A program made the translations under genes and the position numbers. Positions 1 to 48,829 of a stretch of 48,829 nucleotides of DNA are shown here, one piece after another (position 1 is the stretch's first letter; each line of letters opens with the position of its first letter). Origin of the DNA: Vitreoscilla sp. (GTDB taxonomy: Bacteria; Pseudomonadota; Gammaproteobacteria; Burkholderiales; Burkholderiaceae_C); contig JADMKA010000090.1 in NCBI GenBank assembly GCA_018780145.1, positions 1 to 48,829 of the forward strand. The letters are read 5' to 3'. Below the pieces are notes generated by a model. The model ran no database searches. It was not told the DNA's origin and saw nothing but the letters and a program-made list of their open reading frames with translations.

Positions 1-754
1 TCTGCGCGAAGGTCGGCCCGGCAATGCGCACCAGCTTGCGCCGGAAGGTGTCGCCAGAGGACAGCAGGAAGAAGGTGACGAACACCACCACCACCGCCTG
101 GCCCACCGCCGTGGCCAGCCCCATCGTGCCTGGCAGCAGGTAGTCTTTGATGTTGAAGGCGGCGCGCTCGACCTGAACCTTGGTCACGCCACGCGCCAAC
201 GGCGGCGTGCTGCCCGCGCCGTCGGCGGCGGCGCGCTCGAGTTCGGTCGCCGCCTTCTGCAGCTTGTCGATGGTGTCGCCGCCCACCCGGGTCTGCGGGT
301 TGGACAGCGCCCGGCGCAGCTTCTGGGCCGCCCCGGGCAGTGACTCGATGATCGACGCGGCATCGTCGCTGAGGGTGTAGCTGGTGCCCGCCATGCCCAC
401 CAGTCCACCCACCACCAGCAGCACCGCCGACACCATGCGCGGCAGGCCCACCTGCACCATGCGCCGCACCACCGGCTCCAGCGCGTAGCTGCCCATCACC
501 CCCAGCAGCAGCGGCACCACCACGGCGGCCGCCCAGTGCAACGCGTACACGCTGGCCAGTATGGCGATGATGGCCAACGACACGCTGCGCGCCGGGATCG
601 GCGCCTTCAGCAGCACATGCGGGGGTTCGTCGGCCGCAACGGCCAGCGCCGGCGGCGGGTCACCGACCGCAGCGATGACCGCCTCAGTCGCAACATCGTT
701 GGCCTGCTTGGCCGCGACGGTGGCGGCCTGCTCTGGGGTGGACACAGTGGACAT
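1..754 (-). CDS. AI-2E family transporter (PerM-like), 3' part missing
   Basis: This minus-strand reading frame starts with ATG at 752-754 and runs off the left edge, so only the N-terminal 251 or so residues are present. After a hydrophilic, Ala-rich leader of about 55 residues come two hydrophobic segments (around SLAIIAILASVYALHW and VSAVLLVVGGLVGMAGT), then an extra-membrane loop and a further hydrophobic stretch with a VVVFVTFFLLSSGD pattern. That order, membrane pair, soluble loop and then membrane helices, is typical of the AI-2E exporter/PerM permease family, multi-spanning inner-membrane proteins of about 350 residues. The substrate cannot be told from sequence. A weak GAGAAG sequence precedes the ATG. 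Confidence 0.8.
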   Translation of the reverse strand, partial: MSTVSTPEQAATVAAKQANDVATEAVIAAVGDPPPALAVAADEPPHVLLKAPIPARSVSLAIIAILASVYALHWAAAVVVPLLLGVMGSYALEPVVRRMVQVGLPRMVSAVLLVVGGLVGMAGTSYTLSDDAASIIESLPGAAQKLRRALSNPQTRVGGDTIDKLQKAATELERAAADGAGSTPPLARGVTKVQVERAAFNIKDYLLPGTMGLATAVGQAVVVVFVTFFLLSSGDTFRRKLVRIAGPTFAQ

Positions 755-903
755 GAACGCGTCTTCTCGAATGGACGGCGTTGGGCCGGAAGCTCCGATT
801 GTGGCGCCCACCCGCCCACCCACAGGACGCAAAGGCGCTGAGGTGGCCGCCGCCAGGCCCGTCAGCCGCCAGTTCCCGCTGGCGTCAATGCGTTCATGCA
901 GCG

Positions 904-918
904 CCTGACCGCGTCAGG
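904..918 (-). terminator. Small hairpin downstream of the glutamine synthetase-like gene
   Basis: A 6-bp perfect stem (CCTGAC/GTCAGG) with a 3-nt loop lies about 25 bases past the stop of the minus-strand ligase gene. No T-run follows it on that strand, so its role as a terminator is only a guess. Confidence 0.25.
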
Positions 919-942
919 AGACAACCCTCTGCGGCTTCACAC

Positions 943-2286
943 CTAGACCATCGGAAGCAGGACGCGGCGCTCCCAGGTGCTGATCTCGCGGTCGTAGTCC
1001 GCAAATTCCATTTCCTTCACTGCCACGTAGGCGGTGACGAATTCCTCGCCGAGCAGGCGACGCGCGGTGGCGCTTCCGGCCATGCGCTCCAGCGCCTCGT
1101 GCGGCGTGCGCGGCAAGTCATGGTCCTGCGCATAGCCGTCGCCGCTCAGCGGCTCGGTGGCCACCAGGCCTTCGTCGATACCGGCCAGGCCGGCCGCCAA
1201 GGAGGCGGCGATGGCCAGGTACGGGTTGGCGTCGGCGCCGGCCACCCGCATCTCGACGCGCCGCGCTGCCGGGCCGCTGACCGGCACGCGCAGGCCCGCG
1301 GTGCGGTTGTCGTAGCCCCATTGCAGGTGGATCGGCGCCTGGCTGCCCTTGACGAAACGGCGGTACGAGTTGACGTTCGGCGCCAGCATCAGCATCAGGT
1401 CCGGAAGGTGGGTCTGCATCCCGGCGATGAACTGGCGAAAGCGCGGGTCCTCGCTGCCGTCGGGCTGGCTGAAGATGTTGCGGCCGCCGGCATCCACCAG
1501 GCTCTGGTGCAGGTGCATCGAGCTGCCGGCCTCGCCCGCGATGGGCTTGGCCATGAACACGGCGTTGAGGCCGTGGGCGATGGCGATTTCGCGCGCCGCA
1601 TGCTTGAACAGGAAGGCCTGGTCGGCCACCGCCACCGGATCACCGTGCCAGAGGTTGATCTCGTACTGCGAGCAGCCGACCTCGTGGATCCACGTGTCGG
1701 CGCGGATGCCCAGCGTCTGCAGGGCCAGCTGGAACGCGTTCCAGAACGGCGCCAGTTCGTTGAGCATGTTCAGGCTGAACGCGCTTTGCCCGACCTCGGT
1801 GCGGCCCAGGCGCCCGACCGGTGGTTGCAGCGGCTGCGACGGGTCGGCGCAGGGTGCGCAGAGGTAGAACTCGATCTCGGGCGCAACCACCGGCGTCAAC
1901 CCGCGCTCCGCATAGCGCGCCAGCACCGTCTTCAGCAGCGAGCGCGAGGCGAAGGCGCAGGGGCGGCCGTCGAGCTCCACGCAATCGTGGATGGCCAGCG
2001 CGCGTGGCGGGTCGGCCCAGGGGGCCAGGCGCACGGTGGCAAGGTCCGGCACCAGGCGAACATCCGGGTCATCGTCGACGAAGACGGGGTGGTAGGAGTA
2101 CTCGCCCGTCACGCCCTGCATCGGGATGGCCTGGGCGATGCGCAACTCCTGCCCCGCCAGGAAGGCTTCGGCCGGCATCAGCTTGCCGCGCGGGTAGCCG
2201 GTGACATCGGGGAACAGGCACTCGACCTGGCGCACGCCGGCCTGGCGGATCATGTGGGCGGTCTTCTCAGGCAGGGTGGCGCTCAT
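943..2286 (-). CDS. Glutamine synthetase family protein, gamma-glutamylpolyamine synthetase-like (PuuA type)
   Basis: A 447-residue ATP-dependent ligase of the glutamine synthetase superfamily, expected in the cytoplasm. The beta-grasp N-domain is followed by the catalytic domain. Visible landmarks are the metal-binding glutamates in VVAPEIEFYL, the ATP/metal segment GEAGSSMHLHQSL, the substrate/ammonia loop NSYRRFVKGSQAP and the C-terminal RVEMRVAGADANPYLAIAA. The length and the lack of a Tyr-adenylylation region fit the PuuA-like class that gamma-glutamylates putrescine or other amines for catabolism, rather than the housekeeping GlnA (about 470 residues). No other puu genes are adjacent, so the amine substrate is unknown. 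The ATG at 2284-2286 begins a clean conserved N-terminus, 85 bases downstream of the metalloprotease gene on the same strand. Confidence 0.85.
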   Translation of the reverse strand: MSATLPEKTAHMIRQAGVRQVECLFPDVTGYPRGKLMPAEAFLAGQELRIAQAIPMQGVTGEYSYHPVFVDDDPDVRLVPDLATVRLAPWADPPRALAIHDCVELDGRPCAFASRSLLKTVLARYAERGLTPVVAPEIEFYLCAPCADPSQPLQPPVGRLGRTEVGQSAFSLNMLNELAPFWNAFQLALQTLGIRADTWIHEVGCSQYEINLWHGDPVAVADQAFLFKHAAREIAIAHGLNAVFMAKPIAGEAGSSMHLHQSLVDAGGRNIFSQPDGSEDPRFRQFIAGMQTHLPDLMLMLAPNVNSYRRFVKGSQAPIHLQWGYDNRTAGLRVPVSGPAARRVEMRVAGADANPYLAIAASLAAGLAGIDEGLVATEPLSGDGYAQDHDLPRTPHEALERMAGSATARRLLGEEFVTAYVAVKEMEFADYDREISTWERRVLLPMV

Positions 2287-2371
2287 GAAGGGGCGGCGAA
2301 GACGAAAGCGACATCTTCGCCGATCCGTCGCCCTGCGCCCAGGCGGGCCGGCGGCGCCACCCAGCCGGGGC

Positions 2372-4915
2372 TCACTTGCCGGTGCCGGAAACCGGCACCG
2401 CCTGCGGGCTGTCCAGTGCGCTGTCGATCACCAGCAGGCGCGAGGCCCGCTCGCCCAGCGCGGTGGGCTTGAAACGCAACTCCACGGTGCACGACGCCGC
2501 CGGCGCCAGGCCACTGGGGCAGGTGCTGGCGCCGACCAGGAAATCGCCCGCCGGCCCACCCGCGACCACGGTGTCGTGCAAGGCCAGGGTCTTGGTACCC
2601 GGGTTAGTGAGTGTCAGCAGCTGCGCCGCGCTGGTGGCGCCCACCGTGACCTTGCCGAACTTCAGCGTGGCCGGCGCCACCGTCGCCAGCGGCTGGGCGC
2701 TGGCGCTGCGCACCGGCAGCTCGGCGGTGGCGTAGGCCGAGCAGGTCCAGTTGCCGTTGGGCAGGTTGTCGACGAACAGCGCCACGGTGCCCGGCAACGC
2801 CGCATCCGCGGCCACCATCTTGACCTTCACCAGCGTGTCGGTGGCGCTCTTGGGTTTGCGGTAGACGCCGTTGACCCAGGCGCGGGTCTTGGTGGTGAAA
2901 CCTGCGCCGGCGATGTTGAGGGTGAAGCCACCCTGCCCGGCCACGCGGCTGGCCGGCGTGAGGCTGCTGATCGCGATCGGCAGCGCCGCCGTGTTGTAGC
3001 CGGCCACCACGATGTGCTCGTCGTTCATCAGCAAAGGTGCCGGGTTCTGCGTGCCGGCGAGATCGCGCTGCCAGCCGGTGAAGACCCAGCCAGGCACCGT
3101 GGTCTGGGTCATGGTCACCGCGCTGCCCACCGCATAGAAGCCATCGCCCGATGGCGGCGAGGCCGCCACGCTGCCGGCACATGGCTGCTGGGCCCAGCTC
3201 CAGAGGTTGAACTCCTGGCCGAAGTTCGCGGTGACGGTGCTGGAGGCCGCGGGCACGGTGATGGTGTGCGCCTGCGCGCCGCCGTCGCTCCAGCTCAGCC
3301 AGGGGTAGCGGATGGAAAAGCTGTACGGCAGTTGTGGCGACACCGACACGTCCACCAGGTGGTTGCTGCCGGCCGTCCACCCGGCGTCGTAGTCGGCCGC
3401 GAAACCCACTGGCCCGTACCAGAAGCTGCCGTCGACCCACAGCCAGCGCGCCACCGGCTGGGTGGCGATGGTGGTCACCGGCTGGGGCGTGAAGTAGCCC
3501 AGCACCCAATCGGACGCGCGCGTCGTCTTCGGGTTCTGGCTGACACCGCCGTCCACCGTGTACAGCCGGTAGAGGCTGTAGCCCGGCTGCGGCACGGCCT
3601 GCAACTGCACCGCCTGGCGCTTGACGTGGTACAGCCCGGCCAATGGCGGGTAGGCCAGTGCTGCCGGCGTGGCCTGCACGCTGCCCGAGCCAGCGGGCCA
3701 GACGAACGGCTCGTGCGGCAGCAACTCGACGAAGCTGGCCTGGTAGACGGTGACCGCCGGCTTGTTGACCGGCGAGCCGGTGGCCCCGTTGCCGCGGCCG
3801 ATGGTGATGGCGTGGGCGCGCTGCGCGTTGTCGTTCCAGCGCCCGTAGACATAGTGCCTGCTGCCCAGTGTCTGCGGGGCGGCGGACACATCGAGCGTGT
3901 GGGTGGAGTCCAGCGCCGGTGCGAAGGTGTGGGGCGTGGTGACGGTGACGCCGTTCAGCACCACCTGCAGCCCGGGCGGGTTGCTGGTCACGGTCACCGT
4001 GCCCGGGGTGTGCTGGTAGAGCCGCAGCACGGCGTCGATGTCGCCCGCCGAGTAGTCGCCGAGCTCGGAGATCGGCTGGCCGGGTGGGATGGACTCCATC
4101 GTCGGCTCGCCGTCCTTGCTGAAGGTGAACGGGCCGTAGTGCATGATCGACGCGATGTCGTACAGGCCCAGCGACTGGCCTTCGCTGCGCACCACATCGA
4201 GATTAGGCATCAACGAGCCGATGACGTGCGCGCTGGCCAGCGTCAGGTAGGCCTCGCGCTCGGGCCGCGAGTGCTCGTGGAACAGGCCGATCGCATGGCC
4301 CATCTCGTGCAGCAGGGTGCCGGCGTTGACGTCGATCGAGCCACCCATGACCTGGCGGCCACCGACACGGCCCAGCGACGAGAAGCCGGTGCCGGAATGG
4401 TCGTTCGGATCCAGCACGATGTCGACATAGTCGGCCTCGGCGACGCGCGGCACCCATTGCAGGGCGCCAGCGAACACGGTGTTGAAGCGGGCGATGGCCA
4501 CCGCCACGTCGGCGTTGCCCTGCGTCACCACATAGGGGATCTGGGCCACGCCGCCGACATCCGGCCACAGCGCCACGCTGCCGGCCAGCCCCAGACCCTC
4601 GGGCTGGATGGTGTCGTGGCGGTGCGGGCCGATGTCGATGTCGCCCTCGACCAGGCGCCGGCCCTGGCGCACCTGGAACGGCCGAACCTGCCCGCGCCAC
4701 GGGGCCAGGCCCTGGGGCGCGGCCTGTGCGGCCCGCCATGGCGTTTGCTGCAGGCGGCGCCACTGCGCCGCCACGCTGCGCGCGCCGCCTTGGGGTTGGA
4801 GCACCAGGCTTTGGCGCGCGCCGGCGTCCAGCGGTGGCGGGCGTGTCGCGTGGGCGCCGGCAGCCAGCACGACGGCCAGGGCCGCCAGGATCCACGGGGA
4901 CGGAACGAAGCTCAT
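2372..4915 (-). CDS. Secreted astacin-like zinc metalloprotease with C-terminal IPT-like and HYDIN/ASH-like domains
   Basis: An 847-residue exported protease. Residues 1-23 form a signal peptide ending AHA. The catalytic domain (about 80-285) carries the extended zinc motif HEMGHAIGLFHEHSRPER, with ligands His203, His207 and His213 and catalytic Glu204, and the Met-turn SIMHY at 256-260, the signature of the astacin (M12A) family. Beta-rich repeats follow, then an IPT/TIG-like segment (about 655-725) and a C-terminal choice-of-anchor-D/HYDIN-like domain (about 745-847) with the usual CTVELRFKPTALG core. Such domains bind partners or carbohydrate or mediate surface attachment. The substrate is not evident. 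The gene stands alone, divergent from tctC. Bacterial astacins of this size with multiple C-terminal Ig-like domains are uncommon but known. Confidence 0.85.
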   Translation of the reverse strand: MSFVPSPWILAALAVVLAAGAHATRPPPLDAGARQSLVLQPQGGARSVAAQWRRLQQTPWRAAQAAPQGLAPWRGQVRPFQVRQGRRLVEGDIDIGPHRHDTIQPEGLGLAGSVALWPDVGGVAQIPYVVTQGNADVAVAIARFNTVFAGALQWVPRVAEADYVDIVLDPNDHSGTGFSSLGRVGGRQVMGGSIDVNAGTLLHEMGHAIGLFHEHSRPEREAYLTLASAHVIGSLMPNLDVVRSEGQSLGLYDIASIMHYGPFTFSKDGEPTMESIPPGQPISELGDYSAGDIDAVLRLYQHTPGTVTVTSNPPGLQVVLNGVTVTTPHTFAPALDSTHTLDVSAAPQTLGSRHYVYGRWNDNAQRAHAITIGRGNGATGSPVNKPAVTVYQASFVELLPHEPFVWPAGSGSVQATPAALAYPPLAGLYHVKRQAVQLQAVPQPGYSLYRLYTVDGGVSQNPKTTRASDWVLGYFTPQPVTTIATQPVARWLWVDGSFWYGPVGFAADYDAGWTAGSNHLVDVSVSPQLPYSFSIRYPWLSWSDGGAQAHTITVPAASSTVTANFGQEFNLWSWAQQPCAGSVAASPPSGDGFYAVGSAVTMTQTTVPGWVFTGWQRDLAGTQNPAPLLMNDEHIVVAGYNTAALPIAISSLTPASRVAGQGGFTLNIAGAGFTTKTRAWVNGVYRKPKSATDTLVKVKMVAADAALPGTVALFVDNLPNGNWTCSAYATAELPVRSASAQPLATVAPATLKFGKVTVGATSAAQLLTLTNPGTKTLALHDTVVAGGPAGDFLVGASTCPSGLAPAASCTVELRFKPTALGERASRLLVIDSALDSPQAVPVSGTGK

Positions 4916-5051
4916 GACGTGTCTCCAGCAGCGCGTTGCCGCAGCTTATGCCAGCGCCCTCCCGGGCGCCAGAGCGGCCAACGACACAGCGGCCAGAATA
5001 GACAGTTCTTGACAGAGCCCCTGTTCGCCACCGAAGCACCCCGGAGACACC

Positions 5052-6011
5052 ATGAAGCGACTGATCCCCCTGCTGCTCGCCACGTCCTTGTGCGGTGCCG
5101 CCTCGGCGCAGACCTGGCCCGACAAGCCGGTGCGGATGCTGGTGCCGGCGCCCGCCGCGAGCTCGCTGGACGTCATCGTGCGCACGCTCGGCGACAAGCT
5201 GAAGGACCGGTGGGGCCAGCCGCTGGTGGTCGAGAACAAACCCGGTGCCGGCGGCATGCTGGGCATGGACGTGGTGGCCAAGGCCGCACCCGACGGCTAC
5301 ACGCTGGGCATCGGCTTCAACGGTCCGATCGCCTTCGGCCCCTTCATGTACAAGAAGATGCCTTACGACCCGGCGAAGCAATTGCTCCCGGTCGTGCTGA
5401 CCACCTCCCAACCCAACGTGCTGGCGGTGCCCGTGGCGAACCCGGCCACCACGGTGCCCGAGTTCGTGGCCTGGGCGAAGAAGCAGCCGGGCAAGCTCAG
5501 CTACGGCTCGGTGGGCAACGGCAGTTCCTCGCACCTGACGATGGAGCTGTTCCTCAGCCTGGCCGGTGTCGACGCGGTGCACGTGCCCTACAACGGCTCG
5601 CCGCCCGCCGCGACCTCGTTGGCCGCCGGCGAGACCCAGGCGCTGTTCACGGTGGAGCCGGCCCTGCTGCCGCTGATCCAGGGCAAGCGCATCAAGCTGC
5701 TGGCCGCCACCAGCACCCAGCGCATGCCGGGCAACAAGGAGCTGCCGACGCTGGCTGAATCCGGCTACCCCGGCTTCGAGGCGCTCGCCTGGAACGGGCT
5801 GTTCGCGCCCGCCGGCACGCCGCCCGAGGTGGTCGCCCGCATCAATGCCGATGTCAACGCGGTGCTGGCCGATCCCGGGGTGCGCGAGGCGCTGTCGAAG
5901 CAGGGCCTGATCGTCGGCGGCGGCACGCCCGCCGAGTTCAAGGCCTTCATCGACAGCGAAGCCCGCAAGTGGGGCGAGATCATCAAGAAGGTGGGCATCA
6001 CGATCGACTGA
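5052..6011 (+). CDS. Tripartite tricarboxylate transporter substrate-binding protein (TctC/Bug family)
   Basis: A 319-residue periplasmic solute-binding protein. A signal peptide (MKRLIPLLLATSLCGAASA) is followed by the family opening TWPDKPVRMLVP. The glycine-rich VVENKPGAGGMLG, the KAAPDGYTL segment and the ligand-loop LSYGSVGNGSSSH are characteristic of Bug proteins, which deliver carboxylates or similar small acids to TctAB membrane partners or act in sensing. No tctA or tctB is nearby, so it is one of the orphan Bug proteins that Burkholderiales typically carry in large numbers. A GGAGACACC sequence just upstream of the ATG serves as ribosome binding site. The ligand cannot be predicted. 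Confidence 0.93.
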   Translation: MKRLIPLLLATSLCGAASAQTWPDKPVRMLVPAPAASSLDVIVRTLGDKLKDRWGQPLVVENKPGAGGMLGMDVVAKAAPDGYTLGIGFNGPIAFGPFMYKKMPYDPAKQLLPVVLTTSQPNVLAVPVANPATTVPEFVAWAKKQPGKLSYGSVGNGSSSHLTMELFLSLAGVDAVHVPYNGSPPAATSLAAGETQALFTVEPALLPLIQGKRIKLLAATSTQRMPGNKELPTLAESGYPGFEALAWNGLFAPAGTPPEVVARINADVNAVLADPGVREALSKQGLIVGGGTPAEFKAFIDSEARKWGEIIKKVGITID

Positions 6012-6031
6012 CCCATCGGTCGACCGATGGG
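6012..6031. terminator. Perfect 20-bp palindrome after tctC
   Basis: Immediately after the tctC stop, CCCATCGGTC/GACCGATGGG is a perfect 20-bp inverted repeat without a loop. Lying between two convergent genes it could act as a bidirectional terminator or be a dyad-symmetric protein site. It has no T-run. Confidence 0.5.
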
Positions 6032-6042
6032 GAGGTGTCTCG

Positions 6043-6066
6043 ACCGGCCACGGTGCGGTGGCCGGT
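6043..6066. terminator. Hairpin in the tctC/sco convergent spacer
   Basis: ACCGGCCAC and GTGGCCGGT form a perfect 9-bp stem around a 6-nt loop. It ends one base before the stop codon of the Sco gene on the opposite strand and lies 31 bases after the tctC stop, the position expected for a terminator serving both convergent units. No poly-T tract is present. Confidence 0.55.
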
Positions 6067-6067
6067 G

Positions 6068-6718
6068 TCAGGCCAGCCGATGCCCCCGGTCGCGGCCGGT
6101 GGTCCCGACGCGCATGGCCTGCAGGGCCTGAATGTCACGCACCAGACGCGCGGGATCCGGGGGATCGGCCGTGTAGCGCTGCATGAGGCGCCCGTCCGAT
6201 CCCACGAGCCAGACGGCCGTGTTGTGAAGGGCCGGCGACGCCGAACCATCGCCACCGAAGAGTCGCAGCCGGCGGCCGAGTTGCTCGACCTGAGCCACCG
6301 TCCCGCTGAGAAAGCGCCAACTCGGCAGATCCACACCATGGCGCCTGGCAAATGCCCTGAGCGTGGCGGGCGTGTCGCCGAGTGGGTCGACGGAGACGGA
6401 GACCTGCCGCAGCCCGTCTCGTGCCAGGGGGGTGAGGTCGCGGCGCACCTGCACCAGCACCTGGGTCTGCACCGGGCACACGGTCGAGCAGCCGGTGTAG
6501 ACGAAGTTGAACAGGCACACGTGGCCGCGCAGCGACGACCAGTCGAACGCGGCCCCGTCCTGATCCCGCCAGGGCGCGGGCTGGAAGTTCGTGTCGAAGC
6601 GGCTGTCGTCCAGCGCGGCGCGGGCCGAAAGACCCGCGCCGGCCAGCCCGCAGCCCAGCGCCAGGCGACACACCTGCCGCCGGGTCGGTCGGTTCGGAGG
6701 GGAGCGATGCGAGGTCAT
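6068..6718 (-). CDS. SCO1/SenC family copper chaperone
   Basis: A 216-residue thioredoxin-fold copper chaperone. The copper-binding CxxxC is in YTGCSTVCP (Cys77, Cys81), and the conserved distal histidine is His165 in LHNTAVWLV. The N-terminus has a twin arginine (TRRQVCRLALG) before a hydrophobic stretch ending SARA, so export may use Tat or Sec. Sco proteins deliver copper to the CuA site of cytochrome oxidase or to other exported copper enzymes. Here only one base separates this ATG from the stop of the upstream copper radical oxidase gene on the same strand, so that oxidase is the obvious candidate client (inference). An earlier in-frame start would lie inside the upstream gene. ATG at 6716-6718 was chosen for the operon spacing. 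Confidence 0.9.
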   Translation of the reverse strand: MTSHRSPPNRPTRRQVCRLALGCGLAGAGLSARAALDDSRFDTNFQPAPWRDQDGAAFDWSSLRGHVCLFNFVYTGCSTVCPVQTQVLVQVRRDLTPLARDGLRQVSVSVDPLGDTPATLRAFARRHGVDLPSWRFLSGTVAQVEQLGRRLRLFGGDGSASPALHNTAVWLVGSDGRLMQRYTADPPDPARLVRDIQALQAMRVGTTGRDRGHRLA

Positions 6719-6719
6719 G

Positions 6720-9700
6720 CTACGGGGCCTTCTGTTCGGCACCAGGGCCCGGCTCTTCACCGCCGATCTGCTGAAGATAGGCCACCAGGTTGGCCAGGTC
6801 GGCCTTGGCCACCTTCACGCCCCGGTGCGCCTTCACGGCGCTGGCCAGCGTCGATCTGCTGCCATCGTGCAGATAGGGCGCGCTCGCCCAGACGTCGCGC
6901 AGGGTTGGCGTGTCGATGCCGGGCAACGGCCCCCCCAGGCGCTGGCCACTGGTCGCCTTGATCGTCCCCACATCGTGCAGCGTGCTGGCGTCGGCGCTGT
7001 CGCTGAACGCGCCGCCCGCGTGGCAGCGGCCGCAGTTGGCCGTCTCGAAGACGGTTCGGCCGGCCAGCGCCGCATTGGTGAGCGAACCATCGGCCTGGCG
7101 GTAGGGGCTGTTGGCGAACTGGTCGAGGGAGGCCAGGTAGGCGGCCAGGGCGTCCAGATCGGGGCTGAGCCCGGCCTTGGTGTCGCCGAGCGGCTCGCTG
7201 CGGGTTCCCGCGTGGTACAGCTCATCAGCCAGCAGGCCCGTGCCGCCAGCCAGTTGGCGGATCTGCCGTTCGAAATCGTGCACCTCGTCGAAGTTGGCGC
7301 TCCAGTGCAGGAACCCATGGCCCGTGCCGGCCCGGCCCTTCAGGGCGATGGTGTTACGCAATCCCTCACCAGCGCCGGTGAGATCCCACACACGCCCGTC
7401 GTGGCCAGCGTCGGCATGGCAGGCCGCACAGCTGAGGTAGGCGTCGCGTGCGAGGCGCGGATCGCGCGCATCGTAGAAATGCTGCTTGCCCGCCAGCACG
7501 GTGGGGGGCAGCTTGTCGCTGGCCACGGTGCCGGTGGCGGTGGCCCCACCCACCTGCAGTTCGCCGTGCAACACCAGCGGTGACAGGTCCACCGTGCTGA
7601 CCGTTCGGTCCATGAAGTTCTGGGCATACAAGGACAAGCCGTCCGGCGAGACGTGCAGCCCCTGCGGTGCGCGGCCGACGTCGATGCGCATCAGCTCGCG
7701 CCCTCCGATGGCGTCGACCACGGCCACCTGGCGGCTGGTTTCGAGGGCGACGAAGAGGTAGGCCCCGGAGGGGTGGTGGATGGCCGCGCTGGCCATGCCG
7801 GCGTTGTCCAGATCCACCCGCCGCGGGTGGTCCTCCGCCCAGGTCTGCAGATCGACCCGGGAGCCGATCGCGCGAACCGTGTTCTGGAAGTTCAGGTCCT
7901 GGCCGTTGCGCAGCACGCCCCGGGTGATGTTGTCCTGCTTGGACGGGATCCAGGCGCTCAACCCGTCCGGCGAGACCGCCGGCGCGCCCAGGTAGTTGGG
8001 CAGGCCGCTGCCCTGGATCTCGGTGTCCGTCTTGTCGCTGTGCCTGAGCAGCACGGTGCGCTGGACCCGCCAGGCGGCGGTGTCCACCACCAGCACTTCA
8101 CCGCCGCCCACGGCGGTGTTCACCGTGCCGGTGGACTCGCCGGGCAGCGGGGGCGTGATGAAGCGGCTGGCCAGCAGCGTGGCATCGTCACCACTCAGCG
8201 CCACGTGGCGCACGTGAAGGCCGACGCGCAAGGTACCGCGCTTGGCGCCGTTGAAGGCATCCAGCTTCAGGATCTGACCGGACGCCTCCAGCGCCACATA
8301 GGCAAGGCCGTTGCCGCCGAAGACGAGGCCATGTGGCTGCGAGGCCCTCGGCAACGCAATGGTCTGGACCACGCTCCATGTCGAAGGCGCGATCACGCTG
8401 ATCGTGGCGCTGTCCTTGTTGGCCACCCACACGCGGCCATCGGGCGCCAGGGCGACGCTGCGCGGCTGGTCTCCGACGTTGATCTCGGCCAAGCGGTCGC
8501 GTGTGGCCGAATCGATGACCGAGACCGAATCGTTGTCGGGGTTGACCACCCAGAGGCGTGGCGCCAGGTCCGACCGGGGTTCCCAGGCCAGCGGAGACGA
8601 CATCGCCGGCCGGTGCGCGGTGGGCGCATTGACGATGGCCTGCACGATGCTGCGCCGGGCCATGGCGCCGTCGGCCCCCCGGGCGGTGATGGTCACCGAG
8701 TACACCCCGGGCGCCGAATAGGTGTGGGTCGCGGTCGGCGACGGGCTGAAAGGCGTTTCGGCCGTGCCATCGCCGAAGTTCCAGCTGTAGCTGGCGCCCT
8801 CGGCTGCCGGCACCCCCAGCTGAACCTGGGCACCAACCTGTGCGACAGGGGCATCGAGTGTGCCGCTCAGATCCGGTGGGAGGTAGGGGGGTGGGTCGCC
8901 CGGGGGCGGGCTCATCCCCTGGCCCAGGGCGACGATGGTCCCACGCGACGGGACGCCTTGCGCGTTGACCGCCACCAGCTGGTAGTAGCCGGGCGGGGCG
9001 GTGGCGCTGTCCGGCAGCACCGCCGTGACGCGAAACCCGTCCTGGGAGGCGACCAGTGGCACCCGGCGTTGACCCGGGTTGAACGAATGCGTCCCGTTGC
9101 CGACGCCCAGCAGCACGAGCTGCGCCACCGGATCGTTGGAGTTCATGTCGATCCGGAGCGTGCCGCCGTGGGCCTGCGACAGCCCGTTGATGCCCGACAG
9201 CACCGGCCGGTCCGCCAACGCCGCGACCCCATTGACCTCCCGAAACAGGTTGGGCGGGTAGTAGATTTCTGCATTCAGGTTGGTGACCGGGCCGGGTGCG
9301 CCACCACCGGTCGACAACACGGCGCCGTTGGGCAGCAGCACGGTGAAGGAGTGGTACCCGCGGTAGATGGCGGCGTTGGCACCGATCGTCCATTGGCCGG
9401 TTTGCGGGTCCCAGATCTCGGCCGCGTAGACCGCGTTGGCGCCGTTGCTGTTGCCTTGGGTGGTGCCGCCGGTGACCACCACCTTGCCATCCGCCAGGAC
9501 CACGGCGTTGGGGTAGCGCCTGGGGTAGCCCATGGCCGGTTGCTCGGTCAACACGGGAGCGCCGCCTGAGATGTCGACCACCGTGGCCTGGTTGCTCGAC
9601 AACATGCCGTCACCGTTGAAGCTGCCGTTGCCGCCCGCCACCAGGATCTTGCCGGGGGCATACATCACGGCCGTGTTGGTGGCCCCCACGTTCGGGCGCG

Positions 9701-10622
9701 TGACGTTGCTGGGTGGCGTCTTGAAGGCCCCGGCCACGCTGAGGCTGCCGTTGCCCGCCGGATCCAGGTACCACATGCGTTCGGCCGAGATTCCGAACAC
9801 GCGGCCATCGGGGGCCACCCAGGCGCGTGGATACGAGGTGCGAAGGTAGTCCGGGCCGAAAGCGTCCCGGCTGGCCGCACCGAACAGAGACCGCCACCCC
9901 GCGCTGTCGAGCACCTCGGGCGTCATCGACGGCAGGCCTTGCGCGATGGCCTGCTCGGGGTTCCCCTGCATGCCTTCGCTGTAGGGCACCATGCCACCCA
10001 GGATGAGCGGCCGCCCATCCGGCAGCGTGACCAGCGTGGAGTACCAGCGCTGGTCGGCGGTGTTCTGGCTCGACGTTTCCATGGTGTTGGTCGACGGCGT
10101 GAACAGGCTGCTCGTCACGCTGCCATTGCCACCACTCATCATCAGACGCCCGTCGCTGAGGTAGGTCGAGGTACCGCAGAAGCTGTCCTGTTGCTGAGGA
10201 CGGTAGGTGGTCACGTGGCTGGCGCCCGCGAAGCCTTCCGAGGGTGTCCACAGATCGAGGTAGCGGCCGTTCTGGCCGGCGCCGGAGAGGTCGCTGCCGT
10301 AGGTCAGCACACGCCCATCCGGGAGAACGACCGCGTGCAGGCCGTTGATCGGCCAGGCCTGAACCGACGACCACATGCCATTGCGGTCGGCATCCGCGGG
10401 GATGGCCAGGCCCGCCAGCAGCGGGTCGGCCACCGTCGGGATGGCGACCCAGGTGTCGTCGTCGGCTGCTGCCGTGGTGGCGTGGCGCCGCGCCCCGCCC
10501 TGGTCGGCCACGGTGGCGTCGCCGGATGACTGCCCGCCCCCGCAGGCGGCCAGCGTCACACTGGCCAGCAGGGCGACCATGCACCGCAGTGAACGTGGGG
10601 TTGAAGGCGAATCGTGTCGCAC
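6720..10622 (-). CDS. Lipoprotein fusion: galactose-oxidase-like copper radical oxidase, PKD, YVTN beta-propeller and di-heme cytochrome c peroxidase-like domain
   Basis: A 1300-residue exported protein. GTG start (10620-10622) behind TGAGGACAGGCC; lipobox LAAC puts the lipidated Cys at 27. Kelch-type galactose oxidase/glyoxal oxidase domain at about 80-570: by alignment to Fusarium galactose oxidase the cross-linked Cys228-Tyr272 pair is Cys149 (DSFCGTS) and Tyr194 (RWYST), and the copper ligands Tyr495, His496 and His581 are Tyr423-His424 (RGYHSF) and His512 (NGTHSFNPGQRR). All are kept, so it should be an active radical copper enzyme making H2O2 while oxidising an alcohol or aldehyde. A PKD domain (about 585-665, WNFGDGT) and a YVTN propeller (about 690-1015, VSVIDSATRDR) follow. 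The C-terminal domain has two heme-c motifs, CAACH (1065-1069) and CGRCH (1197-1201), plus APYLHDGS, as in MauG/cytochrome c peroxidases. It heads an operon with sco. The physiological substrate is unknown. Confidence 0.9.
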   Translation of the reverse strand: MRHDSPSTPRSLRCMVALLASVTLAACGGGQSSGDATVADQGGARRHATTAAADDDTWVAIPTVADPLLAGLAIPADADRNGMWSSVQAWPINGLHAVVLPDGRVLTYGSDLSGAGQNGRYLDLWTPSEGFAGASHVTTYRPQQQDSFCGTSTYLSDGRLMMSGGNGSVTSSLFTPSTNTMETSSQNTADQRWYSTLVTLPDGRPLILGGMVPYSEGMQGNPEQAIAQGLPSMTPEVLDSAGWRSLFGAASRDAFGPDYLRTSYPRAWVAPDGRVFGISAERMWYLDPAGNGSLSVAGAFKTPPSNVTRPNVGATNTAVMYAPGKILVAGGNGSFNGDGMLSSNQATVVDISGGAPVLTEQPAMGYPRRYPNAVVLADGKVVVTGGTTQGNSNGANAVYAAEIWDPQTGQWTIGANAAIYRGYHSFTVLLPNGAVLSTGGGAPGPVTNLNAEIYYPPNLFREVNGVAALADRPVLSGINGLSQAHGGTLRIDMNSNDPVAQLVLLGVGNGTHSFNPGQRRVPLVASQDGFRVTAVLPDSATAPPGYYQLVAVNAQGVPSRGTIVALGQGMSPPPGDPPPYLPPDLSGTLDAPVAQVGAQVQLGVPAAEGASYSWNFGDGTAETPFSPSPTATHTYSAPGVYSVTITARGADGAMARRSIVQAIVNAPTAHRPAMSSPLAWEPRSDLAPRLWVVNPDNDSVSVIDSATRDRLAEINVGDQPRSVALAPDGRVWVANKDSATISVIAPSTWSVVQTIALPRASQPHGLVFGGNGLAYVALEASGQILKLDAFNGAKRGTLRVGLHVRHVALSGDDATLLASRFITPPLPGESTGTVNTAVGGGEVLVVDTAAWRVQRTVLLRHSDKTDTEIQGSGLPNYLGAPAVSPDGLSAWIPSKQDNITRGVLRNGQDLNFQNTVRAIGSRVDLQTWAEDHPRRVDLDNAGMASAAIHHPSGAYLFVALETSRQVAVVDAIGGRELMRIDVGRAPQGLHVSPDGLSLYAQNFMDRTVSTVDLSPLVLHGELQVGGATATGTVASDKLPPTVLAGKQHFYDARDPRLARDAYLSCAACHADAGHDGRVWDLTGAGEGLRNTIALKGRAGTGHGFLHWSANFDEVHDFERQIRQLAGGTGLLADELYHAGTRSEPLGDTKAGLSPDLDALAAYLASLDQFANSPYRQADGSLTNAALAGRTVFETANCGRCHAGGAFSDSADASTLHDVGTIKATSGQRLGGPLPGIDTPTLRDVWASAPYLHDGSRSTLASAVKAHRGVKVAKADLANLVAYLQQIGGEEPGPGAEQKAP

Positions 10623-10731
10623 GGCCTGTCCTCAGCAAATCTCCAAGTCGATTCACCAAAGGTTACAAGTCGCGGCCAGGGGGACCGACCCCCAATTTGT
10701 TGAGGTTCCCGCCGGTGGCACGCCTCGTTCC

Positions 10732-10959
10732 GTGCAATATGTCGTCGAAGTCGATGGATTCGATTCGTCGCTGCCGTGCGGCGCGATGTACGACTGGTGC
10801 GTGCTGTACCTGAAGCAGGAGATCGGCATGCCACAGGCCCAGGGCGCGCTCGCGATGACCACCGTGTTGGTGTCGGCGCACCCCGCGGAGGTGGGGGCCA
10901 GCGTCTTGCTGGCCCCGGGCGCCCAACGGGTGCCGCTGGGCGGACCTGCGGATCAGTAG
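10732..10959 (+). other. Unrecognised plus-strand reading frame, possible small gene or gene remnant
   Basis: The 330-base gap between the oxidase and subtilase genes holds an open plus-strand frame that stays open from before 10639 to TAG at 10957-10959. From a GTG at 10732 it encodes 75 residues including CGAMYDWCVLYLKQEIGMP. Third positions are almost all G or C from there on, as in real genes of this window, yet no ATG with a ribosome binding site is visible. It runs seven bases past the end of the convergent subtilase gene. I do not recognise the sequence. It may be the 3' end of a decayed gene, a genuine small protein, or an accident of high GC. Confidence 0.3.
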
Positions 10960-12287
10960 CTGCTGGCGTTCAGGCGGCCACCGGTCAGCGTCTTGCCGGC
11001 CAGCGAGGGCGTGGGCGTCACCGTGGACAGGATCGCCTCCTTCAACTGGAGCGCCGACAGGCCCGGATGCGACGATGCGTACAACGCGATCGCGCCGGCC
11101 ACGTGCGGCGTCGCCATCGACGTGCCGCTGTAGGCCGCATAGCCGTTCGGCACGGTCGAGTTGATGACCACGCCCGGCGCGCCCAGGTCGACCGAGGTGG
11201 CGCCGTAGTTGGAGAAGCCCGCCAGCAAGCCGGCGCTGCCGATGGCCGCCACCGAGATCAGCGTCGGGCTGTCGTAGCTGGACGGATAGTGCGGCGAGAC
11301 ATCGTTGTTCACGCCGCTGTTGCCCGCCGCCGCGACGAAGACGATGCCGGCCTTGCCAGCGGCCTCGATCGACTTCTTCAGGCCCTGCGAGTACCCGCCG
11401 CCGCCCCAGGAGGCATTGATGGCCACCAGATCCAGGTTGTGGCGGGTCTTCAGGTCGGTGACGTAGTCGATCGACTTGATCGCGTTGGCCGTCGAGCCGC
11501 CGTGGGTGGCCAGGAACTTCACGTCGATCATCCGCAGGCGCCAGCAGATGCCCGCCACACCCTTGCCATTGCCGCCCCGCGCACCGATGGTGCCGGCCAC
11601 GTGGGTGCCGTGGTCGTCCTGCGTACCGTCGTAGGTGCTCTTGTCGTCGCGCGAGAAATCCCAGCCGCGGGTGTCGTCGATGAAGCCGTTGCCGTCGTCG
11701 TCGATGCCGTTGTCGGGGATCTCGGCCGGGTTCTCCCAGAAGTTGTGCTTCAGGTCCGGGTGCTTGTACTGCGCACCTTCGTCGATCACCGCCACCATCG
11801 TGTGGCCGCAGTCGGCATGGCCCCGGTCCCAGGCCTCGGCCGCTTGGCTGCCGTACTGGTTCTGGAACAGCGGCGAGGTGTCGCCGTAGGTGCCCCACAG
11901 CCGGTTGGTGGTGTAGTAGGTGTCGTCGGACACCACATCTCTGCGGTAGATCCAGTTGGGTTCGGCAAAGTCGACGCCGGGGTGGGCGTGCAGCTCGCGG
12001 ATCGCGGCCGCCAGGTCGGCGCCCGCCGGCAACGAGATGCGCTGCAGATCACCGCTGACGCGCTCGAGGAACCGGCCCCCGACGCGAGCCAGCGCGTCAC
12101 CGTGCACACCCTCTGCCAGGCCAGGCTGGAACTGCACCAGCAGTTCGGCAGGCACATGCAGGCGATGTGGCTCCTTCAACTCGGCCAGCACGGTGTCGGG
12201 GCGGCCCCCCGCGAGCGCGCTGCCGCACAGCAGGCCGATGGCGACTGTGGCCAGAAAGCGTGGAATCAGGTGGGAAGAACGGTGCAT
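10953..12287 (-). CDS. Secreted S8 family serine protease (subtilase)
   Basis: A 444-residue exported subtilisin-like protease. Signal peptide 1-26 (ending GSALA); propeptide of the fervidolysin/I9-like type about 40-115 (VPAELLVQFQPGL to FAEPNWIYR); catalytic domain from about 150. The triad is Asp169 (VAVIDEGAQYKHPDL), His226 (DDHGTHVAGT) and Ser390 (GTSMATPHVAG), with oxyanion Asn323 (AAAGNSG). An aspartate-rich loop DNGIDDDGNGFIDD at 192-205 is a likely calcium site. The ATG at 12285-12287 is preceded by AGGAGAGCCC, a good ribosome binding site, and gives a proper signal peptide; starts further upstream do not. No C-terminal sorting domain is seen, so release into the medium or periplasm is likely. 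Confidence 0.93.
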   Translation of the reverse strand: MHRSSHLIPRFLATVAIGLLCGSALAGGRPDTVLAELKEPHRLHVPAELLVQFQPGLAEGVHGDALARVGGRFLERVSGDLQRISLPAGADLAAAIRELHAHPGVDFAEPNWIYRRDVVSDDTYYTTNRLWGTYGDTSPLFQNQYGSQAAEAWDRGHADCGHTMVAVIDEGAQYKHPDLKHNFWENPAEIPDNGIDDDGNGFIDDTRGWDFSRDDKSTYDGTQDDHGTHVAGTIGARGGNGKGVAGICWRLRMIDVKFLATHGGSTANAIKSIDYVTDLKTRHNLDLVAINASWGGGGYSQGLKKSIEAAGKAGIVFVAAAGNSGVNNDVSPHYPSSYDSPTLISVAAIGSAGLLAGFSNYGATSVDLGAPGVVINSTVPNGYAAYSGTSMATPHVAGAIALYASSHPGLSALQLKEAILSTVTPTPSLAGKTLTGGRLNASSY

Positions 12288-12391
12288 TGGGCTCTCCTGG
12301 AGGAAACAGCGATGCTCGGTGGCGGGCCCGCGGCTGTCGACCCTGCGGGCTAGGGAGAGGGTATCTGCGGGGCCCGGGCCGCGATCAGGCC

Positions 12392-12419
12392 TCAAGCCTC
12401 GCAAGCCCAGTGCCGACAA
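12392..12419 (+). promoter_or_regulatory. Candidate sigma-28 (flagellar) promoter
   Basis: TCAAGCCT, a 12-base spacer and GCCGACAA lie 29 bases before the YjfB-like start codon. This resembles the class 3 flagellar consensus TAAAGTTT-N11-GCCGATAA, with 7 of 8 matches in the -10 element, 5 of 8 in the -35 and a spacer one base longer. The link to a motility-associated gene supports the call, but no experiment is implied. Confidence 0.45.
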
Positions 12420-12447
12420 CCCGGTATCCACTCTGATCGGTCGCCCC

Positions 12448-12654
12448 ATGAACATCAGCAACAGCCCCGGCGTCAGCGCAGCCACCAGCGCCGCCTCGCA
12501 GGGCCCGACCGGTGACGCCGTGAACCTGCTGGTGCTGCGCAAGGCGCTGGACACGCAAGCAGCCGGTGCGCTGGCCCTGATCAACGCGATCCCGCCACAG
12601 CCCGCCTTGGCCACCTCCGGCTCGCTGGGCACGCAGGTCAACACCTACGCCTGA
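12448..12654 (+). CDS. Putative motility protein, YjfB family
   Basis: A 68-residue protein whose layout matches the YjfB family: a short Ser/Ala-rich N-terminus, a central amphipathic helix (VNLLVLRKALDTQAAGALALINAIPP) and the conserved ending LGTQVNTYA. In Bacillus subtilis the family's founder is under the flagellar sigma factor SigD, and related small proteins in betaproteobacteria are labelled motility proteins; the molecular role is not established. A sigma-28-like promoter precedes it here. It is divergent from the subtilase gene and 40 bases ahead of the next plus-strand gene. No signal peptide or membrane segment is seen. Confidence 0.75.
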   Translation: MNISNSPGVSAATSAASQGPTGDAVNLLVLRKALDTQAAGALALINAIPPQPALATSGSLGTQVNTYA

Positions 12655-12694
12655 CAGGTCAGGTAGGCTGAGGGTTCGACGACAGGAGGACCCC

Positions 12695-13126
12695 ATGACC
12701 GAAACGAGCACCCCGGACAACGAATTCGGCTGGCCCTGGACCCTGCGCTGGCCCGCCAGCGGCGGCGCCCCGGCCCTGGCCTTCGCCCCCGAGCGCCTGT
12801 GGCAGCCGATCAACACCGGCTGGACCTTTGGCAACCTGACCATCAACACCGGCAATTCCAGCGCCCCGCAGATCGAGCAGCAGGTGCTGAACCGCCACAG
12901 CTACGGCCGCCAGATCGGCCGCCTGATGGACGCGGTGGAGGCCCTCCTCGCGGCGGTGCCCCAAGCGAAGAGCGCCGAGGGGGTGCAGGATTTCCTCGAT
13001 CTGGCGGCGCAGGTGCATGCCATCAAGGAAGCCGGGCGCGAGACGCGGCTGGAGCGGCTGCGTGGCGAGCTGGAGGCGCTGAAGGTGCAGGACCCGCAGG
13101 CGTGGAAGTCGCTGGTCGGCCGGTAG
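12695..13126 (+). CDS. Conserved-looking hypothetical protein, 143 residues
   Basis: I do not recognise a family. The start is secure: a perfect AGGAGG (12684-12689) sits five bases before the ATG. The N-terminal half is Trp/Pro-rich (FGWPWTLRWPASGG, GWTFGNLTINTG), suggesting a small beta-structured region. The C-terminal half (about 60-143) is helical and charged, with likely coiled-coil character (KEAGRETRLERLRGELEALK). There is no signal peptide or membrane segment, so it is probably cytoplasmic and may be a scaffold or binding protein. It may be cotranscribed with the YjfB-like gene 40 bases upstream and converges on the DUF885 gene with 19 bases between stops. Confidence 0.7.
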   Translation: MTETSTPDNEFGWPWTLRWPASGGAPALAFAPERLWQPINTGWTFGNLTINTGNSSAPQIEQQVLNRHSYGRQIGRLMDAVEALLAAVPQAKSAEGVQDFLDLAAQVHAIKEAGRETRLERLRGELEALKVQDPQAWKSLVGR

Positions 13127-13145
13127 GCGCGGGCGGCGCCCCGCT

Positions 13146-14906
13146 TCAGCGCTTGGGCTGGGCCTGGATCCACCCGTCGATGCGTTTCTCCAGCGCATCC
13201 AGTGGCACCGATCCCGTCGCCAGCACCGCATCGTTGAAATCCCGCAGGTCGAACGCCGGGCCCAACGCCCGCTCGGCCCGGCCGCGCAACTCGCTGATCT
13301 TCATCTGCCCGATCTTGTAGGCCAGGGCCTGTGCCGGGGTGCCGATGTAGCGGTCGATCTCGTTGACGATGTCCTGCTCGGTCTTCGGGGAATGCGCCTT
13401 GAAGTAGGCGATGGCCTGCTCGCGGCTCCAGCCCTTGAGGTGCATGCCGGTGTCCACCACCAGGCGCACCGCGCGCCACATCTCGTAGGCCAGCTGGCCG
13501 TAACGGTCGTAGAGATCGTCGTACAAGCCCATGTCGTGGCCGAGTTGCTCGGCATACAGCGCCCAACCCTCCCCGTAGGCCACGAAGTAGGCGGTGCGCA
13601 TGAACATCGGCGCGTCGGGCAGCTCCAGCGCGCGGGCGAACTGGAAGTGGTGGCCGGGCACCGCCTCGTGCAGCGTCAGCGGCACCATCTCCCAGATCGG
13701 CCGGGCCTCCGGCTTGTAGAGGTTGACGTAGTAGTAGCCGGGCCGCGTGCCGTCCGCCGCGCCGCCCTGGTAGTAGGCGGCGGTGGTGTCCGGGGCGATG
13801 TTGTCGGGGATCGGCCGCACGCCATAGGGCAGGCGCGGCTGGAACCTGAACACCTTGGTCAGCTCGGGGTCGATGCGCTTGCTCACCGCGCGGTAAGCGG
13901 CCAGCAGCTCGGCCGGCGTGCGGTGAAAGAACCGTGGGTCGGTGCGCAGGTGGGTGAAGAACTCGGCCCGCGTGCCACGGAATCCGATGCGGGCCTGCAA
14001 CTGGTCCATCGCGGCGAGCAGGCGGGCCACCTCCTTCAGGCCGATCTCGTGGATCTGCTGGGCCGCCAGCGACGTGGTCGTGTAGTAACGGGCCAGGAAG
14101 TCGTAGTAGGCCAGGCCGTCGGGCCGGTCGGTGGCGGCGATGGTGGCGCGCGTGCGCGGCAGGTACTCGGTGTTGAAGTAGGTGGCCAGGCGGCGGTAGG
14201 CGGGCACGACGCGGTCGCGGATCGCTGCCTGCGCCTCGGTGGCCAGCGCCGCACGCTCGGCCGCCGGCACGCTGTCGGCGAATTGCCGGAACGGGCGGTA
14301 GAACGGGCTGCGCGTCGGGTCGTCGACGACCTGCGCGGCGATCTGCGCCGGCACGCGCTCCATCAGCACCCGTGGCGGCACCTGGCCCGCGCGCACGCCC
14401 TCGCGCAGCAGCGCCAGGGTCTGGTCCACCAGCACCGGCAACGCAGCCAGGCGGCTCAGGTAGCGGCGGTAGTGGGCGGCGGTGGCGAACGGCATCACCT
14501 CGGCGATGCCATCGGCCGTCTGCACGCCGCCCTGGTGGCCGAGGGGCTGCAGATACTCCTTGAAGCGCTGGCGCTCGATCGCGTGGCGCAGCTGCCACTC
14601 GAACGCGTCGTAGTGCAACTGGTCGGTCGAGCCCAGCGCGGCACGCGGGATGGCCTGCAAGCGGGCCAGTGCAGCGCGGTCACCGGCCTGCTGGGCCTCG
14701 ATCGCGGCCGGGCTGAGGTCGCTCCAGCGGTCGTCGTAGCGGGTGTCGCCGTTGTAGCTGGCGGTCTCCGGGCTCTCGCGCAGCGTGCGCTCCCACTCGT
14801 CGGCGAACAGCGCCTTCAGGGCCTGCGCGGCAGGAACCTGCGCCGGAGCCGAGATCGGAACGAAGGCAGCCACACTGGCCGCGAGCAGCAGTGCAAGACG
14901 TTTCAT
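13146..14906 (-). CDS. DUF885 domain-containing protein, putative zinc peptidase
   Basis: A 586-residue exported protein with signal peptide MKRLALLLAASVAAFVPISAPAQ. It is a DUF885 member across its whole length. The signature HEAVPGHHFQ (His413, Glu414, His419, His420) together with YGEGWALYAEQLG (Glu446) forms the expected gluzincin-type zinc site, so metallopeptidase or carboxypeptidase activity is likely although few members have been characterised. Length and domain limits are normal for the family (550-620 residues). It is separated by 51 bases from the upstream CYTH-CHAD gene on the same strand and could share its transcript. Location: periplasm or outside. Confidence 0.9.
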   Translation of the reverse strand: MKRLALLLAASVAAFVPISAPAQVPAAQALKALFADEWERTLRESPETASYNGDTRYDDRWSDLSPAAIEAQQAGDRAALARLQAIPRAALGSTDQLHYDAFEWQLRHAIERQRFKEYLQPLGHQGGVQTADGIAEVMPFATAAHYRRYLSRLAALPVLVDQTLALLREGVRAGQVPPRVLMERVPAQIAAQVVDDPTRSPFYRPFRQFADSVPAAERAALATEAQAAIRDRVVPAYRRLATYFNTEYLPRTRATIAATDRPDGLAYYDFLARYYTTTSLAAQQIHEIGLKEVARLLAAMDQLQARIGFRGTRAEFFTHLRTDPRFFHRTPAELLAAYRAVSKRIDPELTKVFRFQPRLPYGVRPIPDNIAPDTTAAYYQGGAADGTRPGYYYVNLYKPEARPIWEMVPLTLHEAVPGHHFQFARALELPDAPMFMRTAYFVAYGEGWALYAEQLGHDMGLYDDLYDRYGQLAYEMWRAVRLVVDTGMHLKGWSREQAIAYFKAHSPKTEQDIVNEIDRYIGTPAQALAYKIGQMKISELRGRAERALGPAFDLRDFNDAVLATGSVPLDALEKRIDGWIQAQPKR

Positions 14907-14957
14907 GTCGCCGATGGTAGGGGCATCGGGGCCTCCGGTCAGAAGGTCACCAGAAGC

Positions 14958-16427
14958 TCACCAGAACGGCTCTGCCGCCTTCAATCGCTTGAGTGCCTGG
15001 CGGCAGGCACGCGCCGTTTCAGCCTGGTGGGCCAGCAACCATCCGGCGGCGAACGCCGCGCGGGGATCGTGCTCGCCTGCGATACGGTAGCGCGCGGTGG
15101 CCATCTGGCCGTCCTGGTGTTCACCCAGGCGCTGTTGCGCCACTGCCAGTGCCTTCAGGAAACGCTCGACAGCACGCCGGGGGAACAGGGCCGAGGCGAA
15201 CTCCACCAGGTAGCGCAGGCGTTTGACGCGCTTGCGCACGCGGTGCTGGCGCGCTTCGGGCAATTGCGGGAAGCGATCGGCGTCGCGCAGCACCTGGGCG
15301 CGCAAGCTGCCCAGGCGCTGTCTGAGGTACACCTGTGCGGCGGCGGCGGCGAGGCCATCGGCACCGGCCCGGTGCGCATCCGCCGCCACGCACTCCAGCA
15401 GGCCCAGCAGGGCGGTCTGCACCGCGGCGGCCCGCACCCGATCGCCGGGATCGGCAGTCGACGCGGCGGCTGGCGGGCCCACGACGGCCGGCACGCCCGC
15501 CGCCTCCAGCCAGGGGCGCACGCCCGATGCCAGGGCCTCGTCGTCGCGGCTGGCACCCAGGTCGCGGAACAGCTGCACCAGCACCGGCAGATCGGCCGGC
15601 ACCGCCTGCGGGCACCACGTGGCCAGGTCGGCAGAAGCACAGCGCAGGCGCCTCACGCCGACGCGCAGCTGGTGCAGGTGCTCGGCGTCCGGGCTGCCTG
15701 CGGCCAACGCCGCCGCGTTGCCCAGCACCTGCTCGGCACAGGCGGCCAGGGTGCTGCGCAGCATCGCACCGCCACCGTCGCCCGCCTGCAGCACCGGCGA
15801 GCGGGCCTTCACCGCCGAGCCGTGCCGCTGGCCCCGGGCCAGGCGCATGCCGCGCTCGGCCTTGGACACCGTGTCCAGCCACAGGCCATGCGCCTGCACG
15901 CCCTCGCGGGCGAGGTCGAACAGCGGGGCCGCCGGTCCCGACACCAGCTCGTACTCCACCTCGCAGACCGGCCAGCGGGCCTCGCCGGCGTGGATTTCGC
16001 CCTCGTCGAAGGCGATCTCGATCAGCGCCCCGCCGTGCTCGACCTTCACCGTCTGGCGCTGGATGTCGGTGCCATACAGCGCCACCAATGTGCCGCCCGA
16101 TGCGGCCAGCACCGCCAGCAGCCGCTGGCCGACCGCCGACGCGGCATGGCGGTCGGGCTGCAAGGTGGGTTCGGCGGCGCCAGGCAGCGGCTGGTTGTCC
16201 TCCAGGCGGATCGCGGTGTGCTCGCCGGCGGCCTTGAGCGTCTGCACCCAGTGCCGGCCTTCGCGGCGCAGCCGCAGGGCCATGCCGGCGCGGGCCAGGG
16301 CCGCATCGGGGGTGTCGAAGTAGATCGCCCGCAGGTGCTGCCGGCGCGGCGCGGCACGCCGAATCGCAGCCCGCACGGCCGCCGCGCGGTCGGGGTCGAC
16401 CTGGAACTTCAGCTCGAATTCGTGCAT
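14958..16427 (-). CDS. CYTH and CHAD domain-containing protein (YgiF-like inorganic triphosphatase)
   Basis: A 489-residue cytoplasmic protein with two domains. The N-terminal CYTH domain (about 1-205) begins with the diagnostic ExExK as MHEFELKF (Glu3, Glu5, Lys7) and continues with paired charged strands such as AGMALRLRREG and EVEYELVSG that line the triphosphate tunnel. The CHAD domain (about 225-489) is helical and rich in conserved histidines and arginines (LHQLRVGVRRLRC, HRVRKRVKRLRYLVE), as expected for a module that binds polyphosphate. E. coli YgiF with this architecture hydrolyses tripolyphosphate. The ATG at 16425-16427 gives the exact CYTH start. It is divergent from mtfA with 62 bases between starts. 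Confidence 0.9.
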   Translation of the reverse strand: MHEFELKFQVDPDRAAAVRAAIRRAAPRRQHLRAIYFDTPDAALARAGMALRLRREGRHWVQTLKAAGEHTAIRLEDNQPLPGAAEPTLQPDRHAASAVGQRLLAVLAASGGTLVALYGTDIQRQTVKVEHGGALIEIAFDEGEIHAGEARWPVCEVEYELVSGPAAPLFDLAREGVQAHGLWLDTVSKAERGMRLARGQRHGSAVKARSPVLQAGDGGGAMLRSTLAACAEQVLGNAAALAAGSPDAEHLHQLRVGVRRLRCASADLATWCPQAVPADLPVLVQLFRDLGASRDDEALASGVRPWLEAAGVPAVVGPPAAASTADPGDRVRAAAVQTALLGLLECVAADAHRAGADGLAAAAAQVYLRQRLGSLRAQVLRDADRFPQLPEARQHRVRKRVKRLRYLVEFASALFPRRAVERFLKALAVAQQRLGEHQDGQMATARYRIAGEHDPRAAFAAGWLLAHQAETARACRQALKRLKAAEPFW

Positions 16428-16489
16428 GGCTGGGAGGATGTCGGTCTGTGGACCATTGAAAGCAGGACCAGTACACCCATTTGACACCG

Positions 16490-17332
16490 ATGAGCGCCTC
16501 TCTCGCCGATGCCCTGCCGCTGCTCGCCGTGGTGGCGCTGGCAGGTGCCATCGTCGCCTGGCTGCTGTTCGGGCCAGCCTGGGCCGAGTGGCGGCGTCGG
16601 CGGCTGCGCGCGCGGCCCTTCCCGGCCGCCTGGCGCACCGTGCTGCGCCGGCACTGGCCGCTGTACCGGCAGCTGCCGCCCGACGTGCAACGCCAGCTGC
16701 AGCGCCAGATGCAGGTCTTCCTCGCCGAGAAGCCTTTCCTCGGCTGCCAGGGCCTGGAGGTGACCGAGGACATGCGCGTGCTGGTGGCCGCCCAGGCCTG
16801 CCTGCTGGCACTGAACCGGCGCCAGTTGTTCCCCAAGCTGCGCCAGATCCTGCTGTACCCCAGCGCCTTCCTGGTCGACCGGGTGCGGCCCGACGGCACC
16901 GGCGTGCTGCACGACCGGCGCGACGCGCTGGCCGGCGAATCGTGGCAACAGGGCCAGGTGATCCTCTCCTGGCCGGACGTGCAGGAGGGCGCCGCGCTGG
17001 CAGCCGACGGCCGCAATGTCGTGATCCACGAGTTCGCGCACCAGCTCGACCAGGAGCGCGGCCCGGCCAGCGGCGCGCCGTACCTGGGCCGGCGCGAGCG
17101 CTACCGGCGCTGGGCCGCCGTCTTCAGCGCCGAGTTCGAACGCCTGCGCCAGCAGCTCGCGCAGGGCGAGCCCACGCTGTTCGGCGCCTATGCCGCCACC
17201 GAACCGGCCGAGTTCTTCGCGGTGGTCTCCGAGGCCTTCTTCGAGCGCCCGGCCGAGGTCGCGGCCGGGCACCCGGCGCTCTACTCGGAGCTGGCCGGCT
17301 ACTACAGCGTGGACCCGCTGAGCTGGGCCTGA
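16490..17332 (+). CDS. mtfA: MtfA-like zinc peptidase (M90 family)
   Basis: A 280-residue protein of the MtfA (YeeI)/M90 family. Zinc motif HEFAHQLD (His180, Glu181, His184), with EPAEFFAVVSEAFFE (about 240-255) providing the third ligand region. It differs from E. coli MtfA, a soluble protein that binds the Mlc repressor and influences glucose PTS expression, in having a predicted N-terminal membrane helix (about 8-27, LPLLAVVALAGAIVAWLLFG), so it is probably anchored in the inner membrane. A TTG nine bases upstream would add three residues; the ATG at 16490 was preferred. Confidence 0.88.
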   Translation: MSASLADALPLLAVVALAGAIVAWLLFGPAWAEWRRRRLRARPFPAAWRTVLRRHWPLYRQLPPDVQRQLQRQMQVFLAEKPFLGCQGLEVTEDMRVLVAAQACLLALNRRQLFPKLRQILLYPSAFLVDRVRPDGTGVLHDRRDALAGESWQQGQVILSWPDVQEGAALAADGRNVVIHEFAHQLDQERGPASGAPYLGRRERYRRWAAVFSAEFERLRQQLAQGEPTLFGAYAATEPAEFFAVVSEAFFERPAEVAAGHPALYSELAGYYSVDPLSWA

Positions 17333-17429
17333 GCGGGCTGGTTCCGAAGTGCGGGACAAGTGGATTCGCTCCTGGGCAAGCCTGCTTGAGCCGGCCGCAC
17401 AGGCTGGTTAGGATGGACGCAGGAAGCTC

Positions 17430-19058
17430 ATGATCGACACCACCCTGGCCTCAGCGCCACCCGTCGACAGCCCGGAGGCCAATCTCGCGGCGTCCGAGGC
17501 AGCGCTTCGACGGGGCGACCATCGGGCGGGGGCCCAGCTGGCCGAGCAGGCCCTGGCGCCGCCGGGCCTGGCCGACACTGCACAGCGGGCGCTCGCCTGG
17601 CGCCTGGCCGCCCTGCACCGCTGGCGGCTGGGCGATGCCGAGGCCGCGTTGCGCCACGCCACGCAGGCCACCACCGCCTATGCCGAACTGGGCGATTCTG
17701 CAGGGCACACCGAGAGCCTCCTCACCCTGTGCATGGCCTATCGCGACATCGGCAGGCCGCGTGAAGCGCTGGATCATGCCGTGCAGGCCCTGGCCAGCGC
17801 CCGCTGCCTGGGCGACCGCCGGCTCGAATGCTGGGCCCTCAACCGGGTGGGCGGGGTCTACCGGGTCATCGACGACACGCTGGTGGCCGCCGACTACACC
17901 CGCCAGGCGCTGACCCTGGCACGCAGCCTGGATGGCGATGACGAGGCGCTGTTCGCCTCCCTGAACAACCTGGCCAACGACCTCGTGGCCTGCGCTGAAT
18001 ACCACACACGGGATGGACAGGCCGAGGCAGCCCTGGCCGCGCTGGCTGAGGCGCGGCAACTGAGCGAAGAGGCGCTGACGCTTGCCCGGCGATCGGGCAA
18101 TGTGCACCGCATGGCCGTGGCGATGGGCAACCTGGCTGAAACCCTGTCGCAGGACGACGACACCGACGCGGCACGCGACCTCATCCGTCGTTACCAGGCC
18201 CTGGCCCGCGAGCACGGCTTCAAGAACTTGATCACCAGTGGCGCGTACGACATCGCCACCGTGCTGCAGCGCCAGGGCCGGCATGCACTGGCCGTCAAGC
18301 ACCTGCTGAAGCTGCGCGAGCAGGTGCTTGACGACCCCGCCAACAGCGAGGTTCTGCGCAACATCGAGCGGGGCTTGTACGAATCGCACAAGGCCTTGAA
18401 GCACCACGAGCAGGCCCTCGCCTGCCTGGAAGCCCACAGCCGGCTGGAACGCCAATGGCTGATCGAACGCGCGGACCTGCAGGCCCGCGTCAAGTTGGGT
18501 CAACTGGACCTCCAGCGCACCTATGACGACCTGGAGCGGCTGCGCGCCGAGGCCAAGACGCTGGCACGCGACGCCCGTCAGGATCCGCTCACCGGCCTGG
18601 CAAACCGGCGTGCCGCCGACGAGACGCTGCCGCTGCTGCTGGCCCAGGCCGAGGCCGCGCGCCGCCCGCTCGCCCTGGCCATGCTGGATGTGGACCATTT
18701 CAAGCAGATCAACGACGTCCACGGCCATGCCGTGGGCGACGAGGTGCTGTCGGCCATGAGCCTGGTGCTGCGCGCCCGGCTGCGTGGCAGCGACCTGCTG
18801 GCCCGGGTCGGAGGCGAGGAGTTCATGCTGGCCCTGCCCGGCACCTTGGCGGCACGTGCCGCCGAAACCTGCGAGCGCCTGCGGGCTGCCGTGGCGGTGC
18901 ACGACTGGCAGGCCATCGCCCCCGGGCTGGCGGTGACCGTGAGCCTGGGCCTGGTTCAATGGCGCCCGGGCGAGACCCGCACCAGCCTGCTGGAGCGAGC
19001 CGACGCGGCGCTGTACCAGGCCAAGCGCAGCGGGCGCGACCGGGTCGTTCAACTCTAG
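17430..19058 (+). CDS. Diguanylate cyclase with N-terminal TPR region (GGDEF)
   Basis: A 542-residue soluble signalling protein. Residues 1 to about 350 are helical TPR-type repeats (for example EAALRHATQATTAYAELGD and REALDHAVQALASA), a probable sensor or partner-binding region. A short coiled coil (about 345-380) leads to the GGDEF domain from DPLTGLANRR. The catalytic motif is GGEEF (461-465), an active-type variant, preceded by the RxxD inhibitory site RGSD (452-455), so it should make cyclic di-GMP and be product-inhibited. AGGAAGCTC before the ATG is the ribosome binding site. Its stop overlaps the stop of the convergent acyltransferase gene in one CTAG. It sits some 25 kb from an HD-GYP phosphodiesterase gene in the same window. 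Confidence 0.92.
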   Translation: MIDTTLASAPPVDSPEANLAASEAALRRGDHRAGAQLAEQALAPPGLADTAQRALAWRLAALHRWRLGDAEAALRHATQATTAYAELGDSAGHTESLLTLCMAYRDIGRPREALDHAVQALASARCLGDRRLECWALNRVGGVYRVIDDTLVAADYTRQALTLARSLDGDDEALFASLNNLANDLVACAEYHTRDGQAEAALAALAEARQLSEEALTLARRSGNVHRMAVAMGNLAETLSQDDDTDAARDLIRRYQALAREHGFKNLITSGAYDIATVLQRQGRHALAVKHLLKLREQVLDDPANSEVLRNIERGLYESHKALKHHEQALACLEAHSRLERQWLIERADLQARVKLGQLDLQRTYDDLERLRAEAKTLARDARQDPLTGLANRRAADETLPLLLAQAEAARRPLALAMLDVDHFKQINDVHGHAVGDEVLSAMSLVLRARLRGSDLLARVGGEEFMLALPGTLAARAAETCERLRAAVAVHDWQAIAPGLAVTVSLGLVQWRPGETRTSLLERADAALYQAKRSGRDRVVQL

Positions 19059-20206
19059 GCGGCTGTCGGTCCGCGTGCGCGGGCGCCGGGAAACAGCGTC
19101 GGCACCTGCCTGTCGCGCCAGCGCATCACCGGTCGCTCGACCGCGCGGTGGAGCAGCCAGCCGGCAGCCAGGCATGCCGCGGTGACCACCGCGACCTCCA
19201 CCGCCAGCGGCACACGCCAGAGCGCCAGGGCACGGGCGACGATCACCGCCACCGCCTTGTGGGTCAGGTAGATCGCGTACGACCACGCGGCCAGTGCCGC
19301 CGCCCCCGGCACCTGCACCCGCTGCAGCCAGGACCCCGGGCTGAGCGCGGCCAGCACCCACAGCGCAAAGGCCCAGGCGATCAGCGAGTAGCCCGCCACG
19401 GTCATGAAGGCGCCGTAGCCCACGCCCGCAACGTAGTACCGTGTCTGCACGCCCCAGAACATCGCTGCCACGGCCAGCGTGCCGGCCAGCAGCCAGGCGT
19501 TGCCGTGGGCTGTCCAGCGGGCCCAGGTGCGCGGGTGGGCGTGCCTCACCAGCGCCACCGCCAGGCCCGGCAGGAACTCGTCGAAGCGGCACAGCGTGGC
19601 GTAGTAGACCCAGGGGTGGTAGCCCGCCGTGCCGGTGGGCCCGGCCTCGCTGCCGTGCAGCGACCAGAGCCAGGCGCGCGCGCCCAGCCCCAGCCCGGCC
19701 AGCAGGGCCAGCAGCACCCAGGCCCCGGCCACCGGCCCGCGCCAGCGCACCGCCGCCAGCACCACCAGTGGCAGCACCAGGTAGAACTGCTCCTCGATGC
19801 ACAGCGACCAGGCGTGCGAGAACGCGGTGCCCGGCTGCAGCCCCCAGTTCTGCGTGAAGGTCAGGAAGCGCCACAGCGGCGGGGGCGTGGTGCCGCCCAT
19901 CACCGCCGGGAACGCGAAGTACAGCGCCAGCACGGCCCAGAAGGCCGGCATCGTGCGCAGCAGGCGGCGCGCATAGAACGCCGGCAGCGACAAGCGCTCG
20001 CCACGCGCGACGCCGGCGAACACCTGGTGGCCGATCAGGTAGCCGCTGAGCACGAAGAACAGGTCGACCCCGGTCCAGCCCACGTTGCCCAGCCAGCCGA
20101 AGGTCGGTGCATGGCTGACGAACACCTGGTAGTGGTAGAGAAACACCAGCACGATGGCCCATGCGCGCAGGGTGTCGAGCCCGGGTTGGCGGGAGGTGGA
20201 GGGCAT
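19055..20206 (-). CDS. Acyltransferase 3 family membrane protein
   Basis: A 383-residue integral membrane O-acyltransferase with about ten hydrophobic segments. The family opening LDTLRAWAIVLVFLYHYQVF carries the catalytic-type histidine, and FFVLSGYLIG, YARRLLRTMPAFW and SLCIEEQFYLVLPL are hallmark segments of acyltransferase 3 proteins (OafA/NodX-like), which acetylate or succinylate surface polysaccharides or other extracytoplasmic glycans. No SGNH domain is attached and no polysaccharide cluster is adjacent, so the acceptor is unknown. The ATG at 20204-20206, with GGAGG upstream, was preferred to a start 60 bases earlier that would add a non-conserved tail. Confidence 0.9.
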   Translation of the reverse strand: MPSTSRQPGLDTLRAWAIVLVFLYHYQVFVSHAPTFGWLGNVGWTGVDLFFVLSGYLIGHQVFAGVARGERLSLPAFYARRLLRTMPAFWAVLALYFAFPAVMGGTTPPPLWRFLTFTQNWGLQPGTAFSHAWSLCIEEQFYLVLPLVVLAAVRWRGPVAGAWVLLALLAGLGLGARAWLWSLHGSEAGPTGTAGYHPWVYYATLCRFDEFLPGLAVALVRHAHPRTWARWTAHGNAWLLAGTLAVAAMFWGVQTRYYVAGVGYGAFMTVAGYSLIAWAFALWVLAALSPGSWLQRVQVPGAAALAAWSYAIYLTHKAVAVIVARALALWRVPLAVEVAVVTAACLAAGWLLHRAVERPVMRWRDRQVPTLFPGARARGPTAA

Positions 20207-20268
20207 GTCGGCAGTCTCGCGAAGGCGCGGCACGTTAGCATGGGCACACACTCGAACCGGGAGCATCC

Positions 20269-21549
20269 ATGCACCATGACGTGGTGGTCGTCGGCGGGGG
20301 AGCCGGGGGCCTGGAACTGGCCGCCAGCCTGGGCCGGAAGCTGGGCCGCGCCGAAGGCCCGCGGCGCGTGCTGCTGGTCGACCGCTCGGTCTTTCACATC
20401 TGGAAGCCCACGCTGCACGAGGTGGCCGCCGGCACGCTGGATTCGCACCAGGAAGGCCTGAGCTACACCGTGCTGGCGCGGCGCAACCACTTCAGCTTCA
20501 CGCTGGGCGAGTTGCGCGGGCTGGACAGCGCCGGCCGCACCTTGAAGCTCGGCGCCATCCACGACGAGCAGGGCCGGCTGCTGGTGCCCGAGCGCACCCT
20601 CACCTACCGTTGGCTGGTGCTCGCCGTGGGCAGCGGCTCGAACTTCTTCGGCACGCCCGGCGCCGAGCACGCCTACGTGCTGGAGCAGGCGGCCGACGCC
20701 GAGCGCTTCCGCCGCCACCTGCAGGCCGCCTTCACCCGCACCGCCTTCTCGCCGGACAAGCGGCTGCGCATCGTCATCGTCGGCGGGGGCGCCACCGGCG
20801 TGGAGCTGTCGGCCGAGCTGATCGAGGCCCACCAGGAGACGCTGGCCAGCCTCGGCGCCGAGCAGCGCTTCCGGCTCGATCTGTCCATCGTCGAGGCCGC
20901 ACCACGCATCCTGGCCGGCCTGCCCGAACGCATCTCGGCGCAGGCCACCACCGCGCTGGAGCGAAAGCAGGTCAGCGTGCTCACGAATACGCCGGTGAAG
21001 GCGCTGCTGCCGGACCGGCTGGTCACCGCCACCGGAGAGATCCCGGCCGACCTGATCGTCTGGGCCGCCGGCATCAAGGCCGCCGAGGCCAACACCACGC
21101 TGGGCCTCACCACCAACCGGGCCCACCAGTTCGTCGTCAACGAGAAGCTGGAGACCTCGGCCGCTGGCGTCTACGCGCTGGGCGACTGCGCCGCCTGCCT
21201 GTGGCATGGCGACAAGATGGTGCCGGCCCGCGCCCAGGCGGCGCACCAGCAGGCCAGCTTCCTGGTGGCCACGCTGGGTGCGCTGCTGCACGAGCGGGCC
21301 CCCAGCGGGCGCTTCCACTACCGCGACTTCGGCTCGCTGGTCTCGCTGGGCGAGAACAAGGGTGTGGGCAACCTGATGGGCGGCCTGGCGGGGCGCAACT
21401 TCTTCGTCGAGGGGCTGCTGGCCAAGTACATGTACATGTCGCTGCACCTGAACCACCACCGCGCCATCCTGGGCCTGCGCGGCACCTTCGTGCTGGCGCT
21501 GGCGCGGCTGTTGCAGCGGCGGGTGTCCGGGCGCCTGAAACTCCACTGA
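20269..21549 (+). CDS. NAD(P)/FAD-dependent oxidoreductase, type II NADH dehydrogenase-like
   Basis: A 426-residue flavoprotein of the NDH-2 family. It has two Rossmann motifs, VVVVGGGAGG (5-14) for FAD and IVIVGGGATGVELSAEL (168-184) for NAD(P)H, and the C-terminal FAD segment VYALGDCA at about 300. The C-terminal region (around KYMYMSLHLNHHRAILG) resembles the amphipathic membrane-binding helices of NDH-2, which feeds electrons from NADH to quinone without pumping protons. It could be named ndh, but the exact quinone partner is inferred. Divergent from the acyltransferase gene with 62 bases between starts, it may head a run with the phosphatase and exporter genes downstream. Confidence 0.88.
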   Translation: MHHDVVVVGGGAGGLELAASLGRKLGRAEGPRRVLLVDRSVFHIWKPTLHEVAAGTLDSHQEGLSYTVLARRNHFSFTLGELRGLDSAGRTLKLGAIHDEQGRLLVPERTLTYRWLVLAVGSGSNFFGTPGAEHAYVLEQAADAERFRRHLQAAFTRTAFSPDKRLRIVIVGGGATGVELSAELIEAHQETLASLGAEQRFRLDLSIVEAAPRILAGLPERISAQATTALERKQVSVLTNTPVKALLPDRLVTATGEIPADLIVWAAGIKAAEANTTLGLTTNRAHQFVVNEKLETSAAGVYALGDCAACLWHGDKMVPARAQAAHQQASFLVATLGALLHERAPSGRFHYRDFGSLVSLGENKGVGNLMGGLAGRNFFVEGLLAKYMYMSLHLNHHRAILGLRGTFVLALARLLQRRVSGRLKLH

Positions 21550-21594
21550 CAGGCATCAGGGACAATCCCGGGTTTAGGGCCTGCCAACGCCACG

Positions 21595-22266
21595 ATGCCG
21601 CACAACCTGTCCACCCGCACCGGCCGCCTGCTTGCCTGGCTGGACATGCACCTGGTGGACCACGGCGTCATCCGCGCCGTCTACAACAACTTCCACGCGC
21701 TGGGCGGCGGCATGTACCGGCTCTCGCAGCCCAGCCCGGCGCAGATCCGCCGCTACCAGCGCACGCACGGCATCAAGACCATCGTCAACCTGCGCGGCTC
21801 GAACGGCTACGGCTCCTACGCGCTGGAGGTCGAGGCCTGCCGCGAGCTCGGCATCACGCTGGTGGACCTGCGCATGTACTCGCGCCAGCCGCCCACGGTG
21901 GAGCTGCTTGACGAGACGAAGGCCCTGTTCGACCGCATCGAGTACCCCGCCCTGATGCACTGCAAATCCGGCGCCGACCGGGCCGGGCTGGGCTCGGCGC
22001 TGTACAAGCACTTTCGCCTGGGCGTGCCGATCGCCGAGCTGCGCGAGCTGAGCCCGCGCTACGGCCACTTCAACTTCGGCGCCACCGCGGTGCTGGACTA
22101 CTTCTTCGCCCGCTACCTGGCCGACAACGCGCGTCAACCGATCGCCTTCATCGACTGGGTGCACACCCGCTACGACAAGCTCGCTTTGCACGCCGATTTC
22201 GTGCGCGAGCGCAAGGAGGCCAGCCTGGGCGACTGGTTCGTCGACAAGGTGCTGCGGCGCGAATGA
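21595..22266 (+). CDS. Tyrosine/dual-specificity protein phosphatase family protein
   Basis: A 223-residue protein with the CX5R phosphatase P-loop HCKSGADRAG (nucleophile Cys123, Arg129). The upstream beta-alpha core GIKTIVNLRGSNGYGSY and ALEVEACRELGITLVDL match the DSP/Siw14-like group found in many proteobacteria. Substrates could be phosphotyrosine, inositol phosphates or a lipid phosphate; sequence does not decide. No signal peptide is present, so it is probably cytoplasmic. It lies 45 bases after the NDH-2-like gene and 73 bases before an MsbA-like exporter, which raises but does not prove a role in envelope lipid metabolism. Confidence 0.87.
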   Translation: MPHNLSTRTGRLLAWLDMHLVDHGVIRAVYNNFHALGGGMYRLSQPSPAQIRRYQRTHGIKTIVNLRGSNGYGSYALEVEACRELGITLVDLRMYSRQPPTVELLDETKALFDRIEYPALMHCKSGADRAGLGSALYKHFRLGVPIAELRELSPRYGHFNFGATAVLDYFFARYLADNARQPIAFIDWVHTRYDKLALHADFVRERKEASLGDWFVDKVLRRE

Positions 22267-22296
22267 GTGCCGCCGGGCCGTTCCCAAGGCGCTCGC

Positions 22297-22311
22297 TCCC
22301 CCTCGGGGGGA
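22297..22311. repeat. GC hairpin, probable copy of a dispersed intergenic palindrome
   Basis: In the 73-base gap before the exporter gene, TCCCCC and GGGGGA pair around TCG. The wider sequence (GCTCGC before it, GACGCGCAGCG after it) resembles a palindromic intergenic sequence I recall as common in Burkholderiales genomes, though no second copy is in this window. It could trim or stabilise the transcript between the two genes. Confidence 0.4.
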
Positions 22312-22339
22312 CCGACGCGCAGCGGCGTAGGGGGTTCCA

Positions 22340-24091
<1,752 letters not shown>

Positions 24092-24110
24092 TGCCGCCAA
24101 GCGCAACCCT

Positions 24111-24848
24111 TCAGGGGATCTCGACGTTGATCGCCTTGTTCAAGCGCTCGATGAGCTCGTCCGGCGTGGCCTTGCTGCACAGGATGTAGCGGCGCTCGCC
24201 GGGCGGCACATCGGCAAAACGCACCAGCTTCAGTGCGTTCAACGGCACCCCCGCCTGCTCGACGAGGTAGTTGGCTTCCTCCTCCGCGGCGAACATGAAA
24301 CTGGCCCGCTGCGCGGCAATCATGCTGACCATGGCCACGCTCTCCACACTGGTGACCACCCGTTCGGGCCGGGCGAGCAGCAGCATGCCGTCGATCAGCG
24401 GGCCGTAGGAAAAGCCGTCCTTCACCAGCACGCTGAGGCCAGGCTGGCGCAGCGTGTCGATCAGGGTCGGGGCCAGGGCATGGAAGTTCGAGCGCGCCAG
24501 GGCCACGGTCGGGCGGTCCCGGTAGATGGGCTTGGTGAACTTGAACTGCAACTCGCGTTCGGGGTTCTTGAACCACCCCACGGCGCAGGCCGGCACCAGG
24601 CTGTCCTTCAGGGTCACGAGTTGGCGCACCGTCGGCAGCAAGGTCCAGCGGAACTCCAGCCCGGCAGCACGGAAGGCCTGGGCCGCCGGCGTGGCAGTCA
24701 GCCCAACCACCTCGTCGCCGCGAGAGGCCTTTTGGGCATAAGGCGGCCGGTCGAAGTAGTACAGCGACAAGGGCTCGGCCGCCTTCGCCACCCCAGCCGC
24801 GAGGGCCAGGCCGGCAAGGCAGAACAATTGCGCGATCGAACCGGCCAT
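24111..24848 (-). CDS. Substrate-binding periplasmic protein (family 3-like)
   Basis: A 245-residue exported protein. Signal peptide MAGSIAQLFCLAGLALAAGVAKA is followed by LSLYYFDRPPYAQK, the usual N-terminal beta strand and ligand-loop of family 3 solute-binding proteins. KNPERELQFKFTKPIYRDRP matches the conserved hinge segment, and YILCSKATPDELIERLNKAI the C-terminal helix. No permease or ATPase gene is adjacent, so it is an orphan that may serve a distant transporter or a sensor. An upstream extension of the open frame runs through the tandem repeats and is not coding; the ATG at 24846-24848 gives the signal peptide directly. Confidence 0.85.
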   Translation of the reverse strand: MAGSIAQLFCLAGLALAAGVAKAAEPLSLYYFDRPPYAQKASRGDEVVGLTATPAAQAFRAAGLEFRWTLLPTVRQLVTLKDSLVPACAVGWFKNPERELQFKFTKPIYRDRPTVALARSNFHALAPTLIDTLRQPGLSVLVKDGFSYGPLIDGMLLLARPERVVTSVESVAMVSMIAAQRASFMFAAEEEANYLVEQAGVPLNALKLVRFADVPPGERRYILCSKATPDELIERLNKAINVEIP

Positions 24849-24892
24849 GACACCTGGAATGCAGCGAAGCGCCGATGGTAAGTTAACCGGCA

Positions 24893-25080
24893 CCGGGTGC
24901 TCCACCCACGCGGCCAGCGCCGGGCCGCCCCCAAGCGGCCGCGTGACCCGCTCGGCGGGTGGGGCCAGGTACTCCTGGCGCCGGGTGCTCCACCCACGCG
25001 GCCAGCGCCGGGCCGCCCCCAAGCGGCCGCGTAACCCGCCCGGCGGGTGGTGCCAGGTACTCCTGGCGCCGGGTGCTCCA
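24893..25080 (+). repeat. Two tandem 88-bp copies of a structured intergenic element
   Basis: The boundary sequence CCGGGTGCTCCA recurs at 24893, 24981 and 25069, exactly 88 bases apart, delimiting two nearly identical units. Each unit has three inverted repeats in order: ACGCGGCC/GGCCGCGT (first copy 24908-24915 with 24937-24944), ACCCGC/GCGGGT with a 3-nt loop, and CCAGG/CCTGG with a 4-nt loop. Further single copies lie at 31648-31731 and 33154-33248. The array fills the gap between the solute-binding and phytochelatin-synthase-like genes and may terminate or stabilise the transcript from the latter. Confidence 0.9.
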
Positions 25081-25081
25081 T

Positions 25082-25888
25082 TTACTGAGGTGCGACCAGC
25101 AGATAGCCGCGGTTTTCGACGGTGTCGAAGGTGCGCATCGCGCGCACCAGGGCCACCGTGGGCACCCAGACCCAGCCGGCACTGCTGGGGTTCACGTCGA
25201 GCACGAGCACCGAATCCGACTCGGCGTCGTAGGCCCCCAGCGGCGAGATGTGCGCACCGCTGCCCTGGCCCAGCTCGGCGCGCCGGTAGTTCACCACCAC
25301 GTAGTCGCCGCGGGTCTGCAGGTTGGCCTGCAGGTCGGTGCGCACCTGGGCCTCGGTCAGATCGGCGTCGACCACGGTGATGCGGCTGGCCAGGCCATGG
25401 GCCCGCAACAGCGCATCGAACTGCCGCAGCTGGTAGCCACCGTCGCGAACCATCTTGCCGGCGATCTGCACCGGCTCGCCGAGCACCTGGGCCCGGGTCT
25501 TCGGGCCGGCCGGGATGACGTTGTCCTGCGTGTAGCGCGGCACGGTCGGGTCCAGGCTGGCCGGCAGATGGGCCCGGTCCTCTGGGCGCAGCCGGCTGGC
25601 GTCGCGCGGCAGGCCGGGCGTGCGTGCGCGCATCGCGTTGAGCACCATGGCCGCGGTGGTCGGCCCGCAGAAGGCGATGTTGGATTGCGGCTCGAACTGG
25701 TTGGCCAGGGTGGCGAAATCCACCTTGGCGGTGCTGCGGGCCAGGCGCAACAGGCCCTCGTCGGACGCGAACTCGACCAGTGCCACCGCCGGCGGCGCCT
25801 CGGCGTGTGCCGGCGGGAGCGTGGCGATCAGCAGGGCCGACAGACCGGCCACCCAGAGGCGCCGCGACAGGTGCAGAGCGTGACTCAT
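25082..25888 (-). CDS. Secreted phytochelatin synthase-like (papain-fold) protein
   Basis: A 268-residue exported protein of the phytochelatin synthase family. Signal peptide 1-29 (ending PPAHA). The core ANQFEPQSNIAFCGPTTAAMVLNAM contains the nucleophile Cys74. GAHISPLGAYDAESDSVLVLDV supplies His213 and Asp231. The His-Asp spacing of 18 equals that of Arabidopsis PCS1 (His162, Asp180), while the Cys-His spacing (139) is longer than the plant value of 106, implying an inserted segment around 90-125. Short bacterial homologues mainly cleave glycine from glutathione and make little phytochelatin, so a periplasmic glutathione peptidase or metal-thiol role is likely but inferred. Tandem repeats follow its stop after one base. 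Confidence 0.88.
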   Translation of the reverse strand: MSHALHLSRRLWVAGLSALLIATLPPAHAEAPPAVALVEFASDEGLLRLARSTAKVDFATLANQFEPQSNIAFCGPTTAAMVLNAMRARTPGLPRDASRLRPEDRAHLPASLDPTVPRYTQDNVIPAGPKTRAQVLGEPVQIAGKMVRDGGYQLRQFDALLRAHGLASRITVVDADLTEAQVRTDLQANLQTRGDYVVVNYRRAELGQGSGAHISPLGAYDAESDSVLVLDVNPSSAGWVWVPTVALVRAMRTFDTVENRGYLLVAPQ

Positions 25889-25944
25889 CCGGACATTCTC
25901 GGTGCGATCCGGCCCGCCGGAGGCACAACAGCGTCTAATGGCCG

Positions 25945-26667
25945 ATGCCCGGCTACCAGACCAAGCAGGAAACCATCGCCGTTCGCGGCGTGGCGGACCT
26001 GACCATCCGCTCCCTGCTCGACCACCAGCAGTACGCCGACCCGCTCGGCGAGGCCGAGCGACTGGGCATCTCCTCGGCCGCCTGGCCGCTGTTCGGCCTG
26101 TTGTGGCCCTCGGGAGCCGAACTGGCCGAGCGGATGGCGCGGCGGCCGGTGAGCCCCGGCGAACGGGTGCTCGAGCTGGGCTGTGGCCTGGCGCTGGCCA
26201 GCCTGGTGGGCCACCGCCGCGGCGCCGACGTGACCGCCAGCGACTGCCACCCTCTGGCCGCTGCCTTCCTGCTGGAGAACCTGCGCCTGAACGAGCTGGG
26301 CCCGATGAAGTACCGCCACGGCCACTGGGGTCCGCCTCCGTTGGTGCGCAGCCTGCTGCAGCCGGCGCTGGTCAGCGGCCTGTACAACCTCATCATCGGC
26401 AGCGACCTGCTCTACGAGCGGGATCTCGGCCCCAAGCTGGCGAGCTTCATTGCCCGGCACCTGGCCCCTGGCGGCGAGGCCTGGGTGGTCGACCCCAACC
26501 GCGGCAACCGGCCGTCCTTCCACCGGCACATGGCCATGCACGGCTTCGAGCGGCGCGAGGAGTTGCTGAGCCGGCCGGCCACCGAACTGGCCGCCAGCTA
26601 CAAGGGCCGGGTGCTGATCTACCAGCGCCACCACCTCGATAGCGAGGCTATTGCGCCCTGGCCGTGA
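25945..26667 (+). CDS. Class I SAM-dependent methyltransferase
   Basis: A 240-residue cytoplasmic methyltransferase. Motif I is VLELGCGLAL (75-84), the acidic motif II is in DVTASDCHP, and LIIGSDLLYE matches the post-motif I segment seen in the METTL21/EEF1A lysine-methyltransferase-like group (Methyltransf_16), which often act on protein lysines. The N-terminus ISSAAWPLFGLLWPSGAELAE is also typical of that group. The target is unknown. Start ATG is 56 bases from the divergent phytochelatin-synthase-like gene. Its last 20 bases overlap the 3' end of the convergent secreted protein gene. Confidence 0.88.
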   Translation: MPGYQTKQETIAVRGVADLTIRSLLDHQQYADPLGEAERLGISSAAWPLFGLLWPSGAELAERMARRPVSPGERVLELGCGLALASLVGHRRGADVTASDCHPLAAAFLLENLRLNELGPMKYRHGHWGPPPLVRSLLQPALVSGLYNLIIGSDLLYERDLGPKLASFIARHLAPGGEAWVVDPNRGNRPSFHRHMAMHGFERREELLSRPATELAASYKGRVLIYQRHHLDSEAIAPWP

Positions 26668-27805
26668 CGATCTGCACCACCGAGTCGCCCGCCGACACGG
26701 CCAGCCCGGCGGCCACGCAGTTCCAGCTCGGCAGCTTGTCGCTGATCGTCACCTTCTGCGCGGTGCTCTTGTTCTGGCAGACGACCGAGCCGACATCCAG
26801 CCCGCTGGCGGTGCCCGCCAGATCGCCCACGCCGTTGGCCTGACCCTTGATGGTCATCTTGACCCGCGCGCCGGGCGCCACGGCCAGGCCGGCATCCTGG
26901 CAGTCCCAGGCCGGTGCGCCATCGGTGATGTCCACCGTGCTGCCGTCGCCCAGGTTGGCACAGGTCACCTTGCTCACCGTCTGCCCGGCTGCGTTGCCAC
27001 CGGCGTGGGCCACGGCCAGCAGGCCACCCAGGTGGAACACCGTGCCGCCGGTGCCGCTGACCCAGGCTTCGCCGCGCGTGTCGTCCAGGCCGATGCCGCT
27101 CAGCGACGTCACACCGAGAGGCAGGTCGTGGTACTGCACCAGCGCACCGGCAGGCGTCAGCTCGGCGATGCGGGGTTCGTCGCTGCTGACCAGAAAGAGG
27201 TTGCCGTTGGCCGCGCTCACCTCGATGTCGCCGAAATTCACCGAGAACAGGCCGGTGGTCTGGAAGGTGTTGAGCACGGCCCCGGTGGCCAGGTCGATTT
27301 CGGCAATGCGGTTGCCGGCGCTGCCACCGGGCACCTTGTCCTGCACCAGGAAGAAGCTGCCACGCGCGGCGTGGTGGGCGCCGCCCACCACGTGGCTGGC
27401 ACCGAAGGCGGTGACCAGCGTGGCCAGCACCGCGCCGGTGTCGCGGTCTAGCGCGTAGATCTCGGCCACGCCGGATTCGCCGTTGACGAACAGCGGCGTG
27501 CCGGCCTTGACCTTGGTGCCGTTCATCGTGAAGTCGACCCGGGCGACCTCGACGTCGGCGTCGTTGGCCGTGCCACCGGTGATGGGCACCGTGGTCTGCA
27601 ACGCGCCGGCGCGCGAGTAGCGCGCCATCGTCGTGGAGAAGTCCGCATAGGCCCAGACCTGCTTGCGCTTGGCGTCGTAGCCGGCCCCCACCAGCGTGCC
27701 CAAACCTGGCGTGAACTGGTCGATCAGCGTCGGCGCGGCGAAGGCTGGCGACAGTGCTGCAGAAAGAAAGCCGGCCACCAGGCAGGCAGAGAGAGGTGTC
27801 TTCAT
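26648..27805 (-). CDS. Secreted beta-propeller-like protein with duplicated two-cysteine modules
   Basis: A 385-residue exported protein of no recognised family. Signal peptide MKTPLSACLVAGFLSAALSPAFA. Residues about 30-265 form propeller-like repeats (VWAYADFSTTMARYS, RIAEIDLATGAVLNTF, NLFLVSSDEPRIAEL, EAWVSGTGGTVFHL). The C-terminus holds two copies of a module of about 45 residues with period 61: Cys282, Trp300, Cys302 and AGLAV in the first; Cys343, Trp361, Cys363 and AGLAV in the second. Each pair is 20 residues apart and probably disulfide bonded outside the cytoplasm. The modules may bind a ligand or anchor the protein. The ATG at 27803-27805 gives the signal peptide. Confidence 0.75.
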   Translation of the reverse strand: MKTPLSACLVAGFLSAALSPAFAAPTLIDQFTPGLGTLVGAGYDAKRKQVWAYADFSTTMARYSRAGALQTTVPITGGTANDADVEVARVDFTMNGTKVKAGTPLFVNGESGVAEIYALDRDTGAVLATLVTAFGASHVVGGAHHAARGSFFLVQDKVPGGSAGNRIAEIDLATGAVLNTFQTTGLFSVNFGDIEVSAANGNLFLVSSDEPRIAELTPAGALVQYHDLPLGVTSLSGIGLDDTRGEAWVSGTGGTVFHLGGLLAVAHAGGNAAGQTVSKVTCANLGDGSTVDITDGAPAWDCQDAGLAVAPGARVKMTIKGQANGVGDLAGTASGLDVGSVVCQNKSTAQKVTISDKLPSWNCVAAGLAVSAGDSVVQIVTARAQ

Positions 27806-27894
27806 GGTGCCCTCCAAGACAACGATGAGCCCCCGGACTGTCCACCTGGTGCCGAGCCGGCGGAAGCGTCGGCCAGGGGATTGACAATGGCCCC

Positions 27895-29157
27895 ATGGAC
27901 CTCGACGCCGCCCGCCACTTCCTCGTCGCCCTGCTGATCGGTGCCCTGGTGGGCATCGAGCGCGAAAAGCGCAAGGGCGTGGCACCGGGCCATGCCTTCG
28001 GCGGCATCCGCACCTTCATCCTGCTGGCGCTGGCCGGCGCCGCCTCGGCCTGGATCGCCCGCGAGATGGCCCAGCCCTGGGCCTTCGTGGTGACGCTGGC
28101 GGTGGTCGGTGCGGCGGTGGTGGCCAGCTACGCGCACCAGAGCCACCCGGGCGACGACGTGCCCGGCCTGACCAGCGAGCTGGCGGCCATCACCGTGTTC
28201 CTGCTGGGCGGCATGTGCGTGGCCGGGCATGCCACCTTGGCGGTGGCGCTGGCGGTGGCGGTCTCGGCGGTGCTGGCCTACAAGCAGCCGCTGCACGGCC
28301 TGGTGGCCCGCATCGATGCCGAGGATCTGTACGCCGGCATCAAGCTGCTGATCGCCTCGTTCATCGTGCTGCCGCTGCTGCCCGACACGCCGATCGATCC
28401 CTGGCAGGCGCTCAACCCCTACAAGCTGTGGCTGCTGGTGGTGCTGATCTCGGCGATCTCGCTGCTGGGTTACGCGGCCATCCGCGCGCTGGGCCCGGCC
28501 CGCGGCGCGGCACTCAGCGGCCTGTCCGGCGGCCTGGTCTCGTCCACCGCGGCCACGCTGAGCCTGGCCCGGGCGAGCCGCACGCAGCCTGCCGAGGCGC
28601 ATGCGCTCGCCGCCGGCATCCTGCTGGCCTGGAGCGTGATGTTCGCCCGCGTGATGCTGCTGGTGGCGGTGGTCCACGTCGATCTGCTCAGGGCCGCCTG
28701 GTTGCCACTGGCGGCAATGGGCGGTGTCAGTATCGGCTTCGCGCTCTGGCACTACCGCGCCGGGCTGGCCAGCGGCCCGCCGGCCGAGGCCACCGAGATG
28801 GGCCTTCGCAATCCGTTCAGCCTGAGCGCGGCGATCCGCTTCGGTGTGCTGTTCGCCGTGGTGCTGCTGGCCGTGCGGGTGGTGCAACAGCACTTGCCCG
28901 GCTCGGGGCTGTACTGGGTGGCTGCGGTGGTCGGCCTGGTCGACACCGACGCGATCACGATGTCGCTCGCCGAGGGTGCGCGCGACGGCAGCGGCCTGGC
29001 GCCGGCCGCCGTGGCGGTGTGCGTGGCAGCCCTGTCCAACACCGTCTCGAAGTGCGTGATCGCCTGGGCGGCCGGCCGGGGCGCGCTGCGTGCGCAGATC
29101 GGCGTGGCCAGCGCCGCGGTGCTGGGCGTGGGCGCGCTGGCGCTCAGCCTTGGTTGA
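27895..29157 (+). CDS. MgtC/SapB and DUF4010 domain membrane protein
   Basis: A 420-residue inner-membrane protein with roughly a dozen hydrophobic segments. The N-terminal third carries the MgtC/SapB signature FLVALLIGALVGIEREKR and GGIRTFILLALAGAASAW. The rest matches DUF4010, including LSGLSGGLVSSTAATLSLA and VGLVDTDAITMSLAEGA. Such fusions are widespread in proteobacteria; transport or regulation of ions is suspected but no member is well defined. It is divergent from the secreted propeller-like gene (89 bases between starts) and its stop overlaps the isocitrate dehydrogenase gene by 14 bases. A TTGACA at 27881-27886 is too close to the ATG to be its -35 box. Confidence 0.9.
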   Translation: MDLDAARHFLVALLIGALVGIEREKRKGVAPGHAFGGIRTFILLALAGAASAWIAREMAQPWAFVVTLAVVGAAVVASYAHQSHPGDDVPGLTSELAAITVFLLGGMCVAGHATLAVALAVAVSAVLAYKQPLHGLVARIDAEDLYAGIKLLIASFIVLPLLPDTPIDPWQALNPYKLWLLVVLISAISLLGYAAIRALGPARGAALSGLSGGLVSSTAATLSLARASRTQPAEAHALAAGILLAWSVMFARVMLLVAVVHVDLLRAAWLPLAAMGGVSIGFALWHYRAGLASGPPAEATEMGLRNPFSLSAAIRFGVLFAVVLLAVRVVQQHLPGSGLYWVAAVVGLVDTDAITMSLAEGARDGSGLAPAAVAVCVAALSNTVSKCVIAWAAGRGALRAQIGVASAAVLGVGALALSLG

Positions 29158-30175
29158 TGCGCGCCACCAGGGCGCGTGTGAACTCGCTGGTGCTGGCCTT
29201 TCCGCCCAGGTCGCCGGTGCGCACCTGGTCGACGTTCAGCGTCGCATCGATGGCCTTGCGCAGGCGCGTGGCCATCTCGGGCAGCTTGACGTGGTCCAGC
29301 ATCAACGCCGCGGCCAGCAACAGCGCGGTCGGGTTGGCCAAGCCTCGGCCGGCGATGTCCGGGGCCGAGCCGTGCACGGCCTCGAAGATGGCCGCGTCGG
29401 CACCGATGTTGGCGCCCGGGGCCATCCCCAAGCCACCGACCAGGCCGGCCACCAGGTCCGACAGGATGTCGCCGAAGAGGTTGGTGGTGACCAGCATGTC
29501 GAATTGCCAGGGGTTGAGCACCAGCTTCATCGCGCAGGCGTCGATGATCACCGTGTCCAGCTCGAAGCGGCCCTTGTACTTCTTCTCGTAGAGCTCCAGG
29601 CCGGTCTCCAGGAAGATGCCCGTCAGGGCCTTCATGATGTTGGCCTTGTGGACGATGGTGACCTTCTTGCGCCCGGTGAGCACGGCGTGCTCGAAGGCGT
29701 ACTCCAGCAGGCGCCGGCTGCCCGCCCGGGTGTTGATGCCGGTGGCCATGGCCACGGCATGCGGGTCGTCGTCGATCTTCACGTAGTGCTCGTGGCCGAT
29801 GTACAGGCCTTCGAGGTTCTCGCGCACCACGACCAGGTCGATCTTGTCGTAGCGGCCGCCGGGGATCACGGTGAGCGCCGGGCGCAGGTTGGCATAAAGC
29901 TGGAACTCCTCGCGCAGCCGCACGTTGGAGCTGCGGTAGCCGCCGCCCGAGGGCGTCTCCAGCGGGCCCTTGAGCGCCAGGCGGGTGCGGCGGATGCTGT
30001 CCAGCGTGGCCTTGGGCAGCGGGTCGCCGGCGACGGTGACGCCTTCCAGGCCGGCGATCTGCCGGTCCCACTCGAACGGCGCGCCCAGCGCCTCCAGGGC
30101 CGCCAGCGTGGCGTCGACGATTTCGGGGCCGATGCCGTCGCCGGCGATCAGGGTGGCGGGGATGGGGGTGACCAT
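29144..30175 (-). CDS. Isocitrate dehydrogenase, probably NAD-dependent
   Basis: A 343-residue beta-decarboxylating dehydrogenase that would convert isocitrate to 2-oxoglutarate in the TCA cycle. The substrate-binding loop YRSSNVRLREEF (80-91), RENLEGLYIGHEH, catalytic Lys in HKANIMK (176-182) and metal-binding NLFGDILSDL (232-241) are all present. HKANI and the SSN-type loop favour isocitrate over 3-isopropylmalate. Asp273-Ile274 in HGSAPDIAGRG is the pattern of NAD users, whereas NADP enzymes have Lys-Tyr nearby. A short homologue of this kind may be the main enzyme or a paralogue beside an NADP-type Icd. The ATG at 30173-30175 begins the conserved MVTPIPATLIAGDGIGPE. Confidence 0.88.
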   Translation of the reverse strand: MVTPIPATLIAGDGIGPEIVDATLAALEALGAPFEWDRQIAGLEGVTVAGDPLPKATLDSIRRTRLALKGPLETPSGGGYRSSNVRLREEFQLYANLRPALTVIPGGRYDKIDLVVVRENLEGLYIGHEHYVKIDDDPHAVAMATGINTRAGSRRLLEYAFEHAVLTGRKKVTIVHKANIMKALTGIFLETGLELYEKKYKGRFELDTVIIDACAMKLVLNPWQFDMLVTTNLFGDILSDLVAGLVGGLGMAPGANIGADAAIFEAVHGSAPDIAGRGLANPTALLLAAALMLDHVKLPEMATRLRKAIDATLNVDQVRTGDLGGKASTSEFTRALVARINQG

Positions 30176-30271
30176 GGTGTTGCGCGAAGAATGGTGACGT
30201 CGGGCCGGAGCATACGCCGTGCCCGAAAGGCCGCCGGGCCGGGGAAGGCGTGTGCGGTATGGTGGGATCCC

Positions 30272-30721
30272 ATGCACCCGGACTACGAGATCAGCGCGGA
30301 CCGGTCGAGGCTCGACCTCGACGCCATCCACACTTACCTGAGCCGCAGCTACTGGTCACCCGGCATCCCTCGGGAGACCGTCGAGCGCGCGGCGGCCCAT
30401 TCGCTGTGCTTCGGGCTCTACCACCGTGACGCGCAAGTGGGCTTTGCGCGGGTGGTGACCGACCGCGCCACGTTCGGCTATCTTGCGGATGTGTACGTGC
30501 TGGAGGCTCACCGCGGCCAGGGGCTGGCGAAGGCTCTGGTGCGCAGCGTTCTGGCACACCCCGATCTGCAGGGCCTGCGCCGCTTCCTGCTGGCCACGCG
30601 GGATGCCCATGGCCTGTACCGGCCCTTCGGCTTCCAACCGCCGGCCAAACCGGAGAGCCTGCTGGAGATCCGACTCGATGCTCCCTATGGGCTTGCAAGC
30701 AGCCCGGCAGCCCCCAAATAG
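30272..30721 (+). CDS. GNAT family N-acetyltransferase
   Basis: A 149-residue acetyltransferase. The acetyl-CoA pyrophosphate loop is HRGQGLAKALV, preceded by the beta4 strand YLADVYVLEA, and the C-terminal GLYRPFGFQPP segment follows the usual GNAT order. Proteins with this exact pattern (FGLYHRDAQVGFARVVTD) are common stand-alone GNATs whose substrates are unassigned. Cytoplasmic. Divergent from the isocitrate dehydrogenase gene and 39 bases before the Tim44-like gene, so a two-gene unit is possible. Confidence 0.88.
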   Translation: MHPDYEISADRSRLDLDAIHTYLSRSYWSPGIPRETVERAAAHSLCFGLYHRDAQVGFARVVTDRATFGYLADVYVLEAHRGQGLAKALVRSVLAHPDLQGLRRFLLATRDAHGLYRPFGFQPPAKPESLLEIRLDAPYGLASSPAAPK

Positions 30722-30760
30722 ACGCGGAGGAGTCCGTTTCCGGCTCCCTGAAAGGTGTGT

Positions 30761-31648
30761 GTGACTCGCTGGTTCCTGAGTGTTTTGATGGTCGTGCTCA
30801 GCCTGGTCTTCGTGGCCGGTGAAGCCGAAGCCCGCCGCCTGGGTGGCGGCGCCACCTCTGGCATGAAGCGGCAGACCCCGCCGCCGCAGCCGGCCCAGCC
30901 GGTGCCCGCCAAGCCGGCAGCCACACCCGGCACCGCCGCGGCGCCCGCGGCCGCCGTGCCACCCAAGCGCAACTGGCTGGGCCCGATCGCCGGCATCGCC
31001 GCCGGCCTGGGCCTCGCCGCCCTGTTCAGCCACCTGGGCATGGGCGAAGGGTTGGCCAACGTGATGACGATGTTGCTGCTTGCAGGTGTCGCCTTCTTCG
31101 CGGTGCGCTGGGCGATGCGCCGTTTCGGCCGACCGGCCGAGCGCGCCCCGCAAGGGCTGCAGTTTGCCGGGGCCGGTGGCGCACCGGTTTCAGCGGGTCC
31201 GCCGTTCGGCGCCGGGCCTTCGGCGCACGCGGCCGGAACCAGCCAGCCCAGCGGCCTTCCCACCGGCTTGCCCAGTGGGTTCGACGCCCCGGCCTTCGAG
31301 CGCATCGCCAAGCTGATCTTCATCCGCATGCAGGCCGCCAACGATGCCGGCAACCTGGAGGATCTGCGCCAGTTCGCCACGCCGGAGATGTTCGCGACCT
31401 TCCGGCTGGACCTGCAGGACCGCCAGGGCGCCGCCCAGCAGACCGACGTGATGCAACTCGACGCCCAGGTGCTCGACTTCTCGAACGAGGCCGACCAGCA
31501 AATCGTCAGCGTGCGTTTTCACGGCCTGATCCGCGAGACACCGGAGTCACCGGCGATGCCGTTCGACGAGACCTGGCACCTGGTCAAACCGGTAGACGGC
31601 AGCCGCGAGTGGGCCATCGCCGGGATCGCGCAGAACCAGGTGGGCTGA
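30761..31648 (+). CDS. Tim44-like domain-containing membrane-anchored protein
   Basis: A 295-residue exported or membrane-anchored protein. Signal-like N-terminus TRWFLSVLMVVLSLVFVAGEAEA, then a Pro/Ala-rich linker, a glycine-rich pair of hydrophobic segments (LGPIAGIAAGLGLAALFSHLG and VMTMLLLAGVAFFAVRWAMRR) and a second linker. A C-terminal Tim44-like domain (about 180-295) follows, with the typical DLRQFATPEMFATF and SVRFHGLIRE. Tim44-like domains bind membranes or partner proteins; the bacterial role is unresolved. GTG at 30761 was chosen because AAAGG (30751-30755) lies five bases before it. A GTG two codons earlier would overlap that site. Confidence 0.85.
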   Translation: MTRWFLSVLMVVLSLVFVAGEAEARRLGGGATSGMKRQTPPPQPAQPVPAKPAATPGTAAAPAAAVPPKRNWLGPIAGIAAGLGLAALFSHLGMGEGLANVMTMLLLAGVAFFAVRWAMRRFGRPAERAPQGLQFAGAGGAPVSAGPPFGAGPSAHAAGTSQPSGLPTGLPSGFDAPAFERIAKLIFIRMQAANDAGNLEDLRQFATPEMFATFRLDLQDRQGAAQQTDVMQLDAQVLDFSNEADQQIVSVRFHGLIRETPESPAMPFDETWHLVKPVDGSREWAIAGIAQNQVG

Positions 31649-31731
31649 CGCGGCCAGCGCCGGGCCGCTCCCAAGCGGCCGCGTACCCGCCCGGCGGGTG
31701 GGGCAGCGTACCCGCAGCACCGGGTGCTCCA
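31648..31731 (+). repeat. Single copy of the structured intergenic element
   Basis: Begins at the last base of the Tim44-like stop codon and ends just before the dbpA stop. It has ACGCGGCC/GGCCGCGT and ACCCGC/GCGGGT stems and the closing boundary CCGGGTGCTCCA. The third hairpin is degenerate here and the left boundary sequence is missing. Sitting between two convergent stops, it may act as a terminator for one or both genes. Confidence 0.85.
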
Positions 31732-31732
31732 T

Positions 31733-33130
31733 CTAACTTTCAAGCAGCCGCAGCTTGACGCTGCGGCCCTTGACCTTGCCGGCCGAGAGCTTGCGCAGTA
31801 CCTGCGCGGCGATCGAGCGCTCCACCGCCACGTAGGTCGAGAACTCGTTGACGTTGATCTTGCCGATCTGCGTGCCGGCAAAACCCAGGTCCTTGGTCAA
31901 CGCACCCAGCACGTCGCCGGGGCGGATCTTTTCCTTGCGCCCCCCGACGATCTGCAGCGTCTGCATCGGCGGCTGCAGCGGCTCTGCGCTGGCCGGTGCC
32001 AGATCCTTCAGCGGCTTCCATTCCGACGTGAAACCGCCCGCCTGCTCGATGCGGCCGACCGCGCCCATCTCGTCCATGCTGGCCAGCGTGAAGGCCCAGC
32101 CTTCGGCGTCGACCCGGCCGGTGCGGCCGATGCGGTGGGTGTGGGTCGCCGGGTCGGGCGTCACGTCGACATTGATCACGGCCTCGAGCTGGGTGATGTC
32201 CAGCCCGCGGGCGGCGATGTCGGTGGCCACCAGCACGCTGAGGCTGCGGTTGGCGAACCGCACCAGCACCTGGTCGCGGTCACGCTGGTCCAGGTCGCCG
32301 TGCAGGTCCAGCGCCGAGAAGCCCTGGGCTCGCAGCACCTGCACCAGGTCGCGGCACTGCGCCTTGGTGTTGCAGAAGGCCAGCGTGCTGACCGGGCGGT
32401 AGTGGTTCAGCAGCAGCGAAACGGCATGCAGCCGTTCGCTTTCGGCCACCTCGAAGAAGAGCTGGCGGATCTTGGTGGCGGCGTGCGGCGCGAGCAGCTT
32501 CACCTCCTTGGGCTGGCGCATGAACGCGGCGCTGATCTTGGCGATGCCCTCGGGGTAGGTGGCCGAGAACAGCAGCGTCTGGCGCTGCGCGGGGCATTGC
32601 CTGGCCACCGTGGCGATGTCGTCGAAGAAGCCCATGTCCAGCATCCGGTCGGCTTCGTCGAGCACCAGGGTGTTGAGCGCCTCCAGGTTCAGGCTGCCGC
32701 GCTCCAGGTGGTCCATGATGCGGCCCGGCGTGCCCACCACGATGTGCGCGCCATGCTCCAGGCTGGCCAGTTGCGGGCGCATGGTGGCGCCGCCGCACAG
32801 CGTGAGCACCTTGATGTGGTCCTCGGCGCGCGCCAGGCGGCGCACCTCTTGCGTGACCTGGTCGGCCAGCTCGCGCGTGGGGCACAGCACCAGCGACTGC
32901 ACGGCAAAACGCCGCGGGTTCAGGTTGGCCAGCAGCGCCAGCGCGAAAGCGGCCGTCTTGCCGCTGCCAGTCTTGGCCTGGGCGATCAGGTCGTGCCCGG
33001 CCAGGGCCAGCGGGAGGCTGGCGGCCTGGATGGGCGTCATGGCGTCGTAGCCCAGGCGCTGGAGGTTCTCCAGCGTGGCCGGTGGCAGCGGAAGGGTGGC
33101 GAAGGAGAGGCTGGCGGGGGAATCGGTCAT
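31733..33130 (-). CDS. dbpA: ATP-dependent RNA helicase DbpA
   Basis: A 465-residue DEAD-box RNA helicase that works in 50S ribosome assembly at hairpin 92 of 23S rRNA. Q motif MTPIQAASLPL, Walker A AKTGSGKT (52-59), DEAD (158-161), SAT (189-191) and HRIGRTGR are all present. The C-terminal DbpA RNA-binding domain (about 390-465) has the diagnostic KEKIRPGDVLGALTKD and IGKINVNEFSTYVAVE, which distinguishes DbpA from RhlE and SrmB. Size matches E. coli DbpA (457). Both flanks carry copies of the structured intergenic element, one immediately after its stop and one 23 bases upstream of its ATG. Confidence 0.95.
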   Translation of the reverse strand: MTDSPASLSFATLPLPPATLENLQRLGYDAMTPIQAASLPLALAGHDLIAQAKTGSGKTAAFALALLANLNPRRFAVQSLVLCPTRELADQVTQEVRRLARAEDHIKVLTLCGGATMRPQLASLEHGAHIVVGTPGRIMDHLERGSLNLEALNTLVLDEADRMLDMGFFDDIATVARQCPAQRQTLLFSATYPEGIAKISAAFMRQPKEVKLLAPHAATKIRQLFFEVAESERLHAVSLLLNHYRPVSTLAFCNTKAQCRDLVQVLRAQGFSALDLHGDLDQRDRDQVLVRFANRSLSVLVATDIAARGLDITQLEAVINVDVTPDPATHTHRIGRTGRVDAEGWAFTLASMDEMGAVGRIEQAGGFTSEWKPLKDLAPASAEPLQPPMQTLQIVGGRKEKIRPGDVLGALTKDLGFAGTQIGKINVNEFSTYVAVERSIAAQVLRKLSAGKVKGRSVKLRLLES

Positions 33131-33153
33131 GCGCGATTATCGTGACCCTGGCC

Positions 33154-33248
33154 CCGGGTGCCCCACGCGCGGCCAGCGCACGGCCGCTCCGAAGTGGCCG
33201 CGCACCCGCACGGCGGGTGGGGCCGGTACCCCGGCACCGGGTGCCCCA
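33154..33248 (+). repeat. Single divergent copy of the structured intergenic element
   Basis: Both boundary sequences (CCGGGTGCCCCA) are present. The first stem is GCGCGGCC/GGCCGCGC (33167-33174 with 33196-33203), differing from the other copies by a paired A-to-G and T-to-C change that keeps base pairing. The ACCCGC/GCGGGT stem is intact with a different loop base. The third stem is CCGG/CCGG. The element lies between the start of dbpA and the stop of the 52-residue gene. Confidence 0.85.
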
Positions 33249-33250
33249 TC

Positions 33251-33409
33251 TCAGCCGGCCGGCTTGTCGCTCTTGTTGGTTTTGGTGGACTTGCCCGTCT
33301 TGGGCGTCGGCGTGGCCGCTGTGACCGGCTTCCCGGGTTTCGCCGCCGTGCGCGGGCCGGTGGGGATCTGGGCGCCGTATTTGGCGAGGGTCTTGCGGTC
33401 GTTCGACAT
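33251..33409 (-). CDS. Small basic hypothetical protein, 52 residues
   Basis: A minus-strand frame starting with ATG at 33407-33409 and preceded by AGGACAAG, a reasonable ribosome binding site. It encodes a Lys/Thr/Pro-rich sequence (MSNDRKTLAKYGAQIPTGPR at the start, many TPKTGK and TNKSDK elements after), with a strong net positive charge and no hydrophobic segment. It is probably disordered and might bind nucleic acid or ribosomes. Codon third positions are G/C-rich as in neighbouring genes. I know no characterised family. It lies upstream of dbpA on the same strand, separated by a copy of the structured intergenic element. Confidence 0.6.
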   Translation of the reverse strand: MSNDRKTLAKYGAQIPTGPRTAAKPGKPVTAATPTPKTGKSTKTNKSDKPAG

Positions 33410-33542
33410 GTCTTGTCCTGGGTCGTGGGAGTCAGCGGCTCAGCTTACGCCCTTCCGGGGACACTTTGGGCTGGCCTGTCGTTCGCTTCAGCGCGCCGCG
33501 CGTTGAACCAGCGCCCACTTCATCGTTCCCGGAGAAGCACCC

Positions 33543-34988
33543 ATGCCGCTGGCATCCCGAACCCCTGTCGCCCTCGCTGCCTTGTCCCTGGTACTGGCCG
33601 CATCGGCGGCTGCCGCGCAGGAGCGCCGCAGCACCCTGGAGGACCAGCAGTCCGTCGCCATCACCATCTACAACGAGGATCTCGCCCTGGTGAAGGACGC
33701 CCGCAAGGTGCCCATCGACGAAGGCGTGAACCGCATCGCGCTGCGCGACGTGAGTGCCCGCCTGCGGCCCGAGACAGCGCTGCTGCGCAGCCTGTCGAAC
33801 CCCGGCTCCTTCAGCCTGCTGGAGCAGAACTTCGATTTCGACCTGCTGACACCCGAGAAGCTGCTGGAAAAGTACGTGGGCCGTTCGGTCCGCGTGGTGA
33901 GGACCCACCCGACCACCGGCGCCGAAACCTCCGAGACCGCGCAGGTGCTGGGCGCCCAGGGTGGGGTGGTGCTGAAGATGGGCGACCGCATCGAGACCGG
34001 CGTGCCGGGCCGCATCGTCTTCGACGGCGTGCCGGCCAACCTGCGCGACCGGCCCACGCTGGTGACCGAGTTGCAGAGCCGGCGGGCAGGGACGCAGGAT
34101 CTGGAGCTCTCCTACCTCACCGCCGGCCTGTCATGGAAGGCCGATTACGTGGCCGAGCTGAATGCCGACGACAGCGCGCTGGACCTGAACGGCTGGGTCA
34201 CGCTGAACAACCAGAGCGGCACCGCGTACTCGAACGCCCGGCTGCAACTGGTGGCCGGCGACGTGAACCGGGTGCGCGACGACTTGCACCTGGCCAAGGC
34301 CGAGCGGGCGGTGATGACCATGGCCGCTCCCGCACCTGCAGCGATGGCGCAGGAAGCCCTGTTCGAGTACCACCTCTACACGCTGAACCGGCCGACCACG
34401 CTGGCCGACAACCAGACCAAGCAGGTCGCCCTGCTCAGTGCGAGTGAGGTGCCGGTGACCAAGGAGCTGCTGATCAGCGGGGCCGACTTCTACTACCGCG
34501 CCCAGGCCGGCGAGATCGGCCAGAAGCTGAAGGCCGGCGTCTTCGTGGAGTTCAGCAACCGCGAGGCGGCGCGCCTGGGCATGCCGCTGCCCAAGGGCGT
34601 GGTGCGGGTCTACAAGCGCGACAGCGCGGGCAATGCGCAGTTCGTCGGCGAGGACCGGATCGACCACACACCCAAGAACGAAAAGCTGCGCCTGCACCTG
34701 GGCGACGCGTTCGACGTGACGGCCGACAAGAAGCAGACCGATTTCCGCCGCCGCGACCCGAACAACAAGGCCAGCTACGCGATGGAGAGCGCTTACGAGA
34801 TGGTCATTCGCAACGCCAAGACCGAGGCCGTGACCGTCACGGTGCGCGAGCCGGTGCCGGGCGAATGGACCATGCTGGAGGAGTCCCAGCGCCACACCAA
34901 GGTGGCGGCCGGCACGGCCGAGTGGCGTGTCAGCGTGCCCGCCGGCGGCAGCAGCACCCTCAGGTACCGCGTGCTGGTGCGCTACTGA
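33543..34988 (+). CDS. DUF4139 domain-containing exported protein
   Basis: A 481-residue exported protein. Signal peptide 1-25 (ending SAAAA), ribosome binding site GGAGAAG. The remainder is a DUF4139 protein, recognisable from SVAITIYNEDLALVKDAR at the N-terminus, the central YLTAGLSWKADYVAEL, LNGWVTLNNQSGTAYSNARLQLVAGDVNRV and the C-terminal NAKTEAVTVTVREPVPGEW. These beta-rich proteins occur as secreted or outer-membrane-associated proteins with no defined function. It ends seven bases inside the convergent small membrane-protein gene. Confidence 0.88.
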   Translation: MPLASRTPVALAALSLVLAASAAAAQERRSTLEDQQSVAITIYNEDLALVKDARKVPIDEGVNRIALRDVSARLRPETALLRSLSNPGSFSLLEQNFDFDLLTPEKLLEKYVGRSVRVVRTHPTTGAETSETAQVLGAQGGVVLKMGDRIETGVPGRIVFDGVPANLRDRPTLVTELQSRRAGTQDLELSYLTAGLSWKADYVAELNADDSALDLNGWVTLNNQSGTAYSNARLQLVAGDVNRVRDDLHLAKAERAVMTMAAPAPAAMAQEALFEYHLYTLNRPTTLADNQTKQVALLSASEVPVTKELLISGADFYYRAQAGEIGQKLKAGVFVEFSNREAARLGMPLPKGVVRVYKRDSAGNAQFVGEDRIDHTPKNEKLRLHLGDAFDVTADKKQTDFRRRDPNNKASYAMESAYEMVIRNAKTEAVTVTVREPVPGEWTMLEESQRHTKVAAGTAEWRVSVPAGGSSTLRYRVLVRY

Positions 34989-35269
34989 GTGCCCGTCGAG
35001 CGGATCTCGCGCGCCTCGACATCCACCACCTCGCCGGTGGACCGGCGGGGGCTGGGTCGGGCCGTTTCTGCCCAGCCCTGGGCGGCATGCGCTGTGGCAC
35101 GCCGCCCCTTGAACGCACGGCGCAACAGCAGCGCGGTCATCAGTATCAGGCCCAGCAACAAGGCCCCGGCCAGCAGGGCTGCGCCGAGCAGCACTCGGCC
35201 GAAGCGCGCCAGCGCCAGCAAGGGGCCGGAGAGCCCCGGCGCGGGCAGCGGACGACGGGTCTGGTACAT
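34982..35269 (-). CDS. Small predicted membrane protein, 95 residues
   Basis: One strong hydrophobic stretch (about 20-50, VLLGAALLAGALLLGLILMTALLL) is followed by an arginine-rich tail (RRAFKGRR), so the C-terminus should be cytoplasmic. The tail is low-complexity with no recognised motif. I chose the ATG at 35267-35269 rather than a TTG three codons earlier. It lies 48 bases after the Bax-inhibitor gene on the same strand and may be cotranscribed with it. Family unknown. Confidence 0.6.
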   Translation of the reverse strand: MYQTRRPLPAPGLSGPLLALARFGRVLLGAALLAGALLLGLILMTALLLRRAFKGRRATAHAAQGWAETARPSPRRSTGEVVDVEAREIRSTGTQ

Positions 35270-35317
35270 GGCGTTCAATGCCTCTCGGTCGTGGGGTGGT
35301 GGGGCGCAGCAGGGAAC

Positions 35318-36019
35318 TCAGTCGTCCTGACCGCCGAAGATGCCCAGCAGCATCAGCAGCGACTGGAACACGTTGTAGATGCTCAGGTACACGCCCAGCG
35401 TGGCGGTGATGTAGTTGGTTTCGAGGCCGTCCTGCACACGCTTCAGGTCGTGCAGGATGAAGGCCGAGAAGATACCGATCGCAAGCACCGACAGCGTGAT
35501 CATCAGCGCACTGGACTGGAGGAAGACGTTCGCGATGCCTGCCACCAGCAGCATGATCATGCCGATGAAGAGCCACTTGCCCATCGAGGTCAGGTCGCGC
35601 TTGATGATGGACGACAGCGATGCCATGCCGAGGAAGATGGCCCCGGTGCCGGCGAAGGCGGTCATGATCAGGCTGGCGCCGTTGCTCAGGCCCAGCACGG
35701 TGCCGACCAGGCGCGACAGCATCACGCCCATGAAGAACGTGAAGCCCAGCAGCACGGGCACACCCGCCGCCGTGTTCTTGGTCTTCTCGATGGCGAACAT
35801 GAAGCCGAACGCCCCGACCAGGAACACGACCAGGCTCATGCCCGGCCCCATGGCGCGGGCCAGGCCGGTGGAGACACCGAGCCAGGCGCCCAGCACGGTG
35901 GGAATCATGGACAGGGCGAGCAGCCAGTAGGTGTTGCGCAGCACCCGGTTGCGCTGCTCGGTCGACGCCGAGGAGCCGCTGCCCAGGTAGGCGTCGGTGC
36001 GGACAGGTTGGAGGTTCAT
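35318..36019 (-). CDS. Bax inhibitor-1/YccA family membrane protein
   Basis: A 233-residue protein with seven hydrophobic segments and a short acidic C-terminus (GGQDD), the standard architecture of bacterial Bax inhibitor-1 proteins. Conserved pieces are RNTYWLLALSMIPTVLGAW near the N-terminus, GFTFFMGVMLSRL, SAFILHDLKRVQDG with the conserved aspartate in helix 6, and ATLGVYLSIYNVFQSLLMLLG. E. coli YccA modulates FtsH proteolysis, and other relatives act as calcium leak channels. The start ATG follows AAGGA. A plausible sigma-70 promoter lies 30-60 bases upstream in an AT-richer patch. Confidence 0.93.
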   Translation of the reverse strand: MNLQPVRTDAYLGSGSSASTEQRNRVLRNTYWLLALSMIPTVLGAWLGVSTGLARAMGPGMSLVVFLVGAFGFMFAIEKTKNTAAGVPVLLGFTFFMGVMLSRLVGTVLGLSNGASLIMTAFAGTGAIFLGMASLSSIIKRDLTSMGKWLFIGMIMLLVAGIANVFLQSSALMITLSVLAIGIFSAFILHDLKRVQDGLETNYITATLGVYLSIYNVFQSLLMLLGIFGGQDD

Positions 36020-36049
36020 GGCAAATCCTTGGTGGATGGGGAGAGCTTC

Positions 36050-36078
36050 AATCTAGGGCAAAAGAAGCTTCGTGAAAA
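36050..36078 (-). promoter_or_regulatory. Candidate sigma-70 promoter of the Bax inhibitor-1 gene
   Basis: On the minus strand TTTTCA (36073-36078) and TAGATT (36050-36055) are separated by exactly 17 bases. The spacer contains the palindrome GAAGCTTC. The surrounding sequence is conspicuously less GC-rich than the genes on either side. Confidence 0.45.
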
Positions 36079-36115
36079 GTCGTATGTTGCGAATCTTGGG
36101 TTCGGAAAATACGCA

Positions 36116-36862
36116 TCAATGGGCTGCCGCAGCCAGGCGCTTCTTGCGCGAGCGGATGTTCAGCGCCTCGACCGCCAGCGAGAACGCCATCGACGCGTAG
36201 ATGTAGCCCTTGGGCACGTGCATGTCGAAGGCTTCGGCCGTCAGCGCCATGCCCACCATCACCAGGAAGGCCAGCGCCAGCACCTTGACCGACGGGTGGC
36301 TGTCGACGAAGTCGCCGATCGACTTGGCCGCCACCAGCATCACGCCCACGGCCGCCATGACCGCGGCAATCATCACGCCGATCTGGTCGACCATGCCGAC
36401 GGCGGTGATCACCGAGTCGAGCGAGAACACGATGTCGATCACGGCGATCTGCCCGATCACACCCCAGAACATGCCCTTGCGAGCCGCCTCCGAGGGCGTG
36501 GCGGACTCATCCGGGTTGCGTTCGTCGCGCGCCTCGACCTCGACGAAGATCTCGTGCGAGGCCTTGTAGAGCAGGAACAGGCCGCCCAGCAGCAGCACGA
36601 TGTCGCGCCCGCTGATGCCCTGCCCGAAGACGTTGAACAGGTCCGAGGTGAGCCCCATCACCCAGCTGAGCGACAGCAGCAACAGCACGCGAGTGACCAT
36701 CGCAAAGCCCAGGCCCAGGCGGCGGGCCCGCTCGCGCTGCTCCGGCGGCAGGCGGCCGACCAGGATCGAGATGAAGATGATGTTGTCGATGCCCAGCACG
36801 ATCTCGAGGGCCGTGAGCATCGCGAACGCGATCCAGAGGTTGGGGTCGAGGAGGAATTCCAT
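36116..36862 (-). CDS. TerC family membrane protein
   Basis: A 248-residue integral membrane protein of the TerC family. LTALEIVLGIDNIIFISILVGRLP carries the acidic LGIDN motif in a helix, and IVFSLDSVITAVGM the matching acidic motif in a later helix. Such paired in-membrane aspartates are typical of TerC/Alx proteins, several of which export manganese, often with metal insertion into secreted enzymes. Tellurite resistance genes are not adjacent. It is divergent from an NhaR-type regulator with 113 bases between starts, which suggests but does not show joint regulation. The ATG was chosen because it opens the first helix region directly. Confidence 0.92.
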   Translation of the reverse strand: MEFLLDPNLWIAFAMLTALEIVLGIDNIIFISILVGRLPPEQRERARRLGLGFAMVTRVLLLLSLSWVMGLTSDLFNVFGQGISGRDIVLLLGGLFLLYKASHEIFVEVEARDERNPDESATPSEAARKGMFWGVIGQIAVIDIVFSLDSVITAVGMVDQIGVMIAAVMAAVGVMLVAAKSIGDFVDSHPSVKVLALAFLVMVGMALTAEAFDMHVPKGYIYASMAFSLAVEALNIRSRKKRLAAAAH

Positions 36863-36893
36863 GGCGTGGCGGTGGTTGGGTGAGGAAGACCGG

Positions 36894-36922
36894 ACTGTAG
36901 GCACGCGGACGATGAGCGTAAA
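36894..36922 (-). promoter_or_regulatory. Candidate sigma-70 promoter of the TerC gene
   Basis: On the minus strand TTTACG (36917-36922) and TACAGT (36894-36899) are 17 bases apart, each matching the consensus at four of six positions. Located 32-60 bases before the TerC start codon, in the spacer shared with the divergent LysR-type gene. Confidence 0.4.
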
Positions 36923-36975
36923 GTCGCCATTCGCGGGAGAACCCTTCGAAAAAACCGCAATATGGCGCCGACACG

Positions 36976-37872
36976 ATGAACTTCAAGCACCTGCACTACT
37001 TCTGGGCTGCTGCCAAGGCCGGCGGCATCGTGCGTGCCGGCGAGCAGCTGCACATCTCGCCGCAGACGCTCTCGGGCCAGATCAAGCTGCTGGAGGAGCG
37101 CCTGGGCTGCGCGCTGTTCCGCAAGTCCGGCCGCGGCCTGGAGCTCACCGAGGAGGGCCGCCTGGCACTCGGCTACGCGGACCAGATCTTTGCGTTGGGC
37201 GCCGAGCTGGAAAGCCAGATCGGCCAGGCCCGCAGCGGCGAGCGAACGCTGGGCTTCCAGGTCGGCATTGCCGATTCGGTGCCCAAGGCCGTGGCCTACC
37301 GCCTGCTGGAGCCGGCGCTGGCCGTGGCCGAGCATGTGCGCCTGATCTGCCATGAGGGCAAGTTCCAGGATCTGCTGGGCCAACTGGCGGTGCACCGGCT
37401 CGACCTGGTGATCGCCGACGAGCCGATGGGCCGGCAGATCAGCGTGAAGGCCTTCAACCACCTGCTGGGCTCCACCGAGATGAGCTTCTTCGCCGCGCCG
37501 TCGCTCAAGCGCAGCCTGGAAGGCGAGTTCCCGCAGTGCCTGGACGGCGCGCCGATGCTCGTGCAGGGCTCGTCGTCGGCCATGCGCCAACGCTTCGACT
37601 TCTGGCTGGCGATGCACAAGATCCGCCCGCGGGTGATCGGCGAGTTCGACGACGCCGCGCTGATGAAGGCGTTCGGCGGCGAGGGTCGCGGGGTGTTCAT
37701 GACGCCCACCGTGCTGGAGTCGGAGACCTCGGCGCAGTACGGCGTCCGGGTGGTCGGTCGCACCTCGGAGCTGGTGGAGGAGTTCTACGCCGTGACGGTG
37801 GAGCGCCGCATCACCCACCCCTGCATCGCCGCCATCACCGACCGGGCCTCCGAGCAGCTGATCGGCACCTGA
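36976..37872 (+). CDS. nhaR: LysR-type transcriptional regulator, NhaR-like
   Basis: A 298-residue LysR family regulator. The winged helix-turn-helix is at about 1-62 (MNFKHLHYFWAAAKAGGIVR, then ISPQTLSGQIKLLEERLG), followed by the periplasmic-binding-protein-like effector domain. The N-terminal signature NFKHLHYFW and LFRKSGRGLELTEEG match NhaR, which activates the sodium/proton antiporter gene nhaA in E. coli in response to sodium. No nhaA is next to it here. The divergent TerC gene is its nearest potential target (inference). CAATAT at 36958-36963 might serve as its -10 box. Confidence 0.88.
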   Translation: MNFKHLHYFWAAAKAGGIVRAGEQLHISPQTLSGQIKLLEERLGCALFRKSGRGLELTEEGRLALGYADQIFALGAELESQIGQARSGERTLGFQVGIADSVPKAVAYRLLEPALAVAEHVRLICHEGKFQDLLGQLAVHRLDLVIADEPMGRQISVKAFNHLLGSTEMSFFAAPSLKRSLEGEFPQCLDGAPMLVQGSSSAMRQRFDFWLAMHKIRPRVIGEFDDAALMKAFGGEGRGVFMTPTVLESETSAQYGVRVVGRTSELVEEFYAVTVERRITHPCIAAITDRASEQLIGT

Positions 37873-37901
37873 ACCCGCCCGGAGCGGTTACCCTGCCGGG
37901 A

Positions 37902-40166
37902 ATGCCCAAGAATTCTTCCCCCGCGCAGGCCGCCGGCGCGCACCCCAGCACCCCCAACCTGCCCAACCCGCGCCACGTGGCGCGGCTGCCACCACAGATC
38001 GGCAAAGAGGCCGTTGCCCGCATCCGGCACGCCGCCTTCGCCCTGCCCCAGGTGGTCAAGCCGGCCGACTACGTGGCCGACAACTCGCCCGGCCTGGAGG
38101 AGTACCTGGACAAGCTGGGCTTCGTGCTGCTGCAGAAGGCCGCTGCCGGCCAGCGGCCCAGCCGCTGGATCGACCCCGCGCTGATGCCCGCCGCGCTGGC
38201 CCACCTGGACGCGGTGGGCTCCGGCCCGAACGCTCGGCCGCTGATGCAGGAGCGCGCGGCGGCGTTGGAGGCCGCCGCCGTCACGCGCCGCGCCGGCCAG
38301 TGGACACGGCTGATCCGCCACACCCTGCTGCTGCCCGGCCTGGACTGGAAGGTGCCGGTGCTGTTCCGCGTGCCGGTGGCCGCCGAGGCCGTCTGGGCCT
38401 TCTACCGCACCGGCGACGAGATCGCGCTGCACGCCGCGCTCGGCGCGCCGCCTCACTACCCGCACGCGGCCGAGCTGGTGGCCCACATGGAGGCCCTGGC
38501 CGCCCGCAGCCGCGAGTTCAAGCCCAAGCACCTGGAGTCGCTGCTGCCGCGCCTGCAGGCCGAGTGCGCCGGCCCACAGGCCCTGGTCACGCTGCCGGAC
38601 GCGCTGGCCGAACTGAAGGCCGCCTGCAACCGCGCGCAAGACCGCTGGGAGCACCAGGTGTCGGAGCTGGACACGCTGGAGGGCCTGAACAGCGAACTCG
38701 CCTTCCAGGGCTACCCCGCCACCTTCGACAAGGCCCGCCGCCTGCAACGCAGCGTCACGCTCTACGTGGGCCCGCCCAACAGCGGCAAGACACACGCGGC
38801 CTTCGAGCGCCTGTCGCAGGCGCTGGACGGCGCCTACCTGGCGCCGCTGCGCCTGCTGGCGCTGGAGGGCCGCGACCGCCTGGTGGCGCGCGGCGTGCCC
38901 TGCTCGCTGCTGACCGGCGAGGAGAACGTGCCGGCGCCGAACTCGCGCGTGGTCTCCAGCACCATCGAGATGGTCAACACCAACGCGCCGATCGACGTGG
39001 CGGTAATCGACGAAGCACAGATGATCTTCGACAACTCGCGCGGCTGGGCCTGGACGCAGGCCATCGTCGCCGTGCCCGCCAACGAGGTGATCATCATCTG
39101 CTCGGCCTATGCCGTGGCGGCGATCGAGAAGCTGCTGGGCCTGTGCGGCGAGCGCTGCGTGGTCAAGCGTTTCGAGCGCAAGCAGCATGTCGAGCGCCTG
39201 GCGCACCCGGTGCCGATCGCCTCGCTGAAGCTGGGCGACGCGGTGGTGGCCTTCAGCCGGCGCGACGTGCTGATGCTGCGCGACCAGATCGCCGCCAGCG
39301 GCCACCCGGTCTCGGTGATCTACGGCGCGCTGCCGCCCGAGGTGCGGCGCCGCGAGGCCGAGCGCTTCGCGCAGGGCCAGTCGCACATCCTGGTCGCCAC
39401 CGATGCCATCGGCATGGGGCTGAACCTGCCGATCCAGCGCGTGCTGTTCAGCACCATGAGCAAGTTCGACGGCATCGGCGACCGCCCGCTGAACGAATCC
39501 GAGGTGCACCAGATCGCCGGCCGCGCGGGCCGCTTCGGCATCCACGAGGAGGGGTTCGTCGGCGTGCTGAGCGAGGCCGAGCCCTCGGCGGCGCGGGTGC
39601 TGAAGGAGTTGCTGCCCAAGGTGCCGCGCGCGCCGCGCGACTTCAAGGCACCGGTGGCCCCCAACCCCTGGCATGTGGAGACCATCGCCAAGCGCCTGAA
39701 CAAGACCCGCTTGCGCGAGGTGCTGGGCGTCTTCGTCGAGCAGCTGAAGCTGGACGATGCCCACTTCGCCGTGGCCGAGCTGGACGCGATGCTGGAGCTG
39801 GCCGACAAGCTGGACCAGAGCGCCGGCGCGCTCAGCCTGCGCGAACGCTTCATCTACGCCCAGGCCCCGGTGGACACGCGCACCGAAGGCCAGGTCGACG
39901 AGTTTCTTGACTGGAGCCACCGCCACGCCAGCACCGGCCAGGCCGGCTCGCCCTGGTTCCTGCAGGGCGTGGACGGCCACAGCCGGCTCGACGCCATGGA
40001 GCAGGCCCTGCGCGCCTGCACCCTGTGGCTGTGGCTGGACCTGCGCTTCCCTGGCGTCTACGGCCATGTCGAGGAGGTACACGCGCTGCGTGCCGACCTG
40101 AACGACGGCATCGAGCGCCAGCTCAAGGGCAAGCGGCCGCTCGCGCAGCGCCGGATGCGCCGATGA
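37902..40166 (+). CDS. SUV3-like ATP-dependent RNA helicase
   Basis: A 754-residue superfamily 2 helicase resembling the mitochondrial degradosome helicase SUV3. Long N-terminal helical region (1 to about 280); helicase core with Walker A GPPNSGKT (290-297), DEAQ (370-373) in VIDEAQMIFD where DEAD or DEIQ is usual in relatives, motif V ATDAIGMGLNLPI and motif VI HQIAGRAGRFG. A C-terminal SUV3-type region (about 575-725) follows, with KTRLREVLGVFVEQL and LSLRERFIYAQAPVD. Eukaryotic SUV3 partners PNPase in 3' RNA decay. The bacterial role is probably RNA or ribosome turnover, inferred. Starting 29 bases after nhaR, it overlaps the RIO kinase gene by ATGA. The basic tail (KGKRPLAQRRMRR) may contact RNA. 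Confidence 0.88.
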   Translation: MPKNSSPAQAAGAHPSTPNLPNPRHVARLPPQIGKEAVARIRHAAFALPQVVKPADYVADNSPGLEEYLDKLGFVLLQKAAAGQRPSRWIDPALMPAALAHLDAVGSGPNARPLMQERAAALEAAAVTRRAGQWTRLIRHTLLLPGLDWKVPVLFRVPVAAEAVWAFYRTGDEIALHAALGAPPHYPHAAELVAHMEALAARSREFKPKHLESLLPRLQAECAGPQALVTLPDALAELKAACNRAQDRWEHQVSELDTLEGLNSELAFQGYPATFDKARRLQRSVTLYVGPPNSGKTHAAFERLSQALDGAYLAPLRLLALEGRDRLVARGVPCSLLTGEENVPAPNSRVVSSTIEMVNTNAPIDVAVIDEAQMIFDNSRGWAWTQAIVAVPANEVIIICSAYAVAAIEKLLGLCGERCVVKRFERKQHVERLAHPVPIASLKLGDAVVAFSRRDVLMLRDQIAASGHPVSVIYGALPPEVRRREAERFAQGQSHILVATDAIGMGLNLPIQRVLFSTMSKFDGIGDRPLNESEVHQIAGRAGRFGIHEEGFVGVLSEAEPSAARVLKELLPKVPRAPRDFKAPVAPNPWHVETIAKRLNKTRLREVLGVFVEQLKLDDAHFAVAELDAMLELADKLDQSAGALSLRERFIYAQAPVDTRTEGQVDEFLDWSHRHASTGQAGSPWFLQGVDGHSRLDAMEQALRACTLWLWLDLRFPGVYGHVEEVHALRADLNDGIERQLKGKRPLAQRRMRR

Positions 40167-41011
40167 AAGCCCCGAAGCGGCTGCAAAGCCTGATCGACGA
40201 AGGCCTGATCGACAGCGTGCAGCGCCAGCTGATGAGTGGCAAGGAGGCGATGGTCTTCGTGGTGCGCTGCGGCGACGAGACGCGCTGCGCCAAGGTCTAC
40301 AAAGAGGCCACCCACCGCAGCTTCCGGCAGGCGGTGGACTACACCGAGAACCGCAAGGTCAAGAACAGCCGCCAGGCGCGGGCCATGGCCAAGGGCACCC
40401 GTTTCGGCCGCGAGGCGCAGGAGGCCGCCTGGCAGAGCGCCGAGGTCGACGCGCTGTACCGCCTGGCCGGTGCCGGCGTGCGCGTGCCCAAGCCCTACAA
40501 CTTCCACGAGGGCGTGCTGCTGATGGAACTGGTGGTGGACGCCGAGGGCGCCGCGGCGCCGCGCCTGAACGACGTGGCCTTCACCGCCGCGGACGCCCGC
40601 ACCCACCACGCCACGCTGCTCAAGGAGGTGCTTCGCATGCTCTGCGCCGGCGTCGTGCACGGCGATCTCTCCGAGTTCAACATCCTGCTCGGCGCCGACG
40701 GGCCGGTGATCATCGACCTGCCGCAGGCGGTGGACGCGGCCGGCAACAACCACGCCAAACGCATGCTCCTGCGCGACGTGGAGAACCTGCGCCACTTCTT
40801 CGGCCGCTTTGCGCCGGACCTGCTGGCCACCGACTACGGCCACGAGATCTGGGGCCTCTTCCAGCGCGGCCTGCTACAGCCCGACAGCGCCCTCACCGGC
40901 CACTTCGAGAAACCCAAGGGCCTGGCCGACGTGGGCAGCGTGCTGCGCGAAATCGACGACGCCAAGGCCGAGGAGGCGGCGCGGCGCCTGCGGCTGCAAG
41001 CCGCCGGCTGA
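40163..41011 (+). CDS. RIO1 family serine/threonine protein kinase
   Basis: A 282-residue atypical protein kinase. Modified P-loop MSGKEAMVFVV (24-34), ATP-anchoring Lys44 in CAKVYK, RIO-type flexible segment rich in Arg/Lys (RKVKNSRQARAMAKGTRFGRE), catalytic loop HGDLSEFNIL (166-175, Asp168 and Asn173) and metal-binding IIDLPQAVD (Asp185). All are intact, so it should be active as a kinase or ATPase. In eukaryotes and archaea Rio1 acts in 40S/30S maturation; bacterial members are much less studied. The start codon overlaps the stop of the SUV3-like gene (ATGA), which couples their translation and implies a shared task, plausibly RNA or ribosome quality control. Confidence 0.92.
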   Translation: MKAPKRLQSLIDEGLIDSVQRQLMSGKEAMVFVVRCGDETRCAKVYKEATHRSFRQAVDYTENRKVKNSRQARAMAKGTRFGREAQEAAWQSAEVDALYRLAGAGVRVPKPYNFHEGVLLMELVVDAEGAAAPRLNDVAFTAADARTHHATLLKEVLRMLCAGVVHGDLSEFNILLGADGPVIIDLPQAVDAAGNNHAKRMLLRDVENLRHFFGRFAPDLLATDYGHEIWGLFQRGLLQPDSALTGHFEKPKGLADVGSVLREIDDAKAEEAARRLRLQAAG

Positions 41012-41113
41012 GCTCAGGGCCAGGGCCGATTCCACGGTGCGTTGGCGCACCGACCGGAGTCGCCATGCCGGCGACCATGCTGTTTCCTTCCACCAAGGAA
41101 GCAGGAGCAGGCC

Positions 41114-41437
41114 ATGCGCACACCGTTCAATGGGGCCGCCGGGTTGGTCATGGTCATGGTCATGAGCCTGGCCAGTTGCGACAAGCTTAGCAAGGATCCG
41201 CCCGTGCCGATCACCGTGGGCGCGCAGCCGGTGGTCAGCGTCGCGGCACCCGACACCTCGGTGCCCTCGGCCGAGAGTGTGTTCGCGGCACCTGCCACCA
41301 CGGCGCCCCTGGCCACCGGCGTTCGCAGCCAGGAGACCGTGACCCCGGCCCAGCAGTCCACGGCCATGCCCCTGGGCGGCCAGGCCAATGACCACTCGGC
41401 GCCCGTGGCACCGGCCAGGCCGGCCAGCGTTCCCTGA
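41114..41437 (+). CDS. Small predicted lipoprotein
   Basis: A 107-residue protein with a lipoprotein signal: MRTPFNGAAGLVMVMVMSLASC, in which the lipobox LASC places the lipidated cysteine at residue 22. The mature part is Pro/Ala/Thr/Val-rich with no recognised motif and is probably an extended, disordered chain in the periplasm. GGAGCAGGCC precedes the ATG as ribosome binding site. It is 102 bases after the RIO1 gene. I do not recognise a family. Confidence 0.65.
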   Translation: MRTPFNGAAGLVMVMVMSLASCDKLSKDPPVPITVGAQPVVSVAAPDTSVPSAESVFAAPATTAPLATGVRSQETVTPAQQSTAMPLGGQANDHSAPVAPARPASVP

Positions 41438-41542
41438 GCCCCGGGTGTAGGCGGCGTCCGACCCGCTTTGGCCCGCGCTGCCGACAGACGCGCCGGGGAC
41501 TTCGCTCGAATACTGGGGCTCCCCCAAACGATCGGAGACCCC

Positions 41543-41734
41543 ATGAGCCTGCCACCCGACACCCACATCGAACCGTCTCGCCATTCAACCGACGAGGTCG
41601 ACGAGAAGCTGCGCCGGACTGAGGACATCGTCGACGGCCTGCCCGGTGCCGGCTCGCCGGCCATCAAGCCCATCTCGGACCCGCCCGACGACATCCCCCC
41701 TCCCGACGACGAACCGCCCGCACCGCCTGCGTGA
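41543..41734 (+). CDS. Small acidic proline-rich hypothetical protein
   Basis: A 63-residue protein beginning MSLPPDTHIEPSRHSTDEVD and ending in an Asp/Pro-rich tail (PPDDIPPPDDEPPAPPA). GGAGACCCC precedes the ATG. It is likely disordered and cytoplasmic. Its TGA stop overlaps a GTG that could start the next gene, so the two may be translationally coupled. No family recognised; codon choice (third positions mostly G/C) fits real coding sequence. Confidence 0.55.
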   Translation: MSLPPDTHIEPSRHSTDEVDEKLRRTEDIVDGLPGAGSPAIKPISDPPDDIPPPDDEPPAPPA

Positions 41735-41748
41735 AATTTGGCGTTCCC

Positions 41749-43281
41749 ATGCGGCGTTGCCTGCTGATCCTGGCCCACCCGCGCCGGGACAGCCTGTGCG
41801 GCGCGTTGTTCGACGCCTGTGCCTCCAGCGCCCGCAAGGCCGGGGTCGAGTGCCGCGAGCTGGTCCTCTGCGAGATGCACTTCGACCCCGACGTGCACAC
41901 CGTGTCGCCCGAGCAGCAGGCGCTGGAACCCGACCTGTTGCTGGCCCAGCGCGACATCGCCTGGGCCGAGCATCTGGTGTTCGTCTACCCGACATGGTGG
42001 GGCACCTACCCGGCGCGCCTGAAGGGCTTCCTGGACCGCGTGCTGACGCCGGGCTTCGCCTTCCGGCACCTGACGCCCACGCGCTGGGACAAGCTGCTGA
42101 CCGGCCGCACCGCCGACCTGGTCACCACCCTGGACACCCCCATCTGGGCACACCGGTGGATCTACCGCGAACCGGGACACGCCGCGATGGCGCGGGCCAC
42201 CCTGGGCTACTGCGGTGTGCGCGTCGCGCGTGCCGAATTCCTGGGGCCGGTGGTCGGCTCCAGCGCAGAACAACGCAGGCACTGGATCGAACAGGCCGGC
42301 GCCCTCGGCGCGCGCTTGGCGGGCGGCGCCCTCTCGGCCGCGCAGCGGCAGCGGGCGCAAGGCCTGTCGTGGCTAGCGGCGTTGCGGCTGCAGTTCTACC
42401 CGATGACCTGGATGGCCTACACCCTGGGCGCGCTCGCGGTCCAGCGCGGCGAGCCACTGGCGTTGGCGCCCTACCTGCTGGGTTACCTGTGCCTGTTCCT
42501 GGTCGAAGTGGCCACGGTGTTTCTCAATGACTGGTTCGACCAGCGCAGCGACCGGCTGAATCAGAACGCCGGCCCGTTCACGGGCGGCTCGCGGGTGCTC
42601 GTCGACGGGCGGATCGCCTTGCCTGCGATGCGCTGGGGCATCGGCCTGGCGCTCGGTGGAGCGGCGCTCTCGCTGCTGGCGCTGGTCGCTGTCGTTGGCA
42701 ACGGGCCGGGCGCGGCACCTGGCAGGGTGGCTGCGCTGTACGCCATCTTCGCGGCCCTCGCGCTGGCCTACACCGTGCCACCGCTGAAGTTGTCGCACCG
42801 CGGCCTCGGCGAGTTGGACGTGGCGCTGACCCACAGTGCGGGCGCCGTGCTGGCCGGTGTCGTGGCGCAAGGCGGGGGCTGGGCCACCAGCCTGCCGTGG
42901 CTGCTGGCACTGCCGCTGGGCGTGGCGGTGCTGCCGTCGATCCTGTTGGCCGGTTGCCCGGACCACGATGCGGATCAGGCAACCGGCAAGCGCACGCTGG
43001 TGGTGATCCTGGGCAAGCGCCGGGCGGTGCGCCTGGCGATCGTGGCCAGCCTGTTGGCCCCCGGCCTGGCCGCCTGGCTGGCGCTGACCCGCCCGGAGTT
43101 GGCACGACTGCTCGTCTGGGGTGCCACCGGCGGCGCCTTGCACGCCCTGTGGCTGTGGGATCGGCTGCGCCGCTACACCAGCACCGGAAACGCCATGCCC
43201 GAGCGCATCGACGGCACGCTGGTGCGTGCGCTCAGCTTCACACTCTGGTTCTGCGTGCCGCCGCTGATCGCGCTCTGGTAG
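41749..43281 (+). CDS. Fusion of flavodoxin-fold NAD(P)H-quinone reductase-like domain and UbiA family prenyltransferase
   Basis: A 510-residue two-domain protein. The N-domain (1 to about 195) is of the NQO/KefF-MdaB flavodoxin-like type: MRRCLLILAHPRRDSLCGAL, the FMN/FAD loop YPTWWGTYPARLKGFLDRV (80-98) and TPGFAF. The C-domain (about 205-510) is a UbiA-type integral membrane prenyltransferase with its two aspartate motifs, NDWFDQRSD (260-268) and DHDADQATGKRT (405-416), and about eight hydrophobic segments. UbiA enzymes attach polyprenyl chains to aromatic rings, as in quinone synthesis; the N-domain would reduce a quinone. Linking both implies a quinone or naphthoquinone-related product (inference). 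The ATG opens the canonical flavodoxin strand; a GTG at 41731 overlapping the upstream stop is the alternative start. Confidence 0.85.
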   Translation: MRRCLLILAHPRRDSLCGALFDACASSARKAGVECRELVLCEMHFDPDVHTVSPEQQALEPDLLLAQRDIAWAEHLVFVYPTWWGTYPARLKGFLDRVLTPGFAFRHLTPTRWDKLLTGRTADLVTTLDTPIWAHRWIYREPGHAAMARATLGYCGVRVARAEFLGPVVGSSAEQRRHWIEQAGALGARLAGGALSAAQRQRAQGLSWLAALRLQFYPMTWMAYTLGALAVQRGEPLALAPYLLGYLCLFLVEVATVFLNDWFDQRSDRLNQNAGPFTGGSRVLVDGRIALPAMRWGIGLALGGAALSLLALVAVVGNGPGAAPGRVAALYAIFAALALAYTVPPLKLSHRGLGELDVALTHSAGAVLAGVVAQGGGWATSLPWLLALPLGVAVLPSILLAGCPDHDADQATGKRTLVVILGKRRAVRLAIVASLLAPGLAAWLALTRPELARLLVWGATGGALHALWLWDRLRRYTSTGNAMPERIDGTLVRALSFTLWFCVPPLIALW

Positions 43282-43306
43282 CGCAGGCGCGCCACCTGCG
43301 CATGGC

Positions 43307-44575
43307 TCAAGGGTTGAGCGAGCGCAGCTCCACGCAGAGCTGCTCCAGCAACTTCGCATCGCGCGGTGCCAGCTCACCGGCGCGCAACTGTGCCGCCCGC
43401 TCGACAGCGCGCAGGCGGAAGCTCAGCTCGTCTTCCACGCACTCCACCTCGGCCGCGTCCTGGGCCGCAACCTCGTCGGGGCTCCACAGGCCGCTGGCGT
43501 TCCAGCCGGTGCGCAGGCGCGAGAGCAGGTGCTGCGCCAGTTCCAGCGCGCCCTTCAGGTCGGGCGACTCGGCCTGCGGCAGCAGCGCGGCGGCGCGCGC
43601 CTCGGCGGCCTGCAGGGCCACGTCCAGCCGCCCCAGGCGCATGCGCACCTCACCGGCCCCATGGCTGGCCCGGCGCAGCGGTTGAGCGCGCGCGGCCTGC
43701 TCGACGCCACCGACCCAGGCCAGGTCGAACTCGCCAGGCACCACGCGCAGCGCCACGCTGACCCGTGACAGATGCGCCCGCTCGCCACGCAGCACGCCCA
43801 GCGCACCCTCGGTGACGGCCAGCAGGCGGCCCAGCGGCGAGACCGCATCGCGCCGCAGCCCATGCGGGTAACCCGAGCCGTCCAGCCGCTCGTGGTGCTC
43901 GGCGATGGCGCGCGAAACCGCGCCAGGGTAGTTGGTGAGCTGGGCGATCAGCAGGTGGCCCACGTGCGGGTGCACCACCAGCTGCTGGTAGCTGAGCACA
44001 TCCAGGCTGCGGTCGGCGTCGGCCTCGCCGTAGCGCGGGTCGATGTACATCTCGCCCAGGTCGTGCAGCAGGCCAGCCAGCATGGCCACGCGCACCTCGG
44101 CGGTGGAGCCGCCCTGCTGCAGCATCAGCGCACCGGCCAGCGCCATCGCCTGCACGGCGTGCTCGAAGCTCTCCGGCCGCGAGGCCTGCCCCGCGGTGAG
44201 CAGCAACTGCGGCACCGAGTGCAGCGGCAGGTGGATGATCTCCTTGACCAAGCGCGCGGCGTGCGGGCGCAGCAGCGCCGTGATCGGCAGATCGCGCTCC
44301 AGCAGGCTTTCGGTGGTCTGGGTCAGGGTGTAGACGGTCACCCCGTCCTCGGCCATCAGGCAGCTCTCCAGCGGGTTGCGCAGCTGCCTGTCGAGCAGGC
44401 GGCGCTGCAAGGCGCTGGACACGGGCTGGTCACGCGCCCACAGCTTGATGCCCGAGATGTCGAAGATGTCGCGCGAGGCGATGATGCTCTTCGTCTGGCT
44501 GGCCTCCAGGATGGTGGCCAGCGCATGCTGGTTGGCCGTCGAGAACGACGGGTTGCGAGGGGCCGCTGCAAGCAT
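43307..44575 (-). CDS. HD-GYP domain cyclic di-GMP phosphodiesterase-like protein
   Basis: A 422-residue soluble protein. The N-terminal 130 residues have no recognised domain. The HD-GYP region (about 135-270) contains LLHDLGEMY (catalytic His171-Asp172), the helical histidines HPHVGH (202-207) and EHHERLDGSGYPHGL (226-240), with the GYP motif at 235-237. These are the metal-binding and phosphodiesterase signature residues for hydrolysis of cyclic di-GMP. The C-terminal 150 residues are helical and charged. The ATG at 44573-44575 is preceded by GGGAG; upstream extension of the frame enters unrelated sequence. It converges on the quinone reductase-UbiA gene with 25 bases between stops. Confidence 0.88.
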   Translation of the reverse strand: MLAAAPRNPSFSTANQHALATILEASQTKSIIASRDIFDISGIKLWARDQPVSSALQRRLLDRQLRNPLESCLMAEDGVTVYTLTQTTESLLERDLPITALLRPHAARLVKEIIHLPLHSVPQLLLTAGQASRPESFEHAVQAMALAGALMLQQGGSTAEVRVAMLAGLLHDLGEMYIDPRYGEADADRSLDVLSYQQLVVHPHVGHLLIAQLTNYPGAVSRAIAEHHERLDGSGYPHGLRRDAVSPLGRLLAVTEGALGVLRGERAHLSRVSVALRVVPGEFDLAWVGGVEQAARAQPLRRASHGAGEVRMRLGRLDVALQAAEARAAALLPQAESPDLKGALELAQHLLSRLRTGWNASGLWSPDEVAAQDAAEVECVEDELSFRLRAVERAAQLRAGELAPRDAKLLEQLCVELRSLNP

Positions 44576-44636
44576 GGTGAGTCTCCCGGGGGGCGTTGTC
44601 ACCGTCAACATCGGCCGCCCGGCGGAGATCTGTAGG

Positions 44637-44655
44637 GCGATTGGTGAGCAATCGC
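44637..44655. terminator. Hairpin upstream of the HD-GYP gene
   Basis: GCGATTG and CAATCGC form a perfect 7-bp stem with a 5-nt loop, 18 bases past the end of the dienelactone hydrolase remnant and about 60 bases before the HD-GYP start. It is likely the old terminator of the decayed gene or part of the HD-GYP leader. No T-run is present. Confidence 0.4.
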
Positions 44656-44672
44656 AACGCGCCCAGATCAGG

Positions 44673-44833
44673 TCAGGTGGCGCTTGCAGAATGCGACAGT
44701 CCGCTCCCAGGACTGTTTCGCGGCCGCCTCGAAGCGCGCGCAGCCAGGCCACCGCGGCCAGGAAATCCTCGCGCGTCTTCGCCTGGTTCAGCGTGGCGAA
44801 GGCGGCGCGCGCCTTGTCCTCGTCACCTGGCCC
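44673..44833 (-). pseudogene. Doubly deleted dienelactone hydrolase remnant
   Basis: This 161-base stretch, within a 369-base gap between genes, keeps two pieces of a dienelactone hydrolase. The first reads PGDEDKARAAFATLNQAKTR then EDFLAAVAWLRA, matching the middle of the family just before its catalytic cysteine region. A frame change near 44742 leads directly into RFEAAAKQSWERTVAFCKRH and a stop at 44673-44675, the family's conserved C-terminal helix. The N-terminal third and about 110 residues carrying the catalytic Cys, Asp and His are missing. It cannot be functional. The rest of the gap (44834-44944) shows nothing recognisable, and 44576-44636 is the HD-GYP leader. Confidence 0.65.
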
Positions 44834-44944
44834 GGAAGCTCCAATGCCGCCGTTTGAGGTTGAGTTTGGCGTGCGGGCTTTGGCGCGGAATCAGGCCGGA
44901 GGAGTGCGCCCAACTCCTGCATCCAGCACCAGCGAAACAGCGCC

Positions 44945-46096
44945 TCACAACCCGGCCCCCGCATTCGGGTTGATCAGGAACTTCGCCCCTGTGGCCCGCT
45001 GTCCGTAGGTGGCGATCATGGCCGGCTGCAGGGCCTCGGCCAGCGACACCGCCTTGGCGTAGTGACTGCGGAAGGTGGTTTTCAGCTCGGCGGCCACGCG
45101 CTGCTTGAGCGCTTGCGCGGCTGCCGGGCCGATCTTCTGCAGGAACGGGAACAGCAACCAGCCGCCCATGCCCCAGGCCATGCCGAAGTGGCGGTGGAAC
45201 TCGGTCGGGCCCATGTCCAGCGCGCCGTAGAGGTAGACCTGCTTGTGGGTGGTCGAGCCGTAGCGGCTGTACTCGGTGGCTTGGCGGTTCAGCGCGGCCT
45301 CCATGCCGGTGAGGATCTGCCCGGCCAGTTTGCCGCCGCCGATGGCGTCGAAGGCGATGGTGGCGCCGGTGGCGGCCAAGGCCTCGGTCAGCTCGGCCAT
45401 GAAGCCGGGGGCGCTGCTGTCGACAACCTGTGCGGCGCCGGCCTCGCGCAGCAAGGCCACCTGCTCGGGCTTGCGCACGATGTTGACCAGGCCGATGCCG
45501 TCCTGCAGGCAGATGCGGTTCAGCATCTGGCCCAGGTTGGACGCGGCCGCGGTGTGCGCCAGCGCGGTGTGGCCCTCGCGGCGCATGGTCTCCACCATGC
45601 CGAGTGCAGTGAGCGGGTTGACGAAGGACGAGGCGCCGTCGGCGGCGCTGGCGCCCTCGGGCAGTTGCAGGCACTGCTCGACCGGCACGCAGCGCCACTG
45701 CGAGTACATCGCCCCGCCCAGCACCGCCACCCGGCGGCCCAGCAGGGCCTGGGCGGCGGCCGAGTCGCCCGCCGCCATCACCGTGCCAGCGCCCTCGTTG
45801 CCCACCGGCATCGACTGGTCCAGCCGCGCCGCCATCGCCCGCATCGCCGCCTCGGGCACGCGGGCGGTGACCACCGGCCGCTCCGCCGTGCCGCCCACCG
45901 TGGCGGTGGAGAGATCCGCCGGGCCGATGAGCAGCCCCAGGTCGGACGGGTTGATCGGCGCCGCCTCCACCCGCACCAGCACCTCGCCCGTGCGCGGCGT
46001 GGGCGTCTCGACCTCGGCAAGCGAGAGTTCCAGTTCACCGCTGCGCTTGATCAGCGAGCGCAGTTGAAGGCCGGTGCGGGGGATGGTGGCGCTCAT
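44945..46096 (-). CDS. Zinc-type alcohol dehydrogenase-like (MDR/quinone reductase) protein
   Basis: A 383-residue medium-chain dehydrogenase/reductase. The GroES-like fold opens with ELELSLAEVETPTPRTGEVL, continues with VRVEAAPINPSDLGLLIG and includes GNEGAGTVMAAG; the Rossmann region has HTAAASNLGQMLNRICLQDG, then FDAIGGGKLAGQIL. The structural and catalytic zinc ligands of classic ADH are not evident, so it belongs with the quinone reductase/enoyl-reductase side of the family. A fatty-acid or quinone substrate is possible, not shown. AAGGAG precedes the ATG. It lies 11 bases downstream of the CoA-transferase gene, which suggests a two-gene operon handling an acyl-CoA or its product. Confidence 0.85.
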   Translation of the reverse strand: MSATIPRTGLQLRSLIKRSGELELSLAEVETPTPRTGEVLVRVEAAPINPSDLGLLIGPADLSTATVGGTAERPVVTARVPEAAMRAMAARLDQSMPVGNEGAGTVMAAGDSAAAQALLGRRVAVLGGAMYSQWRCVPVEQCLQLPEGASAADGASSFVNPLTALGMVETMRREGHTALAHTAAASNLGQMLNRICLQDGIGLVNIVRKPEQVALLREAGAAQVVDSSAPGFMAELTEALAATGATIAFDAIGGGKLAGQILTGMEAALNRQATEYSRYGSTTHKQVYLYGALDMGPTEFHRHFGMAWGMGGWLLFPFLQKIGPAAAQALKQRVAAELKTTFRSHYAKAVSLAEALQPAMIATYGQRATGAKFLINPNAGAGL

Positions 46097-46107
46097 GCGT
46101 GGCTCCT

Positions 46108-47403
46108 TCAGAGCAGCTTCAGTTGCCGCGCCTGCTCGGTGAGCTCGGCGCGGAAATCCGGGTGGGCGATGCCGATCAGCGCCAGCGCGCGCTGCTTCGC
46201 CGACTTTCCGCGCAGCTGCGCCACCCCGAACTCGGTGACCACCAGGTTGATGTCGTTCTTGCTGGTGCTGACATGGGTGCCGGGGCTGAGCGAGGGCACG
46301 ATGCGCGAGATGGTGTCGCCTTTGGCGGTCGAGGGCAGCACGATGAAGGCCTTGCCGCCGCGCGAGCGGTTGGCGGCCCGCACGAAATCCGACTGGCCAC
46401 CGGTGCCCGAGTACGGCGCATGGCCCAGGCTCTCCGAGCCGCACTGGCCCAGCAGGTCGATCTGCAGGGTCGCGTTGATGGCCACCAGCTTGTCGTTCAG
46501 CCCGGCCAGCTCGGGGCTGTTGGTGGTGTTCACCGGGTGGATCTCCAGGCCCGGGTTGCGGTCCATGAAGCGGTAGAGCTTGCGCGAGCCCAGCGCGAAG
46601 GTGGCCACCATCTTGCCGGGGTGGTGGTTCTTGCGCCGGTTGTTGACCGCGCCGCTTTCCACCAGCGTCAGGATGCCGTCGCCGATCATCTCGGTGTGGA
46701 TGCCCAGGTCGTGCTTGTGGGTCAGCTGCATCACCACCGCGTCCGGGATGCCGCCGTAGCCGATCTGCAGCGTGGAGCCGTCGTCGATCAGCTCGGCCAC
46801 GTGCTTGCCGATGGCCTCCTGCACCGGGCCGATCTTCGGCAGCCCCACCTCCAGCACCGGCTCCTCGCTCTCCACCAGCGCCGCCACCTGCGACACGTGC
46901 ACATGGCAGTTGCCGTAGGCGAAGGGCACGTTGGGGTTCACCTCCAGCACCACCGCGCGGGCCTTGGCCACCGCGGCCATCGTGTAGTCGGCCCCCAGGC
47001 TGAGCGCGAAGTAGCCGTGCGAATCCATCGGCGAGGCCATGCTGAACACCACATCGGCCGGGATCTGCCCGCGCTCGATCTGCACCGGGATCTCGGAGAA
47101 GTAGTTGGGGATGAAATCGATCCAGCCCTCCTGGCCGCCGGCCCGCGTGGCGCCGCCATAGAAGAACGCGACATGGCGCACATGCTGCGCCGTCTCGCGG
47201 TCGATGTAGCCGTACTTGCGCATCGCCAGGATCTGCGCCACCTTCACGTCGTGGAAGTCGCGCCGCTGCTCGGACAGCGCCGTCAGCAACGCGGGCGGCT
47301 CGCCCACCCCGGTCGGCACGATGATGGTGTCGCCGTCGCGCACCTGGCGCACGGCATCTGCCGCCGACATGCGCTTGCGTTGGTAGAGATCCTGGTTCGA
47401 CAT
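46108..47403 (-). CDS. Acetyl-CoA hydrolase/transferase family CoA-transferase (4-hydroxybutyrate type)
   Basis: A 431-residue class I-like CoA-transferase of the acetyl-CoA hydrolase/transferase family. The active-site glutamate is in GIHTEM (Glu238, the same number as in Clostridium aminobutyricum 4-hydroxybutyrate CoA-transferase). The YSGTGGQSDF motif (331-340) forms the substrate pocket and IGYGGIPDAV the oxyanion loop. It moves CoA between acetyl-CoA or propionyl-CoA and another carboxylate. The acceptor is not settled by sequence: 4-hydroxybutyrate, butyrate and succinate are all possible. ATG at 47401-47403 was chosen because residues upstream of it are not conserved. It heads an operon with the MDR gene and is divergent from the MlaE-like gene, 138 bases away. 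Confidence 0.88.
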   Translation of the reverse strand: MSNQDLYQRKRMSAADAVRQVRDGDTIIVPTGVGEPPALLTALSEQRRDFHDVKVAQILAMRKYGYIDRETAQHVRHVAFFYGGATRAGGQEGWIDFIPNYFSEIPVQIERGQIPADVVFSMASPMDSHGYFALSLGADYTMAAVAKARAVVLEVNPNVPFAYGNCHVHVSQVAALVESEEPVLEVGLPKIGPVQEAIGKHVAELIDDGSTLQIGYGGIPDAVVMQLTHKHDLGIHTEMIGDGILTLVESGAVNNRRKNHHPGKMVATFALGSRKLYRFMDRNPGLEIHPVNTTNSPELAGLNDKLVAINATLQIDLLGQCGSESLGHAPYSGTGGQSDFVRAANRSRGGKAFIVLPSTAKGDTISRIVPSLSPGTHVSTSKNDINLVVTEFGVAQLRGKSAKQRALALIGIAHPDFRAELTEQARQLKLL

Positions 47404-47541
47404 CGGGAGCCTCGTCGTGCGGGATGGGTGCGGGAGGGTGGCCACCATTCTGCGCCGCGTCGCCTCGCCCGGTGGCGGGGCGCCTTGTGTTCGATGTCGC
47501 ACAGACCGGGCCGCCTCCCGAGCCTAGGCTGGCCCTCCACC

Positions 47542-48678
47542 ATGAAGCCATCGCCGGTGCCGCCCGCCGCCCTCACCGAAGACCCCAGCCGGGGCCTGGC
47601 CTTGTCCGGGTTCTGGACGGCCTTCGGGCTCGGCCCGATCGAGGCCAGGCTGGCGGCGCTGGGCAAGCTCGCTGGCCCCGAGTTGGTCGCGGACTGCTCG
47701 CAGATCGTGGCGCTGGACACCGCCGGCGCCTGGGTGCTTCAAGGCTTGGTGCTGCGGCTGCAGGGCGAAGGCATCGCGGTCCAGCTTCGAGGCCTGAAGC
47801 CCGCCTTCGAACGGCTGCTCGAGGCGGTGGCCACCGAGCGCGCGGCGCAGTCCGCGGCACCAGCACCGGCCCCAGCGCCGACGCGCCCGGCGCTGGAGCG
47901 CATCGGGCGCCAGGCGGTGGCCACTGCCGACGAGGCGCTGGGCTTGCTCACTTTCGTCGGCGAGAACGCGGTGGCACTGGCCGGCTGCGTGGCCCACCCG
48001 TCGCGCTGGCGGGGCCGCTCCATCCTCTACAACCTGCGCAGCGCCGGGGTGGACGCGGTGCCCATCGTCGCGCTGATGTCCTTCATGCTCGGCGTGGTGG
48101 TGGCCTACCAGGGGGCGGACCAGCTGCGCCGGTACGGCGCCAACATCTTCGTCGCGGATCTGGTGGGCCTGTCGATGCTGCGCGAGTTCGCGCCGCTGAT
48201 CACCGCCATCATCATCGCCGGCCGTTCGGGCTCGGCCTACGCCGCCCAGATCGGCACCATGGCGGTGAACGAGGAGATCGACGCGATGCGCACGCTGGGC
48301 ATCGCGCCACTGGAGCTGCTGGTGCTGCCCAAGCTGTTCGCGCTGATGCTGGCCATGCCGCTGCTGACGGTGCTGTCCGATGTCTCCGGCGTGTTCGGCG
48401 GCATGCTGATGGCGCGCAGCCAGCTCGACGTGGGCTACGGCGAATTCATCGACCGCTTCGTCAAGGCCGTCAGCCCCACTGCCTACCTGGTGGGCATCGG
48501 CAAGGCGCCGGTGTTCGCCGCCATCATCGCCGTGGTCGGCTGCTTCCAGGGCTTCCGCGCCAAGGGCGGCGCCGACAGCGTGGGCCGGCAGACCACCCGC
48601 AGCGTGGTGCAAGCCACCTTCCTGGTGATCTCGGCCGACGGCCTGTTCTCGGTCGCCTTCAGCGCGCTGGACATCTGA
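47542..48678 (+). CDS. STAS-MlaE fusion ABC transporter permease
   Basis: A 378-residue protein combining an N-terminal STAS-like domain (about 20-100, with SQIVALDTAGAWVLQG) and a full MlaE permease domain (about 125-378). MlaE markers are SIYNLRSAGVDAVPIV-like opening (here SILYNLRSAGVDAVPIVALM), the EFAPLITAIIIAGRSGSAYA segment, GTMAVNEEIDAMRTLGI and the C-terminal KGGADSVGRQTTRSVV. MlaE permeases, with MlaF ATPase and MlaD, move phospholipids between the two membranes to keep outer-membrane asymmetry. The built-in STAS domain replaces the separate MlaB protein of E. coli. The probable ATPase gene starts 21 bases downstream. Confidence 0.92.
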   Translation: MKPSPVPPAALTEDPSRGLALSGFWTAFGLGPIEARLAALGKLAGPELVADCSQIVALDTAGAWVLQGLVLRLQGEGIAVQLRGLKPAFERLLEAVATERAAQSAAPAPAPAPTRPALERIGRQAVATADEALGLLTFVGENAVALAGCVAHPSRWRGRSILYNLRSAGVDAVPIVALMSFMLGVVVAYQGADQLRRYGANIFVADLVGLSMLREFAPLITAIIIAGRSGSAYAAQIGTMAVNEEIDAMRTLGIAPLELLVLPKLFALMLAMPLLTVLSDVSGVFGGMLMARSQLDVGYGEFIDRFVKAVSPTAYLVGIGKAPVFAAIIAVVGCFQGFRAKGGADSVGRQTTRSVVQATFLVISADGLFSVAFSALDI

Positions 48679-48699
48679 CATGACTCCGAGACCTCTCGC

Positions 48700-48829
48700 A
48701 TGGCTGACACCGCGACAGACGGCGTTAGCTCCGCTGCGGTCGTTCGTGGATTGTCGTCGCATGCACCGGCTGGCGCGGCAAAGGGGCGTGCGGGCAGGCC
48801 GCGGCGCTTCGGTTCCGCGGTCGGCGCTG
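48700..48829 (+). CDS. Start of the probable MlaF-like ABC ATPase, truncated by the window
   Basis: An ATG at 48700 opens a frame reading MADTATDGVSSAAVVRGLSS, then an Ala/Gly/Arg-rich stretch and RFGSAVGA before the sequence ends. The AVVRGLS opening followed by RFG resembles the first strands of ABC ATPases, and its place 21 bases after an MlaE-type permease fits an mla operon. The alternative ATG at 48680 gives an Arg/Pro-rich, unconvincing sequence. No ATP-binding motif falls inside the window, so the call rests on context. Confidence 0.45.
   Translation, partial: MADTATDGVSSAAVVRGLSSHAPAGAAKGRAGRPRRFGSAVGA

Follow-up and report, generated by a model that had tools for sequence, protein, structure and literature searches.

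Background

The natural activation and protection of copper radical oxidases (CROs) remain an open question. To reach their full activity in vitro, these enzymes reportedly depend on a heme peroxidase (PMC9770985); furthermore, GLOX is described as requiring reactivation and at least one GLOX as being active without any activator (PMC10928124). The window analysed here, i.e. a whole stretch of 48,829 nucleotides from Vitreoscilla sp. (contig JADMKA010000090.1), contains a gene for which the original prediction proposed a galactose-oxidase-type CRO and a di-heme domain in one chain. As far as the texts were accessible, our literature search found no report of an enzyme with both activities in one chain, in agreement with that prediction.

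Results

Layout and integrity of the fusion gene

The fusion gene occupies positions 6720..10622 of the window on the minus strand, a strand that the original prediction had left unstated, and its frame, running from 10622 to 6720 with a GTG start and a TAG stop, encodes 1300 aa without an internal stop codon. All features described below also lie on the minus strand. The protein starts with a lipoprotein signal peptide (10542..10622) bearing the lipobox LAAC with Cys27, as expected of the lipoprotein originally proposed. It is followed by a CRO of the AA5/galactose-oxidase-like type, composed of a kelch propeller and an E-set domain (residues 78-565; 8928..10391; Pfam, PDB and Foldseek), a PKD domain (residues 593-656; 8655..8846; Pfam PF00801, 1.8e-13), a YVTN propeller resembling hydrazine synthase (HZS) beta (residues 689-1020; 7563..8558; Pfam, Foldseek and profiles), and a di-heme c domain of the CCP/MauG/HZS-gamma superfamily (residues 1032-1290; 6753..7529; profile and structure comparison). 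The domains named in the original prediction are borne out. Four Pfam models scored above their curated cut-offs (in brackets), i.e. GO-like_E_set with 56.6 bits (25), PKD with 50.7 (23.5), Glyoxal_oxid_N with 41.8 (37.5) and the YNCE propeller with 31.9 (27.1), while RoxA-like_Cyt-c with 26.2 (26.7) and CCP_MauG with 21.8 (25.6) fell just below; CCP_MauG exceeded its cut-off in each of the four relatives examined with this model (L037, L049, L030 and L032). A predicted model of residues 88-1287 has a mean pLDDT of 89 and a pTM of 0.64.

The oxidase and the propeller-heme part were found in one frame in 76 of the 80 fetched relatives, which are the best-scoring 80 of 365 matching stretches; in the remaining four, the gene is split between overlapping frames (one case) or cut by contig ends (three cases). 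Among the 76, the di-heme domain of L076 is broken across two frames, L095 retains just the last 39 oxidase residues, and L042 ends within the di-heme domain. Given these counts and a second CRO-heme fusion gene in the same genome, a chimera or frameshift artefact was rejected; a frameshift splitting the gene had been named in the original prediction as a ground for refutation. The lipobox rule was positive in 52 of the 76 fused frames, the window's included, a count from which some clear lipoboxes were overlooked; certain relatives carry plain signal peptides instead. The length between the CRO and the propeller ranges from 122 to 585 residues across the fused frames, and F5/8, PA14, malectin and laminin-G modules are present among the relatives scanned.

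The copper oxidase half

The putative Tyr-Cys cofactor is formed by Cys149 (10176..10178) and Tyr194 (10041..10043), the latter being also a predicted copper ligand together with Tyr423-His424 (9351..9356) and His512 (9087..9089). In a PDB alignment, all of them coincide with the known ligand residues of galactose oxidase 9g8h, which bears out the copper ligands of the original prediction. The five copper/cofactor ligands are invariant in 86 of 86 CRO rows of the alignment; 3 of these rows are unfused, and at least 3 genes are represented twice (L027/L049, L028/L070 and L029/L051). In Foldseek comparisons, the N-terminal half of the model resembles AA5 oxidases (5c92, TMt 0.85; 1gof, E 4.1e-36). 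Judged from these alignments and the predicted model, the N-terminal half is an AA5-type CRO in its ligands and in its kelch propeller and GO-like E-set fold. The protein reached 133.3 bits with the GlxA model NCBIfam NF052501, under the 800-bit cut-off.

The di-heme half and its propeller

Both predicted heme-c motifs, CAACH at residues 1065-1069 (7416..7430) and CGRCH at 1197-1201 (7020..7034), stood up to comparison, with both Cys and the His retained in 87/87 rows; the segment TLRDVWASAPYLHDGS is also present. His1106 and Trp1107 (7302..7307) are each kept in 86/87 rows and Gln1120 in 85/87. Trp1107 aligns with the pocket Trp of CCP, and we take Trp1107 and Gln1120 to be the counterparts, by role, of the CCP pocket Trp and Gln; their conservation suggests a catalytic heme 1. 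His1266 (6825..6827; 86/87 rows), the predicted sixth ligand of heme 2, stands in the profile alignment where CCP has Met and MauG has Tyr294, and would probably make heme 2 bis-His. Given the retention of the copper ligands (86/86), the heme Cys/His (87/87) and His1266 (86/87), neither half is decaying.

A profile alignment of the domain against 18 ordinary CCPs revealed full-length homology with the two CXXCH motifs in CCP order (hhalign in global mode, E 8.5e-42, positions 1-263). In this one alignment, the loop carrying the acid-base Glu of CCP falls into a 12-residue gap, so that the loop appears to be absent. Other acidic residues near the gap are invariant. Among solved structures, HZS gamma matched the di-heme domain best in three comparisons, in two of them by a small margin over CCP, and for the propeller, HZS beta (5c2v_B) led the fold matches other than CROs (Foldseek, TMt 0.78). 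In the profile search, CCP 3o5c came slightly ahead of HZS for the heme part and the YVTN/PKD S-layer protein 1l0q ahead of HZS; the MbnH model edged out HZS gamma for relatives L009 and L146, and the Y294H mutant 3orv scored highest among the MauG chains listed. By these comparisons, HZS gamma is at least as near to the di-heme half as CcpA/MauG. The plain MauG/CcpA-type label of the original prediction was rejected on the features tested, as the Glu loop has no aligned counterpart and His replaces Met at heme 2.

An adjoining SCO1 gene

A gene overlooked by the original prediction adjoins the fusion gene, encoding an SCO1/SenC copper chaperone with a twin-arginine signal and a CSTVCP motif (6068..6718; Pfam 2.9e-18 for the frame from 6760). 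Its ATG lies one base past the stop codon of the fusion gene, with a GTG at 6760 as a further open start. An SCO1-type gene likewise adjoins 51 of the 80 fetched relatives, and SCO1 was the sole neighbour family to stand out among the fetched loci, the next clusters covering at most 17 loci and consisting of general genes without consistent spacing, or of antisense frames. Among 69 loci with SCO1 or with room for it, 18 were without the gene, 11 of them in group B, which includes the group of the own-genome paralogue. The genome itself has 3 SCO1 genes. SCO1 was found neither in the loci of its unfused CROs (3 loci) nor in 33 short loci, 30 around unfused oxidases (these 3 included) and 3 around fused ones, all with only ~1.5 kb of flank. 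The adjacency of SCO1 to the fusion gene is the best context evidence available. Judged from the sequences, the oxidase-heme fusion occurs in many bacteria, frequently with a gene for copper delivery next to it, a pattern suggestive of an enzyme that makes peroxide and carries its own heme partner.

History of the fusion

In a quick CRO tree, unfused CROs part the fused ones into three groups, a pattern requiring 5 changes, at least 4 of which are forced by the starred branches; thus, the fusion has been gained, or lost, more than once. In the corresponding YVTN-di-heme tree, the three CRO types require 5 changes compared with the least possible 2, which means that N-terminal CROs have been swapped on the module. 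Branch support in both trees is SH-aLRT only, the unfused rows come from the order or family of the window, and the placement of the long branches L161, L169 and L172 is unsure. The duplicates L027, L028, L029 and L158, the odd tandem copy L091, and L031, whose status as a duplicate is unproven, were left out.

The module also occurs unfused. In genus g277, all 4 genomes have 2-3 separate CROs, and no CRO gene was found near the unfused modules L145-L148 in 17-kb stretches (at least 6 kb on each side), the CROs of these genomes lying elsewhere. In 4 genomes, none of which encodes any CRO, the module follows LVIVD-type propellers, implying that it has jobs without a CRO. In a sample of 399 genomes of the order, the own one among them, 16 matches belonged to the strict family (E under 1e-80): 5 fused to a CRO, 6 behind LVIVD-type propellers (the LVIVD match of L155 being below the Pfam cut-off), 4 alone and 1 cut by a contig end.

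Discussion

The reading that we favour, to which we give an even chance, is a CRO with its heme partner in the same chain, the di-heme module serving the copper site and SCO1 delivering the copper. It builds on the observed architecture, metal-ligand invariance, SCO1 linkage and repeated pairing of both modules; the mutual action of the halves and the direction of electron flow are inferences on our part. The secreted, membrane-anchored oxidase, loaded with copper by the adjoining SCO1, would oxidise an alcohol or aldehyde and convert O2 to H2O2. The di-heme module would most likely withdraw an electron from the copper site in its resting Cu(II)-Tyr state, or in an immature one, making or restoring the Tyr radical, and/or reduce the H2O2 formed by the copper half. 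That the protein consumes its own peroxide, as originally proposed, is plausible; because the Glu loop of CCP/MauG falls in a gap, peroxide chemistry at heme 1 is offered as a proposal. The reading is modelled on the GlxA-DtpA-Sco and fungal Perox-AlcOx systems. GlxA maturation in Streptomyces at low copper depends on Sco as well as on the heme peroxidase DtpA, which also consumes the H2O2 from GlxA (PMC4736821). Likewise, fungal AlcOx is activated by a heme peroxidase without a need for efficient peroxidase activity, with an EPR change supportive of a one-electron oxidation (PMC9770985); for CorPerox, the EPR signal is reported to be lost. Counting against this reading, GlxA and DtpA show no strong binding and DtpA is no better a booster than horseradish peroxidase (PMC4736821), and there is the activator-free GLOX mentioned above. 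The variable spacer and the pTM of 0.64 give no support for a fixed Cu-heme geometry, and the LVIVD-type pairings in CRO-free genomes as well as the 18 loci lacking SCO1 weigh in the same direction.

The same architecture could be read as a copper radical dehydrogenase, whose reduced copper site hands electrons on through the hemes, with either the respiratory chain or some extracellular acceptor as their destination, no H2O2 being made; quinohemoprotein alcohol dehydrogenases are the model for such transfer. Two hemes could accept both substrate electrons, and heme 2, probably bis-His, would be like the electron-transfer heme gamma-II of HZS (PMC12607021). However, a span of 122-585 residues between the halves is awkward for direct transfer, and Trp1107 and Gln1120 point to a catalytic heme 1, so we regard this as unlikely. 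Slightly less probable still is an independent role for the module, as an enzyme with its own substrate and with HZS-gamma-, RoxA- or MauG-like chemistry, fusion only co-locating two secreted oxidoreductases on a polymer or surface. The LVIVD-type pairings without a CRO and the F5/8, PA14, malectin and laminin-G modules would fit this, but the module is paired repeatedly with different CRO groups, and the SCO1 linkage also argues against it, although the CRO could be the sole client of SCO1. Least probable is a non-catalytic role, in which the hemes store or move electrons or hold structure: the missing Glu loop and the His at the Met/Tyr position are consistent with it, whereas Trp1107, Gln1120 and His1106 are near-invariant around heme 1, and the BthA variant Y463H, whose His occupies the corresponding ligand position, retained H2O2 reduction (PMC6405878). 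More broadly, we tentatively raise the possibility, which we hold to be rather doubtful, of a new class of Cu/heme oxidoreductases exchanging electrons within one chain, either as a self-activating oxidase or as a copper radical dehydrogenase feeding hemes and not O2.

As oxidase and heme module have repeatedly been joined in this family, in many cases with copper delivery adjacent, the activation question becomes addressable in one polypeptide. For biocatalysis, the family is a source of self-contained oxidases, and it brings the propeller and di-heme build of the HZS beta-gamma type into copper-linked enzymes.

Comparison with known systems

With the AA5 oxidases (galactose oxidase, GLOX, AlcOx and GlxA), the fusion protein has in common the five ligands and the kelch/E-set fold, to which it adds PKD, YVTN and di-heme domains. 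In having a gamma-like di-heme domain behind its YVTN propeller, it shares the order of hydrazine synthase beta-gamma (HzsBC); however, it scored 77.9 bits with NCBIfam NF052342, not reaching the cut-off of 1250, and it has Trp1107 at the CCP Trp position, where His144 is the rule in HZS gamma (PMC12758564), besides carrying a CRO. Among the 9 window ORFs around the fusion gene scanned with Pfam, no HZS alpha subunit gene was found. Bacterial CCP, MauG and MbnH belong to the same di-heme superfamily and have the conserved Trp and Gln in common with it, while, compared with CCP/MauG, its aligned domain is without the Glu loop and has His for Met/Tyr at heme 2. The fungal tandem Perox-AlcOx also provides a CRO with a heme partner (PMC9770985), but as two genes and with a class II peroxidase. 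Finally, in the GlxA-DtpA-Sco system of Streptomyces (PMC4736821), a CRO, a heme partner and a Sco chaperone come together as here; there they are separate proteins with a DyP-type peroxidase, whereas here the CRO and a c-type di-heme module share one chain.

Architecture of the fusion protein and its copper half

The fusion is encoded by a single open frame of 1300 residues on the minus strand (10622 to 6720), in which a lipoprotein signal (LAAC, Cys27) is followed by a copper radical oxidase (CRO; residues 78-565), a PKD domain (593-656), a YVTN propeller (689-1020) and a di-heme c domain (1032-1290), with 10 further residues to the C-terminus. In a search of solved structures, the oxidase part matched galactose oxidase 9g8h at 4e-39, and all the copper and cofactor residues known from galactose oxidase were aligned. 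The predicted model (residues 88-1287, 61-row alignment, pLDDT 89, pTM 0.64) matched 1gof by fold at 4.1e-36, as well as the fungal alcohol oxidase 5c92 (TMt 0.85). A subtilase gene lies upstream on the same strand, and the next gene downstream, also on the minus strand, encodes a SCO1/SenC protein (2.9e-18) with a twin-arginine signal and a CSTVCP motif; since its ATG follows the TAG of the fusion one base later, the two genes are probably co-transcribed.

The propeller and di-heme half

This half resembles the beta and gamma subunits of hydrazine synthase (HZS). Among solved structures, phmmer ranked HZS gamma (5c2v_C) first for the di-heme domain (1.4e-17, runner-up 2.2e-10), and the same chain came narrowly first both by profile (3.3e-21 versus 1.6e-20 for the di-heme cytochrome c peroxidase (CCP) 3o5c) and by fold (2.2e-7 versus 3.7e-7, with a weaker model of pLDDT 75). 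HZS beta (5c2v_B, TMt 0.78) was the first non-CRO fold match of the full model. With a 7-row propeller-plus-heme profile, the YVTN/PKD S-layer protein 1l0q was at the top and CCP 3o5c slightly above HZS gamma. The NCBIfam HzsBC model gave 4.7e-22, but its 77.9 bits are far below the cut-off of 1250. For the relatives L009 and L146, the MbnH model slightly outscored HZS gamma.

Aligned by profile with 18 ordinary CCPs, the di-heme domain was covered over its full length (8.5e-42). The pocket Trp and Gln of CCPs are retained (Trp1107 and Gln1120), whereas the Glu loop coincides with a gap of the alignment and His1266 stands in place of the Met ligand. The placement of His1266 is supported by the Y294H mutant, which outscored the other listed MauG chains against this domain. 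His1106, adjoining Trp1107, is nearly invariant (86 of 87 rows).

Distribution and gene neighbourhood

Scanning one genome per species in 84,980 species yielded 365 confirmed stretches, the best 80 of which were fetched. The oxidase is in frame with the propeller-heme part in 76 of these 80, including L076, which has a frame break within the heme domain; in L073 the two parts are split over two overlapping frames, and L100, L105 and L107 are cut stretches. The records are mostly from Burkholderiales, and also from Methylophilaceae, Gammaproteobacteria, Verrucomicrobiota (five), Planctomycetota (one) and Polyangiaceae (one); as many of them are MAGs, phylum labels resting on single records may be wrong. 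The occurrence of the family is patchy: counting the window's own genome, fusions were found in 5 of 60 genomes of its family, and matches in 4 of 274 genomes of its class (at 1e-60) and 3 of 398 of its phylum (at 1e-20).

Among the best 80 of the 365 loci, SCO1 is the sole gene family standing out beside the fusion. By profile it was found in 51 of the 80, 21 times upstream and 30 times downstream, and in all but one of these loci (50) it shares the strand of the fusion. It was absent from 18 loci in which both flanks offer 1.2 kb or more; 11 loci are cut. Two Verrucomicrobiota records carry an MbnP and a CCP_MauG domain in one gene directly before the fusion (L101:1242-3062, L103:4421-6127, the end of the latter falling in a different frame), a neighbour that is again copper-linked. 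Separate CCP_MauG genes occur near the fusion in two loci of group C, a set of fused oxidases described below (L153:9976-11460, L092:14925-16457), and an ankyrin-repeat gene faces it in L077 (6310-6714), its frame family being found again downstream in four loci. F5/8, PA14, malectin, laminin-G and He_PIG modules in the scanned relatives point to secreted, surface- or glycan-binding proteins.

Evolution of the pairing

When 81 fused oxidases were placed in a tree together with 29 unfused ones, they clustered in three groups with unfused sequences in between: group A (25 rows, the window's gene among them), group B (24 fused and one unfused, with the own-genome paralogue) and the galactose-oxidase-like group C (32 fused and one unfused). 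SCO1 lies upstream in 17 and downstream in five loci of group A, downstream in 17 and upstream in three of group C, and downstream in four and absent from 11 of group B. The tree requires five fused/unfused changes, at least four being forced by starred branches, and is compatible with gain or loss of the fusion alike. On the YVTN-di-heme tree the three oxidase types require five changes versus a minimum of two, so oxidases have been exchanged on the module. The window's genome encodes two fusions (one A, one B), three unfused oxidases and three SCO1 genes. Its second fusion (L009, contig C239:3138-8828) is a group B frame of 1896 aa with two C-terminal PA14 domains, and no SCO1 was found in the 14 kb read around it. 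A 2568-aa frame in L091 (7133-14839) carries the module twice with equal scores, by either tandem duplication or an assembly repeat.

The module also occurs without a fused oxidase. In the genus g277 it is a stand-alone protein, with two to three separate oxidases in all four genomes; oxidases were found in neither of the two other genomes of its family that lack the strict module (E under 1e-80). Because g277 is a single genus, the pattern counts as one event. In L149-L152, L154 and L155, an LVIVD-type propeller, Big_5 and PKD precede the module in place of the copper oxidase, and no CRO was found in the four genomes with this arrangement.

Possible function

No report of a CRO-heme fusion was found in the open-access library searched. 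The missing Glu loop argues against a textbook peroxidase, and the variable oxidase-to-propeller stretch (122 to 585 residues) speaks against a rigid electron path. By analogy, a His ligand at heme 2 would be compatible with peroxidase activity, since the BthA Y463H variant lost the near-infrared bis-Fe(IV) feature and still reduced H2O2 (PMC6405878).

CROs produce H2O2 and lapse into inactive states from which heme peroxidases can reactivate them. Such restoration is documented for the fungal Perox-AlcOx pair, where efficient peroxidase activity is not required (PMC9770985), and for GLOX, one of which needs no activator (PMC10928124). For GlxA-DtpA, a role in maturation at low copper, jointly with Sco, is documented, with no strong binding and no boost by DtpA over horseradish peroxidase (PMC4736821). 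We favour, by analogy, a di-heme module that would act as the built-in heme partner of the copper oxidase, because the trio of GlxA, DtpA and Sco (oxidase, heme partner and Sco) is represented here by one chain plus the next gene.
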